Shown: positions 1-64,000 of the stretch, in pieces
How positions within the stretch are numbered: the stretch's first letter is position 1
How the letters are laid out: the number at the start of each line of letters is the position of its first letter
Assembly (NCBI RefSeq): GCF_007860185.1
Contig: NZ_SJPY01000006.1
Coordinates: 124,845 to 188,844, forward strand
Source: Novipirellula aureliae
GTDB taxonomy: Bacteria; Planctomycetota; Planctomycetia; Pirellulales; Pirellulaceae
Length of the DNA: 64,000 bases
Direction: 5' to 3'
Notes under the pieces: generated by a model
The model's database searches: none
Told to the model about the DNA's origin: nothing
What the model saw: the letters and a program-made list of their open reading frames with translations, nothing else
Translations under genes and position numbers: made by a program

Positions 1-103
1 TGGTAACGTGCAAGACGAGCCGTTCATCTTTACTCAATCGATCGACGAGGCACACCGCGTCGATGCGGATGATCACGACACGAACCAAAGGCGTGCAGCA
101 TGA
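1..103 (+). CDS. 3' end of a gene, possibly MotA/TolQ/ExbB-type channel subunit
   Basis: An open frame enters from the left edge and reads 33 codons to a TGA at 101-103, which overlaps the ATG of the next gene (ATGA at 100-103). The visible tail is hydrophilic and acidic/His-rich, with no domain of its own. The two following genes each carry one N-terminal membrane helix plus a periplasmic coiled coil, the usual layout of partners of a MotA/ExbB proton channel in planctomycetes. The channel assignment rests only on that context. Confidence 0.55.
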   Translation, partial: GNVQDEPFIFTQSIDEAHRVDADDHDTNQRRAA

Positions 104-2346
104 GCGGGCGACGCCGGCAACCCGTATCCCCATCGCTGTTTCCCTTCCTCGCTGTTCTCGTCTGTACGCTCGGTACGCTGATTCTGTTTCTAGCCCTCGT
201 GGCACAGAAAGCGACCAAGACAGCGGAACAGAAGGTGGCCGAGGCGACACAGCAAGCTGAGCAGCAATTGGCGGAAGCCGATGCTTCGGCCGGTTCGTCG
301 CTCACCGCGAAAACAGTCGATTCAATGATTGCCGAAGAAGAGCTACGGCTCGCTCAAGTGGTTGCGTTTCGCGACGAACAAGCAGCCGATTTGGGGGCCA
401 AACGCGATCACCTTACGCACATCGAAGACCATCTCAAGCGGGTTCGAGATGAATTGATGCGGCTGAGCGACGAAGTCAAGCGTGCGACGGGCGAAGAGGA
501 AGTTGAAGTGATCGATGAAGCGACGATCGCATTTATGAAGACGAAGCTCGAAGAAGAAGAAAAAGCGGTTGAGAAGCTAAAAGAAAGCACCGCCAACCAA
601 ACGCCTCGCGTTGTCATCGTGCCTCACAAAGGACCCAATGGTACCGATCGCCGACCGATCTATTTGGAGTGTACCAAGAACGGCATCATGCTGTGGCCCG
701 AAGGCGTCCGAATCACTCCCGAGCAAATCGAAAAGAGTAGCCGTGGTGCCAATCCCATCGATGCTGCGCTGCGCATTGTGAGACATCATTGTTTGCAAAA
801 CTACGGCGATCCAATCTCGCCCTATCCGCTGCTTGTTGTTCGTCCCAATGGAATCGAAACCTATGCCGCTGCACGGGGCGCGATGGAGGATTGGGATGAC
901 CAATTCGGGTACGAACTTGTTCCAGAAAACGTGGAACTAGCATTCAACCCACCCGACCCAGCGCTGAAAAAACGGATCGATCAGGCTGTTCAAGATGCCA
1001 TCGCCAACCAACAAGCTCGCACGGAGATATCACGGCTGGCCATGAATGGACGTGGCCGATACCCGCGCGCTTTCGATGGCAACCGCGGATCGAATTCAGG
1101 TGCTCGAAAACCACTGCCAACCCTATCAGCGAAACAGCTTGATCAACAAGGTCGAGCAAACGGATTCCATAAAGCGACTGACGGTATGCCCAGTGGATCG
1201 GAGTATTACGCGTCCTCCGCGAACTCGTACTCAAGCAGAAACTCTGCGAGGAAACAATCCGATTGGTCAACGGGCAATGGGACTGCTACAAACGCGAGCC
1301 AATCGGGGCAAACCGGTTCGAACGCCAACGGCGAGGGTGTGGGCTCGGCGATGAGTGCTCCGTCAATGCAACGAATTGAAAACGATATGGAAATAGCCGC
1401 ATCCGAATTACGATCGCCGTCGGGCCTCTCCGAGGCCATGACAACACTGCCCAGTGGTATGAGAGAGGATCAGTCAGCGGAAGAACTTTTGCTAGGCAGT
1501 GCCAGCGGGCTGAGAACACCGGGTGATGGCAGCACGACGAATGGTGAGATGAGTAGCTTCTTAGATAGACACCATGCTAACCCTGCTACCCCCTCAAGCA
1601 CTGGTTCGTTTGCCGATTCGATCACAAATCCCTCTGACTTGACACTCGGTCAACCCGACGGTTCGCAGCCCGGATCGAGTACCGGATCGAGTTTTGATTC
1701 CCCCGACGCGTTCATGGGAAATGAGAGCCTGCAAACGGAAGGGGCGTATGCCGATAGCGATTCGGTTCATGGTGGGAATGCTCAGCAGGGCTCCGCTGCC
1801 AGTGGTGGACAGCGTGAAGGTGAGTATGGAGCAATCGGATCACCATCCGCTGGCGGGGCGAGTAGCTCGGCTCCAGCTCCATCGGAAACTCAGCAGAGCG
1901 GCAGCATGTCGATCAGCAATCGCTCACCCAATTCGTCGCCCAATCGCAGCAACCGCGGTGAGAACTGGGCTGTTCCTGAGCATGTTGCCGTCGCGAAAGG
2001 CAACCAAATCGTCCGCACGATCCGGGTTGTCTGCTACGAGGACCAATTCATTCTTATCGCGCCCTCAACCGGTGGTGCAACCGAGGTGTTTGGTTTCTCC
2101 GATGGCAATGTGTCCAAAGCGACGTTCGATTTAGGGGCTGCCGTTCGTGAACGAATTAGCGGCTGGGGACCAACCTTCCCAGGCGGCCGTTGGCAACCGG
2201 TACTCAGTGTGGAAGTCATGCCAGGCGGTAGCGAACGTTTCGAACAACTTCAACAATTGATGCGTGGCAGCGGCGTGGAAGTCCGAGGTAGTGGCGAAAA
2301 TGTCAATGTGAATCGTGCTCCGGCACAACCCAGGAGTAACCGATGA
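100..2346 (+). CDS. membrane-anchored coiled-coil protein, MotB/ExbD-like partner (hypothetical)
   Basis: This 748-residue protein has a short cytoplasmic N-terminus (MSGRRRQPVSPS) and one membrane helix at about residues 13-35. A charged coiled coil follows at about 35-175, then a small folded stretch to about 290. Residues about 300-620 are a long low-complexity linker rich in Ser, Gly, Asn and Gln, and a compact C-terminal domain occupies about 625-748. The start overlaps the upstream stop as ATGA and its own stop overlaps the next start as ATGA, so the three genes are translationally coupled. An N-terminal helix followed by a periplasmic coiled coil matches the MotB/ExbD role beside a MotA/ExbB-type channel, but no OmpA-like peptidoglycan-binding domain is recognised. 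The role is inferred; the family is not recognised. Confidence 0.8.
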   Translation: MSGRRRQPVSPSLFPFLAVLVCTLGTLILFLALVAQKATKTAEQKVAEATQQAEQQLAEADASAGSSLTAKTVDSMIAEEELRLAQVVAFRDEQAADLGAKRDHLTHIEDHLKRVRDELMRLSDEVKRATGEEEVEVIDEATIAFMKTKLEEEEKAVEKLKESTANQTPRVVIVPHKGPNGTDRRPIYLECTKNGIMLWPEGVRITPEQIEKSSRGANPIDAALRIVRHHCLQNYGDPISPYPLLVVRPNGIETYAAARGAMEDWDDQFGYELVPENVELAFNPPDPALKKRIDQAVQDAIANQQARTEISRLAMNGRGRYPRAFDGNRGSNSGARKPLPTLSAKQLDQQGRANGFHKATDGMPSGSEYYASSANSYSSRNSARKQSDWSTGNGTATNASQSGQTGSNANGEGVGSAMSAPSMQRIENDMEIAASELRSPSGLSEAMTTLPSGMREDQSAEELLLGSASGLRTPGDGSTTNGEMSSFLDRHHANPATPSSTGSFADSITNPSDLTLGQPDGSQPGSSTGSSFDSPDAFMGNESLQTEGAYADSDSVHGGNAQQGSAASGGQREGEYGAIGSPSAGGASSSAPAPSETQQSGSMSISNRSPNSSPNRSNRGENWAVPEHVAVAKGNQIVRTIRVVCYEDQFILIAPSTGGATEVFGFSDGNVSKATFDLGAAVRERISGWGPTFPGGRWQPVLSVEVMPGGSERFEQLQQLMRGSGVEVRGSGENVNVNRAPAQPRSNR

Positions 2347-3389
2347 GCCAGCCAAAACGCAACCGAACCACGATCGAACTGGGGCACGATTCCTTTTTGG
2401 ACATCGTCGCGAACCTCGTTGGCGTCCTTATCATTTTGGTCGTCGTCCTCGGAACGCAGTCCTCCCAGGTAATCGAGCAGATCAAACAAAGGACGGATGC
2501 AGAATGGGTTGTCGACGAAGGCAATCAACCAGCTAGCGAAATGCAATTGGCATCGCTTGGCCATGTCGCGATGCGAGCGGCATCGGCGCTTGCTGATTCC
2601 GAGCGACTCGAATCCTCGATCAAACAATACGATGCTGAAATCGCTCAACGCGAAGATCAACGCCGCCAATTGATGGATTTATTGGCCGTTGCGAAAACGT
2701 CTTGGGAAGAAGAGAAGGAAAAATTCGATAAGCAAGCAACCATCATGGCCAAGCGCAATCGCGAATTTGAAGAAACCAGAAATCGGTTAGAGGAACTTCA
2801 AGGTCAAAGAGAACGACTCGAGGGCGAAAAGACTCCCGTGGTCGCTGTTACCCATTTGCCTACCCCAATGGCCCGGACAGTGTTTGGAGACGAAATCCAT
2901 TTCCGGCTCAAGGGTGACCGCTTGTCCGTCGTTCCAATTGAACATCTCATTCAAGAGATCAAGAACGAATTCGAGCGTGCGGTAGGCGGATCGCGTGATG
3001 GAGTATTCGATTCAGCGGTGGGGCCGATTCGCGGCTATGTCGCGCACTATGAAATGGCGAAGTCTCACGAAATGGTTTCCCGAGGTGGTCAAGTCGGCAT
3101 GGCTAAGAAGGTTGCATTGGTAGGGATGACGATCTCGCCACTCAAAGAGCCCATCGGCACACCGATCAAAGAAATCTATACGGAAGGCAGTGAACTCGAT
3201 ATCGAATTGGCTGGACGTGATCCGGCAACGACAACCATCACCGTGTGGGTTTATCCAGATAGCTTTGCCGCATTTCGACACTTAAAAGAGCACCTCTACG
3301 CACGTGGTTTCGCCGCCGCCGCGCGCCCGTTACCGATGGGCCGCGAGATAACCGGCAGCCCACAAGGATCTCGATCGAGTGCGCAGTAG
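2343..3389 (+). CDS. ExbD/MotB-like membrane protein (hypothetical)
   Basis: This 348-residue protein has one membrane helix at about 17-40 (core LDIVANLVGVLIILVVVLG). An acidic residue sits at the start of the helix, as in ExbD/TolR/MotB. A coiled coil follows at about 80-165, then a soluble periplasmic C-terminal domain. It overlaps the upstream gene by ATGA and is the last gene of the triad, ending just before a long hairpin. In ExbB/ExbD and MotA/MotB systems the acidic residue carries protons through the channel; that function here is inferred from the helix and from gene order. There is no strong similarity I can name. Confidence 0.8.
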   Translation: MSQPKRNRTTIELGHDSFLDIVANLVGVLIILVVVLGTQSSQVIEQIKQRTDAEWVVDEGNQPASEMQLASLGHVAMRAASALADSERLESSIKQYDAEIAQREDQRRQLMDLLAVAKTSWEEEKEKFDKQATIMAKRNREFEETRNRLEELQGQRERLEGEKTPVVAVTHLPTPMARTVFGDEIHFRLKGDRLSVVPIEHLIQEIKNEFERAVGGSRDGVFDSAVGPIRGYVAHYEMAKSHEMVSRGGQVGMAKKVALVGMTISPLKEPIGTPIKEIYTEGSELDIELAGRDPATTTITVWVYPDSFAAFRHLKEHLYARGFAAAARPLPMGREITGSPQGSRSSAQ

Positions 3390-3406
3390 AGATGCTTTCC
3401 TTAGAC

Positions 3407-3464
3407 GTGGCCTAGGCTTCCAGCCTAGGTCTTGCAATTTCCCCAGGCTGGAAGCCTAGGCCAC
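3407..3464. terminator. long hairpin between convergent genes
   Basis: A 23-base arm (3407-3429) pairs with a 22-base arm (3443-3464) with a single bulge and a 13-base loop. Each arm is itself quasi-palindromic (CCTAGGCTTCCAGCCTAGG). It lies between two convergent genes and has no T tract, so it could be a bidirectional terminator or a dispersed palindromic repeat that happens to sit there. Confidence 0.6.
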
Positions 3465-3485
3465 GGCAATACAACCTTCACCGCC

Positions 3486-4964
3486 CTACGGCTGCAGGAT
3501 CTCGTTTCCTCTCTGCAATCCTTCAAGTTGCCGAGTGTAGATTTCCGGTAGAGCCGTCGGGTATCGTTGGCCCGTACCGATGTCGGTGTGCGGGCCAAAG
3601 TCTTCCTCGCGTGCTGCGGAGCCAAGCGGAGTCGTCAGGGTGTCGTTGATCGTCTTCAGATAAGCTTGAAGTTTCCAGGCGGGTATGATCGTCAGGCCGA
3701 GTTCGTTCGCACGCGCTTTAATATCGCCGATCGCCTTCACCTGTGAAGCGTCAAGATCTTCTTGTCGTTCGTCGGCTTTGTCGTCAACCACCAAGAATCG
3801 AACACTTGCATCGAGTTTTCCTCGCACATTTCCGGCGGTGGACACTTCGGCAACGACTTCGGCCCCTGCCGCTTGAACCATGCCCTTGATCGCTTCGTTA
3901 TCGGGTCGACCATCGCCATCGATATCGATTTCGCCGGCCAAGGCAATCTTGACCTTGCGGCCTGGTGCCCAGAATGGAGAGTAGATTTGATCGTTGGGAA
4001 TGATCGGGTACTTGATCTCAGGTCGAGCGACGACGCGAGCTTCGGCGAGATGTTCGTCAAGCAAACGGGTGACTTGGATGGTCGCTTTGACTTTCGCATC
4101 TTTTAATCTCGTTTCATCCCCAGCGATAACCCCAAAGGTGACACCTGGTCGCAGGGCATCGCCCGCTCCTAGGTTGATCGTGACAATGTCACCGCGAACA
4201 AACCGAATCCGGCCTTGGGTGTTTTCAAATCCATCGCTACGAAGCTGGTTGAGCTGATACTTTTGAGTCTCAATCGTGTTTTGCAGTTGATCTTTTTTAC
4301 GCGTCAGCATCGTTGTTTCTTCAATCTTTTGACGATTCAGGTTTTGATATTCCTGAGTCAACTTCGTCAAACTGTCGCGAGTTTTCTCTTTCTCTTGATT
4401 CATCCGTTCGCGATCCTGCACAAACAGTTCTTTTTCCGAATCCAGTTTCTTTTGCAGATCGAGCGCCTTTTGTTCAGCGACTTGCTGAGCTTTTCGGGCG
4501 TTGGCGATATCGTTGTCCGCTTGTTGCCGAATCTTTTGGACATCTTCGGTCGCTTTGCGGAATTGGTCATTTCGAGAACGAATCGTGCTCATCAAAAACT
4601 CGGGCAATTTCGAGTAGTTTCGGCTCTGAGCATCGACGTCGGCGCCAAACAGCGACATATCCTTGACATACTGCTTTTCGATCGCTTCCATTGCGGGATC
4701 TCCGCTCGAACTTTGCTTGAGCGTCTCGAATTCAGCCTCGCTCATACTCCCTTGCCCGAGCATGACTTTCATCAATTCCGATTGATCACTTATTTTCTTC
4801 AGCTCACTCCCTGTACTCGACAGTTTTTCCCTTATCTGGGCTGCCTCACTCGATGCCACGTCAGCTTGCTTCCAGAGGAAGAAATTGAGCGCAAAGGAGA
4901 GTACCAGGAAAATCAAACTGGCAATTAAACTGCCTCGGATGACTGAATCGTCACGTGCAACCAT
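3486..4964 (-). CDS. coiled-coil membrane protein, unknown function
   Basis: This 492-residue protein has one N-terminal membrane helix at about 11-33 (core ASLIFLVLSFALNFFLW). A very long charged coiled coil runs from about 35 to 250, rich in Glu, Gln, Lys and Arg. A globular C-terminal region at about 255-420 contains the phrase GDIVTINLGAGDALRPGVTF, like a small beta-barrel, and an acidic IDIDGDGRPDNE segment. The layout recalls MreC-type scaffold proteins, but sequence motifs for that family are not evident. It is monocistronic and convergent with the upstream triad. No Shine-Dalgarno sequence is visible before the ATG. Confidence 0.75.
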   Translation of the reverse strand: MVARDDSVIRGSLIASLIFLVLSFALNFFLWKQADVASSEAAQIREKLSSTGSELKKISDQSELMKVMLGQGSMSEAEFETLKQSSSGDPAMEAIEKQYVKDMSLFGADVDAQSRNYSKLPEFLMSTIRSRNDQFRKATEDVQKIRQQADNDIANARKAQQVAEQKALDLQKKLDSEKELFVQDRERMNQEKEKTRDSLTKLTQEYQNLNRQKIEETTMLTRKKDQLQNTIETQKYQLNQLRSDGFENTQGRIRFVRGDIVTINLGAGDALRPGVTFGVIAGDETRLKDAKVKATIQVTRLLDEHLAEARVVARPEIKYPIIPNDQIYSPFWAPGRKVKIALAGEIDIDGDGRPDNEAIKGMVQAAGAEVVAEVSTAGNVRGKLDASVRFLVVDDKADERQEDLDASQVKAIGDIKARANELGLTIIPAWKLQAYLKTINDTLTTPLGSAAREEDFGPHTDIGTGQRYPTALPEIYTRQLEGLQRGNEILQP

Positions 4965-5363
4965 TTTTTTTCGATCAAAAAGTGTGAGGAACGAGGGAAA
5001 AGGAGCATGATTAATCCTACAGCATATTTGCCGAGCAGCTCTTTTCTACCGCCAATTCTAACAATTGTAGAGCAAACGTGGGGGAATTTTTTAGCTTTAA
5101 CGGTTCTACGCATCAAATTGGCAAATCGTTTTGGAAACGGCTCCGAAATTCGGGCTTTGCTGCCTGCGGTCCCCCCCCTTGCCTCGAAGCCACTTGCCTC
5201 TCGGCAATCGGAGTCTCTCGGCAGACGGAAGCCTGCCATTGTAGTGGGGGGGCCCAGGAGTGAATTGCCAGGCATAATCATCCTGGGAACCCTATTCCAT
5301 TCCTGGGAACCATCATCCTGGGAACCACCATCCTGGGAACCATAAAAATTTAGAAATAATGAC
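4965..5363. other. intergenic region, no gene seen
   Basis: This region lies between a minus-strand gene start and the promoter at 5364. It holds a short G/C homopolymer patch near 5167-5173 and 5246-5252 and a tandem repeat at 5277-5343. Open frames here have no recognisable coding character. Confidence 0.5.
5277..5343 (+). repeat. imperfect tandem repeat of CATCCTGGGAACCA
   Basis: Four copies of a CCTGGGAACC core occur in 67 bases, two of them in perfect CATCCTGGGAACCA context. The repeat ends about 20 bases before the promoter at 5364. It looks like slipped-strand expansion; a role as a protein-binding array is possible but unsupported. Confidence 0.7.
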
Positions 5364-5392
5364 TTGTCTCAGGATTGCCTGCTGGTGATAAT
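5364..5392 (+). promoter_or_regulatory. sigma-70-like promoter
   Basis: TTGTCT at 5364-5369 and GATAAT at 5387-5392 are separated by exactly 17 bases. The -10 matches TATAAT at five of six positions. A start near 5399 would give a transcript of about 285 bases ending at the terminator at 5635-5682. Confidence 0.5.
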
Positions 5393-5500
5393 GGGCCTAT
5401 CGGGTCGCGATAACGCGTCGCGACAGTTACCTTTCCGAACGATCGTTCGCTCGACTCTGGTTGGCACCTGAGCGATCGGATCGTCGAACCAAGTTTGAAA

Positions 5501-5512
5501 AAGGAGGTGATC
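5501..5512 (+). promoter_or_regulatory. unusually strong Shine-Dalgarno sequence
   Basis: AAGGAGGTGATC pairs over all 12 bases with the standard 16S rRNA 3' end. Most genes in this window show no Shine-Dalgarno sequence at all, so this site stands out. The nearest starts are GTG at 5515 (seven bases after GGAGG) and GTG at 5507, inside the motif itself. Confidence 0.55.
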
Positions 5513-5634
5513 AAGTGGAATATTGCTGTACTTGCCAACGGGGTGGTAACCCGTAGTTAAAGTCGGCGGGCTGATGCTTCGGCGCAGCCACCCCACCCTC
5601 GCGATCATCTTCTCATAGAGAACGCGAGAACATG

Positions 5635-5682
5635 CCCGTTTGCTGAGTCCACGACTTTTGGACTTGGCAAGCGGGTTTTTTT
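5635..5682 (+). terminator. strong Rho-independent terminator
   Basis: CCCGTTTGC (5635-5643) pairs with GCAAGCGGG (5667-5675), with one G-U pair. Inside it AGTCCA (5646-5651) pairs with TGGACT (5659-5664). Seven T follow at 5676-5682. It lies about 100 bases upstream of the coaD start and on its strand, so it either ends an independent small RNA or attenuates coaD. Confidence 0.85.
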
Positions 5683-5780
5683 ATGGATTTCTTCCTACTC
5701 GCATCGCTAGCCATTCCATTTTACAATTTGGATGCCGCCGCTGCTCGCCTTGCTTTCCTACTCGTTTTGGTTTTCCGTTC

Positions 5781-6281
5781 ATGCCGACTCAACGCACTGC
5801 CGTCTACACTGGGTCGTTTGATCCAATCACGCTTGGTCATCTTCATATCATCGACCGAGCCGCAAAGCTGTTCGACACGTTGGTAATTGGCATCGGCATC
5901 AATGCGGACAAACGCCCGTTGTTCGATACTTCGCAGAGAGTGGCTTTGGTTGAAACGGTGACCCGTCCATTTGAAAACGTTGTCGTCGATGTCTTTTCGG
6001 GTCTAGCGGTCGATTTTGTCCGCAAAATGAATGCGCATATCATGGTTCGCGGGATCCGTCCGCTGACCGATACCGCAGGCGAATTCACGATGATGATGGC
6101 CAACCACCAACTCGATCCAGGCATTGAAACCGTTTTCTTAATGGCGGATGAGCAGTACACGCACGTCAGTAGTTCGCTGCTCAAACAGATCGCATCGGTT
6201 AGCGATGATGACGGACAATTGGCGAAGTTTGTGCCTTCGCAAGTCATTCCCGCGCTAAGAGCTCGGATGAAGAACCACTAG
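5781..6281 (+). CDS. coaD: phosphopantetheine adenylyltransferase
   Basis: CoaD transfers AMP from ATP to 4'-phosphopantetheine to give dephospho-CoA, the penultimate step of CoA synthesis in the cytoplasm. The 166-residue protein matches the usual length of about 160. It begins with YTGSFDPITLGHLHII, which contains the nucleotidyltransferase TxGH motif at about residues 18-21, and has the C-terminal HVSSSLLKQIAS signature. The frame stays open upstream to 5640, but only the ATG at 5781 gives the canonical N-terminus. No Shine-Dalgarno is seen. An intrinsic terminator lies about 100 bases upstream, so the gene needs its own promoter or readthrough. Confidence 0.95.
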   Translation: MPTQRTAVYTGSFDPITLGHLHIIDRAAKLFDTLVIGIGINADKRPLFDTSQRVALVETVTRPFENVVVDVFSGLAVDFVRKMNAHIMVRGIRPLTDTAGEFTMMMANHQLDPGIETVFLMADEQYTHVSSSLLKQIASVSDDDGQLAKFVPSQVIPALRARMKNH

Positions 6282-6304
6282 CAAATCGGGATTTCACCTA
6301 GTGA

Positions 6305-6319
6305 AGTCTCCTCGAGACT
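6305..6319. repeat. short AGTCTC-CTC-GAGACT hairpin
   Basis: A six-base perfect stem with a three-base loop sits 24 bases after coaD. A closely similar eight-base version lies at 47574-47592. There is no T tract. It is either a weak terminator or a member of a dispersed mini-hairpin family. Confidence 0.4.
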
Positions 6320-6460
6320 CAGGGGAGATGAAACGCCTCGGCGAGATGCGACGATTCTGTCTGCCCTCGTCCAAAAGCTATTGCGGTAACCCGCTGCGAT
6401 TTTGTACGGTCCCATCCTGTTGATGCAATTTTCGACCTGCCTACGGACCTTTGCGGCACC

Positions 6461-8053
6461 ATGACGCTCTCGAACCCACCGAAACTGATTCCTCGTGGAC
6501 TGATTTCCTACTCTCTCGTTGCAGTTCTCCTTGCGGTTGGTGGGTGCCGTGCTTCGCGTCCAACAGGCAACCTGTTCCAAGTCACGCGACACGATCAGGG
6601 GGAGATCACCGACGTCGAATCACCTCGGCAACGTTTGGCATCGACGAAACAACGCGTGGGCTCCGTTTTTGGAGGTGTTTCCGAACAGGATCGTTTGCAG
6701 GCAAATGGAGCGGAGACGGGGCAGGAAACGAGTCCCCAAATGACCCGGCAAGTCTCCTACAGCGAAGACCACGAAGATGCCAACCGAACAAATCCATCCG
6801 CTCCTGGACATTCATCGTCTAAGCCAACGGATAAACTATCTGACGAAGAATTGATGGCGGCTTTTGAGGGGACATCGCCGGAGATCAAAGAGCAAGCACT
6901 CCGACAATTGGTTGCCGTCCTATCGCGGAATGCAGAAACGACAAAGCAACCCGCTGCGTTAACCGATGCGATCGAAGAATCCGTCCAAAAAAATTACAAT
7001 CTACCGAAAGCCAAAAACCAACCGGCGACAGAACCGTTAAAACGATTGGCCATGCAACCGGAATCTCAAAGCAAGGCATCGAGTCAATCCACGGCCAAGA
7101 CGTCGGCTGAGCCGAGTGAAGATGTTTTTGCAGATTCTAATGATGACCAAGAAACATCATCGGAGCTGGCCGTCGCCGTGGTTGAAAGTTTAAGCGACCA
7201 CAAACCAGAATCAACCCCAGAATCAACCCCAGAATCAACCCCAGAATCAACCCCAGAATCAATCGTAGTTCGGACGGTCTCGGCGAGCGGACCTCAAGTG
7301 GACGAGGGGATGGTTGCCAATGCCGTCGTCGAGTCACCCATCGATGCTGATTCGTTATCCGCTGAAATGCTATACGAGTCTTTGCTCAAGCGGATATCAA
7401 CACCCGTGGAAGGTGAAAGCGAAGCGGATCGAGCGCGGCGAATGATCACCGCTCGGCATTTAATGGTACTAGCAGGAAACCCCGATGCCGCCGTCGGAAA
7501 GATCGATGGGATGACGGACAAGGAACAAGAATACCTGCGCCATCAATTGCTCGGACTTTGGACGATGGTAGACCCCGAAGGGCACCCGGTGCAAAGCCGC
7601 CGATTCAGTTCGGCGCTGCCGCAGCTCCGCGAGGCGACCCGATACCTAGCTGCGGCGACCGATTCTCTTGAAGTCCGAGCCTTGGCATTCTGTACCGAGA
7701 TTTTGGCGTATGGCCAGATCAAGAAATTTGAAAGCAGTGTCTTTAAGCCTGCTCAACAAGTCATTCTCTACTGCGAAATCGACAACTTTGTAGCATCGAA
7801 AGTCGATTCGGGGTATCAAACCCATCTGCAAGGCAGCTACGACATTCTCGATTCAGAGAACCACAAAGTTGCCAGCCAATTATTGCCCGCGGATAAACAG
7901 GTGTCTTCCAACTATTTGCGTGACTACTTCATCGCCTATCAGATGCACCTGCCGCAAAATTTAGCGGTTGGGAAATATCGTCTGCAGCTAACGATGGAAG
8001 ATATCGAAGGCAAAAAGTATGGACAGTCGAGTATCGCTTTCGAAATTCGATAA
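6461..8053 (+). CDS. secreted lipoprotein, unknown function
   Basis: This 530-residue protein has a lipoprotein signal peptide: a positively charged start, a hydrophobic core and a lipobox ending AVGGC at about residue 29. After a disordered, Ser/Thr/Glu-rich region (about 30-280) containing five Glu-Ser-Thr-Pro units, an alpha-helical part (about 290-420) and a beta-rich C-terminal domain (about 425-530) follow. The C-terminal domain speaks of a binding module facing the periplasm or outer membrane. No family is recognised. It lies between coaD and dapF on the same strand with gaps of 179 and 271 bases, so an operon is not evident. Confidence 0.8.
   Translation: MTLSNPPKLIPRGLISYSLVAVLLAVGGCRASRPTGNLFQVTRHDQGEITDVESPRQRLASTKQRVGSVFGGVSEQDRLQANGAETGQETSPQMTRQVSYSEDHEDANRTNPSAPGHSSSKPTDKLSDEELMAAFEGTSPEIKEQALRQLVAVLSRNAETTKQPAALTDAIEESVQKNYNLPKAKNQPATEPLKRLAMQPESQSKASSQSTAKTSAEPSEDVFADSNDDQETSSELAVAVVESLSDHKPESTPESTPESTPESTPESIVVRTVSASGPQVDEGMVANAVVESPIDADSLSAEMLYESLLKRISTPVEGESEADRARRMITARHLMVLAGNPDAAVGKIDGMTDKEQEYLRHQLLGLWTMVDPEGHPVQSRRFSSALPQLREATRYLAAATDSLEVRALAFCTEILAYGQIKKFESSVFKPAQQVILYCEIDNFVASKVDSGYQTHLQGSYDILDSENHKVASQLLPADKQVSSNYLRDYFIAYQMHLPQNLAVGKYRLQLTMEDIEGKKYGQSSIAFEIR
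7205..7264 (+). repeat. 12-bp tandem repeat encoding Glu-Ser-Thr-Pro
   Basis: Five head-to-tail copies of CCAGAATCAACC lie within the lipoprotein gene; the last ends ATC instead of ACC. Because the unit is a multiple of three the frame is kept, and the copies lie in the disordered linker. Confidence 0.9.
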
Positions 8054-8078
8054 TTCGAGCCCAAGCGGGTTTCCCCTC

Positions 8079-8126
8079 GAAAACACGGGCAAGAGCGAAA
8101 ACACGGGCAAGAGCGAAAACACGGGC
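8079..8126 (+). repeat. 18-bp tandem repeat after the lipoprotein gene
   Basis: Two full and one two-thirds copies of GAAAACACGGGCAAGAGC begin 25 bases after the stop codon. They are exact, which suggests a recent slippage duplication. The rest of the 271-base gap to dapF shows no gene. Confidence 0.85.
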
Positions 8127-8324
8127 GTCGACCTTGCTCTTTGTAGACGGATTGTCCAGCGGCAATCGAAGCCGCCTCATGAACACGGGTCGCGTTTGGT
8201 ATCAAGAAACGCGGATGGAACCTGTTGATGGAACCAAAGGAAGCAGGATAAACAGCAGCCGGAAATCCTGCTAAACTTTGCCATCACGTTAGAAACATCG
8301 AACCAAGTGTGCGGAGAGTTTTCA

Positions 8325-9203
8325 ATGCGTTTCACAAAAATGCACGGGGCGGGTAATGATTATGTTTATGTCAATTGCTTCTCCGAACCGTTGCCGACCG
8401 ACAACCTCCCCGAGCTAGCTCGCAAAATTTCGCACCGGCATTTCGGTGTCGGGGGCGATGGACTGATCCTGATCAGGCCCAGCGAGATTGCAGATGCCAG
8501 AATGCAGATGTTCAATGCCGACGGAAGTGAAAGTGAGATGTGCGGCAATGGGATTCGCTGTGTCGCAAAATATGTCTTTGACCATGCCATCGCTAGCAAA
8601 TCGAGTTTGCAAATCGAAACTGGTGCAGGCGTGTTGGACGTTTCCCTCTCGCTCGGTGACGATGGAAAGTGCCAATTGGTTTCTGTCGATATGGGATCAC
8701 CGTCATTGGAAGCGTCCGCGATTCCTACGACAATCAAAACGAGTGGCTCCGTGGTCGATCACGAAATCGATTTTGCAGGCCAAAGAGTCGCTGTGACATG
8801 CGTGTCGATGGGCAACCCGCACTGTGTCGTCTTTGTTCCCAAAGTGACCGATGAATGGGTGCTTGGACTCGGACCGGTAATCGAGACCGACCCTCGTTTC
8901 CCAAATCGAATCAATGTTGAATTCGTCGAGGTCCTATCGAAGAACGAGGTTCGCCAGCGGACTTGGGAGCGAGGCAGCGGAGAAACGTGGGCCTGTGGTA
9001 CCGGTGCGTCCGCGGTTTGCGTCGCAGGCGTCTTGACCGGTCGAACGAACCGTACGATCTTGAACCACTTGCTTGGCGGCGATTTAACACTTTCGTGGAA
9101 TGATGCCGATGGCCATGTCATGATGACCGGCGAAGCAACGGAAGTGTTCTCGGGAGAGTGGGAAGAATCGTCGACCGTCCAGCCTTCGGCGACTCTATCG
9201 TGA
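8325..9203 (+). CDS. dapF: diaminopimelate epimerase
   Basis: DapF interconverts LL- and meso-diaminopimelate in the cytoplasm, for lysine and peptidoglycan. The 292-residue protein opens with [14 protein letters not shown]. It carries both catalytic cysteines: Cys73 in [10 protein letters not shown] and Cys224 in [11 protein letters not shown]. The start at ATG 8325 is preceded by GGAGAG six bases upstream; an in-frame GTG at 8307 would add six residues but lacks that signal. The stop overlaps the xseA start. A diaminopimelate enzyme is of interest in a planctomycete because peptidoglycan was long thought absent from the group. Confidence 0.96.
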
Positions 9204-10426
9204 GCGATGTACCGATGCAGCCAACTCGCAATGCGATTTCCGTTGCCGAGCTAACCGGACATATCAAGGCGGTCCTGGAACAAACCTTTCCATCGTTGTG
9301 GGTTTCAGCCGAGATTTCTGATATCGTGCGTCCCCGTAGCGGTCATTTGTATTTCACGTTGAAAGGGGACGGATCCCAAATTCGTGGAGTGATGTGGCGA
9401 ACGGCGGCGACTCGACGGAAGCATGAACTTGTCGAAGGACAAGAAGTCCTCTGCTTCGGCGATGTTGAAGTCTACCCACCGCGAGGGACCTATCAATTTG
9501 TGGTTCGAAAAATGGAACCACGCGGTGTTGGAGCATTGCAGTTGGCTTTCGAGCAATTGCAAGCCAAGCTGAACGGTGAGGGCTTGTTCGCCGCCGAAAG
9601 AAAGCGGCCAATTCCCTCATTGCCTCGGCGAATCGGCATCATAACGAGTCCATCGGGTGCGGCGGTTCGCGACTTCCTCAAAGCGTCGTCAAATCGCTAT
9701 CGAGGTAGCGAAATCGTCATCATCCCGTCGTTAGTCCAAGGCGAAGGAGCCGCAAAGTCGCTCGTCCATGCCATTGGACTTGCCCAGCGTTTGGTACCCA
9801 AGTTGGATGTCTTGGTTGTTTCAAGAGGCGGTGGCAGCATCGAAGACTTGTGGTGCTTCAATGAAGAACCGGTTGTGCGTGCCGTTGCGGCTTCGTCGAT
9901 TCCCACCGTGTCGGCGGTGGGCCATGAAATCGATGTGACGCTATGCGACTTGGCTGCTGACCTTCGAGCGTTGACGCCGACCGATGCTGCCACACGCGTG
10001 TTACCGGATGCACGCCTGATGCGCAGCGAGATATCCGATTTGCGTCACCGGCTTCACCAAGCGATTCGACAAACAATCTCGCGACGACAATTTGCCGTTT
10101 CTTCGTTGAAAGAACGTCCGATTCTCCGCAAGCCGATGGAGATCATACAGATGCGGTGGCGGATTCTCGACGAACTCGATGGACGCGCTCGACGCGCAGT
10201 GATCGGGAATTTGGATCGCTCCCGCGCGAAGACAGCAGAGATGGCCGCTGCACTCTCTGCCCTATCGCCGTTGTCTGTCCTTTCACGTGGCTACAGCGTC
10301 ACGCTCAATGCGAATCAAAAGCCAATCACGAACGCCGAAGAAATAGCTGAGGGTGACGTCATTGAAACCCGATTGAACCGGGGCAGGTTCAAAGCGATCG
10401 TGAGCGAGACAATACCGTCGGATTGA
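9200..10426 (+). CDS. xseA: exodeoxyribonuclease VII large subunit
   Basis: XseA with XseB degrades single-stranded DNA to acid-soluble oligonucleotides. The protein is about 408 residues, close to the family length. It has an N-terminal OB-fold (about 20-120, with [20 protein letters not shown]) and the exonuclease VII catalytic domain from about 130 ([16 protein letters not shown], then [16 protein letters not shown]). The best start is GTG at 9200, which overlaps the dapF stop as GTGA; ATG at 9215 is an alternative and an ATG-type start at 9158 would overlap dapF by 46 bases. No xseB is visible next to it. Confidence 0.94.
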
Positions 10427-10583
10427 GAGTCCGATTGCGATAGAAATTCAAGAACACTCGCAACTCCAGTGTTCAATCCTGGCAGCCGGCGTTGGAGTCG
10501 ACTAGATATGTTTGGCGTGTGGATTCCTTGAAACCTTCCATGATCCGGTTGGTCTCTTGCTCGCTAAATCGAAAACGAATTGA

Positions 10584-10861
10584 ATGATGAAGCGTTTGCT
10601 TGTGTCGCTGATGATCGCGTTGGGCACCACCGTCGCCGTGCTCGCGCCGAACATCGATCGTGTGGCCGCCAGCGGGATGCGTTTTCCAACGGATAGATGA
10701 CCGGATGTGTGTGTTCGCCCTCGCGCGCCGGGCTGATGACTGGTCGCTACCAAGAACGCTTTGGATTCGATAACAACCTGCCTCCCGGAACCAAGAGTGG
10801 GCGGGCGATCGATGAGACTTTCGGCACGATGTATCTGAAGGAGGGGGGATACTCCTACTGA
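10584..10861 (+). pseudogene. sulfatase N-terminal remnant
   Basis: The first open piece (10584-10700) is a signal peptide that runs straight into PNIDRVAASGMRFP, so the segment with the first metal ligands is deleted. After a frame change, a second piece from 10697 reads [20 protein letters not shown]. This holds the C-x-P-S-R formylglycine motif of class I sulfatases. It continues to a stop at 10859, where a typical sulfatase would go on for several hundred residues. The fragment therefore holds only parts of the first 100 or so residues and cannot be active. The right end abuts a transposase remnant. Confidence 0.85.
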
Positions 10862-10977
10862 ATTCGCCCGAAGGCCTCGTAGTCAGCATCTTTGTAAAAG
10901 ATCTCCGCCTTAAGATTGCCACGGTTAAGGACGTGGCAGATTCCGCTAGCGTCATCAGCACGGGGTGGTCTGGGCAT
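10855..10977 (-). pseudogene. REP-associated tyrosine transposase (RAYT) N-terminal remnant
   Basis: Read on the minus strand from ATG at 10977, 40 codons give MPRPPRADDASG, then HVLNRGNLKAEIFYKDADYE, then AFGRIQ and a stop. This matches the N-terminus of IS200-like RAYT proteins, including the YHVLNRGN-type block. The remaining part, with the HUH and catalytic Tyr, is missing; the reading is cut where the sulfatase remnant begins. RAYTs are linked to spread of REP palindromes, which are present elsewhere in this window. Confidence in the family is good; activity is excluded by truncation. Confidence 0.8.
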
Positions 10978-11069
10978 TTCGTTGGCTCCGTAACGTCAAC
11001 GCGGTACGCTAACGCAACCAACGAACCGGCCAAAGAGGCCTGGCCCTTTATCGTTTTTCTTCCCGGCGG

Positions 11070-11252
11070 TTAAAAACCTTCACCGTCAAAACTCTCCGCC
11101 GCATTTGCACGGTTGGTCGCTTCCACAACGTCAGGATTTTCTTCAAGAAAATTAGTGATCTCATCGGGAGACGGCGCCGGATCATTGCCTCCTCCACATC
11201 CTGCTGCAGTAAAAAATAACATAGCCAGTAAAACGGCACTAATCGATTTCAT
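11070..11252 (-). CDS. small lipoprotein accompanying the DUF1559 gene
   Basis: The 60-residue precursor has a signal peptide with lipobox FFTAAGC at about residues 14-20, so the mature acidic peptide has only about 41 residues. Planctomycetes often carry a very small Cys-Gly-Gly-Gly lipoprotein right after a DUF1559 gene, and this one follows the DUF1559 gene by 159 bases on the same strand. No function is known for these partners. The gap holds an 18-bp duplication and a perfect hairpin, so expression may be partly separate. Confidence 0.8.
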   Translation of the reverse strand: MKSISAVLLAMLFFTAAGCGGGNDPAPSPDEITNFLEENPDVVEATNRANAAESFDGEGF

Positions 11253-11262
11253 GATTTCTCAA

Positions 11263-11298
11263 TGTCTATTGAAAGTGAGGTGTCTATTGAAAGTGAGG
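11263..11298 (-). repeat. 18-bp exact tandem duplication before the small lipoprotein
   Basis: TGTCTATTGAAAGTGAGG occurs twice head to tail, ten bases upstream of the lipoprotein ATG (on the minus strand). It changes spacing between the start codon and any promoter upstream. Confidence 0.9.
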
Positions 11299-11339
11299 TG
11301 AATGATGACTAACAAAAACGAGCTTCCCTAAGCAGCCAG

Positions 11340-11372
11340 GGCGTCTCTCTATCTGGAAGCTAGAGAGACGCC
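11340..11372 (-). terminator. perfect 12-bp hairpin after the DUF1559 gene
   Basis: GGCGTCTCTCTA (11340-11351) pairs with TAGAGAGACGCC (11361-11372) over a nine-base loop. It lies between the DUF1559 stop and the small lipoprotein start. There is no clear T tract, so it may reduce readthrough or protect the mRNA end rather than fully terminate. Confidence 0.6.
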
Positions 11373-11411
11373 AGGCCACAAAGATGGATTGGGAGGAACT
11401 CCAGGACGACT

Positions 11412-12641
11412 TTAAAACGCTTCGCCGATGACTTCGCCGCTTGCCCTCGTCCCGAGCCGTCCCCATAAACCGAAGGGGCTAGGGCTGCCGGCGGCTAGCC
11501 CGTCGCCAACGACTTCTGCCAACGGATTACCTGCGTCGATCGAATCGGTAATAAACTTAACGGCTCCGTCACCCATCAAAACATGGCATCCACCTTGGTG
11601 TCGGCTTGCGGCAGGCAATACCCCCGCACCTAACCTGCCCCTGGACAAACAGATCTCCGTGTTTGGCGGCAAAATGGTTGTAAACGCGGTGTAGGCAGGA
11701 AGTCCTGCAGCCCATTTCATGCCTCGGTTAATCTCTCCTCCGCCAAAATCGGTGACGGTCCCTCCACTGAAATCCCAATACTGGGGTCGTTCCGTATCGA
11801 TCGCTTGCCGACACCAGGTCGACCTCAAGCCATCCGTTAGACCGGTGGTAAGGTTCGCTCCATCTCGTCGGCCTGCGGGACCAGCACCATTTCCAGCAAA
11901 GTGCGATCGTTTGTCCATGTCGCCAAGGTCCGTGAGGATCTCGCCCATGCAAATGGTGTTCGATAATCCGTCCGTCACACCTCGGAAACTCACTGCCACC
12001 CGTGGTACATAGAAACCGCGTTGATTACTTTTCAACTTCCCGACGTCTTCGTCCTCAACGCCATCTCGACCAATGAGGCTACCATCACCTTCATCGTAAG
12101 AGTCCCCAACGCACGCAGCGTAATTCGTGCGTCCCTGTGCTGGCAAGCCAATGCCTGGGTCACTCGGACAACGGAGAGTCGAAAGGGTAGTCAAAAATGG
12201 ATCATAGCCTCCGATCGCTGCGTGATCTGTCAACGAAAGGTCCACCATTGGCCCCATCGGTGGCATGATTCCCGTGGGGGAATCGAACGGATTGGAAAGT
12301 TGTTCCCAAACCGCTTGCTGCTCCATGAACGGAGTGAGTCCGGGCAGGTGGCTCAACCAATTCAAATTGTTGGCGGTTGGGCCTGATCTGCTTTCGCCGG
12401 AATTAAGTTGGTAGGTGCCCCCCATGTACTTGCCAGCCTGATTGAACGCACTGTGGTAATTATGCACCGCCAGTCCAATCTGCTTGAAATTATTGCTGCA
12501 GCTCATCCGACGGGCCGCTTCACGAGCAGCCTGAACCGCCGGCAGCAGAAGGCCCACTAAAACGCCAATGATGGCAATTACGACTAGAAGCTCCACTAAC
12601 GTGAAACCGCGTTGAACTCTCGACTCTCTCATAACAGACAA
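11412..12641 (-). CDS. DUF1559 pseudopilin-like protein
   Basis: The 409-residue protein starts with a short basic leader and the type IV pilin cleavage/methylation motif GFTLVELLVVIAIIGVLVGL at about 12-31. The DUF1559 signature LLPAVQAAREAARRMSCSNN follows. The rest is a large beta-rich exported domain ending with the MGDGAVKFITDSID segment typical of the family. These proteins are greatly expanded in planctomycetes; a role as surface or secretion-system pseudopilins is inferred from the N-terminus. The upstream region carries a 15-bp triple repeat. Confidence 0.93.
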   Translation of the reverse strand: MSVMRESRVQRGFTLVELLVVIAIIGVLVGLLLPAVQAAREAARRMSCSNNFKQIGLAVHNYHSAFNQAGKYMGGTYQLNSGESRSGPTANNLNWLSHLPGLTPFMEQQAVWEQLSNPFDSPTGIMPPMGPMVDLSLTDHAAIGGYDPFLTTLSTLRCPSDPGIGLPAQGRTNYAACVGDSYDEGDGSLIGRDGVEDEDVGKLKSNQRGFYVPRVAVSFRGVTDGLSNTICMGEILTDLGDMDKRSHFAGNGAGPAGRRDGANLTTGLTDGLRSTWCRQAIDTERPQYWDFSGGTVTDFGGGEINRGMKWAAGLPAYTAFTTILPPNTEICLSRGRLGAGVLPAASRHQGGCHVLMGDGAVKFITDSIDAGNPLAEVVGDGLAAGSPSPFGLWGRLGTRASGEVIGEAF

Positions 12642-13009
12642 CCTATTAAATACAGGAAACTAAAATACAGGAAACTAAAATACTGGTAACTTAGATAACG
12701 GAAACAAAACGGGAGAAAGACACGATTGTGTTTCTCTCAGGACAACTTTTCCAAAAAGCCCCGACGGAACTTGTCCGACCCATGGGGGCAATGTCTACAA
12801 ACACGCGAATCTAAACATTGTTTGTAAAAAAAAACAAAAATATCACGGTTGGCGTGTATTGGTTCAGCGTGAAATGGAATCGAGGCTGGCCATTGCCATT
12901 CTCACAATGAGCGAGTCCCCAATTCCTGTACCACCAACTAAGCTACTTTTTGGATTCATTTTGGGGTAAGCTACGGTCGTTCACTGTCGCAGAATCAAAA
13001 GAGTGATTC
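12642..13009. other. intergenic region with AT-rich leader
   Basis: This is the likely promoter region of the DUF1559 gene on the minus strand. It contains the 15-bp repeat at 12648-12692 and an AT-rich stretch around 12815-12845. No convincing open frame is present. The right end leads into an insertion-sequence remnant. Confidence 0.5.
12648..12692. repeat. 15-bp tandem repeat upstream of the DUF1559 gene
   Basis: AAATACAGGAAACTA occurs twice exactly and a third time with three changes. It starts six bases upstream of the gene, within its untranslated leader. Confidence 0.85.
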
Positions 13010-13159
13010 ATGACGAAGTAGCGAAAGACGATTGGAGCCAAGCAGAAGGCCAAGTTGGCTCTGGAGGCGATCAAGGAGCAAAGCACAGTTCGTGAGTTGT
13101 CGACCAAGGACACGATTTTTTGTGACTCACAGAAAATCACATACCCCAAAAGAGAATAG
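13010..13159 (+). pseudogene. IS3-family OrfA transposase remnant
   Basis: From ATG 13010 the reading is MTK, a TAG stop, then RKTIGAKQKAKLALEAIKEQ and STVRELSTKD. That is the helix-turn-helix N-terminus of IS3-family OrfA (compare the usual FKAKVALEALKEQSTVAELA pattern). After about 33 codons the similarity is lost. An internal stop and loss of the rest, including OrfB, make it a dead fragment. It ends 12 bases before the next gene, which may therefore have acquired its upstream region by insertion. Confidence 0.8.
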
Positions 13160-13171
13160 AGAGATTAGACA

Positions 13172-14209
13172 ATGCCTCAATCCCGTGAAATGAACCGCCG
13201 TATCGTATTGGACTCACGGCCTCATGGAGCCCCCACGCCAGACAACTTTCGACTTGAAACCACTCGCTTGCCGAAACCTACCGAAGGGCAAGTTCTGCTA
13301 CGAACGGTCTATCTTTCGCTTGACCCTTACATGCGTGGGCGTATGAGTGACGCTCCTTCCTATGCACCGCCGGTTGAAATTGGTGAGGTGATGGTCGGCG
13401 GTACGGTTTGTCGAGTCGAGCAATCAATGCATCCCGATTTTGAACAGGGTGATTGGGTGCTGGGCTACACGGGATGGCAAGACTATGCCGTGTCCGATGG
13501 GAAGGAACTGATACCGTTGGGTCAGGAACTAGAACATCCGTCAAGATCACTAGGCGTGCTTGGAATGCCAGGCTTCACGGCCTACATGGGGCTGCTTGAT
13601 ATTGGTCAACCGAAACCGGGTGAGACCGTTGTTGTCGCTGCCGCAACCGGGGCGGTCGGTTCCGTCGTCGGACAAATAGCCAAATTGAAAGGCTGTCGCG
13701 TTGTCGGAATCGCAGGCGGACCCACGAAGTGCGAGGCGGGAATTGAGACGTTTGGCTTTGACCGATGCATCGATCACTATGCACCGGACTTTGTCAAGCA
13801 ACTCGCTGACGCGTGCCCGCAGGGGATCGACGTGTACTTTGAGAGTGTTGGCGGAAAAGTGTTCGATGCAGTGCTTCCACTTCTTAACGTCAAGGCTCGT
13901 ATTCCTGTTTGCGGATTGATCGCACACTACAATGACACCCAATTACCCGATGGGCCAGACCGGTTGCCGTTGTTGATGCAAACGATGTTAGTACGACGTA
14001 TTAAGGCACAAGGCTTCATCATTTTCGATGACTACGGCTCCCGCTATGGAGAGTTCCTCTCAGAGATGACACCTTGGGTCGCCGAAGGAAAAGTCAAGTT
14101 CATCGAAGACGTTGTCGAAGAACTTGAGAATGCTCCGAGTTCGTTCATCGGCCTACTCGAAGGCAAAAACTTTGGAAAACTTGTCGTTCACGTTGGCGAA
14201 GATTGCTAA
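13172..14209 (+). CDS. NADP-dependent MDR oxidoreductase (CurA/PTGR-like, zinc-free)
   Basis: The 345-residue protein belongs to the medium-chain dehydrogenase/reductase superfamily, the leukotriene B4 dehydrogenase / CurA / YncB branch. It has YLSLDPYMRGRMSDAPSYAP near the N-terminus and the nucleotide-binding glycine motif AATGAVGSVVGQIAKLKGCR at about 152-171. It lacks the cysteine set of zinc-dependent members. Such enzymes reduce activated C=C bonds of enones with NADPH in the cytoplasm. The substrate cannot be told from sequence. A stand-alone gene with a purine-rich leader (GAGAATAGAGAGATTAG) before the ATG. Confidence 0.92.
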   Translation: MPQSREMNRRIVLDSRPHGAPTPDNFRLETTRLPKPTEGQVLLRTVYLSLDPYMRGRMSDAPSYAPPVEIGEVMVGGTVCRVEQSMHPDFEQGDWVLGYTGWQDYAVSDGKELIPLGQELEHPSRSLGVLGMPGFTAYMGLLDIGQPKPGETVVVAAATGAVGSVVGQIAKLKGCRVVGIAGGPTKCEAGIETFGFDRCIDHYAPDFVKQLADACPQGIDVYFESVGGKVFDAVLPLLNVKARIPVCGLIAHYNDTQLPDGPDRLPLLMQTMLVRRIKAQGFIIFDDYGSRYGEFLSEMTPWVAEGKVKFIEDVVEELENAPSSFIGLLEGKNFGKLVVHVGEDC

Positions 14210-14332
14210 GAGCTCCATGGCAACGAAGACAGCGTCGGCGTCGAAATCTCCGAGTTCAAGAATGCCGAAAATCGAGAAAACCATTTCGACGATTGGAATA
14301 CGGGCTCAGCCGTAACCACACCTTATAAACCG

Positions 14333-15830
14333 GATGACGCCAGCAACTCCTCGAAGCCGTCGTCGCTAACGTCACGACCGCCTATAAACTCCGTGCCTTC
14401 GTGCCTCTGTGAGAGCCCCGCCGCCCGGCAATGAATCTCTCACAGAGGCACGGAGTCACAGAGATAGACAAGAGACCATGGAAAAACATCGTGTCGCCTA
14501 GAAATATTCGCCACCGATTGGAGGCGTGCGGCGCGAAACCAAAGGTGATACGCGATCCGCATGAATCGAGCCTCGTGGTGCGTGCCTCGTGCACGCACCC
14601 AGGGAGAACGCATCGACGATGATCCTCTTGAAACGGTCTTCGAACGAATGTCTTTCAGGTTGCCTCGAAGGTTCGAGTCAAAATAATGGTCGGCAACGTC
14701 GTCTGGCGTGATGCCGCGAGCGTCCATCACTTTCGGAATCCGGCTCGTCGAAGTCGTCGGATGTGGTTCGTTGTCGATGATCAGCACGTCGCCCCATTCG
14801 GTGTCGAATCGACCGAGCCACGGCCGGCCTTCGGCCTCTTTGCTCGGTGCCGACGATGGGCCGATTCGTGAACGTCATCCATCAATTCTCGACCGACGTC
14901 CCATTGTTTTCAGGCCGGAGGCCGACATATCTTTGCCGGTGGTGTAAGCCACCGAATCCAAGGCGTTTAGGTCGCCGCAAGGCCGGAGGCCGACACATCG
15001 ATCGCGGGTGTGTCGCCCTCCGGGCTAGTGGTTCGGTTGTCATCCGCTGCCGGTGGCTCACGCAACCGGCAAGGATGTTTCGGCCTCCGGCCTGTGGGGC
15101 GATGGTGCAACGATCCACGGATCGAAGGGCCACGCCACCGGCAAGAATGTTTCGGCCTCCGGGCTAGCTCTGCTGAGGAGCAACTTGCTTAGGGACAACG
15201 GGGTCAGGGAGGGAAGAATGTCTTGCTTGGCTTTGATAAAACGGCTTGTTTTGCCGAGGTTTATTTTTGAACGTCCGATTGCCGATGCACCGAAAACATC
15301 CTTTTTGCACCTCGGTGCCTGAAAAACCTACCCTTCGGTACTTGGGATGGATGAATCAAACCACGGATTCTTCGGTGGAGCCAATAAACAATTGCATCCC
15401 TGGGTGATGGTTGTCAGGCGATTCGCTCGTCCAATTATCGACGGCGCTTCGGAAGCACTCAATGCCAAGCTCAAATTCATCGTACACCTTCCCAATATCG
15501 CCCTTTAGAAACAGCGTCAGCGTAGCGAGCAATTTCTCACTGTCGGAATCAACTCGTTCTCGCACGTCTGATTTGTTTTTGATCCACTGATCGTCCAGGT
15601 CCTTTAGCGCTTGACTGAACGTCTTAATGCGGTCACGCAAGTTGTCGTTGAGTTTAAAGCAAAGTCTGCTATCCATCCGATCGACAAAGCGCAAACGATC
15701 TCCCATTTGAGATTAATGGGTCTGCAAGTTGGGCTGCTGATCAATTTCCATGAAGTGAAGTTGATCGACTGGCTCAAGGCGCTTTCCGGCGGTGCCGACA
15801 AGATCGCGGGCCATGATCCCCATGGTCTTC
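14333..15830. repeat. 1.5-kb tandem duplication, copy 1
   Basis: The unit begins GATGACGCCAGCAACTCCTC and recurs at 15831 and 17327 (spacing 1498 and 1496 bases). Copies differ by scattered substitutions and single-base indels. Each starts with a 15-bp perfect inverted repeat, GTGCCTCTGTGAGAG ... CTCTCACAGAGGCAC (14401-14415 with 14437-14451 here). Next come several GGCCGGAGGCCGACA-type short palindromes, a 63-bp dispersed element (15320-15382) and a minus-strand open frame. This copy has a TAA inside that frame. Confidence 0.92.
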
Positions 15831-15940
15831 GATGACGCCAGCAACTCCTCGAAGCCGTCGTCGCTAACGTCACGACCGCCTAAAACTCCGTGCCTTCGTG
15901 CCTCTGTGAGAGCCCCGCCGTCCGGCAATGAGTCTCTCAC
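15356..15940 (-). pseudogene. hypothetical protein, copy 1, interrupted by a stop
   Basis: This is the equivalent of the 194-codon frame at 16852-17436. Here a single base change turns the codon after QTH into TAA at about 15710-15712, splitting it into a 75-codon and a 116-codon piece (the latter begins MGDRLRFVDRMDSRLCF). No known family is recognised. The downstream part is helical and charged. The two duplicates diverging by a stop suggests no selection on at least this copy. Confidence 0.45.
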
Positions 15941-17326
15941 AGAGGCACAGAGTCACAGAGATAGACAAGAGACCATGGAAAAAAATCGTGTCGCCTAGAA
16001 ATATTCGCCACCGATTGGAGGCGTGCGGCGCGAAACCAGAGGTGATACGCGATCCGCATGAAACGGGCCTCGTGGTGCGTGCCTCGTGCACGCACCCAGG
16101 GAGAACGCATCGATGATGATCCTCTTGAAACGGTCTTCGAACGAATGTCTTTCAGGTTGCCTCGAAGGTTCGAGACAAAATAATGGTCGGCAACGTCGGC
16201 TGGCGTGATGCCGCGAGCGTCCATCACTTTCGGAATCCGGTTCGTCGAAGTCGTCGGATGTGGTTCGTTGTCGATGATCAGCACGTCGCCCCATTCGGTG
16301 TCGAATCGACCGAGCCACGGCCGGCCTTCGGCCTCTTTGCTCGGTGCCGACGATGGGCCGATTCGTGAACGTCATCCATCACTTCTCGACCGACGTCCCA
16401 TTGTTTTCAGGCCGGAGGCCGACATATCTTTGCCGGTGGTGTAAGCCACCGAATCCAAGGCGTTTAGGTCGCCGCAAGGCCGGAGGCCGACACATCGATC
16501 GCGGGTGTGTCGCCCTCCGGGCTTGTGGTTCGGTTGTGATCCGCTGCCGGTGGCTCACGCAACCGGCAAGGATGTTTCGGCCTCCGGCCTGTGGGGCGAT
16601 AGTGCAACGATCCACGGATCGAAGGGCCACGCCACCGGCAAGAATGTTTCGGCCTGCGGCCTAGCTCTGCTGAGGAGCAACTTGCTTAGGGACAACGGGG
16701 TCAGGGAGAGAAGAATGTCTTGCTTGGCTTTGATAAAACGGCTTGTTTTGCCGAGGTTTATTTTGAACGTCCGATTGCCGATGCACCGAAAACATCCTTT
16801 TTGCACTGCGGTGCCTGAAAAACCTACCCTTCGGTACTTGGGATGGATGAATCAAACCACGGATTCTTCGGTGGAGCCAAAAAACAATTGCATCCCTGGG
16901 TGATGGTTGTCAGGCGATTCGCTCGTCCAATTATCGACGGCGCTTCGGAAGCACTCAATGCCAAGCTCAAATTCATCGTACACCTTCCCAATATCGCCCT
17001 TCAGAAACAGCGTCAGCGTAGCGAGCAATTTCTCACTGTCGGAATCAACTCGTTCTTGCACGTCTGATTTGTTTTCGATCCACTGATCGTCCAGGTCCTT
17101 TAACGCTTGACTGAACGTCTTAATGCGGTCACGCAAGTTGTCGTTGAGCTTAAAGCAAAGTCTGCTATCCATCCGATCGACAAAGCGCAAACGATCTCCC
17201 ATTTGAGATTGATGGGTCTGCAAGTTGGTCTGCTGATCAATTTCCATGAAGTGAAGCTGATCGACGGGCTCAAATCGCTCTCCGGCGGTGCCGACAAGAT
17301 CGCGGGCCATGATCCCCATGGTCTTC
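15831..17326. repeat. 1.5-kb tandem duplication, copy 2
   Basis: Second copy of the unit at 14333. It keeps the inverted repeat at 15898-15912 / 15934-15948, the GGCCGGAGGCCGACA palindromes, the 63-bp dispersed element (16816-16878) and the minus-strand frame, here without the internal stop. Differences include one T lost from a T run near 16760. Confidence 0.92.
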
Positions 17327-17436
17327 GATGACGCCAGCAACTCCTCGAAGCCGTCGTCGCTAACGTCACGACCGCCTAAAACTCCGTGCCTTCGTGCCTC
17401 TGTGAGAGCCCCGCCGCCCGGCAATGAATCTCTCAC
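16852..17436 (-). CDS. hypothetical protein encoded in the 1.5-kb repeat
   Basis: The frame is 194 codons, open across the copy 2 / copy 3 border. The first 39 codons come from the inverted-repeat region and look non-coding, so ATG at 17319 (MGIMARDLVGTAG) or 17202 (MGDRLRFVDR) are likelier starts. The body is charged and probably alpha-helical (SDSEKLLATLTLFLKGDIG). Its last residues lie in the 63-bp dispersed repeat. No family is recognised. It may not be a real gene, but it stays open in one of two copies. Confidence 0.35.
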   Translation of the reverse strand: MRDSLPGGGALTEARRHGVLGGRDVSDDGFEELLASSKTMGIMARDLVGTAGERFEPVDQLHFMEIDQQTNLQTHQSQMGDRLRFVDRMDSRLCFKLNDNLRDRIKTFSQALKDLDDQWIENKSDVQERVDSDSEKLLATLTLFLKGDIGKVYDEFELGIECFRSAVDNWTSESPDNHHPGMQLFFGSTEESVV

Positions 17437-17690
17437 AGAGGCACGGAGTCACAGAGATAGACAAGAGACCATGGAAAAAATGGTGTCGCCTAGAAATATT
17501 CGCCACCGATTGGAGGCGTGCGGCGCGAAACCAGAGGTGATACGCGATCCGCATGAAACGGGCCTCGTGGTGCGTGCCTCGTGCACGCACCCAGGGAGAA
17601 CGCATCGATGATGATCCTCTTGAAACGGTCTTCGAACGAATGTCTTTCAGGTTGCCTCGAAGGTTCGAGTCAAAATAATGGTCGGCAACG
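17327..17690. repeat. 1.5-kb tandem duplication, partial copy 3
   Basis: The first 364 bases of the unit recur, including the inverted repeat at 17394-17408 / 17430-17444. Identity ends abruptly after GGTCGGCAACG at about 17690, which marks the right edge of the duplication. The remaining 200 bases to the next gene hold only a hairpin. Confidence 0.9.
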
Positions 17691-17773
17691 ACGTCGTTTG
17701 CCCGCGTTTCTTCGAGCGTTTGAAATTCGATCACATCTGATTCTCGTTTCGTACCAGGGGGGAACGCGGATCA

Positions 17774-17803
17774 CTGGGGCAAGATGCCCCAGCCACTTTT
17801 TTT
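17774..17803 (+). terminator. plus-strand intrinsic terminator
   Basis: CTGGGGC (17774-17780) pairs with GCCCCAG (17786-17792) over AAGAT, followed by CCAC and seven T (17797-17803). Orientation is plus, so it would stop transcription from the repeat region before it runs antisense into the minus-strand operon. Confidence 0.6.
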
Positions 17804-17891
17804 GCAAGCCTAAAATCAAGCGGTGACAACGCATTCGAGTCAAGTTGCGGATGCGCAGTCCAATGTAGTTCCGATCAGACACCCCATCGAA

Positions 17892-18902
17892 TCAGGGTGC
17901 TTCTTGTTGACGCTGCTCAGCGGCTTGATAGAGTCTTGCCAGTTGCAAGACCAAAGATTCCAGTTCGGCATCATAGGCGGCAGCGTCGAGAGTAGACTTT
18001 CGCTGACGCAATTCCTCGAGTTGCACTTCGAGTTCTTGTCGCTGACCCAATTCAGCTTTCGTAAACGGAAGCCGTGCATCAGCAGGTGCCAGAGTCAATC
18101 GGGAAGCTTCGCGACCGTCCAATTCCGCGTCGTCTTTGGCTTTGCCGACAGCCCGTGTCCCACGAAACATTGTGGCCGGTGTCCCACGACCGTCCCCGTT
18201 GTCGTCGATCAAAGCATGCTCGGTACTAATCCGTCCCGCGGTCTCGTAAAACTGACGAACCTCGGCACTGGCTCGCAAAAAGGCTTCGTGAACGGAAACT
18301 TCGTCATCATGGTCCAAGTCCGAATCCGGCGATGCGATGGCCCGTGAAAAGAATTCGCCAAATCGCGCGTAGTTCTGTTCGACGCCGCTTTTGGTTGCGG
18401 TGACAATGACGCGGTTGTCCCCTGAGAGCCGATTGATGAAGGCGCCACTGGCCGACGCGCAATTGACAACCACAACCGGTCGTTCCGAATCTTGGAGCCA
18501 CTGCGCCAATTCAGTCGCGGACACATCTGGCCCGCGGAGGTTGAACTTGGCCGCATTCTGGGCAAACGTTCCGTGGCCGATCAACACGACCCATAACGGC
18601 GTCGGACTCTCCACCGATAGCTCATCAAGCGTACTTTTCAGTTGCTCACGATCGCTGGAATCGCCTGGCTCGGATTGGCCGATCACCGTCATCGGCGTAG
18701 CCGCCTTTTCAGAGACCTGGCGCCAAGTTTCGACCCAATTTGAAAATTGTTCACCGAACTCGGGCGTCCCCGACGCACCGACGACGATCACCAACTCCGT
18801 TTGTGGCGTGAGCGACGTGTCATCGGCTGCGTGGACGTGTTGGCCGAGTGCGACCAGCCAAGTGGCGGCGATCATCACCCCTTTGATTTTCCGACCGATC
18901 AT
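17892..18902 (-). CDS. secreted caspase-like (clan CD) cysteine peptidase
   Basis: The 336-residue protein has a signal peptide (about 1-25, ending VHAADD). Its catalytic domain has the caspase-fold signatures: a hydrophobic strand then His110 in WVVLIGHGTF, and another strand then Cys148 in VVVVNCASASGAFI. The His-Gly and Cys-x-Ser/Ala-Gly pattern fits the C13/C14/C25 clan CD group. An acidic segment near residue 200 (SDLDHDDEVS) could bind Ca2+, and a C-terminal coiled coil follows (about 275-336). The ATG at 18902 overlaps the upstream stop as ATGA; a longer start at 18932 is less likely. As last gene of the MoxR/BatA operon it may process a partner in the periplasm. Specificity is unknown. 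Confidence 0.82.
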   Translation of the reverse strand: MIGRKIKGVMIAATWLVALGQHVHAADDTSLTPQTELVIVVGASGTPEFGEQFSNWVETWRQVSEKAATPMTVIGQSEPGDSSDREQLKSTLDELSVESPTPLWVVLIGHGTFAQNAAKFNLRGPDVSATELAQWLQDSERPVVVVNCASASGAFINRLSGDNRVIVTATKSGVEQNYARFGEFFSRAIASPDSDLDHDDEVSVHEAFLRASAEVRQFYETAGRISTEHALIDDNGDGRGTPATMFRGTRAVGKAKDDAELDGREASRLTLAPADARLPFTKAELGQRQELEVQLEELRQRKSTLDAAAYDAELESLVLQLARLYQAAEQRQQEAP

Positions 18903-21415
18903 GCCAAACCCTTCCATCGCCTGAGTCCCCATTCACAACACAAACACAACATCGCCATAAGCATGACCCAAGGGTGATGCCAAACCGGGTAGACCCATGT
19001 CTCCGTCACCGGCACTTTCCGGTTGGGAAGGTCATTGGCGAATTGATCCAATTGGTCTTCGCGGATGAGTTCGCCACCCGACTGCTTCGTCATTCTCTCG
19101 AGCAGTTCTCGATTGATTTGTAAGTTTTGAAACTCGGCGGCATCGGACGAAGCGACCCAGCCTGCCTTCGCGGTGCCGACCTGTGTGCCGTCTGCGGCCG
19201 TCACGATTGCAGTGACACGGTAGCCACCCGGTTCGCGGGACCAGTAAGTCGCCACGTATTCTCCGGCGGTTGAGTCGTGTGCCTGAGCAGCGATCGTAAA
19301 GGGTTCACCGCCGAGGGGCGTGATTTCAAATTCGACCTCCGCATTATCAAGAGGCAAATACTCTTCATCGCGGGCGGTGGCGACGATCGTCACCGGCTGA
19401 CTTGGGTCACGACTTGTTTCCACTCGCAATTCGGCTCGTTTAGGAACCTCGTTGACAAGCCAGTGCGTCATTTGACGCCAAGCTTGGGCGGGATCATCGC
19501 GGTCCCGGTCGTCACGTCGCATCGACCAACGCCACATATCCGCAATGGGAATCGCAGCAGCGCGACCTCTGCCGAATCGATGTGCGACCAACGCCGGGGC
19601 CGTTTGCCCATCGGTCGACTCGGCAGTCGCCAACGCCGACGCACCGGGTTTGATATCTCCGACCGAATTTAACGTGCTGAATAGCGGCATCGACTCGATC
19701 CGCTCTCGCTCGGCCAACTCATTATCGCGGAGCCGGACCCAGGGCTGCAACATTCCCTCGCGAGTGAGAGCGAGCCGGAAGGAACCGGAGCGTCCCCGCG
19801 AAATACCGCTCGCCGTATAAAGCGGCGACAACTCTCCCAGCGGCGTGTCACTAAATGTCTTGTCAGCAAACATCTCCTGGCCACCCAACATCAACACCCC
19901 GCCGCCACGGGTCGCTACGAATCGGCGCAGCAGCAACATTTGATCTTGCGAGAAGAATTCGGGATCGATGTCATCTAGAATCACCCCGTGGTAGCCGAAC
20001 AATTCCTCAGCCGATTCAGGGAATCCGTCACTCAACTCCTCGGATTCATTCACCCCCAACCGCAGAATCACGGGTTCGTCGTATTGTGCCGCCGCGTCCT
20101 CGGCATCGGAACCAAGACCCGCGAATAGAGGATTGGTCTCATTCACCTCACGGTCACGAAAACTGAATTTGGCCTCTTTGTTTGCAATTCTTAAGAGGCC
20201 GACAAGCTGCACTTCCGCATCCTCTTGTAAAGCGCGGCGGATAAATTTGAACTCCCAATTGGGACGACCAGCAACGTAGAGCACACGGTAAGGTCCCGAG
20301 GTCCGATTGACGGCCACGATTTGATGGTTGTTGACCAGCGTTGCCTCGTCCGAATGGCTCGAATGGCTCGACGCTTGTTCGATGGCATTCCCTTCATCAA
20401 GTACCGTCACTTGCTTACTCTGCGGGTTACCCTTTGCTTCCGAGCCGGACGGCTCCGCTGGATCAGGCGGTTCAAACGACGCTCGATCGGATTCACGAAA
20501 CACATTGGCAACGTAGAATTGAACTCCGCTGGTCTTGGGCCGAAATTGGAAACGGACCTCTTTTGCTTCGCCGTCCGCGCCCGTCGTAAGCGTTTGTTCT
20601 TCGACGACTTCATTGGTCGTGGCATCGCGTAGTTGGACGACAGCTTCGGTAGCCCCAAGGTCGACGGCGTCGACCGCGACTCGTACGGTCAAGGGCGCCG
20701 ATTCAAAGTCGGTTTGGCGAACGCTTACGTTCGCGATCCGCAAGTCACGGACATCCTCATCTTGATCGGGTAGCACAGCATGGATTGGGAATCCAAGTTG
20801 CCCCCAATCAAAATCGGCTGGCGGCGCATCGGTCAAATTCCCATCGGTAAATAGTAGAACACCACCCACGGGTCGATCCGAAAAACGCTCCGCGAGACTT
20901 TGCAGACTACCGAACAAAGACGAAACATAGCCATCGGCCGACATTTGATCCGGATGGTCGATCGCCTCGAGTCTGGCGTCAAACGCGTACTTGCGGACAT
21001 CAAAAGTCTGTTCGAGCTGAGCCAGCCAGGGGACATCATCGTCGAGCAAAGCAGCCACTCGCTCGCTACGCGTTTCGTCACTGCCGGCGGGTTTGAGCCG
21101 CATGCTTTGACTGTTGTCAAGCAAAATCGGCAAAACATTCGCATGTGGTCGCGGCCGCGTTCCGCTGCGGAGCGGCTGCAGCAAACAAGTCGCTAACAAG
21201 ATGATTGCGGCAAGTTTTAATAGAGCTGCAATGACTCGTACCGACACAACGGTACCGCGGTGTGCGTAATTCCAGATCACCAACAACGAGATCACGATAG
21301 CAATCACCGCAGCTGGAACGATCCAGTCCGGGGAACCCCACAGCAATTGGCCCGCTTCGATATCACCAGCAGCGGCAAGGGTGGGTACGATCCATATCAA
21401 GATTGGGTCAGCCAT
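18899..21415 (-). CDS. membrane protein with VWA-like and glutamine-amidotransferase-like domains
   Basis: The 838-residue protein has two N-terminal membrane helices (about 27-50 and 60-80). A VWA-like domain follows with the MIDAS-type ILLDNSQSM and later LLFTDGNLTD. A beta-sandwich region precedes a class I glutamine-amidotransferase-like domain from about 380 (VLYVAGRPNWEFKFIRRAL, and VATRGGGVLMLGGQEMFAD). A last membrane helix sits near the C-terminus (about 808-828). No catalytic Cys is evident in the amidotransferase-like fold, so it is probably a binding module. The start overlaps the upstream stop as TAATG and the stop overlaps the caspase-like gene as ATGA. Confidence 0.85.
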   Translation of the reverse strand: MADPILIWIVPTLAAAGDIEAGQLLWGSPDWIVPAAVIAIVISLLVIWNYAHRGTVVSVRVIAALLKLAAIILLATCLLQPLRSGTRPRPHANVLPILLDNSQSMRLKPAGSDETRSERVAALLDDDVPWLAQLEQTFDVRKYAFDARLEAIDHPDQMSADGYVSSLFGSLQSLAERFSDRPVGGVLLFTDGNLTDAPPADFDWGQLGFPIHAVLPDQDEDVRDLRIANVSVRQTDFESAPLTVRVAVDAVDLGATEAVVQLRDATTNEVVEEQTLTTGADGEAKEVRFQFRPKTSGVQFYVANVFRESDRASFEPPDPAEPSGSEAKGNPQSKQVTVLDEGNAIEQASSHSSHSDEATLVNNHQIVAVNRTSGPYRVLYVAGRPNWEFKFIRRALQEDAEVQLVGLLRIANKEAKFSFRDREVNETNPLFAGLGSDAEDAAAQYDEPVILRLGVNESEELSDGFPESAEELFGYHGVILDDIDPEFFSQDQMLLLRRFVATRGGGVLMLGGQEMFADKTFSDTPLGELSPLYTASGISRGRSGSFRLALTREGMLQPWVRLRDNELAERERIESMPLFSTLNSVGDIKPGASALATAESTDGQTAPALVAHRFGRGRAAAIPIADMWRWSMRRDDRDRDDPAQAWRQMTHWLVNEVPKRAELRVETSRDPSQPVTIVATARDEEYLPLDNAEVEFEITPLGGEPFTIAAQAHDSTAGEYVATYWSREPGGYRVTAIVTAADGTQVGTAKAGWVASSDAAEFQNLQINRELLERMTKQSGGELIREDQLDQFANDLPNRKVPVTETWVYPVWHHPWVMLMAMLCLCCEWGLRRWKGLA

Positions 21416-24400
21416 TAACGCCCGCTCCCCAGGCTTTCGTAATACTTGCGTACTGGTTCCGTAAACTCCGCTGGCACTGGATCGCGATCGATTGGAACGG
21501 GAGCATGCTTGTCAGCGGAACGCCTCAGCAGCTCTTCAGCAACGTTGCGTTTGAGTTCACGCAGCGGCTGAGCGATCATTTCCTCGATCGAGGACCACTG
21601 AGGATCTTTCGAGTGACGGCGGAAATCGAGACGTGCTTCGCGAGCTCGGTCGCGAATGCGAGCTGCCTGGGAACGAAGCTCCGGATCCTCAACCATCTCC
21701 TCGACGTCACGGAGCCGATCCGACCAGTCTTGAAATCCATCTCCGGTGATCGGCGACCCGCCAGGGCGGTTACCCGCAAACTGGCTCAGCTCATCGCCTT
21801 CTCCGCGGCCTTCCGATCCAGGGCGTCCCTCGCCCCCTTGCTGACGTTCGCCACCTTGCTGGCCCTCTTCTCCTTGTTGCCCCTCTTCTCCTTGTTGACG
21901 CTCGCCACCTTGTTGGCCCTCGCCACCTTGTTGACGCTCGCCTCCTTGTTGACGCTCGCCTCCTTGTTGACGCTCGCCTCCTTGTTGACTCTCGCCTCCT
22001 TCTTGACTCTCGCCTCCTTGTTGACTCTCATTTCCTTGTTGGCCCTCGCCACCTTGTTGACGCTCGCCTCCTTGTTGACGCTCGCCACCTTGTTGACGCT
22101 CGCCTCCTTGTTGGCCCTCGCCACCTTGTTGACGCTCGCCACCTTGTTGGCCCTGGTTTTGTCCGCGGCCCGAAGTCGAATCTTGCGGATCTTGCTCACT
22201 GGGCTCAGCCGATGGTTGGCCTTGCCGCGGCTGCGACGCTTCCTCGCCGGGTTGACCAGTTTGTTCGGCGTCACTTTGATCACGACGTCCTGGATTGGAT
22301 CGTTCGATCTCTTCATCCAAGCTTTTCGACAACTGTTCGAGTTCGCTGAGGGCACGTTGCAGCGCCTCGGTCTCATTTCCGAGCACGGATTCGGCTGCTT
22401 GCTCCAGATCTTCACGCAACTCGTCGATCCCTTCCCTCGCCTCGCGTTCGAATTCACGCGCCTGCGGATCGAACCCACGATTAAACAACTCCGACGTATT
22501 CTGCAACTGTTCTTCGACTTGCCGTTGCTTTGTTTTGCGATACGAATCGTATAGTTTTTGCGCGAGCAGTGGTTCGGCTGTTTCCGCCTCCTCAACGGTC
22601 TCCTGCATCTGATCGAGTAATTCGCCAAGACGTTGCTCTTGACTTTCGAGCGTATCGAGAATTTGTTCTCGCATGTCATCGTCCCGTAGTCCTGGTTGGC
22701 CGCCCCGCTCAACTTCTTTCAGCTGCTCGGCGAGTTGTTCTTGTTGTTGATCCAATTCTTGAGCCTCGCGTCGCATATCGCGAACCGAGTCGCTAAACTC
22801 GCTCGCCGCACGCTGACGAAACTCGTCACGCATCTCTTCGAACTCGCGTTCGGCGCGTGTACCGGATGTCAGCGCTTCGGCGGCATCGTCTTGCTGCAAC
22901 GCCTCGGTGGCCCGGCGAACGTTTTCCCGTGTCTGTTCAAGCTGCTCGGAAGCCTCCTGCATGCTCTCTTGGTTCTCGGGTTGCTGCATTCGCTCGGACA
23001 ATTCATCGGTCTCGCGCAGCAGGTCTTGCTGCTGGTCACGGAGCCGTTTCAGTTGACGCTTGATCTCTTCCTGTTCTTCTTCCGTATCGGCCTCTTCCAA
23101 TGCGGACTGTAGTTGTGCGAGTTCCTTGTTCAAGTCTTCCTGGCGACGTGCTAGGTCGCGAAGCCGATTGAGTACTTGGCGGACTTCCCGCTGTTCCTCC
23201 TGGGCCGGCGTTTCCTGCGCCTGTTGCTGAGTTTCGTACCGGTTTTCATCTTGATTCAACTCCAATTGATCGAGCTGCTGTTGCCGCTGTCGGGCGGAGG
23301 CACTCGAACTGCGTTGTTGCTGCTGTTGCTGCTGCGATTGTTGTGACTGAACGACCTCAAACTCGCGAGCCCGAAGTTTCAGCAGCGCCCCGTAGGCAGA
23401 CTGTGCAGCGGACAGGGCGGGGGCCAGCGGATCGGTCTGATTGTCGGCTTCGGCAGACGTCAATTCGGCCATAGCCTTCTGCATGTGGGTGCGAACAATA
23501 TCGACAAATGTTTTCGATTTGGGATCCACGATTCCTTCGTCCAGTTCGGCGAGCTTGTCGATCGCTTCGGCCTGCGATTCCATTAGCAGCAGCGCGTCGC
23601 CCGCAAACTCAGCACTGGGTTGGTCACCTTGTTCGCGTCGCAGGACCGTCCAGGTCGCATTGATGATCTCCTTCTGCAACTCTGCCAATTCCAACGTCTG
23701 CTCCGCGTTTTGGCCTGCCTGCGCAGCCTGGTCTGACTGAGGAGGTTGAGGGGACTGAGCGGACTGGCCACCGGGTGGCGGCTCGCCCTCCCGATAGATC
23801 TCCTCAAACGGTCGCACTTCGGCAAAATACAGATCGCTATACGTGCGTCGGAGCTTACCATCGGGACCAATGTCGTCGGCCCAGACATAATAGGACAACA
23901 ATTGATCGGGCTCGGCATCAAGTGCTTCAAACTCGACCACATAATCGATCTGCTTCTTTTCGCCACGCGCAATCGACTCACCCAAACTGACATCCCGACT
24001 CGGTTGATCGGCGAAAACGTAAGTCAGCCCGACCTCCTCGATGCCGAAGTCATCGTGCACTTCCGCAGCGATCGACAGCTCCTCCAGTGGCGAGACGACC
24101 ACGTCCCGCGCGAATGCGAGTTTCATTTTGGGCGGTTGATTGGCCAGCATCCGGGCCAGGAGTTCGGGAGGATATTTGTTCTCGCGACCGTCGTCATCGG
24201 TCAATTTGACGGTGAAACGCTGCGTCTTCTGGAGATCGATCTCCGCCGATAAGGCGCCGGAAATGTCGGGGTCGCTGTGCAAGACCACCCGCTCACCTTC
24301 CCTCGTGACCAACTCACCGAAGGCTATCGGTTTGTTAACGAAACAGATCCACTTCACCAGCGTCCCCTGGACCGCCGATACACGAACCGTGTCTTCGACT

Positions 24401-25290
24401 CGCTTGTCTGCCAACCCAGTGTAGTCAGGATAGTCGAGATCGGCATCGCTGCGGACCAGCGATGGATACTCAAACACATCGACGGAAAAGGGTTCACTGC
24501 TCCAGTCGGAGCCGACGACTTGGTAGGTAAAATCCTCATCGACGGACGCCAAGAATCCGCCCACCACGGGATCGGTCAGGTTCCGTTTCATGGTGATCCG
24601 TCGCTCGCTACCATCGGCAGCGGTGCAAATCAAATCGGCCTCGCTGGGCACCGCATCGGCATCCACGCCGATGAATCTTGCCGTGACCACCAAACCACTG
24701 CCGCGTTCCACTTCGGTATCCCCCGGTTCGACGACAACTTCCCAACCGGACTCGGTGCGAGAAGCGACCGAGTCTGGCCCCTTATCGTTGGCGGGATCCG
24801 GCAAAACCAACAATCCAATAACGACCAGTAGCAGCCCTGTCGCGGCAAGTCCAGCCAATCGACTCAACAGCAACTTCCCAGGAGGCACGACATCGATCCA
24901 GCGATGTGAGCGACAATGATCACGGGCCTCCGCCACGACGCGTTGCTGCAAGTAACCCAATCCTTGTCCGTCCGCATCGGTTTGACTAAGCGCCGTAAGC
25001 AGACGTTGGTCGAGACTCGGAAAACGTTGTTCGATTTGCGACGCCACTTGTCGCGGATTGCGAAAACTAACCCGCGCGATCACGGCGACGACGAGAAAAA
25101 GAATGATCGTGCCAATCAGCAACGATGCGGCTAATTCATGCCTGCTCCAATGACTTGTTTCAGTGTAACGAAGCATTACAATGCCGATCAATGCGGCAAC
25201 CATGGCGACCAGTGTGGCGAGTTGCCATCGGCGGACAGCCCGCAATCGTCGCGTCACGGGAAGGATTAGACTGAGCAGCTTTTCATGCAT
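21415..25290 (-). CDS. DUF4175-like giant membrane coiled-coil protein
   Basis: This 1291-residue protein has three membrane helices (about 22-42, 53-75 and 148-170), then an Ig-like region to about 500. An extremely Glu/Gln/Arg-rich coiled coil runs from about 520 to 1030. A low-complexity stretch of QQGGE(R/G) units fills about 1045-1153, and a short C-terminal domain follows. This organisation matches the DUF4175 proteins that sit next to BatA-like genes in planctomycetes. The coiled coil would reach across the periplasm. It is co-transcribed with and stop/start-overlaps the following gene. The low-complexity region probably varies in length between strains. Confidence 0.82.
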   Translation of the reverse strand: MHEKLLSLILPVTRRLRAVRRWQLATLVAMVAALIGIVMLRYTETSHWSRHELAASLLIGTIILFLVVAVIARVSFRNPRQVASQIEQRFPSLDQRLLTALSQTDADGQGLGYLQQRVVAEARDHCRSHRWIDVVPPGKLLLSRLAGLAATGLLLVVIGLLVLPDPANDKGPDSVASRTESGWEVVVEPGDTEVERGSGLVVTARFIGVDADAVPSEADLICTAADGSERRITMKRNLTDPVVGGFLASVDEDFTYQVVGSDWSSEPFSVDVFEYPSLVRSDADLDYPDYTGLADKRVEDTVRVSAVQGTLVKWICFVNKPIAFGELVTREGERVVLHSDPDISGALSAEIDLQKTQRFTVKLTDDDGRENKYPPELLARMLANQPPKMKLAFARDVVVSPLEELSIAAEVHDDFGIEEVGLTYVFADQPSRDVSLGESIARGEKKQIDYVVEFEALDAEPDQLLSYYVWADDIGPDGKLRRTYSDLYFAEVRPFEEIYREGEPPPGGQSAQSPQPPQSDQAAQAGQNAEQTLELAELQKEIINATWTVLRREQGDQPSAEFAGDALLLMESQAEAIDKLAELDEGIVDPKSKTFVDIVRTHMQKAMAELTSAEADNQTDPLAPALSAAQSAYGALLKLRAREFEVVQSQQSQQQQQQQRSSSASARQRQQQLDQLELNQDENRYETQQQAQETPAQEEQREVRQVLNRLRDLARRQEDLNKELAQLQSALEEADTEEEQEEIKRQLKRLRDQQQDLLRETDELSERMQQPENQESMQEASEQLEQTRENVRRATEALQQDDAAEALTSGTRAEREFEEMRDEFRQRAASEFSDSVRDMRREAQELDQQQEQLAEQLKEVERGGQPGLRDDDMREQILDTLESQEQRLGELLDQMQETVEEAETAEPLLAQKLYDSYRKTKQRQVEEQLQNTSELFNRGFDPQAREFEREAREGIDELREDLEQAAESVLGNETEALQRALSELEQLSKSLDEEIERSNPGRRDQSDAEQTGQPGEEASQPRQGQPSAEPSEQDPQDSTSGRGQNQGQQGGERQQGGEGQQGGERQQGGERQQGGERQQGGEGQQGNESQQGGESQEGGESQQGGERQQGGERQQGGERQQGGEGQQGGERQQGEEGQQGEEGQQGGERQQGGEGRPGSEGRGEGDELSQFAGNRPGGSPITGDGFQDWSDRLRDVEEMVEDPELRSQAARIRDRAREARLDFRRHSKDPQWSSIEEMIAQPLRELKRNVAEELLRRSADKHAPVPIDRDPVPAEFTEPVRKYYESLGSGR
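21830..22155 (-). repeat. 18-bp-based coding repeat (Gln-Gly-Gly-Glu units)
   Basis: About 18 tandem units of CGCCTCCTTGTTGACGCT and variants, read on the minus strand as QQGGER or QQGGEG. Units differ mainly at the last codon and by GGE/EGE/GNE swaps. Because the unit is 18 bases, changes in copy number keep the frame. Confidence 0.9.
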
Positions 25291-25574
25291 CGTTCATACC
25301 TCGCACCAATTTCTTAGGACAATCGTATCGGAAAGCGGCTTCGCCGCATGCGGCGTCCAGCCCTTGGGACGTCGATTGTATTTCTGCGGGATTTGAGTGA
25401 GGATTGTCAACCTCTCCCGAGCGAAGCTTGGGGGAGTGCCGTGCGGGCCCCCTCCCTCGCGAATGCCTAAATGGCATCGCACGACCTCCGCAGTTTGGGG
25501 AGTTCGTTTTTCGCGGTCTCCCAGCTTCGCCGGGAGGGTGTCGTGGGTGGCGATTCGCGAGACGTTTCTGAAAA
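25291..25574. other. intra-operon gap with palindromic repeat
   Basis: This 284-base gap between the BatA-like gene and the DUF4175-like gene is the largest in the operon. It contains facing CTCTCCCGAGCGAAGCTTGG (near 25411) and CCCAGCTTCGCCGGGAGGG (near 25520) arms, a possible long hairpin that could adjust expression of the downstream genes. No gene is seen in it. Confidence 0.5.
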
Positions 25575-27734
25575 TCATACCGGCGTTGCCTCCGTTTTCG
25601 TCGGTTGCGATTTGCTGAGCATACCGCCAAGCAACGTCTCCAGCCCCAGCATCACCAACGCAGCCACCAGCAGCCATTGCCACAGCCGCTGCTTGCTCTC
25701 CAGTTCACTGTCGCGGAGCCGGTTCCGGTTACTTAACTCTGCAGCGGTGGAAAGCGTCGAACCCAAACGGATACCATAACGCTCAAGCTCATCCGCTCCC
25801 ATCGCCTCGGTACGGCTTTCATCGCTGTCTAAATTGACCACGATGCTTCTCGAAGATTCAGCGCCCGTGATCGAGTAAACCCCGGGCCAATCGAGTGACT
25901 GGAAATCATCAGGACTTTGATACGATATTTCTTCGCCGCTAGGCAACGTGATGTGAGCCGTCGGCGACGGGGCCAACGGAACCCTGTCTCCAACCGAAAA
26001 CTGGTTGCCGTCGACATGCGTCCCCGTGCTGGGATCAAACAGGCTAAAGATCAGCGGGATAAATTTGGACGACAACGCCAGTTGGCTCGCCTCGGGTTGC
26101 CAACCTGCCGCCAATACCCACATTTTGCCCGCACCAATGATCTGCTCCACCAATGCGGGGTCTCCATCGTCGAATCGAGCAAGCACATGCCACGATTCAG
26201 GATAATCCGAAAGTGTTCGATGAGACCAAAAACGAATCTTGGTGAAGTCGTTGAACTGCGGATCCGACATTCTCGCAAACAGGGGATGGCGGAAGTCAAT
26301 CCGCGAGAGCATCACGTAATCGTCAACGACTGCTTCACTTATCTTCAACTCCGAAACGTCCGTGAGCGTACGTAGTGAGTCCACCGAGCCTTCCATCCTG
26401 CGTTGATCGGCGAGCACATACAACAGTTGCCCTCCTGCGACGACATACTTTCGAAGCAGTCCGGCGGTGTTGGTGGAGCAAGGATCGGTCACGACGACAA
26501 GCGGCACGTTCTTCGGGTCGGGGACCTCCGTCAATTGGTCGGGCGACATCGTTTGGGTTGTCACGGTCCTTTGGTTCGTGCTCAGTGGAACTCGCTGCAA
26601 ATAATACAGCAAGCTGCTGCGTGGATCGGGGACCTGTGAATCAGCAGACTCGGCCCCTAGATTCAGCAGAGTCAGCGACTCCGGTTGCGGGCTGACGACG
26701 TACCAGGTGTTATCGAAGTCGTGGTCATCGCCTTCTAGGGTCAATGCCGTGACCCCAGGATAGGGCGCTGGCATCTGCACCACTCGCGACTGTCCCGGTG
26801 GAACTTGGATCGGCAATCCCGTAGCTTCGATCGGTTTACCATCAGCATCGATCCAGCTTATTCGATAAGACGATTGATCGGCGTCGCCCGAATTGTACAC
26901 GCGAACGCGAACGCGGTTCTTTTCATCCGATTCATTGTCTCGAACTCGCAGCACCTGCGCCGCTGCATTGTTTCTTCGATTGCTGCTGACTTGCCGAATG
27001 TCAAGGCTAAGCCGATCCGGCCAACTGTAGACCTGCAAGCTTTCCACCTTGCTACCGGCCTGCATGTCGGTGACGAGAATCAATTGCGTTGGTCCACGAT
27101 GACGTGACGCGTCGGCTGCCGAAGCATCCTGTGGATTTTCGCTCAGCGACACGCTGCTTTCCGGTTCGTAGGTCACCGCCAAATCGGCCGCATAACCGAT
27201 CGCCCGTCCCAGGTCCGTTCCAGCCCAGGAGGGAGTCGTGTCCGCGAGCAGTGTATTGACCGACGATCTCACCTGGGTAGGAGAAATGCCACTTGCTTGA
27301 TCGAATCGCAACAACGTCGTTGGTTCGTTGTCAAATGCCACCAAAGCAATTTCATCACCAGGACGAAGGTCCGACAGAATCTCATCGACCTTCGCCTTGG
27401 CCTGTTCCCAAAGACCAGCGCGCTGCATACTGGCGCTGGTGTCGACCGCGATCACCATCCGACGCCTTGGTAGATCCGAATCCGTTTGGCTGGTACTGCG
27501 CAAGAAGGGCCTGGCAAACGCTGCAGCCAACAACATCAAAGCCAACGCGCGAATCAAGAGCAGCGGCCAATTGTCCAACCGGCTCCGCCGCGTCAACCGA
27601 GGCGGGGTCGGCCGCAAGAACATCAACGAGCTAAAGTGGATCTCGCCACGCGGTCGACGACGAATCAAGTGAAACAAGATCGGCAAGCCAATCGCCAAAG
27701 CCCCCGCGAAGTAAAACGGTGCTAGTAGGCTCAT
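25575..27734 (-). CDS. BatA-like membrane protein with VWA domain
   Basis: The 719-residue protein starts with the aerotolerance-regulator N-terminal domain: LLAPFYFAGALAIGLPILFH, then RRRPRGEIHFSSLMFL and a second membrane helix at about 58-78. A VWA domain follows (about 90-250) with the MIDAS motif VIAVDTSASMQ. A second Ig/amidotransferase-like region (about 330-600) and one C-terminal membrane helix (about 680-700) complete it. BatA proteins are partners of MoxR ATPases at the inner membrane. The start overlaps the DUF58 stop as ATGA. Confidence 0.9.
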   Translation of the reverse strand: MSLLAPFYFAGALAIGLPILFHLIRRRPRGEIHFSSLMFLRPTPPRLTRRSRLDNWPLLLIRALALMLLAAAFARPFLRSTSQTDSDLPRRRMVIAVDTSASMQRAGLWEQAKAKVDEILSDLRPGDEIALVAFDNEPTTLLRFDQASGISPTQVRSSVNTLLADTTPSWAGTDLGRAIGYAADLAVTYEPESSVSLSENPQDASAADASRHRGPTQLILVTDMQAGSKVESLQVYSWPDRLSLDIRQVSSNRRNNAAAQVLRVRDNESDEKNRVRVRVYNSGDADQSSYRISWIDADGKPIEATGLPIQVPPGQSRVVQMPAPYPGVTALTLEGDDHDFDNTWYVVSPQPESLTLLNLGAESADSQVPDPRSSLLYYLQRVPLSTNQRTVTTQTMSPDQLTEVPDPKNVPLVVVTDPCSTNTAGLLRKYVVAGGQLLYVLADQRRMEGSVDSLRTLTDVSELKISEAVVDDYVMLSRIDFRHPLFARMSDPQFNDFTKIRFWSHRTLSDYPESWHVLARFDDGDPALVEQIIGAGKMWVLAAGWQPEASQLALSSKFIPLIFSLFDPSTGTHVDGNQFSVGDRVPLAPSPTAHITLPSGEEISYQSPDDFQSLDWPGVYSITGAESSRSIVVNLDSDESRTEAMGADELERYGIRLGSTLSTAAELSNRNRLRDSELESKQRLWQWLLVAALVMLGLETLLGGMLSKSQPTKTEATPV

Positions 27735-28690
27735 CTGGCACCTCCCGACGGACTGGCACCGGACCCATTGGCATTGGCGAGCATCCCGCTACGAGCCGTG
27801 CGTGCGCTGCGGCGCTGTTGCGAATTGACCAAATGAAACAGTACCTGTTCGATTGGCTGGTCCGTGAGGATTGGAAAGAAATCAACGCCCAGTGATTCAC
27901 AGATCGCTTGGAGCTGTCGCCCGTGTTCTTCAAATCGGTTCACGTAATCACGTCGCGCCGATTCCGGATCAATGTAGATCTCTTTGCCCGATTCCATGTC
28001 GACAACCATGCTCGGTGATTGGATCTGCAATTGTGTTTCGGCCGGATCAATTATCCGCAACAGCATCACCTCGTGCCCGCGAGACCTCAGATAGGCAAGA
28101 TTGGTTTGCAATGATTCCACAGGGGCGAGTAAATCGGAAATTAGGATCACGAGACCACGACGGCGAATCAACGATGCGATCTGCTGCAAAGGAGCATCGA
28201 TGTCCGTTCCGCTGCCACCGACTTCACGTGAGAGCGCAACCAATATTTGACGTAAATGACCGGGACGATTTCGAGCGCTAATGTAGTCTCCAATCGTTTC
28301 ATCAAACGTCATCAATCCAACACTGTCTCGCTGCTGCGTTAAGTAGTAGGCGAGTGTTGCGACCATGGTTCGCGCGTATTCGATCTTTGAATAATCGAGC
28401 GATCCGAATCCCATCGATTGACTCTGGTCCAACACCAAATAGCAACGACGATTCGTTTCGTCTTCGAACTTCTTGATATAGTATCGATCACTGCGGGCAA
28501 AAAGTTTCCAATCGAGCCCGCGGAGGTCGTCGCCAACGGTGTAAGGGCGATACTCGCTGAATTCGACCGAAAAGCCGTGAGAGGGACTACGGTGCAGCCC
28601 GTTATAGAACCCCTCCACAACCGCCTTGGCGCGCAATTGCAAATTTTTGATCCGCATCACAGCCAGCGGATCGACCTGGGCAGCGACCAT
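27731..28690 (-). CDS. DUF58 domain protein
   Basis: This is the central member of MoxR/DUF58/BatA operons, thought to link the ATPase to VWA proteins. It carries VEGFYNGLHRSPSHGFSVEF, the DUF58 signature DDLRGLDWKLFARSDRYYIK and a VWA-like LVLDQSQSM. The frame is open up to a TTG at 28867 (378 codons), but the extra N-terminus would be made of the palindromic repeat at 28749-28804. Other members of this repeat lie between genes. ATG at 28690 gives the canonical start (MVAAQVDPLAVMRIKNLQLR, 319 residues). A G-rich patch before the TTG keeps the longer form possible. The stop overlaps the BatA-like start as ATGA. Confidence 0.88.
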   Translation of the reverse strand: MVAAQVDPLAVMRIKNLQLRAKAVVEGFYNGLHRSPSHGFSVEFSEYRPYTVGDDLRGLDWKLFARSDRYYIKKFEDETNRRCYLVLDQSQSMGFGSLDYSKIEYARTMVATLAYYLTQQRDSVGLMTFDETIGDYISARNRPGHLRQILVALSREVGGSGTDIDAPLQQIASLIRRRGLVILISDLLAPVESLQTNLAYLRSRGHEVMLLRIIDPAETQLQIQSPSMVVDMESGKEIYIDPESARRDYVNRFEEHGRQLQAICESLGVDFFPILTDQPIEQVLFHLVNSQQRRSARTARSGMLANANGSGASPSGGAR

Positions 28691-28748
28691 TGCTTGGTTG
28701 CCAACGGCTCGGCTGCTCGCTGATGGTTTGTCAGCATTCGATTTTAGG

Positions 28749-28804
28749 GTAGTGGATCTTGTTAAAGATCCTTGCGCAGGGGGATCTTTAACAAGATCCA
28801 CTAC
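28749..28804. repeat. REP-like palindrome, GTAGTGGATC family, copy 1
   Basis: GTAGTGGATCTTGTTAAAGATCC (28749-28771) is the exact reverse complement of 28782-28804 (23 bp, ten-base loop). The arms are extended by TTTAGGGT/ACCCTAAA outside. It lies within the long form of the DUF58 frame but in the gap if the 28690 start is used. Relatives occur at 44177-44233 and 46363-46690. Confidence 0.92.
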
Positions 28805-28918
28805 CGCCGACCCTAAATCTTTGCCTTGACGAAGCGCTCGTTGTTTTTTTACTGGTTGATCGCCCAAACTGTTTTGCCCCCCTCGGCATTCTCATCTATG
28901 CTAGCCATGAAGATCCAA

Positions 28919-29932
28919 TCAGGAAACCGACTTCGAGATAGTCGACAACAATTGATCGATCACGTCTTCGATCGTAACGCCTTCGGCTTCCGCCTTGTAG
29001 CTAAGCAGCACGCGATGCCGCAGTGTCGGTTGTGCGAGTGCGCGAATGTCTTCCATGCTGACGTGCGCTTTTCCATTGAGCAAGGCGCGTGCCTTCGCTC
29101 CCAGCACCAAAGTTTGCGCGGCCCGCGTCCCGGCACCCCAGCTCACCCAGTTATTGATGAACTCAGGCGTGCCCTCTCGTCTTGGCCGCGTGGAAGCGGC
29201 TAGTCGAACGGCGAATGCGGCGACCTCATTGGCGATGGGTACTTTTCGGACCGCTTCATGAAACCGAATCACATCCTCTCCACTAAACAACGGCTCAATC
29301 GCATCGGGCCGCGACGATGTCGTCTGCAACACAACCGATAATTCATCCTCCTTCGGCAAGTAGTCAATCATCACATTGAACATGAAGCGATCGAGCTGAG
29401 CTTCCGGCAACGGATAAGTTCCTTCCATCTCGATCGGATTCTGCGTCGCCAAGACAAAAAATGGCTCCTCCAGTTTATAGCGTCGACCGGTCGCAGTGAC
29501 CTGATGCTCCTGCATCGCCTCGAGCAGTGCGGCCTGTGTTTTCGGCGGCGTCCGATTGATCTCGTCCGCCAAGATCACGTTGGCAAAGATGGGGCCTTTG
29601 ACAAACTGCAACTGACGGCGTCCATCTTCGGATTGCTCCAGAATCTCCGTGCCCGTAATGTCGGCTGGCATCAAATCAGGCGTGAATTGAATACGCTGAA
29701 ACTTGAGATGAAATACCTTCGAAACGCTGCTCACCAGCAACGTTTTGGCGAGTCCCGGAGCGCCCGTAATCAGGCAATGCCCGCCTGCGAACAAACAGAT
29801 CAAGAGCTGTTCGATGACATCCTTTTGACCGACGATCACTTTGGCAAGTTCGCGGTTTATTTGTTCTCGGCCCGCGCGGATCTGTTCCACAACGCGAGCT
29901 TCCTCTTCAATCGACATGGTTTCCGTAGGCAT
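28919..29932 (-). CDS. MoxR-family AAA+ ATPase
   Basis: This 337-residue cytoplasmic AAA+ ATPase shows Walker A GAPGLAKT, MoxR-specific FQRIQFTPDLMPADITGTEI, Walker B NVILADEINRTPPKTQAALL, sensor 1 (FFVLATQNPIEMEGTYPLPE) and a C-terminal lid domain. MoxR proteins act as chaperone-like remodellers of VWA-domain partners, here presumably the DUF58, BatA-like and VWA membrane proteins that follow. The frame begins with TTG at 29938, but ATG at 29932 is preferred. It follows the DUF4159 gene after 72 bases. Confidence 0.94.
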   Translation of the reverse strand: MPTETMSIEEEARVVEQIRAGREQINRELAKVIVGQKDVIEQLLICLFAGGHCLITGAPGLAKTLLVSSVSKVFHLKFQRIQFTPDLMPADITGTEILEQSEDGRRQLQFVKGPIFANVILADEINRTPPKTQAALLEAMQEHQVTATGRRYKLEEPFFVLATQNPIEMEGTYPLPEAQLDRFMFNVMIDYLPKEDELSVVLQTTSSRPDAIEPLFSGEDVIRFHEAVRKVPIANEVAAFAVRLAASTRPRREGTPEFINNWVSWGAGTRAAQTLVLGAKARALLNGKAHVSMEDIRALAQPTLRHRVLLSYKAEAEGVTIEDVIDQLLSTISKSVS

Positions 29933-29972
29933 CTGCAAAGATTTTTCTGTACGAGTTAGAAAGTTGTGAATT

Positions 29973-30020
29973 TCAATGAGTCATGGCATCAATGAGTCAT
30001 GGCATCAATGAGTCATGGCA
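29973..30020 (-). repeat. 16-bp triple tandem repeat at the DUF4159 gene end
   Basis: TCAATGAGTCATGGCA occurs three times without a gap. The right-most copy holds the last codons and stop of the DUF4159 gene; two extra copies lie between it and the MoxR gene. Confidence 0.92.
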
Positions 30021-30877
30021 TAGGTCACGATGTTGATTCCCATCGGATAAGCTTTCTTGACCGAGAATTCCTCGAAGTACCATTGGGCTTCGCCTTCACG
30101 TTCCCAGCCGTCACCAAGATCGGTGTTGTGACAGATGAAAACCATGATTCGGTCGGCGTCATCGTAGATGGCCCTGTAGTGAGGTGTTGACGTATCACTG
30201 CCATCATCGGCCCGTTCATAAGTAATCATACTTCCATCATAGTCGCGGCGAACACCGTTGATCGCGGGTATCTGAGGCTTCTCTTTCAAATCATAGACGC
30301 AGTGGAAAATCTCGTGCGACAGCGGCACCTCCTGGGGCCTGCGATCGGGAAAGACCCGCTGTAATTCCAACCGCAGATTCTCGTACTGCGAGTCCCCCCA
30401 AAAATCGTCCACCATCAAGAACCCGCCGTTGAGGCAGTAACGACGTAGCGCTTCGACTTCCGCTTCGTTAAACACCAAGGCGCCGGGTTCGATGATATAG
30501 ATGAACGGATAGTCGAACAGTTCGTCGTCCGTTAGTTCCAAGATAACAGGTTCTGGATTAACCTTCAGCGTCGTCAGTTGCTGCAAACGAAGTGAAAAGT
30601 TCAAGTCGCTGTCGGGGTAATCGGTGCGCCAACCGCCACGGCTTCGTCGTCCCCAACCGCCATAGGATTCGTACCGGATGCGAGCAAACGTGAAGACGTC
30701 CCCTCTAAAATCTTCGTCAATCTCCCAATCGGGGACGCCGTTACGGCCGCTCGAGATTTCGTCCTGAAACCAACCTCGCTGAGCGGCAGCAACACCACCG
30801 AGCAAGACGGCGATCATGGACAAACCGAACACTCCTTTCCGAGGCACAAATGTCCGGGGCACAAATCGCTCAATCAT
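30005..30877 (-). CDS. DUF4159 domain protein, secreted
   Basis: The 290-residue protein has a signal peptide or anchor at about 15-33 (GLSMIAVLLGGVAAA). The DUF4159 domain starts at FTFARIRYES, with YIIEPGALVFNEAEVEALRR and GGFLMVDDFWGD, then PLSHEIFHCVY. The fold is glutamine-amidotransferase-like without the catalytic Cys. DUF4159 proteins are standard members of these operons. ATGA overlap with the upstream TPR gene. The C-terminus is repeated beyond the stop (see 29973-30020). Confidence 0.9.
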   Translation of the reverse strand: MIERFVPRTFVPRKGVFGLSMIAVLLGGVAAAQRGWFQDEISSGRNGVPDWEIDEDFRGDVFTFARIRYESYGGWGRRSRGGWRTDYPDSDLNFSLRLQQLTTLKVNPEPVILELTDDELFDYPFIYIIEPGALVFNEAEVEALRRYCLNGGFLMVDDFWGDSQYENLRLELQRVFPDRRPQEVPLSHEIFHCVYDLKEKPQIPAINGVRRDYDGSMITYERADDGSDTSTPHYRAIYDDADRIMVFICHNTDLGDGWEREGEAQWYFEEFSVKKAYPMGINIVTYAMTH

Positions 30878-33534
30878 AGGCTCTCCTTGACCGGGTCGGC
30901 TGCGGGTAATTCGTCGTGATTGGCCGGCTGTGAATTGGCCGGCTGTGAATTGGCCGGCTGTGAATTGGCCGGCTGTGAAGGTTTCTCGGTCAATTGCAAC
31001 AGCAAGCGATAGGCGTCACGATAGCGGGGAGCCTCTTCGATCGCTCGCAACACATGATGTTTCGCTCGGTCCGTTTGGTCCATGGCCGCAAACGCTCGAG
31101 CCAGCCGATAGTCGACCGCAGCGGGATCAACCGGGACCATGCTGCCGAGCGCGCGGAGCGACCGCACGGTGTCTGCTGGTCGATCGAGGTACTCGGCCGC
31201 CATGGCCATCTGTTCATGACCGGTCGGCATTAGCGGATTGATCGACAGGACTTGCTGGGCGTAATTCGCCACTTGAGTCCAGTTTTCTTGTTCGGCGGCC
31301 ATCTCCATTAAACGCCGCAACGCCGGTAAAGCATCGCTAGAAAGTTCAACAATTTTCTCCAGCGTCGTATGCTCCTCCTCGGACTGGCCCAGTTCCCGGT
31401 AAACTCGGGCCAGCATTTCCAGGGGTCCGCCACGCTCGGCCGTCACCGCACCAAGGTCCCGCAGACGCTCCAGCGGCGTCCGCGCTTGTTCATATTGCTC
31501 GCTCACAATGCATGCTTCCGCAATCCCCCGCAGAGCCCAATAGTTGTCTTGATGCTGCTCGGCCCATGCTTGTAGCTCGTCGACCGACCCTGTTTCGGGG
31601 AGACCTTCCTTCGACCAATCCACCTCGGGGGCAAACGCCTCAGCCCGCTGGCGCGCATAGTCCGCGAATTCGCTATCGAGTCGATCCATCGATCCAACCG
31701 AACGAACCAATGCGTCGTTGATCATCAATCCGTCTCCCAGATCACTCAGGATCTGTTTCAAGGCATCCTGCCCGTGCCGTTCGACCAAGAACTCGATGAC
31801 CAGTGATGATTCAAAGTAGGCAAACTGGAGATGAATGGGCGAGGGGGGACTAAGAAATGCGGCGCTCAACTGACTAACCGGTGTCAGGTTTTTGTCCATC
31901 AACATTGCGCGGTATTGGGGTGTCATCGACTCGCCCCAGGAAGGATCACGCTGCCGCTCTTCGTAAACGGAAATCCCCTCGCTGAGCCAACGAGGCATCC
32001 GATTCTTGGTCTTTTCGAGTGTCACCACATGACAAAATTCATGCCACAACACACTTTGCCAATTGCTCGGTCGCGGCCCCTGAGATGCCGGGCTATTGGC
32101 AGTGATCACACGACCGAAACAGACCCCCAGGTAGCCCGAACCTCCAGGCAATCCGAAGGTTCGGATCGCAAAGTCTTTCTGCTCAGGGAAGATCTCGACA
32201 ACAATCGGCGCCGTCGGTTCGATATCGTACTTCTTACACAACACCGCTTGCGCCTCGGTCAATAACTCTAGCACCGAGTCACCGTAAATCTCGGCCTCGT
32301 GAGGATCCATCCGCACGTGGATGTCGCCCGCTTCCATGATACGGAAGTTCTTGAGCCGATCATGGAGCGTGATTAGGTTGTGGGCAACGACATTGTACTC
32401 GTCTTCTTCGGCGACTTGATGGGCCATTTCCCAACCGTCGTCATCGTGGCCTAGCCGCAATAAATCTTGAGCCAATTGGAATCGAGCGGGGCTGTAGTTA
32501 GGGTCGAACTCCAGAGCCCGGCGTTGGTAGTTTGCCCCCTCTTCAAATCGGTACTTTTGCGACAATTTCCGGCCAATCAAGTGATCCACTTGCGGGTTGC
32601 GTTTCCACGTGCGAAGGGCCGAGGCTCGCATCAAAGATTCAATGTCGTATTTGCCGCGTAAATGAGCTAACACCGCCAATAGCGCCAACGCCTCTTGCTG
32701 ATACCGATTGATTGCCAGCACTTCCTGGACCGTCGACTCCGCCAAATCGTACTGTTCCCGGTCGATTGCATGCTCGGCAATAAACAGCAAGCTAGGAATA
32801 TGATTCGGGTTTTGCTCAAGCGCCACCGAGATCGCTTCGGCTGCCTTTTCTGAATCGCTCGGTTCCCAGGCTCTCGCCAGCAAGTAGGCGACGCGAGGAT
32901 CGCTCGTCCCTACTCGCTGGGCTTGCTGCAGCGTTTCGGCTGCAACTTTGAAATCGCTCTTCTGCAATGCCAACTCGGCGGTGGCAATGTACACTTCAAT
33001 GAACGTCGGATCAGCATCCCGGACGCGATCATAAAACAGTTTCAAGATTTGGCGTGCATCATTGCCACGCTCGGCAAAATAGCGGCCCGTGGCAATGATG
33101 TTGTCGTGGCTAGCGAAACGCGTGGGCGCCGCTTGCAGGAGCTGTAGGATCCGCGCGTTCGAATCCGCTGCGAGGTCCAGTTGATTGTTTTGCCGCAAAA
33201 CCTCTAAACCCTGCATTCGCAACGTTAAACTGGTCGGAAAACGCTCGATGGCAGCATTGTATGTCTCTAACGCCTCTGCATATTTCCCCGTCGTCAGCTG
33301 GCATTGGATAAGCAATCGCGGCCACCGCTCATTCCATACCCCACGTTCGACTTCCGCAGCCGCAATCAATTCCGCAGCCTCGTATTGACCAGCAAAGTAG
33401 TGTCGCTCGGCTTCCGCAATGTCGGCGGCATGGACTGCCGAGAGTCCCGCCGACAGTGAGCCGATGATCGTCCCGATGATCACGATGAAAACTCGTAGCG
33501 AAGACTGTGTATTTTTGCAAATAAAATTAGGCAT
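30874..33534 (-). CDS. TPR protein with MA-clan metallopeptidase-like domain, secreted
   Basis: This 886-residue protein is the first gene of the operon. It has a signal peptide (about 14-37), TPR repeats at about 40-380 and a gluzincin-like domain at about 400-600. The zinc motif HEFCH is in LWHEFCHVVTLEKTKNRMP, followed by WLSEGISVYEE, whose Glu would be the third ligand. TPRs return at about 650-860. The tail ends with a run of Pro-Ala-Asn-Ser-Gln units from a 15-bp tandem repeat. It may act as periplasmic scaffold and peptidase. The stop overlaps the DUF4159 start as ATGA. Confidence 0.88.
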   Translation of the reverse strand: MPNFICKNTQSSLRVFIVIIGTIIGSLSAGLSAVHAADIAEAERHYFAGQYEAAELIAAAEVERGVWNERWPRLLIQCQLTTGKYAEALETYNAAIERFPTSLTLRMQGLEVLRQNNQLDLAADSNARILQLLQAAPTRFASHDNIIATGRYFAERGNDARQILKLFYDRVRDADPTFIEVYIATAELALQKSDFKVAAETLQQAQRVGTSDPRVAYLLARAWEPSDSEKAAEAISVALEQNPNHIPSLLFIAEHAIDREQYDLAESTVQEVLAINRYQQEALALLAVLAHLRGKYDIESLMRASALRTWKRNPQVDHLIGRKLSQKYRFEEGANYQRRALEFDPNYSPARFQLAQDLLRLGHDDDGWEMAHQVAEEDEYNVVAHNLITLHDRLKNFRIMEAGDIHVRMDPHEAEIYGDSVLELLTEAQAVLCKKYDIEPTAPIVVEIFPEQKDFAIRTFGLPGGSGYLGVCFGRVITANSPASQGPRPSNWQSVLWHEFCHVVTLEKTKNRMPRWLSEGISVYEERQRDPSWGESMTPQYRAMLMDKNLTPVSQLSAAFLSPPSPIHLQFAYFESSLVIEFLVERHGQDALKQILSDLGDGLMINDALVRSVGSMDRLDSEFADYARQRAEAFAPEVDWSKEGLPETGSVDELQAWAEQHQDNYWALRGIAEACIVSEQYEQARTPLERLRDLGAVTAERGGPLEMLARVYRELGQSEEEHTTLEKIVELSSDALPALRRLMEMAAEQENWTQVANYAQQVLSINPLMPTGHEQMAMAAEYLDRPADTVRSLRALGSMVPVDPAAVDYRLARAFAAMDQTDRAKHHVLRAIEEAPRYRDAYRLLLQLTEKPSQPANSQPANSQPANSQPANHDELPAADPVKESL
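30919..30978 (-). repeat. 15-bp tandem repeat at the C-terminus of the TPR protein
   Basis: Four exact copies of ATTGGCCGGCTGTGA on the plus strand, read on the minus strand as repeated Ser-Gln-Pro-Ala-Asn. It lies 45 bases from the stop codon. Confidence 0.93.
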
Positions 33535-33814
33535 CGATGCGCGGGCTCCCCATCCGAAGGTTCTTAGGTTGCCGCTATTCTAGCGTGACCCGAGCGGTTG
33601 GTGGTGTCCGATGGAGAGAAATATTTCGCTTTAGTCTCTTAAGGTCGGCTTGATCCGAGACTTTACGATCGGAATAAACAGCATCATCACACCTTTTTGC
33701 ATCGGCGCACGTGTGAAAACGAGCTCAGGCTAAGCGGACGATGTCGAGGTGAGCGTTCTACAACCTAGCCTTATCCATAGTTGTTGCTCGCTCCCGCCCT
33801 TGGCCTGCCTAAAC
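33535..33814. other. divergent promoter region
   Basis: This 280-base gap lies between the minus-strand MoxR operon and the plus-strand ABC transporter. It should hold both promoters. I see a TAGAAT-like -10 on the minus strand near 33573-33578 but no convincing -35. No open frame stands out. Confidence 0.4.
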
Positions 33815-34597
33815 ATGATTGAAGTTCGCGGCTTACATAAAATCTATGACCGTCATCTAGCGGTCGATAACGTCTCCTTTCAGCTCCTGCCAGGACAAAT
33901 CTGTGGTCTTGTCGGCCCGAACGGGGCCGGAAAAACCTCCGTCATGCGATGTTTGGCTGGACTGATCCCCGCCTCCGATGGTGACATGACCGTCGCTGGC
34001 TATGACAGCAAAAACGACCTGATTGAACTGAAACGACGCTTAGCCTACGTCCCGGATGACCCACCGCTCTTCGATGATTTGTCCGTTGGCCAGCATTTGC
34101 AATTGATCGGACGCCTCTACCAAGTCCCTCGCTATCAGGAAAAGGCGATGCAATTACTGGATGCCTTTCAATTGAGCGAAAAGTTTGATGCGGGTGCAAC
34201 CACCTTGTCTCGCGGCATGCGGCAAAAACTAGCGGTCTGCTGTGCCTATCTGTTTAACCCTGAGGTGCTGTTGCTTGATGAGCCGATGACCGGACTCGAT
34301 CCACCTGGGATTCGAGAACTCTTGTCATCGGTGCGAAGCCGAGCCGAAGCAGGAGCGACCGTGATGATCAGCAGTCATTTGTTGCCGATGATTGAAGGGA
34401 TCTGCACCCACTATCTAGTCATGAAACATGGCGAACTCAAGTTTTTCGGCACGGCAACTCAGTTGCAACAACGCTACACGGGAACCCGATCACTCGAAGA
34501 AGCCTACTTTGCCGCCATTGATGAAACAAACGACGAACCGAACCAACACGGCTGCGAACATGGCTACGAATCGTCAACGCTGGAAGTGGTTGCATGA
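33815..34597 (+). CDS. ABC-2 type transporter ATP-binding protein
   Basis: The 260-residue ATPase has Walker A GLVGPNGAGKTSVM at about 37-50, Q-loop region AYVPDDPPLFDDL, the signature TTLSRGMRQKLAV, Walker B EVLLLDEPMTGLDPPG and the switch His in VMISSHLLP. The TLSRGMRQKL signature is typical of ABC-2 exporters (drug, polysaccharide or unknown substrate). The frame is open from GTG 33749, but ATG 33815 gives the canonical MIEVRGLHKIYD start. The stop overlaps the permease start as ATGA. Confidence 0.94.
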   Translation: MIEVRGLHKIYDRHLAVDNVSFQLLPGQICGLVGPNGAGKTSVMRCLAGLIPASDGDMTVAGYDSKNDLIELKRRLAYVPDDPPLFDDLSVGQHLQLIGRLYQVPRYQEKAMQLLDAFQLSEKFDAGATTLSRGMRQKLAVCCAYLFNPEVLLLDEPMTGLDPPGIRELLSSVRSRAEAGATVMISSHLLPMIEGICTHYLVMKHGELKFFGTATQLQQRYTGTRSLEEAYFAAIDETNDEPNQHGCEHGYESSTLEVVA

Positions 34598-36312
34598 ATG
34601 CCCATGATGCCCCGACCAAAAGCCACTGGGATTCGGCCCGCCGTCATCACGACCTACGTTGGTTATTGACGACGCGAAGCCAGTTTCGTTTCCGTAGAAC
34701 CATGGATCGATTGCTGTCGCCACGACGTATGATGGCGACCCTCGCTACGGTCCTTTTCGTAATTGCCTATTTACTCTACGGCATCTTGGTTCTGTCGCAA
34801 CGAGCACCGGCCGATCCCCAGCGACTACTTTGTTGGTTATCAGGCGGCATGGTTTTGTATTCGATCTACCATGCTGTACGATGTTTGTGGTCTGAGTCGG
34901 TCGTCGATCTGGAAATGACATCCGCGGAACAGCTTTGGCTAGGAGGTTCGCCGTTACAGCGATCGAGTATCGCCGTTTATCGGGTCATGAGTGTGGTCAC
35001 CGCGACGGCAATGAAGACAGCCCTCTTAGCGGTCGTGCTCTATGGTGATGTCGAACATCTTGAACTGCTACTGCTCGGTGTATTTTGCTCCATTTTGCTA
35101 CTCGACCTCGTACGACAGACAATGCAAATTTTGGCGAGCGGCCTCAAGGAGCGAGCAAAACAATTTGCCAAGATCGCGTTTGTTTGTATCGTCACTGCGT
35201 TGGCCGTTCAGATCATCAGTCGCTTGATCGTGATGACACCATTTGCATCACCGACGTTGGTTTATCTTTTCAATACATTCACGGCCATAGGTGAAACCGC
35301 CGAGAGCGGGATGATTCAATGCTTGGCGGTGGTGTGGTTTCCCTCCGCATCGGTGGCCGTGGCGGATAGCTACAGCCCACTTACGTTGCTCAATTTGTTG
35401 GCGGTTGCCCTGACCCTTCCCGTTGCGGTGTCGCTACTGGCCTCAGCAGATCGCTGGGCAAAACGCCAACAACAACTTGGTGAGCAGCGAATGCTGCGGG
35501 AATACATGCAGCGAAAACCCGATCAAAAAAACTCTCGGACAAGTCGCTTTACAACCGCACACCATCAGCCCACACCGATGGTTGATTCCCTTTTTGCCCA
35601 CGGTAGCGACTTCGCTCCGCTACTGATACGCCAGTGGAAAAGCATCGTACGGTATCGCGGTACGATTCTCTTTAGCTTCCTGATTCCGACACTACTGTGT
35701 TTGTCACCTTTACTCGCTCAGCAGGTTACCGAGCAGTGGTTATTCGTGATTGGCGGCGTTGCTCTTTGTACGATGCTGTTGGCTCCGCCAGCTTTGCGAC
35801 TCGATTTTCGCCGCGACCTTTCGCGGATGCAAATTCTTAAATCGCTACCCGTTCGTCCGCTGTCGATGGTAATGGGCCAATTGTCGCTACCGATCGCGAT
35901 CACCTGGGGATTCCAATTTATCACGCTGACGATTGCAGCCATCGTTGTTCGCGCGGGACTCGATCAATGGTTGTTATGGACTGCGATGATGGCGGCATTG
36001 GCCGTCTTCACGTTCGCGATCGAAAACGCACTTTTCCTTGCCTATCCTTACCACGTGCACCAACAGGGTTTGGCGATGATGATTCGTGCGAAGTTGACCT
36101 TCCTGGGCAAAGCCACCTTGATCGCTTGCTCGATCGCCTTGTTGGCAGGATGGGCATTGTTGTGTGGCAGCGTCTTCCCGACGTCGATGCAAATGCTCGT
36201 CTTCATCGCAGGAGCGATCGCGACCACTTGGAGCGTCGCAGTCGCTGCGATCTTAATGACAACATGGTGTTGGCGGCGATTCGATCTCTCGTTCGATCTA
36301 CCGCCCCAGTAA
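34594..36312 (+). CDS. ABC-2 type transporter permease
   Basis: This 572-residue protein has about 12 hydrophobic segments in two halves (about 45-270 and 350-565) separated by a charged loop. This is larger than a usual six-helix ABC-2 permease, consistent with the long planctomycete variants. It is translationally coupled to the ATPase by ATGA and the pair forms an inner-membrane exporter. The substrate cannot be inferred. Confidence 0.85.
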   Translation: MNAHDAPTKSHWDSARRHHDLRWLLTTRSQFRFRRTMDRLLSPRRMMATLATVLFVIAYLLYGILVLSQRAPADPQRLLCWLSGGMVLYSIYHAVRCLWSESVVDLEMTSAEQLWLGGSPLQRSSIAVYRVMSVVTATAMKTALLAVVLYGDVEHLELLLLGVFCSILLLDLVRQTMQILASGLKERAKQFAKIAFVCIVTALAVQIISRLIVMTPFASPTLVYLFNTFTAIGETAESGMIQCLAVVWFPSASVAVADSYSPLTLLNLLAVALTLPVAVSLLASADRWAKRQQQLGEQRMLREYMQRKPDQKNSRTSRFTTAHHQPTPMVDSLFAHGSDFAPLLIRQWKSIVRYRGTILFSFLIPTLLCLSPLLAQQVTEQWLFVIGGVALCTMLLAPPALRLDFRRDLSRMQILKSLPVRPLSMVMGQLSLPIAITWGFQFITLTIAAIVVRAGLDQWLLWTAMMAALAVFTFAIENALFLAYPYHVHQQGLAMMIRAKLTFLGKATLIACSIALLAGWALLCGSVFPTSMQMLVFIAGAIATTWSVAVAAILMTTWCWRRFDLSFDLPPQ

Positions 36313-36736
36313 CCTGGTACCGATCGGATCATTTATCATTCACGACGTTGCTTCAACCCGCTGCCAAATCGACGGGAGCGCGTTCAAGTCGATGTTTGAC
36401 CTGTCGACTCACGGAACCGGAGATTCCATTTCGGGTCGCGTCACGGCATACTCTCGACTCTAAATAGCTAACCGACGAACTTGCACATGCCCTTGCCTTT
36501 CTTCGCTGCCTTCACTTCATTGATACCGACGATGACCATGGTAAAGATGACCATGGTAAAACGGTGTCCGATTTTGATCGCCCGGATGGTACCGGCTTGC
36601 TTGACGTGATAGGATCGAACCTCAGATCTGACGATTCGCGATGGGCGTTGGCCGATGCGCTGTCAACTCTTTCCAATCCTACTCCGGCGAATCTCCAATC
36701 GATGAAATCGACAACTCCACTTTCAAGGACCGATAA
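36313..36736. other. gap with an unassigned open frame
   Basis: No standard gene is present. A frame without ATG is open from a TAG at 36468-36470 to a TGA at 36738-36740, about 88 codons, and its stop overlaps the SDR start as ATGA. The translation is gene-like (ELAHALAFLRCLHFIDTDDD) but unknown. It contains a 15-bp direct repeat, GATGACCATGGTAAA, at about 36531-36560. It may be the tail of a decayed gene. Confidence 0.35.
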
Positions 36737-37486
36737 ATGACATTTGATGCAAAGAACAAGATCGTTTTAGTAACCGGCGCGAATCGTGGTATTGGCAAGG
36801 CGATTTTGGAAGAGGCGTTGCAACGTGGCGCGTCGAAGGTGTACGCGGCGGTGCGAAACGTTGAATCAGCGAAACCGCTGGTGGCTGAGCACGGTGAACG
36901 CGTCGTTCCCGTTCGCCTCGACTTGGACGACCCCGCTACGATTGCGGCAGCAGCAGAGACGGCGACCGATGTCCATGTCGTCGTCAACAACGCTGGCGTG
37001 CTGAAGCAGAGCACGGCTTTGGATCCTGAAGCAATCGATGACTTGCAGTTTGAAATCAACGCGAACGTATTCGGCTTGATGCGAGTCGCGCAGGCTTTCG
37101 CTCCGGTACTGAAAGCCAACGGCGGAGGTGTTCTCGTTCAACTCAATAGCGTTGTGTCGGTCAAGACGTTTGCGAATATGGCGACGTATTGCGCATCCAA
37201 AGCAGCAAGCTATGCAATCACGCAAGGTTTGCGTGACTCACTGCGAGAACAGGGCACGCAAGTTGTCAGCGTCCACCCTGGGCCGATTCAAACCGACATG
37301 GGATCCGCAGCCGGCTTCGCAGATATTGCGGTTTCACCTTCGATCGTTGCAACCGCCATCTTCGACGCCATCGCGGAAGGTTCGTTCCATGTTTGGCCCG
37401 ATCCAATGGCCGAGCAGGTAGGCGCAGCGTATCAAAGCTTCGCCGGAAATGTCATCGAAGGTGAAAAGAAGGAAAACGCCGAGTAA
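36737..37486 (+). CDS. short-chain dehydrogenase/reductase (SDR)
   Basis: The 249-residue protein is a classical SDR. It has VLVTGANRGIGKAILEEAL (cofactor glycine motif), VVVNNAGVL, the catalytic Ser in QLNSVVS and YxxxK in TYCASKAAS. An Arg after the second strand (VRNVES) favours NADP(H). The substrate is not predictable. AAGGA before the ATG could be a Shine-Dalgarno sequence. Confidence 0.92.
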   Translation: MTFDAKNKIVLVTGANRGIGKAILEEALQRGASKVYAAVRNVESAKPLVAEHGERVVPVRLDLDDPATIAAAAETATDVHVVVNNAGVLKQSTALDPEAIDDLQFEINANVFGLMRVAQAFAPVLKANGGGVLVQLNSVVSVKTFANMATYCASKAASYAITQGLRDSLREQGTQVVSVHPGPIQTDMGSAAGFADIAVSPSIVATAIFDAIAEGSFHVWPDPMAEQVGAAYQSFAGNVIEGEKKENAE

Positions 37487-37767
37487 CGGATCGACTTTCT
37501 CGAACGTGAGCTCATCGTTGGGTTGACGAAGAAATGGTATCATTCCGTCCCGACAACTGAGATGTCCCCCGTTGGCTCACCCCTGACCCTCGCAGCCGTC
37601 CCGCCGCTCGATGAGATCAAATCCTGGCCCGATCCAGCAGCGACACGGGATTGGCTTTCAGCAATTCGTCTCGACTTTCTGTTGTAGCGACATGCCAACG
37701 AAGTGGCCGAAAGTCTTGGCGATTGTCGCTACCATTGGTGGCATAAGACTTGCGTTGCGGCTAGAGC

Positions 37768-38529
37768 ATGAATACTGCAAGTAAATGTTCCCTACGGCAT
37801 TGGCATCGTAAGCTAAGGCATTTTTTCCGTGGTCGTGAGCCAACGGTGCTGTTGGTTTTTCTCGTCGTCGTACTGGCGGCTTGGGGGTTTATCGAGTTAA
37901 CGGATGAAGTACTAGAGGGAAGTACTGATTCATTTGATCGGTGGGCCGTACGGAGTTTGCGGGATGCAAACGATCCGGCAAATCCGCTTGGGCCATCTTG
38001 GTTGGAGGAGGCTGGTCGCGACGTGACAGCCCTTGGCGGCGTAGCGGTCCTGTTGATTGCGATTGCATCAGCTGCCGGATTTTTGGCTATCATTCGGGCG
38101 TATCGAACAATGATCATGCTATTGGTCTCCACGCTCAGCGGCATGGGAGCGAGTTTGTTGATGAAGTCGCTGTTCGCACGACCCCGCCCCGATTTCGTGC
38201 CGCATCTTTCGCACGTTTACACCAGCAGTTTTCCGAGTGGACACTCGATGATGGCGGCAGTCGTCTATTTGACGTTGGCGACGTTGATCGCTACGGTGCT
38301 ACGTCATTATTGGCTCCGGTTCTACGTCATTGCGGTCGCAGTTGGATTGACGATGTTGGTCGGAATAAGCCGCGTCTACCTGGGTGTTCATTATCCGACC
38401 GATGTGTTGGCTGGTTGGTCAGCCGGCTTGGTGTGGGCGCTTGCGTGTTGGTTGATCATACGGGGAACCAAGCCGCGACCAGAGCGAAAGTCGCCATGGA
38501 TCACGGATGTTTCTTCGCGACGGTACTGA
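37768..38529 (+). CDS. PAP2-family membrane phosphatase
   Basis: This 253-residue protein has about six membrane helices and the full three-part PAP2 signature: KSLFARPRPD, PSGHSM and SRVYLGVHYPTDV. Members dephosphorylate phosphatidic acid, undecaprenyl diphosphate or phosphatidylglycerophosphate. The last 29 bases overlap the convergent response-regulator gene on the opposite strand. Confidence 0.92.
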   Translation: MNTASKCSLRHWHRKLRHFFRGREPTVLLVFLVVVLAAWGFIELTDEVLEGSTDSFDRWAVRSLRDANDPANPLGPSWLEEAGRDVTALGGVAVLLIAIASAAGFLAIIRAYRTMIMLLVSTLSGMGASLLMKSLFARPRPDFVPHLSHVYTSSFPSGHSMMAAVVYLTLATLIATVLRHYWLRFYVIAVAVGLTMLVGISRVYLGVHYPTDVLAGWSAGLVWALACWLIIRGTKPRPERKSPWITDVSSRRY

Positions 38530-39004
38530 GTAAGCGGCGGAGAGTTGGTGAGATTACTCCCCTGCCTTTGACGCAAGTATCCTCGTCGGGATGCGCGCGT
38601 TCTCGAAGACTGCGGCCTGCCGATACGAGGTCGAGAATGACCGAAAGCGTCGCATGCTTGTCAAGCGGCTTCTGCAGCAAGCCATCGCCGCCTAGCTGCT
38701 GCACGACGCTCCGCGTTTGGACATCTTGAAGACTGGTCATTATTAACACAGGCAAATCACGGATGCTCTCGTCATCGGATTCGCGAATCTTTTCAAGCAA
38801 TTCAAATCCGCACAATTCTGGCATTTCAAGGTCGGTGACCAGCAGGTCCGGTGATCGATCCTTAATGACCTCCCAAGCAAGCTGGCCGTTCTCCAGCAAT
38901 CGGCAATCGAATCCACTTTCACGTAGCCATTTCCCAACGGTCTCGCGAGAAGCACGGACGTCGTCAGCAATCACACATCGTTTCGGCGGGGCAGAGTTAG
39001 GCAT
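38501..39004 (-). CDS. response regulator, receiver domain only
   Basis: The protein is 167 residues from ATG 39004 (an upstream start at 39073 would add a non-canonical leader). The receiver domain spans about 8-125 with acidic pair Asp14-Asp15, phosphoacceptor Asp58 in LLVTDLEMP, Thr90 and Lys112 in LQKPLDK. The C-terminal tail of about 40 residues has no DNA-binding domain. It presumably signals by protein interaction. No kinase is nearby. It overlaps the PAP2 gene tail to tail. Confidence 0.92.
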   Translation of the reverse strand: MPNSAPPKRCVIADDVRASRETVGKWLRESGFDCRLLENGQLAWEVIKDRSPDLLVTDLEMPELCGFELLEKIRESDDESIRDLPVLIMTSLQDVQTRSVVQQLGGDGLLQKPLDKHATLSVILDLVSAGRSLRERAHPDEDTCVKGRGVISPTLRRLLSTVAKKHP

Positions 39005-39110
39005 CGTCAGCGAATCGGCAAGAAGGAAATAACGGCTAAAAATCTTGTTGCAATCATCGTGCCGAAACAGCAAAAGTCTTGGCGAGTTTCGCTACGAACG
39101 AAGGATATCC

Positions 39111-39146
39111 GTTGGCACACCGGTTGGCACACCGGTTGGCACACCG
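39111..39146 (+). repeat. 12-bp triple tandem repeat before the AI-2E gene
   Basis: GTTGGCACACCG three times exactly, 19 bases upstream of the start codon at 39165, in the probable leader of that gene. Confidence 0.92.
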
Positions 39147-39164
39147 ATTGCTTGATCGTCAAGC

Positions 39165-40235
39165 ATGAACAATCCAATCGTAATCAACCGGGCGACCAAC
39201 AAGCAAATCTTTCTTATCGCGGTGTTGCTGGGGATGCTGGTGTTGGCGACCGCGGGGCTATTCGTGCCGACGCTGAGTATCTTGATGCTCATCTTCGCTG
39301 GGCTGCTGTTCGGCGTGTTCGTTCATTCAATCAGCGCATGGCCGGCGAGTCATACGGCACTGTCTTATCGCTCCAGTTTTCTCGTCGTTGTGACACTCAT
39401 GCTGCTGTCGATCGGCATCGGCAGCTTCTACCTTGGATCGCAAGTGGTTCACCAGGCTGATGAGTTGTGGACGCAACTGCAAGCCGCCGTGCACACGGCA
39501 GACGAAAGGTTGTCGCAGAACGACTGGGCCAGCGAGCATTTGCCAAGTGTTTCAGAGATGCAAGAGCAACTATCGCAGTCGACCCGTGCCAATTTGCCGG
39601 AGATGTTCCAAGGTTTGCAATGGGTCGGCTGGGGGGCAACCGGGACATTGGTGGTCTTTTTCGTCGGGCTCTACGCAGCTTATGAACCTGATCTGTATCT
39701 AACGGGCGTGGTCAAATTGGTTCCCAACGACCAGCGAGATCGCGTGGGTGAAATCTTGAACGAATTGAATTCGGCACTGGGCCGATGGATCGTTGGACGA
39801 CTTCTTTCGATGACAATCGTGGGGGTTGCAACAGCGATCGCGATGGGCGTTCTGGGGGTTCCGCTTCCAATCTCGCTCGGTGTTTTGGCTGCGCTGCTAA
39901 CGTTCATTCCAAACATCGGGCCGCTGTTGGCTGCGGTGCCGCAAATGTTGCTGGCGATTGATGTCGGCACGCAAGCGGTTGTATATGTGCTGATGTTCAA
40001 TGTACTTCTGCAAACGGTCGAAAGCTATCTGATTACACCGCTCGTTCAACGACACGAAGTCGCGTTGCCGCCAATCCTGACCATCGCCGCGCAGTTGGTG
40101 ATGGGGGTCATGCTTGGAATCATCGGGATCATGATGGCTGCACCCTTGGTCGTGCTAGCGATGGTACTGGTCCAGATGCTTTACGTCGAGGATCGCCTTG
40201 GCGATGCGCAGCCCGGCTCACTAACGAGTGAATGA
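39165..40235 (+). CDS. AI-2E family transporter (PerM/YdiK-like)
   Basis: This 356-residue inner-membrane protein has paired helices at the N-terminus (about 12-55), a further helix at about 65-90, a soluble middle loop (about 95-150) and helices to about 340. The family hallmark region is near GVPLPISLGVLAALLTFIPN followed by IGPLLAAVP. Family members include AI-2 exporter candidates and Na+/H+ antiporters. The actual substrate is open. Confidence 0.88.
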   Translation: MNNPIVINRATNKQIFLIAVLLGMLVLATAGLFVPTLSILMLIFAGLLFGVFVHSISAWPASHTALSYRSSFLVVVTLMLLSIGIGSFYLGSQVVHQADELWTQLQAAVHTADERLSQNDWASEHLPSVSEMQEQLSQSTRANLPEMFQGLQWVGWGATGTLVVFFVGLYAAYEPDLYLTGVVKLVPNDQRDRVGEILNELNSALGRWIVGRLLSMTIVGVATAIAMGVLGVPLPISLGVLAALLTFIPNIGPLLAAVPQMLLAIDVGTQAVVYVLMFNVLLQTVESYLITPLVQRHEVALPPILTIAAQLVMGVMLGIIGIMMAAPLVVLAMVLVQMLYVEDRLGDAQPGSLTSE

Positions 40236-40477
40236 GCGTAACAATAGCGGCCTGTCGAGGCGAAACTCACCAAGATTTTCTGACTTTAGCGTTACCCCGA
40301 ATGGCACACCGCCATGAGCCGGAGATGCCGCCGCGAAAAACCGGTTCTGGTTGACGATACGCGAAGATCACTCATTCATGGCACACGTTTTGCTCCTCGT
40401 TCCACTTAACAAACGCCGAACGTCAACTTCCGACGTCTCTGGCACAAACCGAATACTCCAACGAAATGGAACGAAAC

Positions 40478-40831
40478 ATGAAAACCACACTAACACTGCT
40501 AACGCTCATCGCTGGACTGACCTTGGTTGGATGCAACGACAGCGTGTACGACGAACAAGCTGACGCGATCCGTGAAAACACGCAGGACTACGCAGACGAC
40601 GTGCGTGAACGAGCCGACAATCTCGCCGAACAGGTCGAAGAGCGAAGCGAGAACATGGAGGATCGCTTCGAAGTCGCCAAGCCGCCGATGGAAGATAATG
40701 CCGATGAGGCCGCTGACAGCATTGAAGAACGTGCAGAGCGGAAAGCGGATGCGATTGAAGAAGCAGGCGAGAAGCGAGCCGACCGACTTGAAGAATTGGA
40801 TGACAACGTCGAAGTGCTTGAATCCGAGTAA
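40478..40831 (+). CDS. small acidic lipoprotein
   Basis: The 117-residue precursor (ATG 40478; a frame start at 40466 adds four residues) has lipobox LTLVGCND at about residue 17. The mature part is almost entirely charged helix, rich in Glu, Asp, Arg and Ala with no aromatic core, probably a coiled coil. Similar small charged lipoproteins are common and often stress-linked; that is only analogy. A hairpin follows 33 bases after the stop. Confidence 0.82.
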   Translation: MKTTLTLLTLIAGLTLVGCNDSVYDEQADAIRENTQDYADDVRERADNLAEQVEERSENMEDRFEVAKPPMEDNADEAADSIEERAERKADAIEEAGEKRADRLEELDDNVEVLESE

Positions 40832-40864
40832 CCGCCTCTCTCGACCTCTCTTCCGACCAACAAC

Positions 40865-40887
40865 AGCCGGCTGATTTTCAGTCGGCT
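40865..40887 (+). terminator. hairpin after the small lipoprotein gene
   Basis: AGCCGGCTGA (40865-40874) pairs with TCAGTCGGCT (40878-40887) with one G-U pair and a TTT loop. The following bases are not T-rich, so it may be Rho-assisted. Confidence 0.55.
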
Positions 40888-41524
40888 GATTCTGTGGCTA
40901 AATCCGGTGAGCTTGGCAGCGGAAGTTGCCGAGCGTTTCAACCGTTTGGTTTGTTTTGCGATCATACGCTTAGTCGTCGCTTCCCAAGGCCGCGCAACAT
41001 CGATGACCCAAGCTACCTCGTCTCAATTTCACTCTTCACAAAGCACGATGCTTGTTCCACGACCACGTTGATCTGCAGCCATTCAACGAGACAAGCACGT
41101 TCCATGATTTTCGGCTCTTCAGAAGAAGTTGTGGGTTAAAAGGAAGTTGCCGGAGATTTTTTGGAGGGCATGGCAGTCGTGATACCCATTGCCACTCTTG
41201 CTCGACTCCCTCGCTGCCTCGGAGCAAGAAGCGACGCCGATCGAACATCACTTCTCGACATATCTTTTTGCCCTGCGGTGCTTGAAAAACCTACCCTTCG
41301 GTACTTGGGATGGATGAATCAAACCACGGATTCTTCGGTGGAGCCTCAAAGTTAGGGGGATGGGGCGCAAGCCTTCCGGTCCTCCGGACCCTAAAGTCAT
41401 ATTTGACCAAGCATTCGCTTGTTGATTCAACGCTCGCGGCAACCTGGCCCCCCCTGGGGGCTACCGCTCACGCAGAGAGTCATCGGTACTTGCTTGGGCG
41501 ACGCAACGACTGTAAAAATCTGAA
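40888..41524. other. gene-free region with dispersed repeat
   Basis: No supported gene is present. A 50-codon plus-strand frame near 40907-41070 and a 30-codon minus-strand frame near 41017-41106 have no recognisable features. The 63-bp dispersed repeat lies at 41283-41345. The last 170 bases look like repeat-flanking DNA. Confidence 0.5.
41283..41345. repeat. 63-bp dispersed repeat, third copy
   Basis: The segment from TGAAAAACCTACCCTTCGGT to ATTCTTCGGTGGAGCC is identical to 15320-15382 and 16816-16878, the copies inside the 1.5-kb tandem units 25 kb away. Flanking similarity fades quickly on both sides. Confidence 0.9.
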
Positions 41525-42784
41525 ATGGAAACCTACCAAGCCTTAGCGATCTCCCTTGGACTTGGGTTACTGGTTGGTTTACAGCGTCAGTGGAACGATT
41601 CCGATATTGCTGGGATTCGAACGTTTCCCCTGATTGCGATGCTGGGCACACTATCGACCCTGCCGGGCAATCAAGTCGGCTGGATGAGTGCTGCAGGTAT
41701 CCTGGCGATTGCAGTATTATTAGCGATCGCGAATCTCGCGAAGATTCGTTCCGGAGCGTTCGATTCCGGCATGACCACCGAGGTTGCTGCGCTTCTAATG
41801 TTCGCCGTCGGGTGCGCGCTGGGTGTCGGCGTAACCGGGCCAGCGATCGTGACGGCGGGCGTAGCCGCGGTCCTCTTGCACTGGAAAAAACGACTGCATG
41901 GAGTGGTCAGTTCGATGACCGACAAAGACTTTCGTGCCGTCATGAATCTGGCGTTGATCGGCCTGATTGTCCTGCCGATTCTACCCGATAAAACCTACGG
42001 CCCCTACGATGTTCTGAATCCGTACGGCATCTGGCGGATGGTCGTGTTAATCGTTGGCATCAGCATGGCGGCGTATGTGGCTTACAAGTTCCTCGGAGCG
42101 AAAGTCGGTGCGATTCTGGGCGGAGTCCTGGGAGGATTGATCTCTAGTACAGCAACGACGGTTAGCTATGCACGGCAGACGAAGGACTCGCCGAACATCA
42201 GCGTGGTGGCCGCGTTGGTGATTTTGATTGCTTCGACGATTGTCAACGTTCGCGTGTTGGTCGAGATCGGCGTGGTGGCGCCTAGCTTATTGAAAGTCGC
42301 ATTCCTACCGATGACGGCGATGCTTTTGTTGATGGTCGTCGAATGCCTGGTCCTTTACTTGCCCGTTCGCAAGCAAGAGACACTGCCACAGGACCACGAC
42401 AATCCCGCGCGACTCAGACCGGCAATCATCTTCGGCTTCCTCTATGCGCTTGTCCTGTTTATCGTGGCCGCAGCAAAAGATATCTTTGGTGACGATGCGC
42501 TCTATTGGATTGCGGGTATTTCCGGATTGACGGATGTGGATGCAATCACACTCTCAACGGCCAAGATGTTCAATGAGGATCGAGTCGGTGCGGAAATGGC
42601 CTGGCGAGTGATTTTGATTGCCACGATGTCCAACCTTGTGTTTAAAGCGGGCGCCGTTGCAGTGCTGGGAAGCCGTAGGTTGGCGTTCTATGTCGCCGTC
42701 GCGTTCGGGATCGCATTGGCTGGCGGTGGATTGCTCCTCGCGTTTTGGCCTGGGGCCGAGGTCATGCAGGTTCCCAACCCATGA
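41525..42784 (+). CDS. MgtC/SapB-family membrane protein with DUF4010
   Basis: This 419-residue protein has about 12 membrane helices. The N-terminal MgtC/SapB part (about 1-140) carries LGLGLLVGLQRQW and AGIRTFPLIAMLGTL. The C-terminal DUF4010 part (about 175-415) has SSTATTVSYARQTK and ISGLTDVDAITLS. The family is associated with ion homeostasis, but transport has not been settled for this branch. It is monocistronic. Confidence 0.9.
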   Translation: METYQALAISLGLGLLVGLQRQWNDSDIAGIRTFPLIAMLGTLSTLPGNQVGWMSAAGILAIAVLLAIANLAKIRSGAFDSGMTTEVAALLMFAVGCALGVGVTGPAIVTAGVAAVLLHWKKRLHGVVSSMTDKDFRAVMNLALIGLIVLPILPDKTYGPYDVLNPYGIWRMVVLIVGISMAAYVAYKFLGAKVGAILGGVLGGLISSTATTVSYARQTKDSPNISVVAALVILIASTIVNVRVLVEIGVVAPSLLKVAFLPMTAMLLLMVVECLVLYLPVRKQETLPQDHDNPARLRPAIIFGFLYALVLFIVAAAKDIFGDDALYWIAGISGLTDVDAITLSTAKMFNEDRVGAEMAWRVILIATMSNLVFKAGAVAVLGSRRLAFYVAVAFGIALAGGGLLLAFWPGAEVMQVPNP

Positions 42785-43043
42785 GCGGACTCAAACTCGA
42801 CTTTTGCAGAGAAACCAGCCGCCCAACGAAACCGAAAGCCTTGGCGACTTTCGCTACCGCTGGCGTCTTCAGAAATAGTCGGCGAGGCAAGGACTGTCCC
42901 GTTGTCGGCCGTTGACCACCCACCGATCTGCATGCTCGCGAACCGCCACCGTCCGCTCTGCGATTTTCACGGCACAGAATTTTCACGGCACAGTGTTTGC
43001 AACAACGTTGGAATGTCAAAAATAGAATCCCAATGGAGCCAAT

Positions 43044-43409
43044 ATGGATATTCCACAACTCACGTGCAAAACCGACGCCGAATTTGGCGAGATGGGCCAA
43101 CAGTATCTTGCTGCCGGAAAACAGGTTGCCCTTCGCCGTTGGCAAGAAGACCCCTGCGATTTCAGCCCGCCAACCCATCGTGACTACGAAACAGTGGGCT
43201 TTGTGCTCCGTGGCGTACTCGAACTTGATCTCGATGGCGAAACCGCAACGTTGCGCGCGGGCGATTCATGGCTCGTGCCTCAAGGAGCCCAGCATCGCTA
43301 CCGAATCGTCGAGCCCATGATTGCGATCGAAGCAACCAGCCCGCCGGCGAGATTCAACGAGCGTGACGAACCACCAACAGATATGGCGTATCACAAATGT
43401 CGCCGCTAG
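43044..43409 (+). CDS. cupin-domain protein
   Basis: The 121-residue protein has a single cupin beta-barrel. The first motif is near THRDYETVGFVLRGVLEL and the second near LRAGDSWLVPQGAQHRY, so the metal-ligand set is His, Glu and a later His. Small cupins bind metal or act as sensors/isomerases; no substrate can be named. It overlaps the next gene by 13 bases. An exact 15-bp duplication, ATTTTCACGGCACAG, lies 50-80 bases upstream of the start. Confidence 0.85.
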   Translation: MDIPQLTCKTDAEFGEMGQQYLAAGKQVALRRWQEDPCDFSPPTHRDYETVGFVLRGVLELDLDGETATLRAGDSWLVPQGAQHRYRIVEPMIAIEATSPPARFNERDEPPTDMAYHKCRR

Positions 43410-44068
43410 CCATCGTTTGGAATTCGGGCTCCGGTCGCGCCGCAGAGATCACGGAACTTCGGCGCACACTTGCAGGACGATTAACCGAATGGATCGACCT
43501 TTCGGAAATTTCTGAATTAGAAACGGAACTACGCGTCGTCCGCGTCCGAGGCAAACGATTAGAGCGTTACTATGCTAACATCGCGGCAGGTGGAAATTGG
43601 GTCCGAGTTAGCGAAACAATTACCGACGAACTAAAATCGCGTTGGGGAGCATTCCGCTACATCCGCGGCGCAATCGATGTTTTGCCCAACATGACAAGTT
43701 ACCGCATTAGTGCGACCTGCGACTCCGGAGTCTTCACTCAACTCGATTCTTGGGCTGTTCTTGTCGCCAATGGTAAGCCAAACGCCGGGCGGATTGAGGT
43801 CGCACCAAAAGCATCTCCGACCGACGGCTTGATCGACGTCGTCATCGTTCGCAATGGCACAGTCGGCGACATGGTCGAGATCGTCGCCAACAATCTGCTG
43901 GGCGACTTCCTTGAAAGCGACCAAGTTATCTTTCGCCAGGTACGTTCTCTGCACCCGCATTCCAATCCCCCGATGCCATTCACGATGGACGGTGAAGTGG
44001 TCGATGAGGCTCCTGTTCATTTTGATGTCGTCCCCGGAGCAATCCACATGCACATTGGTAAGCACTAG
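43397..44068 (+). CDS. diacylglycerol-kinase-family protein lacking the catalytic core
   Basis: The 223-residue product matches the two ends of a lipid kinase of the DagK/YegS type. The N-terminus has IVWNSGSGRAAEITELRRTL. From about residue 50 the C-terminal beta-sandwich domain begins (ERYYANIAAGGNWVRVSE, then WAVLVANGKPNAGRIEVAP and MPFTMDGEV). About 80-100 residues that normally hold the GGDGT nucleotide motif and the GTxNDF block are absent, with an in-frame junction near residues 38-45 (LSEISELETELR). The usual length is near 300. It is probably an inactive relic, though the frame is intact and overlaps the cupin gene. Confidence 0.75.
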   Translation: MSPLAIVWNSGSGRAAEITELRRTLAGRLTEWIDLSEISELETELRVVRVRGKRLERYYANIAAGGNWVRVSETITDELKSRWGAFRYIRGAIDVLPNMTSYRISATCDSGVFTQLDSWAVLVANGKPNAGRIEVAPKASPTDGLIDVVIVRNGTVGDMVEIVANNLLGDFLESDQVIFRQVRSLHPHSNPPMPFTMDGEVVDEAPVHFDVVPGAIHMHIGKH

Positions 44069-44176
44069 CAGCCACAGGACATCAATTTTATTGAGGCGGA
44101 ATTTGTGTTGACGATGATGCTGAAGGACGTCAAAGTAGATGCGAAGCATTTTCCTTAAACGGCAAAGCCGCAAATC

Positions 44177-44233
44177 GTAGTGGATCTTGTTAAAGATCCT
44201 GTTCCGAATCGGATCTTTAACAAAATCCACTAC
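44177..44233. repeat. REP-like palindrome, GTAGTGGATC family, copy 2
   Basis: A 23-base arm (44177-44199) faces 44211-44233, which differs by one base (AACAAAATCC instead of AACAAGATCC). It lies between convergent genes. Sequence after it (about 44234-44275) resembles the spacer in the array at 46363. Confidence 0.9.
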
Positions 44234-44310
44234 CGAAAAGAATGCAAGATGACACCAAATGCGGTGATCATTGATAGAGATCGATTCTAAATTCCTTGTC
44301 CTGTATTCGT

Positions 44311-46323
44311 TCAGCGAGTCAAATGCGTGGCAGCCTGCGGACGAATCCACATGCAGTGGCCACCGCCCGGCGCGATGACCGTAGGAATCATATCACCCTT
44401 CTTCGCGGTGATTTTTTTCACTTGATAAAGTTCACGTCTGGTAGCCTGGGGCTCCAGCGTTACCTTTTGCGTCATAGCTTCACGCTTATTCATCGGCCCG
44501 ATGTATTCATAATGGGCATCCGGGGCGTCTTCGTAGAGTGTTAGGTCGTAGGTGACACCCTCTTCGAGAAAGTCCAAAGTCACGCTGGTTTTACGACCTG
44601 CTTCGTCCGCCAATGCCCCAACGAACCACTCGTCTCCAGCCTGGCGGGCTAACGTAATGTGTTGCCCGAATTCAGCATCCAACACCCTTGTCTCGTCATA
44701 ACTCATCGGTAGCTGCGCAATGAATTCGAACAGATCCGCTTTGCGACGATAGGCATCCGGAAAATCGGGCAGGGTTACGAGGCCGCTGGGGAACAGAAGG
44801 CACTGTGCAGTCTGGGAAACCACAGTCGAGGGGATCTGACGGTGGCAATATTCGCGGGTGATGTAAGAGTCCAGATCGAACATACCGCAGCTGCGATCCA
44901 CCGGACCGCTGAGCCCAAACACAAAAAGATTATTGATGACGCGACTGGGCGTGGCGGCCGGACGGGTACCAGAGTCGAGCATGCTGTTCACATATTCGTA
45001 GGAGAGGATATTCGGCCAGGTCCTCTCAACCCCGCTCGGCTTTTCGGATTCATGCACGACATACATAATGTGATACTCGGCGCATTTCTTTGCGACGTTA
45101 TGGCTGAACTCATTTTTTGCGTGACTGCCTCCGCCTAGAAAACCGTGCTTTATCCCAACCACTCCCCAGTTCCTGTAAACAGAAAACGTTTCATCCATGT
45201 CAAAGTTTTGAAATGCTTTGGTGTTAACGTACAGCCAAATCCCGACTCCCTTGCTTTTTGCATACGCACAGACCTGTTCGATATCAATTTCAGGAATAGC
45301 GGTTTTTGGATCCGACTTCGGATCTCTCTCCGGGCCATACCACTCGGCATCCAGCATCAAATACTCCACTTCGGCCTCGGCGGCAAAGTCGATAAAGCGG
45401 ATGTAGCTTTCCGTATTCAGACCATACTCAAATCCATCATCGGCATGGGCGCCGTGGGCACGCCAGTCCCACAGGGTCACGCCCGGCTTGATCCAAGAGG
45501 TGTCTTCAAACTCACAAGGCGCGTTCAAGTTGACAATCAGCGAGGACGTGATCAACCCGCCCGGCTTATCGGCAATTTGAATCGTTCTCCAGGGGGTCAC
45601 CCAGCCGCCAGCCGTTTTCAAGTTGCTCAAAACCGTCAGTGTGTTACCATCCAGGTTTAGCCAAGCTTCATCGGAATGGACCACAGCCGCTTCATGAACC
45701 GAGAGGCACGCCTGCTCGGACAGTTTTACTGTAAATGGCGTGCGGATCCTTGCTGGCTTAAAGTCATACCGCGCATTCTTATTGACCTTACGGTTCCCAG
45801 ATTCCCACGTATTCAAATCCACTGCATCGGATACGAGAACCTGACTTAGAGGAAACCATGCAGTCGGCTTTTCTGAAATAATCGATATCTCACTCGCTTC
45901 ATGCGCGTACACCTGGTCACTGAATTTGAAGGATTCTGGGATCTGATAGCGGAATGCGATCCCATCGTTGTAGGCCCTAAAAATAATCGTCTGGGCAGCG
46001 TCGCCTTCAACCTTCAGTTGGATTTCGTTGTAATGATCTCGGTATCTCTTCTGACTGCCCCAGACCGGCTCCCATACATTGTCCGCCGAAGAGCGGGTTA
46101 CCTTCGCGACCTCAAGCGGTGCCAAGTCATTCGGCTTCAGTCCCAGACTTGACGGGCCGATGATGGCGTCGCCACCAAGACGAACCGAATAAGTGACATT
46201 CCCTTCGTCGGTCCGCAGGGAAACTTCAATCTTCTCATCAGGAGAACGCAAGATTTCCTCTGCAGTGGCCGATGAGCATGCCGCCGCTGTCGTTAGTATC
46301 AACAAGAGTTTTAGTGATTTCAT
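44311..46323 (-). CDS. GH97 family glycoside hydrolase
   Basis: This 670-residue secreted enzyme has a signal peptide (MKSLKLLLILTTAAACSSA), an N-terminal beta-sandwich (about 20-270, ILRSPDEKIEVSLRTDEG), a TIM barrel (about 275-560) and a short C-terminal beta domain. GH97 enzymes are alpha-glucosidases or alpha-galactosidases. The barrel reads VGIKHGFLGGGSHAKNEF where retaining members carry an Asp nucleophile, and VVHESEKPSGVERTWPNI has the His-Glu expected of inverting members. An inverting type is therefore inferred. The frame extends to 46428, but those codons are palindromic repeat. ATG 46323 gives the signal peptide. Calcium binding is typical of the family. Confidence 0.93.
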   Translation of the reverse strand: MKSLKLLLILTTAAACSSATAEEILRSPDEKIEVSLRTDEGNVTYSVRLGGDAIIGPSSLGLKPNDLAPLEVAKVTRSSADNVWEPVWGSQKRYRDHYNEIQLKVEGDAAQTIIFRAYNDGIAFRYQIPESFKFSDQVYAHEASEISIISEKPTAWFPLSQVLVSDAVDLNTWESGNRKVNKNARYDFKPARIRTPFTVKLSEQACLSVHEAAVVHSDEAWLNLDGNTLTVLSNLKTAGGWVTPWRTIQIADKPGGLITSSLIVNLNAPCEFEDTSWIKPGVTLWDWRAHGAHADDGFEYGLNTESYIRFIDFAAEAEVEYLMLDAEWYGPERDPKSDPKTAIPEIDIEQVCAYAKSKGVGIWLYVNTKAFQNFDMDETFSVYRNWGVVGIKHGFLGGGSHAKNEFSHNVAKKCAEYHIMYVVHESEKPSGVERTWPNILSYEYVNSMLDSGTRPAATPSRVINNLFVFGLSGPVDRSCGMFDLDSYITREYCHRQIPSTVVSQTAQCLLFPSGLVTLPDFPDAYRRKADLFEFIAQLPMSYDETRVLDAEFGQHITLARQAGDEWFVGALADEAGRKTSVTLDFLEEGVTYDLTLYEDAPDAHYEYIGPMNKREAMTQKVTLEPQATRRELYQVKKITAKKGDMIPTVIAPGGGHCMWIRPQAATHLTR

Positions 46324-46362
46324 TGTAACTAGTAATTCCATAAGGCGGCGAAGCTGCAAAAG

Positions 46363-46690
46363 GTAGTGGATCTTGATAAAGATCCGGCATCGCACGGGAT
46401 CTTTAACAAGATCCACTACGAAAACCACCGCGAAATAATATTAAACGCGGTGACAATTGACATCGCACGGGATCTTTAACAAGATCCACTACGAAAACCA
46501 CCGCGAAATAACATTAAACGCGGTGACAATTGACACTGCACGGGATCTTTAACAAGATCCACTACGAAAACCACCGCGAAATAACATTAAACGCGGAGAC
46601 AATTGACACTGCTCGGGATCTTTAACAAGATCCACTACGAAAACCACCGCGAAATAACATTAAACGCGGTGACAATTGACACTGTAAACG
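46363..46690. repeat. REP-like palindrome and 73-bp tandem array
   Basis: The full palindrome (46363-46385 with 46397-46419) is followed by three further copies of its right half. GGGATCTTTAACAAGATCC starts at 46396, 46469, 46542 and 46615, an exact 73-base period. The spacer carries CACCGCG ... CGCGGTG, another small hairpin. It separates the GH97 gene start from the broken glycosidase gene and probably contains or displaces the GH97 promoter. Confidence 0.93.
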
Positions 46691-46711
46691 GATCTTCTTT
46701 TCCAACGACCC

Positions 46712-47467
46712 TTATCGTTTGAGACTGATTTCCCGCCTTCCCTTTGCAACTGGTATTGTCGCAAGATACAAGCCCTTGCCCAAAGATTCAAAGGTGGCAC
46801 CCTCCATCTGCGGTGCGCCCGTTTCGCTCCAGACCATCAGCGGGCCGGATTCTTTCAGCGTGAAGGTGATCTCTCGATCGGACACGGACGTGACCTTCAC
46901 CGCTGCGGCTGGCAGGTATTTATCGCTACGACCGATGACTGCCCAGCCCTTGGTTTTCGGATAGAGAAAGAACAACTTCGCGTCGAAGTTCGGCACCTCC
47001 GAGGAGAAGCCTTTCCCTAGATCCACGACCGACTTCGTCTCGCGATCAAAGACCAAAATCCCTTCGGCCGGAACATTCCGTGCACCATCCCCCCGGTTGC
47101 CGCAACTCGCTCGCATGACTGTAATCTTTCGCCGTGAATCCACTGCTAAGTGAATTGCCACTCTCGGTGAAGCTAAACAACGCTATCGCCGCCACGCCGT
47201 CTTCCATTGGAGCGACTACGCGGAAGACATTGTCATCACGGAATGGGTGAATGAAGAAACTTTCGGGCAAGAGCGTCGCTGGTGCAGCGGTGCGCAACAG
47301 TTTGCCATCTTCGTAAGCGAATGGGATCAACACCTCCGGCACAATCTTAGCACAATCTTAGAAGGCTCGTCGGAAAGATAGACGGGGCCGCCGGAGATCG
47401 CGCGAGCAATCGTCATTGGTTTCACGGATGCGATAGTCAAGATCAGCAATACATGCCGTGACTTCAT
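46712..47467 (-). pseudogene. decayed Sip1/GH36-like glycosidase
   Basis: The signal peptide (MKSRHVLLILTIASV) runs directly into RAISGGPVYLSDEPSKIV, a motif near the end of the barrel in Sip1-related/GH36-like alpha-galactosidases, so most of the catalytic domain is deleted. There an 11-bp tandem duplication (AAGATTGTGCT, about 47339-47361) shifts the frame. Removing one copy joins SKIV to PEVLIPFAYEDGKLLRTA without a break. A second frameshift lies near 47105, and the last part (to 46712) reads EGILVFDRETKSVVDLGKGF. It is a clear relic beside an active GH97 gene. Confidence 0.85.
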
Positions 47468-47573
47468 AATGTTCGATTCTTTCGTTGAACTGGTTTTTGT
47501 AGTGTGACTGGCCAGAATTCCCACGTGCAGGGATTTCTAGCGAGTTCACTACGTTTGGTTGTGTTCATGTAGG

Positions 47574-47592
47574 CGAGTCTCTCCGAGACTCG
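47574..47592. repeat. CGAGTCTC hairpin
   Basis: CGAGTCTC (47574-47581) and GAGACTCG (47585-47592) form a perfect eight-base stem with loop TCC. It is related to the hairpin after coaD at 6305-6319. No T tract. The whole gap 47468-47905 contains no gene. Confidence 0.6.
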
Positions 47593-47685
47593 TGAAAACC
47601 GAAGATTAAGTCTAACTTCAGCGAAGTACCCCGCCAACGCGAAAACGCTGGCCGATATCGCCATTTATCATCTTACTGCTGAACG

Positions 47686-47729
47686 TTACCATTGCATTGT
47701 GAATTCATGGTAAAAACAATAGTTACCAT
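47686..47729 (+). promoter_or_regulatory. possible operator: three TTACCAT half-sites
   Basis: TTACCAT at 47686-47692, its inverse ATGGTAA at 47707-47713 and TTACCAT again at 47723-47729. The last two form a perfect inverted pair with a nine-base spacer. They lie about 180-220 bases upstream of the sulfatase-fusion gene and have the geometry of a repressor site. Confidence 0.35.
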
Positions 47730-47905
47730 CAGGCTGCAGTTTGCGTGGTTTTTAACCCTCGTGTTTGGTCGGGTTGCAGGACTTGTTTGAAAAAGCGATC
47801 CTCAGCTAAGGAAATTCGACAGTTGATCATCGCTTGCAGTAGCCTGCTGTCGAATTCGTAAATTGAAGAGACACTGCCAACGCAGTGAACAACACGGTAA
47901 ATCGA

Positions 47906-50900
47906 ATGAATATGAAAAATCTATTGCCCCTCTGTTTCTTAGTAGCGATACAGTTCTTAGTAGCGATACAGGCTTCCTGTAATTCGGCTGACTTCTACGT
48001 GAGCCCCGATGGTGATGATGCCAATCGCGGCACGAAGGCAGCGCCGTTGAAGTCGATTGCCGCCGCCCGTGACGCGGCCAGAGCGGTTGCTGCAAAGGAA
48101 TCCGTCACGGTGCATGTTGCCGATGGCGTCTACTATCTTCCCGAAACACTCGTGTTCACAGCGGCAGATTCTGGGACTGCTGAACATCCGGTCGTCTATC
48201 GCGCCGAAAACGAAGGTCGCGCGATCTTGAGCGGAGGATCGAAGCTCGATCTTACATGGACGCCTTACAGGGATGGCATCTTCCAGGCCAGGACTCCTGC
48301 GGCGTTAGTGATCGACCAACTATTTATCGATGGCGAGAACCAGCGGATGGCACGGTATCCGAACTATGACGCCAACATGAAAGCCAAACCGTATCAAGGT
48401 TTCGCTGCGGATGCGTTCTCGAAAGAACGAGCCGCGTCTTGGGCCGATCCGACCGGCGGTTACATTCATGCAATGCACCGCTCAAGCTGGGGCGGTTATC
48501 ACTATCGGATCACAGGCAAAGATCCCTCGGGCGAAGTGACTTACGAGGGTGGTTGGCAAAACAACCGCCAGTCGGGAATGCACAAGGATTTCCGCATGGT
48601 GGAAAACATCTTTGAAGAGCTTGATGCGTCGGGCGAATGGTTTCATAACGCAAAGACATCAACACTGTACTTCAAGCCAACTGCCGACGTCGATCTTGCC
48701 AACGCTGTAGTCGAAGTCGTCCGTCTGAAGCACTTGGTTGAGTTCCAGGGTTCGGAAGCCTCGCCGGTTCGCTTTGTTTCCTTCCAGGGTTTCACAGTGC
48801 GACACGCCGCACGGACTTTCATGGAAACGAAGGAACCGTTATTACGCAGCGATTGGGCCATCTATCGCGGCGGTGCTTTCATGCTGACGGGTACCGAAGA
48901 CATCCGCATTCTCGATTGCGAATTTGATCAAGTCGGTGGCAATGGAATCTTTGCCAGTAACTTCAATCGCCGCACGTTGGTCAAAGGCTGTCACATTCAC
49001 GACACCGGTGCCAGCGGCGTCTGCTTTGTTGGCGACCCCGATGCGGTTCGCGACCCCTTGTTCGAGTATGGACAGAAAAATGACCTCGCAAAGATTGATC
49101 GCACACCGGGACCGAAATCGAACAACTACCCGGCTCAGGGCACGGTCGAAGATTGTCTGATACACGGTATCGGACGAATTGAACGTCAACCGGCCGGGGT
49201 GCTGATCGAAATGGCGTCAGAGATAACCGTGCGTGATACCTCCGTGTATGACTGTGCCCGTTCCGGTATCAACATCGGCGATGGTGCTTGGGGCGGGCAC
49301 CTGATCGAACGCTGCGATGTGTTCGATACCGTGCTGGAAACCCACGATCACGGTTCCTTCAACTCATGGGGCCGAGATCGCTACTGGCGCTCCGATCAGC
49401 AGACTTCGCAAGCAGCGGTCGACAAAGAACCAAATCTGCCCTTCCTTGATGCAGTTAAAACCACCACCATTCGCGACAGCCGATGGCGTTGCGATCATGG
49501 GTGGGATATCGACCTGGATGATGGGTCGTCCAATTACGACATCTACAACAATCTGCTGTTGAACAATGGCTTGAAGCTGCGTGAAGGCTTCCGTCGACAT
49601 GCATGGAATAACATCACCGTGAACAACGGGCTGCATCCACACGTCTGGTATGACGGTAGCAAAGACCAGGTCTATTCCAATATCTTCATGGGACCTCACC
49701 GGCCCGCTCGAATGAACAGGCCCTACGCCGACGGCACTCGTGTGGACGGTAACTTCTACGCTGCGGACGAGGCTGCCGTGATGCGAACTTCCCAAAAGCT
49801 TGGTTGGGATGAGAACTCCATATTCGGAGACCCGATGTTTATCGATCCTGCAACGGGTGACTTCCGAGTGCAGGAAGGCTCGCCTGCCTTTGAGGTCGGC
49901 TTCAAGAATTTCCCGATGGATCAGTTCGGGGTGAAAAAGCCATCGCTCAAAGCGATTGCCCAAACACCGGTGCTTCCTCAACCGAAGGTGGTCGCCCAGA
50001 CCAAGCAAACGAAGGCAGAGCCACATCGCGAGATATGGCTGGGGGCAAGCTTGAGAGAACTCTCGGGCGTCGAGTTTTCCGCCTTCGGAGTCAACAAGGA
50101 CGAGGGCGGCGTGGCTCTTACGGATGTCCCAAAATCCTCCGCTGCTGCCCAGGCTGGGTTGATGGAAGGCGATTTGATTCAGGGCATGAACGGCAAAGCG
50201 GTGAAAGACACCCAACAGCTTTTCAAGTTGCTTTCCGGAATCCAATCCGAAACGCTGAAATTAAAAATGGTGCGAAATCAAAAGGTCATCGAACGAACCG
50301 TCGTACGGTCGTCAATGGTTGAAGTGGAAACGGCCTCCGACACAAGTGGTTTTGAAAAGCTGCCCGTGCCGACTGCCTCCGGTTGGGCTGTCACGGCCAA
50401 TCAGAAAACCAGTAATGAGCCGCTGAGCACCTTGACCGACGGCAAACTCGACGAAAACTTTGGACCAGTGTTTGCGAACGGGATTCAAAGCGGCGCCTAC
50501 AAAATGGACCTGGGCGAGGTGAAGCCCGTATCGGCCATCACCAGCTGGTCCCACAACCAAGGAAACAAGCGTGGTGCGCAAAAGCTGACTCTCTACGGCA
50601 GCAATGCCTCGATCGACCCAGGATGGGACCTGAGCAAGTTCACCGAACTTGGCAGGATTGATACCAGCGCCGATGAGGGTAAGTTCACCGCAGCGTCGCT
50701 GCGTGCTACCAAAGCGGCGTCACTTGGAAGTTTCCGTTGGATCGTCTGGTCGGTTTCACCGGTGAGTGATTTGGGTGGTGGTGAAAACACCGCCTTTCAG
50801 GAGTTCGCTGTCGAGGCAGAGTTGAGTGAGGCTGAGAAGGCCTCCGCGGCGATCAAGCGGCCCAATATCGTCTTCCTGATGACCGACGACCAGCGTTGGG

Positions 50901-52276
50901 ATACGCTCGGTTGTTACGGTAGAACCGACGTGATCACTCCGAACATCGACAAGCTCGCTGCGCAAGGCGTGGCCTTCGACAATGCGTATTACGCGGTGGC
51001 GATTTGCATGCCCAGTCGCGCTACGATGTTTACCGGACGCTACTTTTCAGATCACCGCTCAGGGTTCACGTATCCCTACAACCGAACAATCCCCAAAGAA
51101 GAGTTTGCCGACAGCTATCCTGCCAAGCTGAGGCAAGTAGGATATCGCACCGGCTTCGTTGGTAAATTTGGAATCCGCCTCGAAGATTCACGTAACACAG
51201 CCATTGAGCACTTTGACTATTTCGTTGAAGGAAATAGGGTGGACGTTCCAAAGGACGATCCTGGTTTAAGACATATCTATCGTGGTGATCGTCCAACGAA
51301 TGAGCGGACATTGAAGAAAGGCGACGCGATGATTCGCTTCCTCGAGACACAACCCGCGGGCCAACCCTTCTGTCTGTCGATTAGTTTCGATGCGGTGAAG
51401 AACGATCGTGATAGTCATATGTATCCGCCACATGTGGAGATCTTTAAGGACAAGCAAATGTGGGTTCCCGAAAACTGGGTTGCAGGAAAAAGCGAGAGGC
51501 TCCCCAAACTGCTCGACCATTGCCGAGGTACTTATCTGCATGTGGCTCGCACCTCGACTCCAGAGTTGTATCAAAAACTGGCCCGCCGCTTTGCGGTTCA
51601 GGGCTACACCGTCGATCAGCAAGTCGGGCGGTTGATGGCGAAGCTTGAAGAGATGGGTGTGCGGGAAAACACCGTCGTCATCTACACAAGCGACAATGGT
51701 CGCTTCCATGGCTCACAAGGTCTTTATGATAAAGCGATACTTTACGATGAGGCAATGAAAGAACCGCTAATCGTTTTCGATGGAAGGGCTCCCGAGTCGC
51801 AGCGCGGACGCAGGGTCGATGCGATGGTTTCCTCGGTCGATCTGGCTCCGACAATTCTTTCGCTCTCTGGCATCGAGGCCCCGGAGATCATGAAAGGACG
51901 AGACTTGAGCGGACTATTGAACGGGACCCAAGACATGTCGGAGTGGCGCGATGCGGTTCTCATCGAAAACTTCTTTCTACAGGAGATTCATTCAGCCGGT
52001 ATTAAGAAGCATCCAGATATTTCTGGACTCAACGATGAGATCATCGCTGCAAACCGATCCTATCGCACCCGTGGTGTGCGTACGGATCGCTATAAATATT
52101 TCAAATACCACGAGCACGACCCGGCGATTGAAGAGCTCTATGATCTGCAAGCGGATCCACACGAGATGAACAATGTCGTTGCCAATCCGGAATACGCAGA
52201 GGTTCTATCCAGAATGAGACAGAAAACGGACGAACTGCACGCTGAAGCAATTGGGCAACCGAGGCACGGGGAATGA
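47906..52276 (+). CDS. beta-helix / PDZ / sulfatase fusion, secreted
   Basis: This is a 1456-residue exported protein. After the signal peptide comes a right-handed parallel beta-helix (about 30-660; FYVSPDGDDANRGTKAAPL and repeats such as GNGIFASNFN), as in polysaccharide lyases and GH141-like enzymes. A PDZ domain follows (about 710-795; AAAQAGLMEGDLIQGMNG), then a discoidin-like beta-sandwich (about 800-975). A complete class I sulfatase starts at about 984 (RPNIVFLMTDDQRWDTLGCY), with formylglycine Cys near 1034 in AICMPSRATMFTGR. It would cut and desulfate a sulfated polysaccharide. ATG 47906 or 47912 is chosen over GTG 47885. An 18-bp duplication doubles FLVAIQ in the signal peptide. 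A maturase is not encoded nearby. Confidence 0.92.
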   Translation: MNMKNLLPLCFLVAIQFLVAIQASCNSADFYVSPDGDDANRGTKAAPLKSIAAARDAARAVAAKESVTVHVADGVYYLPETLVFTAADSGTAEHPVVYRAENEGRAILSGGSKLDLTWTPYRDGIFQARTPAALVIDQLFIDGENQRMARYPNYDANMKAKPYQGFAADAFSKERAASWADPTGGYIHAMHRSSWGGYHYRITGKDPSGEVTYEGGWQNNRQSGMHKDFRMVENIFEELDASGEWFHNAKTSTLYFKPTADVDLANAVVEVVRLKHLVEFQGSEASPVRFVSFQGFTVRHAARTFMETKEPLLRSDWAIYRGGAFMLTGTEDIRILDCEFDQVGGNGIFASNFNRRTLVKGCHIHDTGASGVCFVGDPDAVRDPLFEYGQKNDLAKIDRTPGPKSNNYPAQGTVEDCLIHGIGRIERQPAGVLIEMASEITVRDTSVYDCARSGINIGDGAWGGHLIERCDVFDTVLETHDHGSFNSWGRDRYWRSDQQTSQAAVDKEPNLPFLDAVKTTTIRDSRWRCDHGWDIDLDDGSSNYDIYNNLLLNNGLKLREGFRRHAWNNITVNNGLHPHVWYDGSKDQVYSNIFMGPHRPARMNRPYADGTRVDGNFYAADEAAVMRTSQKLGWDENSIFGDPMFIDPATGDFRVQEGSPAFEVGFKNFPMDQFGVKKPSLKAIAQTPVLPQPKVVAQTKQTKAEPHREIWLGASLRELSGVEFSAFGVNKDEGGVALTDVPKSSAAAQAGLMEGDLIQGMNGKAVKDTQQLFKLLSGIQSETLKLKMVRNQKVIERTVVRSSMVEVETASDTSGFEKLPVPTASGWAVTANQKTSNEPLSTLTDGKLDENFGPVFANGIQSGAYKMDLGEVKPVSAITSWSHNQGNKRGAQKLTLYGSNASIDPGWDLSKFTELGRIDTSADEGKFTAASLRATKAASLGSFRWIVWSVSPVSDLGGGENTAFQEFAVEAELSEAEKASAAIKRPNIVFLMTDDQRWDTLGCYGRTDVITPNIDKLAAQGVAFDNAYYAVAICMPSRATMFTGRYFSDHRSGFTYPYNRTIPKEEFADSYPAKLRQVGYRTGFVGKFGIRLEDSRNTAIEHFDYFVEGNRVDVPKDDPGLRHIYRGDRPTNERTLKKGDAMIRFLETQPAGQPFCLSISFDAVKNDRDSHMYPPHVEIFKDKQMWVPENWVAGKSERLPKLLDHCRGTYLHVARTSTPELYQKLARRFAVQGYTVDQQVGRLMAKLEEMGVRENTVVIYTSDNGRFHGSQGLYDKAILYDEAMKEPLIVFDGRAPESQRGRRVDAMVSSVDLAPTILSLSGIEAPEIMKGRDLSGLLNGTQDMSEWRDAVLIENFFLQEIHSAGIKKHPDISGLNDEIIAANRSYRTRGVRTDRYKYFKYHEHDPAIEELYDLQADPHEMNNVVANPEYAEVLSRMRQKTDELHAEAIGQPRHGE

Positions 52277-52347
52277 TGAAGTTGGTCGGTCGAAAAAGAA
52301 GTTTGACCTGATAGTTCATTTACCGACTTTGTGAAGAGAGATGCCAA

Positions 52348-52723
52348 ATGACGACGCTTGTGATTGGGGCCACTGGAGCGACAGGACGGCTAGTCGTGGA
52401 GCAACTGCTCGACCGTGGTCAGAGCGTCAAAGCAATTCTCAGAGTGGCCAATAGACAACGAGAATGCTGCCGACTATCTCAGGACAAAGATTGGCCAAAA
52501 TCACAAAGCCATCGAGTGGTCTGCGGTTCGGCCAGACAGTTTGACCAATGAGCAGAAGGTCAGCGAATACGAACTGCATGCGTCTCCAACCAGGAGTGCA
52601 ATCTTCAATCCAGGCGTTCCCAGCCGTATCAACGTGGCCCACTTCATGGCTGACCTGATTACCGACGTGGCCACTTGGAATATTTGGAAGGGACAAATGC
52701 CAGTCATTTACAACAAGCCATAG
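52348..52723 (+). pseudogene. NAD(P)-binding atypical SDR (NmrA-like) remnant
   Basis: The first piece starts MTTLVIGATGATGRLVVEQL, the Rossmann glycine motif of NAD(P)H-binding atypical SDRs. After about 30 codons the frame changes, and a piece beginning NENAADYLRTKIGQNHKAIE continues with SAVRPDSLTNEQKVSEYELH to a stop at 52721-52723, typical of the C-terminal half of the same family. The middle (about 80-100 residues) is missing. The gene begins 71 bases after the sulfatase-fusion stop. Confidence 0.85.
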
Positions 52724-52819
52724 AAACGTTTACCGCTACTGCCTCGGCAAAGCAAATCGGCATTGTGGGCAGGACATGCCCGCGTGCTGGCACGAAAAGG
52801 ATCACCAACGGCGTTCGGT

Positions 52820-53510
52820 TCATTCGTCTTTGCGGATGACGGTGGCGGTGGCGATCAGGGAATCTTCGTTTTGTTGGAGGACGAGGTTGACTTCTTGGAG
52901 CGTATTGATGAACTCGGAGAACGAAGATTTTTGGTCGACCCTTGGTTTCTGGCGGGAAAACTCGCGATTGCCGTGAACGTTGCAGAGGCAACGGCTGGTC
53001 TGGCGATCGTAAGAATACTCGCCGTGATCTGGACAGTAGGGGCGGATTCCGTATTTGACTTCCGCCAGTGCCGGAACCTCTTCAATCGATGTGCCGTACA
53101 ACTTGTGCAGGTTGTAGATCCATGATTGGCAAATTGTCCTGTAAATTCGACGGATCGATTTGCCGCACCGTTTCTCCGTCGCAATAATGCAAGCCAACAC
53201 GATCTCCGATCCAGCTGAGGCCCGTCAGCGTGGGATCAGCGTCGAGAGCCTCGCGGATTCCGGGAATCGTTTTCAGCAATTGACCTGCTCGCTAACGTCC
53301 CGTCACCAGGACCATCGATCCGATTGCCGAAGCCGCGAAACGACCACTGTTCAAATCACGCGGTTGGTCGACGAGTCCTTGAAAGTCTCGAGAGAAGCTG
53401 CCGTTTAGCTGTGGCAGCACGCACATCTCTAGCTTGACATGCGGTTCCAATTGCAACCGCACAGCCAACCGGCCAGGGTGAAGAGGCTCGATTTCATCGC
53501 AAAGCTCCAG
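52820..53510 (-). pseudogene. frameshifted unknown gene
   Basis: Three minus-strand pieces in different frames read in order. DEIEPLHPGRLAVRLQLEPH comes first and ends at a stop near 53291. LLKTIPGIREALDADPTLTG follows to about 53082. The last piece, YGIRPYCPDHGEYSYDRQTS, ends at 52820. Each piece looks coding and the order is consistent, so one gene with at least two frameshifts is likely. No family is recognised; a CPxHG-like pair in the last part could bind metal. It lies after the 2717-residue gene on the same strand. Confidence 0.55.
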
Positions 53511-53663
53511 CGATAGGAGGAAAAAGAAAAAACGTTGATGCAGACACAAGCACGAGTTCGCAGACTCGTCCACAGAGCCTGCTATCGAGTCCGTCGTGCG
53601 CAGAAATCAAAAAAAAAGGAGACTTCTCGGGGATCGCTACCGATTTCACCCTCCCGGCGGAGA

Positions 53664-56600
53664 CTATTGCGCCTTTTGCACTTGGACTCCTTGGTTCTTC
53701 CCGCGTCGCATCTGGTCGTACGAGTCGAAGTTCTCTCTCTGGATAATGCCGTTGTAGAACTTCAGATTCTGCTGGTAGTCCAATTGCGTCCCGCGCTGAG
53801 CGGAGCTGGACGGCTTAGCTTCTGGCTGCGACTCCTCGTCTTGAGCGCCCAGCCAGTCGTCGCCTCGGTAGAACGCGTAACGAGCATTCCCTTCACGGGC
53901 GATGATGGTCGCTTTGCCACGAATATTGTCGGCAATGAAGATGCCTCGCAAGTCAGTTTCTCCCGAGCGGAACTCGTCGTCAGCCGAACCGATCGCTTTG
54001 ACGTGGACTTCGGGGACATACTGTTTGTCCTGCGAGTTGATCACGTTGGCTCGTACACGGCCGCTCACCGCGTCCTCTTGCACTTCAACCTCCAAAGGTG
54101 TCACCAACGCCAATGCACTGGTAAACAGATCGTCACCGCGACAGATCACCAGATACGCTCCCTCTTCGGCGATGTCCAATTGAATGGTTCGATCCTTGTC
54201 GACGTAGTCCTTGCCGTCACCCAATTGAATTGTCGTTTCCACCAGTGGTGCGATGCCGGCGAGGTTCACCTTGGTGACGTTCGCCAGATTTTTCTCACGA
54301 AGATACAAGCGCATTAGGTCGACTCGATAGACCTGACATCGGGCTTCGGCGACGTTGCGGTAGCGAAGGGCAATCTTCACTGGATCACCCGGTTTGAAGA
54401 TATTGATCTCATCCATCGCAACGTGCTTCGCTTCGAAGTAGTCGATGGCCTGCTGGGCGTCGGCGTATTGCGTGGCGACTTTTTCGTACCATTGGATTGC
54501 ATTGGCAGGGTCGTTCTCCGCGTGGTAGATTTGTCCAATGATATAGCGAGCGAAATCGCGATCCTTGCTCTCACCCTCCGCAACGACCGTGGCTGCAGCC
54601 AGTGCCTGGACATGCTGCCGCTGCCAGAAGTGGCCCAACGCCGTCATGTACTGAAAACCACTCTGGAAGTCACTCTTTTCGAACCGTTCTTGGTATTGGT
54701 CACACGCTTCAACGACCAATTCATATTGTTTGAGATCGAGTAGCGCGTTGGCCATGCTAAAGGCAGCGTCGTCAGCCAACGGATTGTTAGGGTAAAGAGT
54801 CAAAAACTCGGATAGAAGCCGAATCGTCTCTCGCAACATCGCAACTTTGCTGGGTGCCTCCGTCGGTTTATCGTCTCCACGTTCGATCGAGATCTGGCGT
54901 TGCTGTTTGGCCAATTCGTGCGCTCGTGGTGCCTGTTGGTACAGAGACTGCGAGATCGCAAAGAAGGCAGCGGACACGTCGGCCGTGTCGGGGTACGAAC
55001 GCCACAGGTCCTCCTGGTAGTCGATCGAGCCAAGAAATTGCCCCTCGTCTTCTAGAACGGCCGAGACGTTGCTGTCGTTGACGAAACTGGCATCGATCGT
55101 CGCCCGGTAAACCTGATAGGCCCGCTCGAACTCACCGATGTCACGATAAGCCTTGCCGACGGTGAGGATCTTGTCGTAGGGAATCTCCAGTGTAGGAAAT
55201 CGTTCACGTAGCACCTCGAATACGTCGACGATCTGTTGGGCGTCGTAGAACTCGTCGGAAGTATAGATCCACAGCAACATGCGGGCGACTTCCTTTTCCT
55301 GATACCGCTGCTTGTCCGCGAACAACGGAGCGAGGTATCCCACAGCCTGCCGATACAGCCCATCGTCAAAGTGCAGCTTGCCGAGCGCAAAACGCTCCGA
55401 ATCGTTCATTGCATAGGGATCATCCGACTCGACTCCCGGCTTCAAGACACGCAGCTCGCCAGACTCACCAATCCTCATGCGCTGCGGCTGTAGCGTATCG
55501 CGAATCACCGTCGGCAGCACCCGATAGTTGCCCGTTGCGTACCCAACGAGTTCATAGCGATAGTCCGCGACCCTTCGATCGGGCCGGTAATACATCAAGA
55601 TACGGTCGTCTTCGACAACATGATGATCGAATTGACCTGACAAAGACCCTTCCACCAACATCATGCCAGCGGGCAGATGTTCTTCAACCGTCGTGTACAT
55701 CGTATGATCTTGGCGCTCAAACACGTCAACATGCACCATGACTCGTTGCCCCACCTCGATATTCTTGACGCTGGAAGTACTGATTGGACCAATCGGGCGG
55801 CCGCGGTATTCCAGTGGAGCGTGGCGGTACCAACGGTTGCGAACCATCGGATAAGTCCAACTCTCGGGGTCTTTCAATTCACTAGAAAAACCGCGCAACG
55901 ACACCGAGTAAGCATACTCGCCACGTCCTTCGATCTTGAAATCGACTTGGTTCTTCCCCGCTTTGACGAGTTCTTCCGGTACCGCCCGTATGAGCGTTTG
56001 CTCAGCCCCGAGGCTATGGATCGTCTCGAACTCTTTACCGTTAACCAACAGCCGCAACTTGTAGTCATCGGCAGCGTGCTGGCCAAGCCGGTAGTAAAGA
56101 GCAAGCGCCGCGACTGCCGGACCGTTGGCCTTGGCTGGCGTGAAGCCCCACACCCCTTTTTTGTTGAGCAGATAGCCGATGGCCTTTTCCACTTGCGGCG
56201 ACTTGGGACGGACTTTGATCAACGCGATCGCGGTCACAGCCGTCGATTCAATTGGATCGTTCAGCCACGGTTGTTTGGTTGATCCAGGCCAGAACAATCG
56301 CTGTTCGTCCGTTTGGCCCTTCGCTTCGAGCACGTCTAGAACTTCTCCGGCATGATCCATCCGCCCTAGGTTGGCCAATGTCAAAGCGGTGTAGGCGAGC
56401 GCCGGCGAACTCAGACCGTTGCGTTCGCGGTGCAGTCGATTGACGTGAGCGAAATCGGCCGCCTTGGCCGTCGAAAGCGCGTGTAGCACGACTGCCTTGG
56501 CGTCGGTGTCGGCTTGAGCCAGTGACGTGAACACGTTTTCCAAGAACGTCCTGCCTTTCTGGTAAGCATCATCATGCACCACCAACCCCAACCGCTTCGA

Positions 56601-59600
56601 CTCGGAGAGTGCCCAGAAGTTTAGCGAGCTGACGGCCCAGTCCGGTTGGTCACTCGCTCCATGCCAATTCCAGCCCCCTTTTTCACCCTGGGACACAACC
56701 AACGAACTCACCAGCGTCCGACCACGTCGCAGCAGACGCTCGATGTCTTCTCGCGGAGCTTTGAAACTCTTGGCATATTCCAACGCACTGACAACGGCCA
56801 ACAAGTCGCTGCCCGGTTGTCGCCCCCAAGAAGGTGGCGGTGGAAAAATGCATCCGCCCAGCAGACGGCTCTTTGCCGCACCGCCGGAAGATGTCATAGG
56901 CAGCGGCCCGCCGCCCATCGCCATATCGATGAGACTCTGCTGCAAGCTTGGTCCCACCGAGATCGCCAGCCACTGAGTCTGATACGGACGCCCTTCGGGT
57001 AGTTCCACGTAGGCCGTCGCGTCGGTCGTGGAGATGCCGCCCGCCTGGTCAGCGAATTCGAGTCCCCATGGCCGTATCGGAATCGTCTGAGCGAGCGTAT
57101 CGGAAAGATCACCCGCTATCGCTGTGACTTCCAATCGAAGCTGACCGGTCGAGGGAATCGTCACGGCGTCGAAGACTGCCTCCACGACGCCTTGTTTCTC
57201 GATGTCCACTCGCAAAGAACGCTCGGCCAATCGCGACGTAAGCTCTTGACCACCGAGTACGGTCAGCTGGAGATCGACCGGCCCAGCATATTCGGTAAGA
57301 TTGTGAACTCGAGCGATCACCTGTACCGAGTCCCCCTCTTGCAGCGAGCGTGGAGTCTTCACCGTGACAAAGAAATCTTGTCGGGTTTGGACGGATGCCG
57401 TGGCTTGGCCCACCAACGTATCAACGCTTGCACCACGCGCCGTCATCCGCCACTCGCTGGTCGACTCAGGCATAGGAATCTCGACCGTCGTTTTCCCGTT
57501 CGCGTCGGTAACGATGGAACCGGTCCACCACCCCGCCTCAGGCAATTCTTCACGCGGTGCCTCTACCTGCTTGCGATTGGCATCTCTCCCGTTCGACGCG
57601 AATCGTTGAGATCCGGATTGACGCCTCATCGACAAGTCTGACCAATTCGCGCCCTCGTTTGCAGCCAAGCCACCGTTCGTGGGAGCATCAAAACCAAACA
57701 TTTGCTGGTTACTCCTGCTATCCCCTCCGCCGCCCCCCATGCCGCCCCCCATGCCGCCCAACCGGGATTCGCTGTCAGCGTCGCCGAACGGATCCTCCGC
57801 AGGGGCGTTCAACGCGGGTTGCGATTCACCCTCCAGGGTCATGATACCCGATACCTGTGCCCGCATTCCTTCTTGTCGACCCTGAAGTTCCGCCATTTGT
57901 CTCAGCTCTGCCGCTCTTTGTGCTAACCACTCGCGCTCGTCTAGGTACGCCTTGATCACCCGCCGCGTCGTCGCTTCGTAACGGAATCCACAAGTACTCG
58001 CTTGGCGAAACTCCGCGTAGCGATAAGCATCCTTTTGAAAGAACTGCAGGATGTTTGGGGTCGTGTCACGAAAGATCGCGAAGAGAGCCTCGTCCACCAA
58101 CGCCAGTGATAACTCCGCTTCCACAGGGCGGCCTAGCTGGTCCGTCACCGTCAATTCCACTTTACCCAACTCGCCCGGCGCGTAGGATTCCGCAAGCGGT
58201 TTGATTTCGACGTTCAGCTCCCTCTCTACACGGAAAGGCTTGTGAGTCGATCGTAGCTGATCGCCATCCATCAGCGACACCGTCAAACGGAAGTTGGGAA
58301 AGTGCTGGTGGTCAATCGACATATCAATCGGATTGAATCCCTTCTTTAGCGGCATCACGCGATGGCTAATGATCGTCTCGCCCTCGAATGTGACAAGAGC
58401 CAACTTGGCGTTGACTCGCGAATGGAGTCTCACCATCGCTGATCCGCCAACCTGCAACGTGTCGGTCTTACTGAATAGTCTCAGCTTCGTGGCATCGTCG
58501 TCATCCGAAATCTGCACGGTCGCCTGTTTGGTAACCACCTGTTGGAAACGATCCTCGCCACTCACTCGCAGGATATACAGACCACCTTTTTCCAGCGACT
58601 TGTCTTTCAATTGGAGCTTTGCGACACCGGTCTCCGTATCTGTTTCAACATTCCGCTCCATGATGGTCACCTCTTCGGCGGGCCGCCGAGCGATATGGAT
58701 CCAGGGCACTCCGCTCAGAACGGGATTCGCCGTCGGTGTTGCTCGACGCAACACAAACAGCCTGACCTGTTTACCGACCGGCTCGCCGTCGGGCGTGGTA
58801 GTCTTGATCTCAACCTCGATCGGTTCTCCGGAGAGGGCCAAAGGGCGGCTTGGCTTCACGGCGATTTCAAATCCCTTTAGCGCCAGCACGGCCGCATGGG
58901 ATGTGGTGACGTTTTCTCCTTCGATCGAAGCCTGAAAACGAAGTGGCGCACCCGGTTGCATGCCGCTGGTGTCAAACGTAACCGCCAACTTGCCCTCGGC
59001 GTCGGTCTTCTCGACGAATGCTCGTCCGTCTGGTAGCGAATAGCGGACCAGCTTCTCGGCTGCGGGTTGCCCCCAGTAATAATCCGCCACGATGGATAGC
59101 TCCACCTCTTCTCCGCGGAAATAGACCTCACGATCGGTATCGAGACGGAGTCTCAACTTCTCCAGTTTGAATGGTTGTACGTTGAACGTGGAAGCGTAGG
59201 TGGGACCACGTGGCTTGCGGGCGACCAGTTGGTAAGTTCCGACCGCAGCATTGCTATCAAGCTGAAACTCGGAATCAAACGTTCCAAATTCGCTCAGCGC
59301 AACCGGTTGCTCGTACAACAGACGCCCGGCGGAGTCGGTGATGGCAATCTCGTATTCGTCATTGGCGGGAGCGGAATAGGCTCCGTCTTTTACCTCGCGG
59401 ATGATGCCGCGAAACTTCACCATTTGACCTGGCTGGTATGCAGGACGATCGGTATACAAATAGCCTTTTGCAGCGAGACCTTGACTGAGCTTCAGCCCCG
59501 AGAGATCGACCAAGTCCGATGCCACCGATCCGTCGAGCATGGCAAACACGCGAACCTTCCCCGCATCTTTCAGTTCATCGAACTTTCCCTGGTAGACGCC

Positions 59601-61817
59601 GTCGTCACCAGTCGCTCCGGTGGCAAGTACCTTTTCGCCGTTGGACACCAGCAGCTTCACGCCCTCCGCAGGCTCGCCGCGCAACATGTCCTGCACAAAA
59701 ACCAAGACCTCTCGTCGCGAACTCTTGGAGATCAAATCCAGATTGCTGCGGACGACCAGCGTTGTTGCTTCGAAGTCCTCGTCGCTGACATGGACGATCG
59801 ACACGCCCGCTTGCCCCTGCTCGAACGGGATCTCAATCTCCTGCTCCAGAGGAGAGTACTTCAAGTACTCGTCAATGACGACCTCCCATGTCTTGTCGGG
59901 CTGAATGAGGTCGATATCGAGTCCATCCACTCGGCCCACTGCGTGTGTTTTGCGAAAGTAAGCTTCCAGGTCGAGGAAGTATTGTTTAAAAGTCAGTTTC
60001 TCGATGTTTCGAGTGTTCACTTTCACGACAGCGGTTTCATTGGTACGAAATTTTCGCTCGGTCGTTACCGTCAAGTGCTTCTGAGTCATCAAAGCAATCC
60101 GTGATTTCGCTTGCCCCGCCGACGATCCCCACGTGAGCCGCCGATAGGTCTCGAGCGCCTTTTCCAGATCACCCAGCTTCTCTTCATAGATGACGCCGAT
60201 TTTGTAGAGAGCCAACGACGACGGTTCGGTATTGGGGTACTTGGTCACGAGCCGTTGCCAACGGCCAACCGCGTTTTCGTAGGCGGTCGCTATTTTGTCA
60301 GCAGCAGCATTGTCGGCTTCGAGTTTCTGAGCTGCGACCAAGTCGATTTGACCAAACAGGAACAGAATCTGAGCGGCTCGGCTGTCGAGCGGATGTTTGT
60401 CGAGGAACACCTCGAAGAGATTCTTCGCTTTTGCATCGTCCTTGTCGGCAACGGCATCGACAGCCGCCTGATATTCCGCATTGACGACGCCCCGCTGGCA
60501 GTTAGACCAGTCAGGACCGTTGGGGAATTGATTGATGTACCGAGTCCACACTTCGGTCGCGGCGTTATAGTCCCGCTGCCCAAAGCGGATTTCTCCGATC
60601 CGGTAAAGCGCCGTCTTTTGCCACTCGTCCCGCAATTCCGCTGGCGACTTTCTCAGGTCTTCCAGTCGATCGGTTGCGGCATCTCCTTTCGGCAGCACGA
60701 AGCCGTCCCCGGCAATGAAGTCTTCATACTCAGCGATGGCCTGATCGGCACGGTGATGGTAGCGATAGGTTTCTGGTAAAAACCAAGCTGCCTGGACCGC
60801 TCGAACATGGCTGGGGTAAGCAGCCAGGAAATCGCGAGTCACGTTCAATCCTTTGTCCAGTTCTTCCGCACTCGGCTGTGGCAAATTGTATGTCTTCACT
60901 AACAACCACATCGTGTCGGCAGCCAGTGACGAGTCCGCGGGCAGTCTCTCTGCATCGTCCCCCAACAATTTTAAGAGATCTTCCGCGTTGACCCTTGCGG
61001 CGGCCGCCTGACCAGCCATCAGCTGAGCCTCGACCAAGTGATACCGCGACGCCAGGATATGTTTGCCGGCAGGCAGCGGATTCTCGCGTTTGCGGCCAGC
61101 CATTCGAGTGGCCGATCCGACGGCCCCCGTCCACTGCGGATCAAACTCGACGAGGTAGGCGCGGAAATCCTCAATCGCCTGACCGTGGTTGCCCGCCTGT
61201 TGAATTACGGAAGCCCGTCTGAACATCACCTCGTCTCGAAGGTCGCGTGCGATCTCCATCTCTAGCACTTTGCCGTAAAGCTTATACGCCTTCTGATAGT
61301 CAGGCGGCAATGCGCCAACGTCATTGGGATCAGACTTCGTAGCGAGCGCCTCGGCGAATGAGATGATGACTCCAGCGATCTCATGTTTGCGATCCGAAGA
61401 GAGCAGTCGTTGTGCCTCTTGCTCGTAAATCACTTCCGCTTCTTTGAATTGTCGAAGCGCCGCCAACGCAGCGGCCTTGAGGAATCGCGTCTTGAGGAAC
61501 CAAGCCGAGTCGGGATGCGAGGCGATCAGCGCGTCGCTCGTCTCGATAGCTGCCCGGTGTTGCTTGAGATGGAACTGGGCCAGGGACTTCAGGTAAAGCG
61601 CCTCGTCGTCCGCGTCGCGTGCCTGGGGTTCCTCCGCGTTCCGCACCGCGTCCAAGGCATCAATCGCCGTCGCAAAATCGGCCGCCCGCATGGCTGCCTT
61701 GGCATTGGCAAGTGGATCGGGCTGTTCTTGGCCTTCCTGGCCATTGGCAGCGATACTGCCGATCATGAGAACCGCGGTGAGGGTCGCTTGGACGAAACAC
61801 TGGTTATAACCGGTCAT
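53664..61817 (-). CDS. giant TPR / alpha-2-macroglobulin family protein, secreted
   Basis: The 2717-residue protein has a signal peptide (about 8-28), TPR repeats at about 40-600 and macroglobulin-type beta domains from about 640 (PGQMVKFRGIIREVKDGAYS in the MG region). A Gly/Met-rich linker near 1355 sits at a bait-like place, and the A2M domain at about 1430-1560 contains SEWRMTARGASVDTL. An alpha/alpha thioester-like domain (about 1640-1900), receptor-binding-like domain, TPRs (about 2080-2480) and a beta C-terminus follow. The CGEQ thioester is not present; the region reads GGCIFPPPPSWGRQPGSDLL. AGGAG lies eight bases before the ATG and supports the start. It may act as a periplasmic trap or scaffold. 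Confidence 0.9.
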   Translation of the reverse strand: MTGYNQCFVQATLTAVLMIGSIAANGQEGQEQPDPLANAKAAMRAADFATAIDALDAVRNAEEPQARDADDEALYLKSLAQFHLKQHRAAIETSDALIASHPDSAWFLKTRFLKAAALAALRQFKEAEVIYEQEAQRLLSSDRKHEIAGVIISFAEALATKSDPNDVGALPPDYQKAYKLYGKVLEMEIARDLRDEVMFRRASVIQQAGNHGQAIEDFRAYLVEFDPQWTGAVGSATRMAGRKRENPLPAGKHILASRYHLVEAQLMAGQAAAARVNAEDLLKLLGDDAERLPADSSLAADTMWLLVKTYNLPQPSAEELDKGLNVTRDFLAAYPSHVRAVQAAWFLPETYRYHHRADQAIAEYEDFIAGDGFVLPKGDAATDRLEDLRKSPAELRDEWQKTALYRIGEIRFGQRDYNAATEVWTRYINQFPNGPDWSNCQRGVVNAEYQAAVDAVADKDDAKAKNLFEVFLDKHPLDSRAAQILFLFGQIDLVAAQKLEADNAAADKIATAYENAVGRWQRLVTKYPNTEPSSLALYKIGVIYEEKLGDLEKALETYRRLTWGSSAGQAKSRIALMTQKHLTVTTERKFRTNETAVVKVNTRNIEKLTFKQYFLDLEAYFRKTHAVGRVDGLDIDLIQPDKTWEVVIDEYLKYSPLEQEIEIPFEQGQAGVSIVHVSDEDFEATTLVVRSNLDLISKSSRREVLVFVQDMLRGEPAEGVKLLVSNGEKVLATGATGDDGVYQGKFDELKDAGKVRVFAMLDGSVASDLVDLSGLKLSQGLAAKGYLYTDRPAYQPGQMVKFRGIIREVKDGAYSAPANDEYEIAITDSAGRLLYEQPVALSEFGTFDSEFQLDSNAAVGTYQLVARKPRGPTYASTFNVQPFKLEKLRLRLDTDREVYFRGEEVELSIVADYYWGQPAAEKLVRYSLPDGRAFVEKTDAEGKLAVTFDTSGMQPGAPLRFQASIEGENVTTSHAAVLALKGFEIAVKPSRPLALSGEPIEVEIKTTTPDGEPVGKQVRLFVLRRATPTANPVLSGVPWIHIARRPAEEVTIMERNVETDTETGVAKLQLKDKSLEKGGLYILRVSGEDRFQQVVTKQATVQISDDDDATKLRLFSKTDTLQVGGSAMVRLHSRVNAKLALVTFEGETIISHRVMPLKKGFNPIDMSIDHQHFPNFRLTVSLMDGDQLRSTHKPFRVERELNVEIKPLAESYAPGELGKVELTVTDQLGRPVEAELSLALVDEALFAIFRDTTPNILQFFQKDAYRYAEFRQASTCGFRYEATTRRVIKAYLDEREWLAQRAAELRQMAELQGRQEGMRAQVSGIMTLEGESQPALNAPAEDPFGDADSESRLGGMGGGMGGGGGDSRSNQQMFGFDAPTNGGLAANEGANWSDLSMRRQSGSQRFASNGRDANRKQVEAPREELPEAGWWTGSIVTDANGKTTVEIPMPESTSEWRMTARGASVDTLVGQATASVQTRQDFFVTVKTPRSLQEGDSVQVIARVHNLTEYAGPVDLQLTVLGGQELTSRLAERSLRVDIEKQGVVEAVFDAVTIPSTGQLRLEVTAIAGDLSDTLAQTIPIRPWGLEFADQAGGISTTDATAYVELPEGRPYQTQWLAISVGPSLQQSLIDMAMGGGPLPMTSSGGAAKSRLLGGCIFPPPPSWGRQPGSDLLAVVSALEYAKSFKAPREDIERLLRRGRTLVSSLVVSQGEKGGWNWHGASDQPDWAVSSLNFWALSESKRLGLVVHDDAYQKGRTFLENVFTSLAQADTDAKAVVLHALSTAKAADFAHVNRLHRERNGLSSPALAYTALTLANLGRMDHAGEVLDVLEAKGQTDEQRLFWPGSTKQPWLNDPIESTAVTAIALIKVRPKSPQVEKAIGYLLNKKGVWGFTPAKANGPAVAALALYYRLGQHAADDYKLRLLVNGKEFETIHSLGAEQTLIRAVPEELVKAGKNQVDFKIEGRGEYAYSVSLRGFSSELKDPESWTYPMVRNRWYRHAPLEYRGRPIGPISTSSVKNIEVGQRVMVHVDVFERQDHTMYTTVEEHLPAGMMLVEGSLSGQFDHHVVEDDRILMYYRPDRRVADYRYELVGYATGNYRVLPTVIRDTLQPQRMRIGESGELRVLKPGVESDDPYAMNDSERFALGKLHFDDGLYRQAVGYLAPLFADKQRYQEKEVARMLLWIYTSDEFYDAQQIVDVFEVLRERFPTLEIPYDKILTVGKAYRDIGEFERAYQVYRATIDASFVNDSNVSAVLEDEGQFLGSIDYQEDLWRSYPDTADVSAAFFAISQSLYQQAPRAHELAKQQRQISIERGDDKPTEAPSKVAMLRETIRLLSEFLTLYPNNPLADDAAFSMANALLDLKQYELVVEACDQYQERFEKSDFQSGFQYMTALGHFWQRQHVQALAAATVVAEGESKDRDFARYIIGQIYHAENDPANAIQWYEKVATQYADAQQAIDYFEAKHVAMDEINIFKPGDPVKIALRYRNVAEARCQVYRVDLMRLYLREKNLANVTKVNLAGIAPLVETTIQLGDGKDYVDKDRTIQLDIAEEGAYLVICRGDDLFTSALALVTPLEVEVQEDAVSGRVRANVINSQDKQYVPEVHVKAIGSADDEFRSGETDLRGIFIADNIRGKATIIAREGNARYAFYRGDDWLGAQDEESQPEAKPSSSAQRGTQLDYQQNLKFYNGIIQRENFDSYDQMRRGKNQGVQVQKAQ

Positions 61818-62156
61818 TTTCTCTGCTCCTGAGAAGGGAAGCCGCTGGCAAGGCGAGGGAAACTCGCGAGAATCTTTTCAGCTGCTAGTGGTTGGTCACT
61901 GCCAACGGTCGAGGATAGAGCCTGTTGCGGAAGCGTACGTGAGTTTCGTCCGTCATCACTTCGCGGCAAAAAATCTTGACGCGGTTCCGCTACCCTCAAA
62001 TGAAGTCGCAAGAGACCATCAGTACAAGTATACACGGTCGGCAGTCGCTCGTGGGTGACACGGTTCGTAGCCGCCACTTGTTTCCTCCGCCGAGACAAGC
62101 TCGACGGAAAGATTTTTCACGTTTCAGAATTTCTTCAGTACACGCCATTCGGCGCT
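61818..62156. other. upstream region of the A2M/TPR gene
   Basis: This should carry the promoter of the 2717-residue gene on the minus strand. The only clear signal is the Shine-Dalgarno AGGAG close to the start. A plausible but unconvincing 94-codon frame covers it. Nothing else is seen before the 122-bp repeats begin at 62157. Confidence 0.4.
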
Positions 62157-62644
62157 AGCGGGCTGTCGATTCAATCGGTTTGACTCGACTGATTGTTTAA
62201 CGCCAAGCCATAGGCGATCGCTTATGAAAAAGCTGACGCCTTCGGCTAAGCGTTAAACGATTAAATCAGCAGGCCGCTAGCGGGCTGTCGATTCAATCGG
62301 TTTGACTCGACTTATTGTTTAACGCCAAGCCATAGGCGACCGCTTATGGAAAAGCTGGCGTCTTCGGCTAAGCGTTAAACGATTAAATCAGCAGGCCGCT
62401 AGCGGGCTGTCGATTCAATCGGTTTGACTTGACTTATTGTTTAACGCCAAGCCATAGGCGACCGCTTATGGAAAGGCTGGCGTCTTCGGCTAAGCGTTAA
62501 ACGATTAAATCAGCAGGCCGATAGCGGGCTGTCGATTCAATCGGTTTGACTCGACTGATTGTTTAACGCCAAGCCATAGGCGACCGCTTATGGAAAGGCT
62601 GGCGTCTTCGGCTAAGCGTTAAACGATTAAATCGACAGCCTGCT
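62157..62644. repeat. four 122-bp structured tandem repeats
   Basis: Units start with AGCGGGCTGTCGATTCAATC at 62157, 62279, 62401 and 62523, an exact 122-base period, and differ at only a few positions. Each holds GTTTAACGC ... GCGTTAAAC arms and an outer GTCGATTCAATCG / CGATTAAATC pairing, so each folds into a long imperfect hairpin. The fourth unit ends with GACAGCC rather than AGCAGGCC, completing the outer pairing with the GGCTGTC of the unit start. No spacers differ between units, so it is not a CRISPR array. Confidence 0.93.
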
Positions 62645-62738
62645 AGCCGGGGGTGCCCCGAAAACTCCTGTTGGTGGCGCAAAGTCCAAAAAGGCCAGCA
62701 ATACATTCGACATTCCAAGTGTCTGCAAGCGCCCAACA

Positions 62739-62780
62739 CCTAGGAACCGACCCCTAGGAACCGACCCCTAGGATCCAACC
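62739..62780. repeat. 14-bp tandem repeat
   Basis: CCTAGGAACCGACC twice exactly, then CCTAGGATCCAACC with two changes. It lies 55 bases after the stop of the partial gene at the window edge (which is on the minus strand). Confidence 0.85.
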
Positions 62781-62834
62781 GTGCATTCGGAACGCTAACA
62801 TTGCCACTTCAAAACTTACGCATCGGGTGACGGT

Positions 62835-64000
62835 TTATGGAGTATTCACCACAAACGCGTTCCAAAAATCGCGAACCGTCGTTAGACCTGCCGACTCATC
62901 CGCCAAATCAAAAATCCACATCGCTTCCACGGTATCCGAAAAGTCGACGCCACCATTTGTCAGAACTTTTCCCCAATAGGAAGAACCGTCGACGATTTCC
63001 TTGGCCAAAGTCCATAGCTCTCTCGCGTGTGCATTGGGATTCTTCGGATCAATCGCTTCCGGCAAAAATACCGTATCTTCATTCTTGTAGTTAGGGGTTT
63101 TTGGCCCCCGACTTGGTTTGGCACCGTATTCATTGTTGCCGTCATCAATCTGTACATAGGTCAGTACAGCAGGATCGTTGATGTACTCCCAATCATTTTT
63201 GCCGTCGCGAAAGGTCACCCCTTGATGTCCGGCCGTATGTCGTTCATTCCAGATGCTATGCTGGACAAGAATGACATTCGTGCTTGTATTGGTGACTCCG
63301 TCGGCAATGAGTTTCGCAACCCAATCTGCCGTGAAATCAGATTGTCCTGCATCCATCACGAACACCCGTCCGCCCGCCTCGAGTACTGGCTTGGCTTTTT
63401 CTTTCACAACATCGGAAGCGAAGTCCAGCTGTGCAATCCGTTCCGGCGAACGCATGACGTGGCCGTCTTCGTTGGTTCCATAGATGATCCGCTCATGAGC
63501 GTTCACCCAACGCGCTTGAGCACGTTTTTCAGCCGTATCGGTGGCCAGTGCTTCGGGACCGAAGGCGAGATCAAACAAGCGTCGCGAGTCGATATACTTG
63601 AAACGGCTGTTCTTCACTTGAACCCCATAAGCCCCCGCCACGGCAAAGTAATTCACACCTTCTAGCTGCGGATGCGCCAACAAGCAGCCCACTGCCGCTT
63701 GCGCGTGGATGTCATCCGAATCGGGAAGACTATCGAACTGAGCGATAAACAGGTCCTTCTCTTTGTTAAAACGATTGGAAGTGGACGTCGCCTCAGGCTT
63801 CGGATTCTCCGCGATTCCTTCGGCCACCGAAACGGGAACGTCTACATGTCGGAAGACCAGTCGATCAGCTTTGAAAAACTGCGACCGTCCGGAAACCACC
63901 AATTTGTAACTTTCGCCAGCCTTGAAATGATAAACCGCCACACGTTTGTTATTCTCCCCACCGGGGTCCAAACGATTGCCAGAAGCCCACTCGAACTTTT
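62835..64000 (-). CDS. partial protein, unknown (possibly nucleoside-hydrolase-like)
   Basis: The frame runs off the right edge of the window; 388 codons are visible and the true start is outside. The first visible part is beta-rich (VAVYHFKAGESYKLVVSGRS) and looks like a binding module. A second domain has FDSLPDSDDIHAQAAVGCLL and GVNYFAVAGAYG, loosely like the metal-binding DxDD start of nucleoside hydrolases, then GRVFVMDAGQSDFTADWVAK and VILVQHSIWNERHTAGHQGV. The family link is weak. A secreted enzyme acting on a sugar or nucleoside is a guess from these motifs. Confidence 0.7.
   Translation of the reverse strand, partial: KFEWASGNRLDPGGENNKRVAVYHFKAGESYKLVVSGRSQFFKADRLVFRHVDVPVSVAEGIAENPKPEATSTSNRFNKEKDLFIAQFDSLPDSDDIHAQAAVGCLLAHPQLEGVNYFAVAGAYGVQVKNSRFKYIDSRRLFDLAFGPEALATDTAEKRAQARWVNAHERIIYGTNEDGHVMRSPERIAQLDFASDVVKEKAKPVLEAGGRVFVMDAGQSDFTADWVAKLIADGVTNTSTNVILVQHSIWNERHTAGHQGVTFRDGKNDWEYINDPAVLTYVQIDDGNNEYGAKPSRGPKTPNYKNEDTVFLPEAIDPKNPNAHARELWTLAKEIVDGSSYWGKVLTNGGVDFSDTVEAMWIFDLADESAGLTTVRDFWNAFVVNTP

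Follow-up and report, generated by a model that had tools for sequence, protein, structure and literature searches.

A putative translation-gated regulatory RNA with an embedded short reading frame in planctomycetes of the class Planctomycetia

The window analyzed here is a stretch of 64,000 nt from the forward strand of Novipirellula aureliae (assembly GCF_007860185.1, contig NZ_SJPY01000006.1, positions 124,845–188,844), an organism placed by GTDB in Planctomycetota; Planctomycetia; Pirellulales; Pirellulaceae, and the element under study lies on its plus strand at 5364–5682. It begins with a predicted sigma-70-like promoter (5364–5392) in which the −35 hexamer TTGTCT (5364–5369) is separated by 17 nt from the −10 hexamer GATAAT (5387–5392), a pair with 9 of 12 matches that had been pointed out in an earlier sequence-only reading of this DNA. 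Four sites of this kind occur in the 3.5-kb region scanned as compared with a mean of 2.4 in shuffles, so the pair is weak by itself. Upstream of 165 homologs, the best promoter score averages 7.33 versus 5.54 in their own shuffles, and the positions of these best sites are scattered. Near-identical copies of TCCTGGGAACC are found immediately upstream of the promoter, at 5276–5343.

The remainder of the element comprises a series of predicted hairpins around a very short reading frame. The P1 hairpin (GTCGCGA...TCGCGAC, 5404–5424), which has a conserved ACGC loop and was delineated from the predicted fold and from homologs, is followed by a long stem domain (5425–5496) whose form is specific to the clade of the host genus. 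The Shine-Dalgarno (SD) sequence AAAGGAGGTGATC occupies 5500–5512, and the mini-ORF, delineated by homolog comparison, extends over 5515–5556, with a GTG start, 13 codons, (M/V)EYCCTCQRGGNP, and the stop codon TAG at 5554–5556. The last part of the ORF includes GGGGTGG (5540–5546), which forms the 5′ strand of a helix with CCACCCC (5588–5594), an assignment that draws on covariation for both strands and on a swap test for the first. The conserved sequence CGGCGGG (5564–5570) comes right after the stop codon, and the 3′ domain contains a hairpin CTG...CAG (5571–5587) that displays covariation and a CTCGCG/CGCGAG hairpin (5598–5628), delineated from homologs, that carries the SD partner GATCATC (5603–5609). 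The element ends in a predicted intrinsic terminator (5634–5682), an 18-pair stem at 5634–5676 followed by a T-run, as had been described previously; a terminator-like structure lies 3′ of the element in 150 of 163 homologs versus 13% in shuffles. The several stems noted in the same reading belong to a stable predicted fold: 5399–5682 (284 nt) has a predicted free energy of −121.3 kcal/mol (z −6.35), and none of 200 shuffles was equally stable.

The SD sequence is an exact complement over 13 nt of the 3′ end of the genome's own 16S rRNA, which extends the 12-base complement reported from the sequence, and the only further copy of this 13-mer in the 7.27-Mb genome is on the opposite strand of that 16S gene. 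The scarcity of SD sequences in the rest of the window was also borne out, because an SD match of at least 6 nt was found for 2 of the 40 long ORFs of the window, taking the first ATG as a proxy for the start. Planctomycetes are named among the phyla that include species with few SD genes in a study whose tables contain one planctomycete genome (PMC5397173). SD-like matches in the window are inflated by AAGGAGGCGAGC-like units with a repeat spacing of 18 bp on the minus strand at 21846–22145. On the same strand, identical SD-like matches at 15292–15558 and 16788–17054, offset from each other by 1496 bp, suggest a local duplication.

A DNA similarity search located the element in 28 of 60 related genomes at E ≤ 0.1, the weakest matches being short, chance-like pieces. 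Covariance model R1, which represents the core from the SD to the 3′ domain, matched 122 of 296 genomes of the host's order and 38 of 392 genomes of a phylum sample (both at E ≤ 0.01), and model R2, built from 100 homologs, matched 204 of 347 genomes of the host's class (E ≤ 0.001). The listed genomes have one copy each, with the exception of one (G208) that has two copies at contig ends. Beyond the class, the phylum sample gave two matches, both weak (E values of 3e-4 and 0.007) and both with an SD and a short ORF, a number that among 392 genomes is within chance expectation. An exact pattern search of named genomes returned 60 stretches, of which 58 have planctomycete titles, including some genera that we take to be planctomycetes, one has a title without a phylum (L187), and one is titled Chloroflexi (L214); the last gave no covariance-model match at E ≤ 1 and was taken as chance. 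A phage origin was rejected, as the same pattern had no matches in viral contigs. Two secondary local matches, L109 (+) and L112 (−), were left out of all counts.

When 25 near-complete genomes without a match were searched again with laxer filters, 18 had none at E ≤ 1, indicating that these genomes either can do without the RNA or carry a very diverged form of it, and four of the seven weak matches in the others resemble real, diverged homologs. An SD pattern is present in 9 of the 25, and in none of these does it open a comparable short ORF. One match-negative genome (G025) has congeners that carry the RNA. Together with the near-complete genomes that have no match, this indicates that the RNA is not universal.

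The homologs provide several measures of the conservation of the fold. In P1, six of the seven predicted pairs have changes on both sides among 28 homologs, and a hairpin with an ACGC-type loop is found in 154 of 171 5′ domains as compared with 10 after mononucleotide shuffling. A covariation test gave both-sided changes in 11 of 14 tested pairs, with 93% of cells paired, in alignment A4, which contains 100 homologs and was fitted to the very structure tested; this level of covariation was reached by none of 500 shuffles and by no slid version. In the first covariation helix, the SD part GGTGATC (5506–5512) can pair with GATCATC (5603–5609). In a swap test that is free of the structural fit of A4 and retains the relatedness among homologs in its z values, pairing with a homolog's own partner was stronger than pairing with one swapped in from another homolog: the z value is −8.1 for the SD and the 3′ domain, −11.5 for the ORF end and the CCACC strand, and −6.9 for a 5′ closing helix. 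The closing helix, ACUAGA/UCUAGU, is present in many other clades and is weak or not seen in the host genus's own clade. Measured against shuffles of the 3′ domain, pairing of the SD is modest, with p ≤ 0.05 in 37% of 167 homologs. A single RNAalifold run on the first 19 homologs together recovered little beyond the SD pairing, and the clades were therefore aligned separately. In several other clades (L008, L016, L047, and others) the SD-partner loop reads GGAUCACC, like the 16S 3′ tail, so that these RNAs contain an anti-SD stretch in addition to their SD. The comparison of homologs argues that the element is a conserved RNA structure, in agreement with the structured small RNA that had been proposed; the stems and the mini-ORF, on whose conservation in relatives that proposal had been staked, are both retained there.

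An ORF of 10–18 codons beginning 6–10 nt past the SD is present in all 160 unique homologs, as judged with a picker that has no residue preference, whereas the same criterion is satisfied by 7.7% of shuffles and by 24.6% when only the sequence downstream of the start codon is shuffled. The start codons are GTG in 112 homologs, TTG in 42, and ATG in 6, and the stop codons are TAG in 67, TGA in 55, and TAA in 38, in a tally for which the picker favors candidates with Q or GG. When the GGUGG-type motif was used as an anchor regardless of frame, 120 of the 141 homologs that could be scored (19 were unscored) had a stop at +7 nt, as compared with 0–22 of 141 at the other offsets from +2 to +15, the offset +7 being already known from the ORF tally. 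The second and third bases of the +7 triplet vary among the scored homologs, yet TGG is absent; of the 124 triplets starting with T, stops make up 120, versus 103.7 expected under independent bases.

Codon changes were counted along a minimum spanning tree that joins 78 unique ORFs of 13 codons. For the QRGG codons, a subset chosen after the per-column counts had been inspected, 34 of 56 single changes are synonymous versus 16.5 expected (z 5.2), and reading this stretch in the other frames gives no synonymous excess (z 0.3 and 0.4). Codons 2–7 have no such excess on this tree (z −1.6), and for codons 2–13 pooled there is no significant amino acid constraint (57 synonymous of 195 versus 49.1 expected, z 1.3). 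The distance from the start to the landmark could be scored in 86 of 124 ORFs (38 were unscored) and is a multiple of three in 81 and not in 5. The spacing between the stop and CGGCGG is uneven modulo 3 (72, 32, and 18) and is a weak control. In diverged clades the C-terminal end of the ORF reads NQGRLA, NQRRLA, QRWLLG, QRWLA, QGRLA, or GGLRR. QRW is found in 5 of 160 homologs, and the peptides of four loci (L261–L264) have the form M[CS]SxxQRWL[AV]; in the QRW homologs the AGGUGGC nucleotides are in a different frame and the end of the ORF is still directly behind the motif. One homolog (L102) has a shifted frame, which speaks against conservation of the ORF. As judged from these comparisons, the mini-ORF appears to be translated, and the constrained part of the peptide appears to be the Q-R-G-G core together with the position of the stop, the remaining residues being free. 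The sequence-only reading had considered a messenger for a 13–17-residue peptide with a cysteine cluster; its reading frame and stop position are indeed kept, whereas the cysteines are frequent across homologs and not constant, and they are not the conserved part.

In the host genome, 98 nt separate the end of the terminator from the start of coaD. Among 171 homologous loci, for which flanks of up to 1.5–2 kb were available (shorter at contig ends), coaD is nearby at one. No generally shared neighbor was found at the 171 loci, the largest protein clusters being those of 20, 19, and 15 loci, each of which, among the members listed, is confined to one family. Two smaller clusters, of 11 and 10 loci, also draw in one or two loci from a different family; side and strand vary among them, and they resemble large paralogous families. 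The occurrence of coaD at a single locus, the lack of a shared neighbor, and the frequency of terminator-like structures give the element the appearance of a stand-alone RNA gene.

No Rfam 15 model matched the strand of the element, at gathering thresholds over the whole window or at E ≤ 5 over 5000–5830; the sole match nearby is on the other strand at 5714–5812 and has an E value of 3.4, which is at chance level. The tmRNA model (RF00023) had no match at 5000–5830 at E ≤ 5, and the tmRNA of this genome is located elsewhere (C2:609579, 156.8 bits). The 6S RNA model (RF00013), which detects 5 of 14 control genomes, was matched neither at the element nor across the host genome, in agreement with a report on relatives (PMC5673643). 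In the open-licence full-text literature, judged chiefly by titles and the starts of abstracts, we recognized no description of this RNA.

Three known types of RNA share features with the element. The first is represented by the dual-function coding small RNAs SgrS/SgrT, RNAIII/hld, and Spot 42/SpfP. RyhB/RyhP is a further example (PMC5331693). Like these, the element would be a stand-alone structured RNA with a promoter, a terminator (both as sequence signals), and a small ORF that, on comparative evidence, is translated; unlike these, its ORF is kept class-wide, is under a 13-nt SD, and ends in one strand of a conserved helix. Leader-peptide attenuators, of the trp/his type or TnaC, resemble the element in having a short ORF, a ribosome position that could choose the RNA fold, and constrained residues near the stop, but the element has no conserved gene downstream that it might regulate (coaD is at 1 of 171 loci) and its transcript would be ended by the terminator. 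The third, tmRNA, is also a single-copy structured RNA with a tiny ORF, whereas the element has its own SD and start codon, does not match the tmRNA model, and coexists with a separate tmRNA gene. The Rhodopirellula-1 motif is listed for Planctomycetes, but also for Proteobacteria; its published description gives a probable cis-regulatory role, calls its status as an RNA ambiguous, and has no Rfam accession in the table (PMC2864571), and the motif and the element may be identical. The element is probably a new variant of the coding and regulatory small RNAs and would constitute a new RNA family.

The best reading of these data is a putative translation-gated regulatory RNA. Because both the SD and the ORF end have their helix partners in the 3′ domain, translation and the fold should exclude each other, and we put at roughly 0.5 the probability that the element is a class-wide, stand-alone structured RNA gene of ∼280 nt in which an embedded ORF of 10–18 codons is translated in mutual exclusion with folding. 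In the closed state, the 3′ domain would hold both the SD and the ORF end, and capture of the exceptionally strong SD by a 30S subunit would open it. A ribosome terminating at the stop codon, ∼7 nt past the GGUGG motif, would mask the 5′ strand of the helix, and in the 3′ domain this might release the CCACC strand together with the hairpin that follows it. In this way the RNA would be responsive to initiation and termination on its own mini-ORF, and the Q-R core next to the stop may slow release. Since the transcript is expected to end at the terminator and no gene is linked to it, it should act in trans, on itself, or on the ribosome; any action in trans could be mediated by the liberated 3′ domain or by the captured ribosome. 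A further proposal, that such trans-acting RNAs form a new class whose signal is the act of translating or terminating on the embedded mini-ORF, and which serves as a ribosome-operated switch that reports translation capacity or the state of initiation or termination in a phylum where SD sequences are little used, is a tentative possibility.

The strongest competing reading is an ordinary mRNA that encodes a functional micropeptide of ∼13 residues with a QRGG or QRW core, in which the structure only tunes translation and stability. The conserved ORF and stop position, the amino acid-level conservation of the QRGG codons, and the element's own promoter-like and terminator sequences are all compatible with such a messenger, but the N-terminal codons are free to vary (z −1.6), diverged clades end in QRWLA, QGRLA, or GGLRR, and the conserved RNA far exceeds what a 13-codon message needs, so that we regard it as rather unlikely. 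Alternatively, the peptide could be irrelevant and the RNA a decoy whose 13-nt SD holds the 30S subunit while a weak GTG or TTG start, found in 154 of 160 homologs, slows initiation. That this is the only perfect 13-nt SD site in the genome besides the 16S complement, in a phylum for which few SD genes are recorded (from tables with one planctomycete genome; PMC5397173), would be in keeping with a decoy, yet the fixed stop position and the QRGG codons are left unexplained and a single gene copy would demand very high expression; we consider it a minor alternative with a low probability.

A non-coding, base-pairing small RNA that contains the ORF by chance would account for the stable fold, the promoter-like and terminator sequences, and the lack of a linked gene, and is rendered quite improbable by an ORF present in 160 of 160 homologs versus 7.7% of shuffles and by the single offset that the stop occupies in 120 of 141. 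The translation-dependent attenuation of coaD that the sequence-only reading had entertained draws on the 98-nt distance in the host genome; with coaD close to only 1 of 171 homologous loci, gene order refutes it as a general function, and we consider it highly improbable.

If the translation-gated reading is correct, the ORF may be kept more for the site at which the ribosome stops than for most residues of the peptide, which would be an unusual coupling of translation to regulation by RNA, in a single-copy RNA that is distributed across a whole bacterial class and has no match in Rfam 15. Because this RNA carries the strongest SD of the host genome and the phylum is listed among those poor in SD genes, how and why the anti-SD is used there is directly testable. 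Another strong SD, AAGGAGGTGATT, was observed at ∼1500 on the minus strand of locus L268 (genome G051), ahead of the frame MLVLSRKESQRIRVG..., which we take to be CsrA. Downstream of the element in the window, a 12-bp repeat encoding ESTPESTPESTP is located at 7205–7260, within a predicted protein at 6461–8053.
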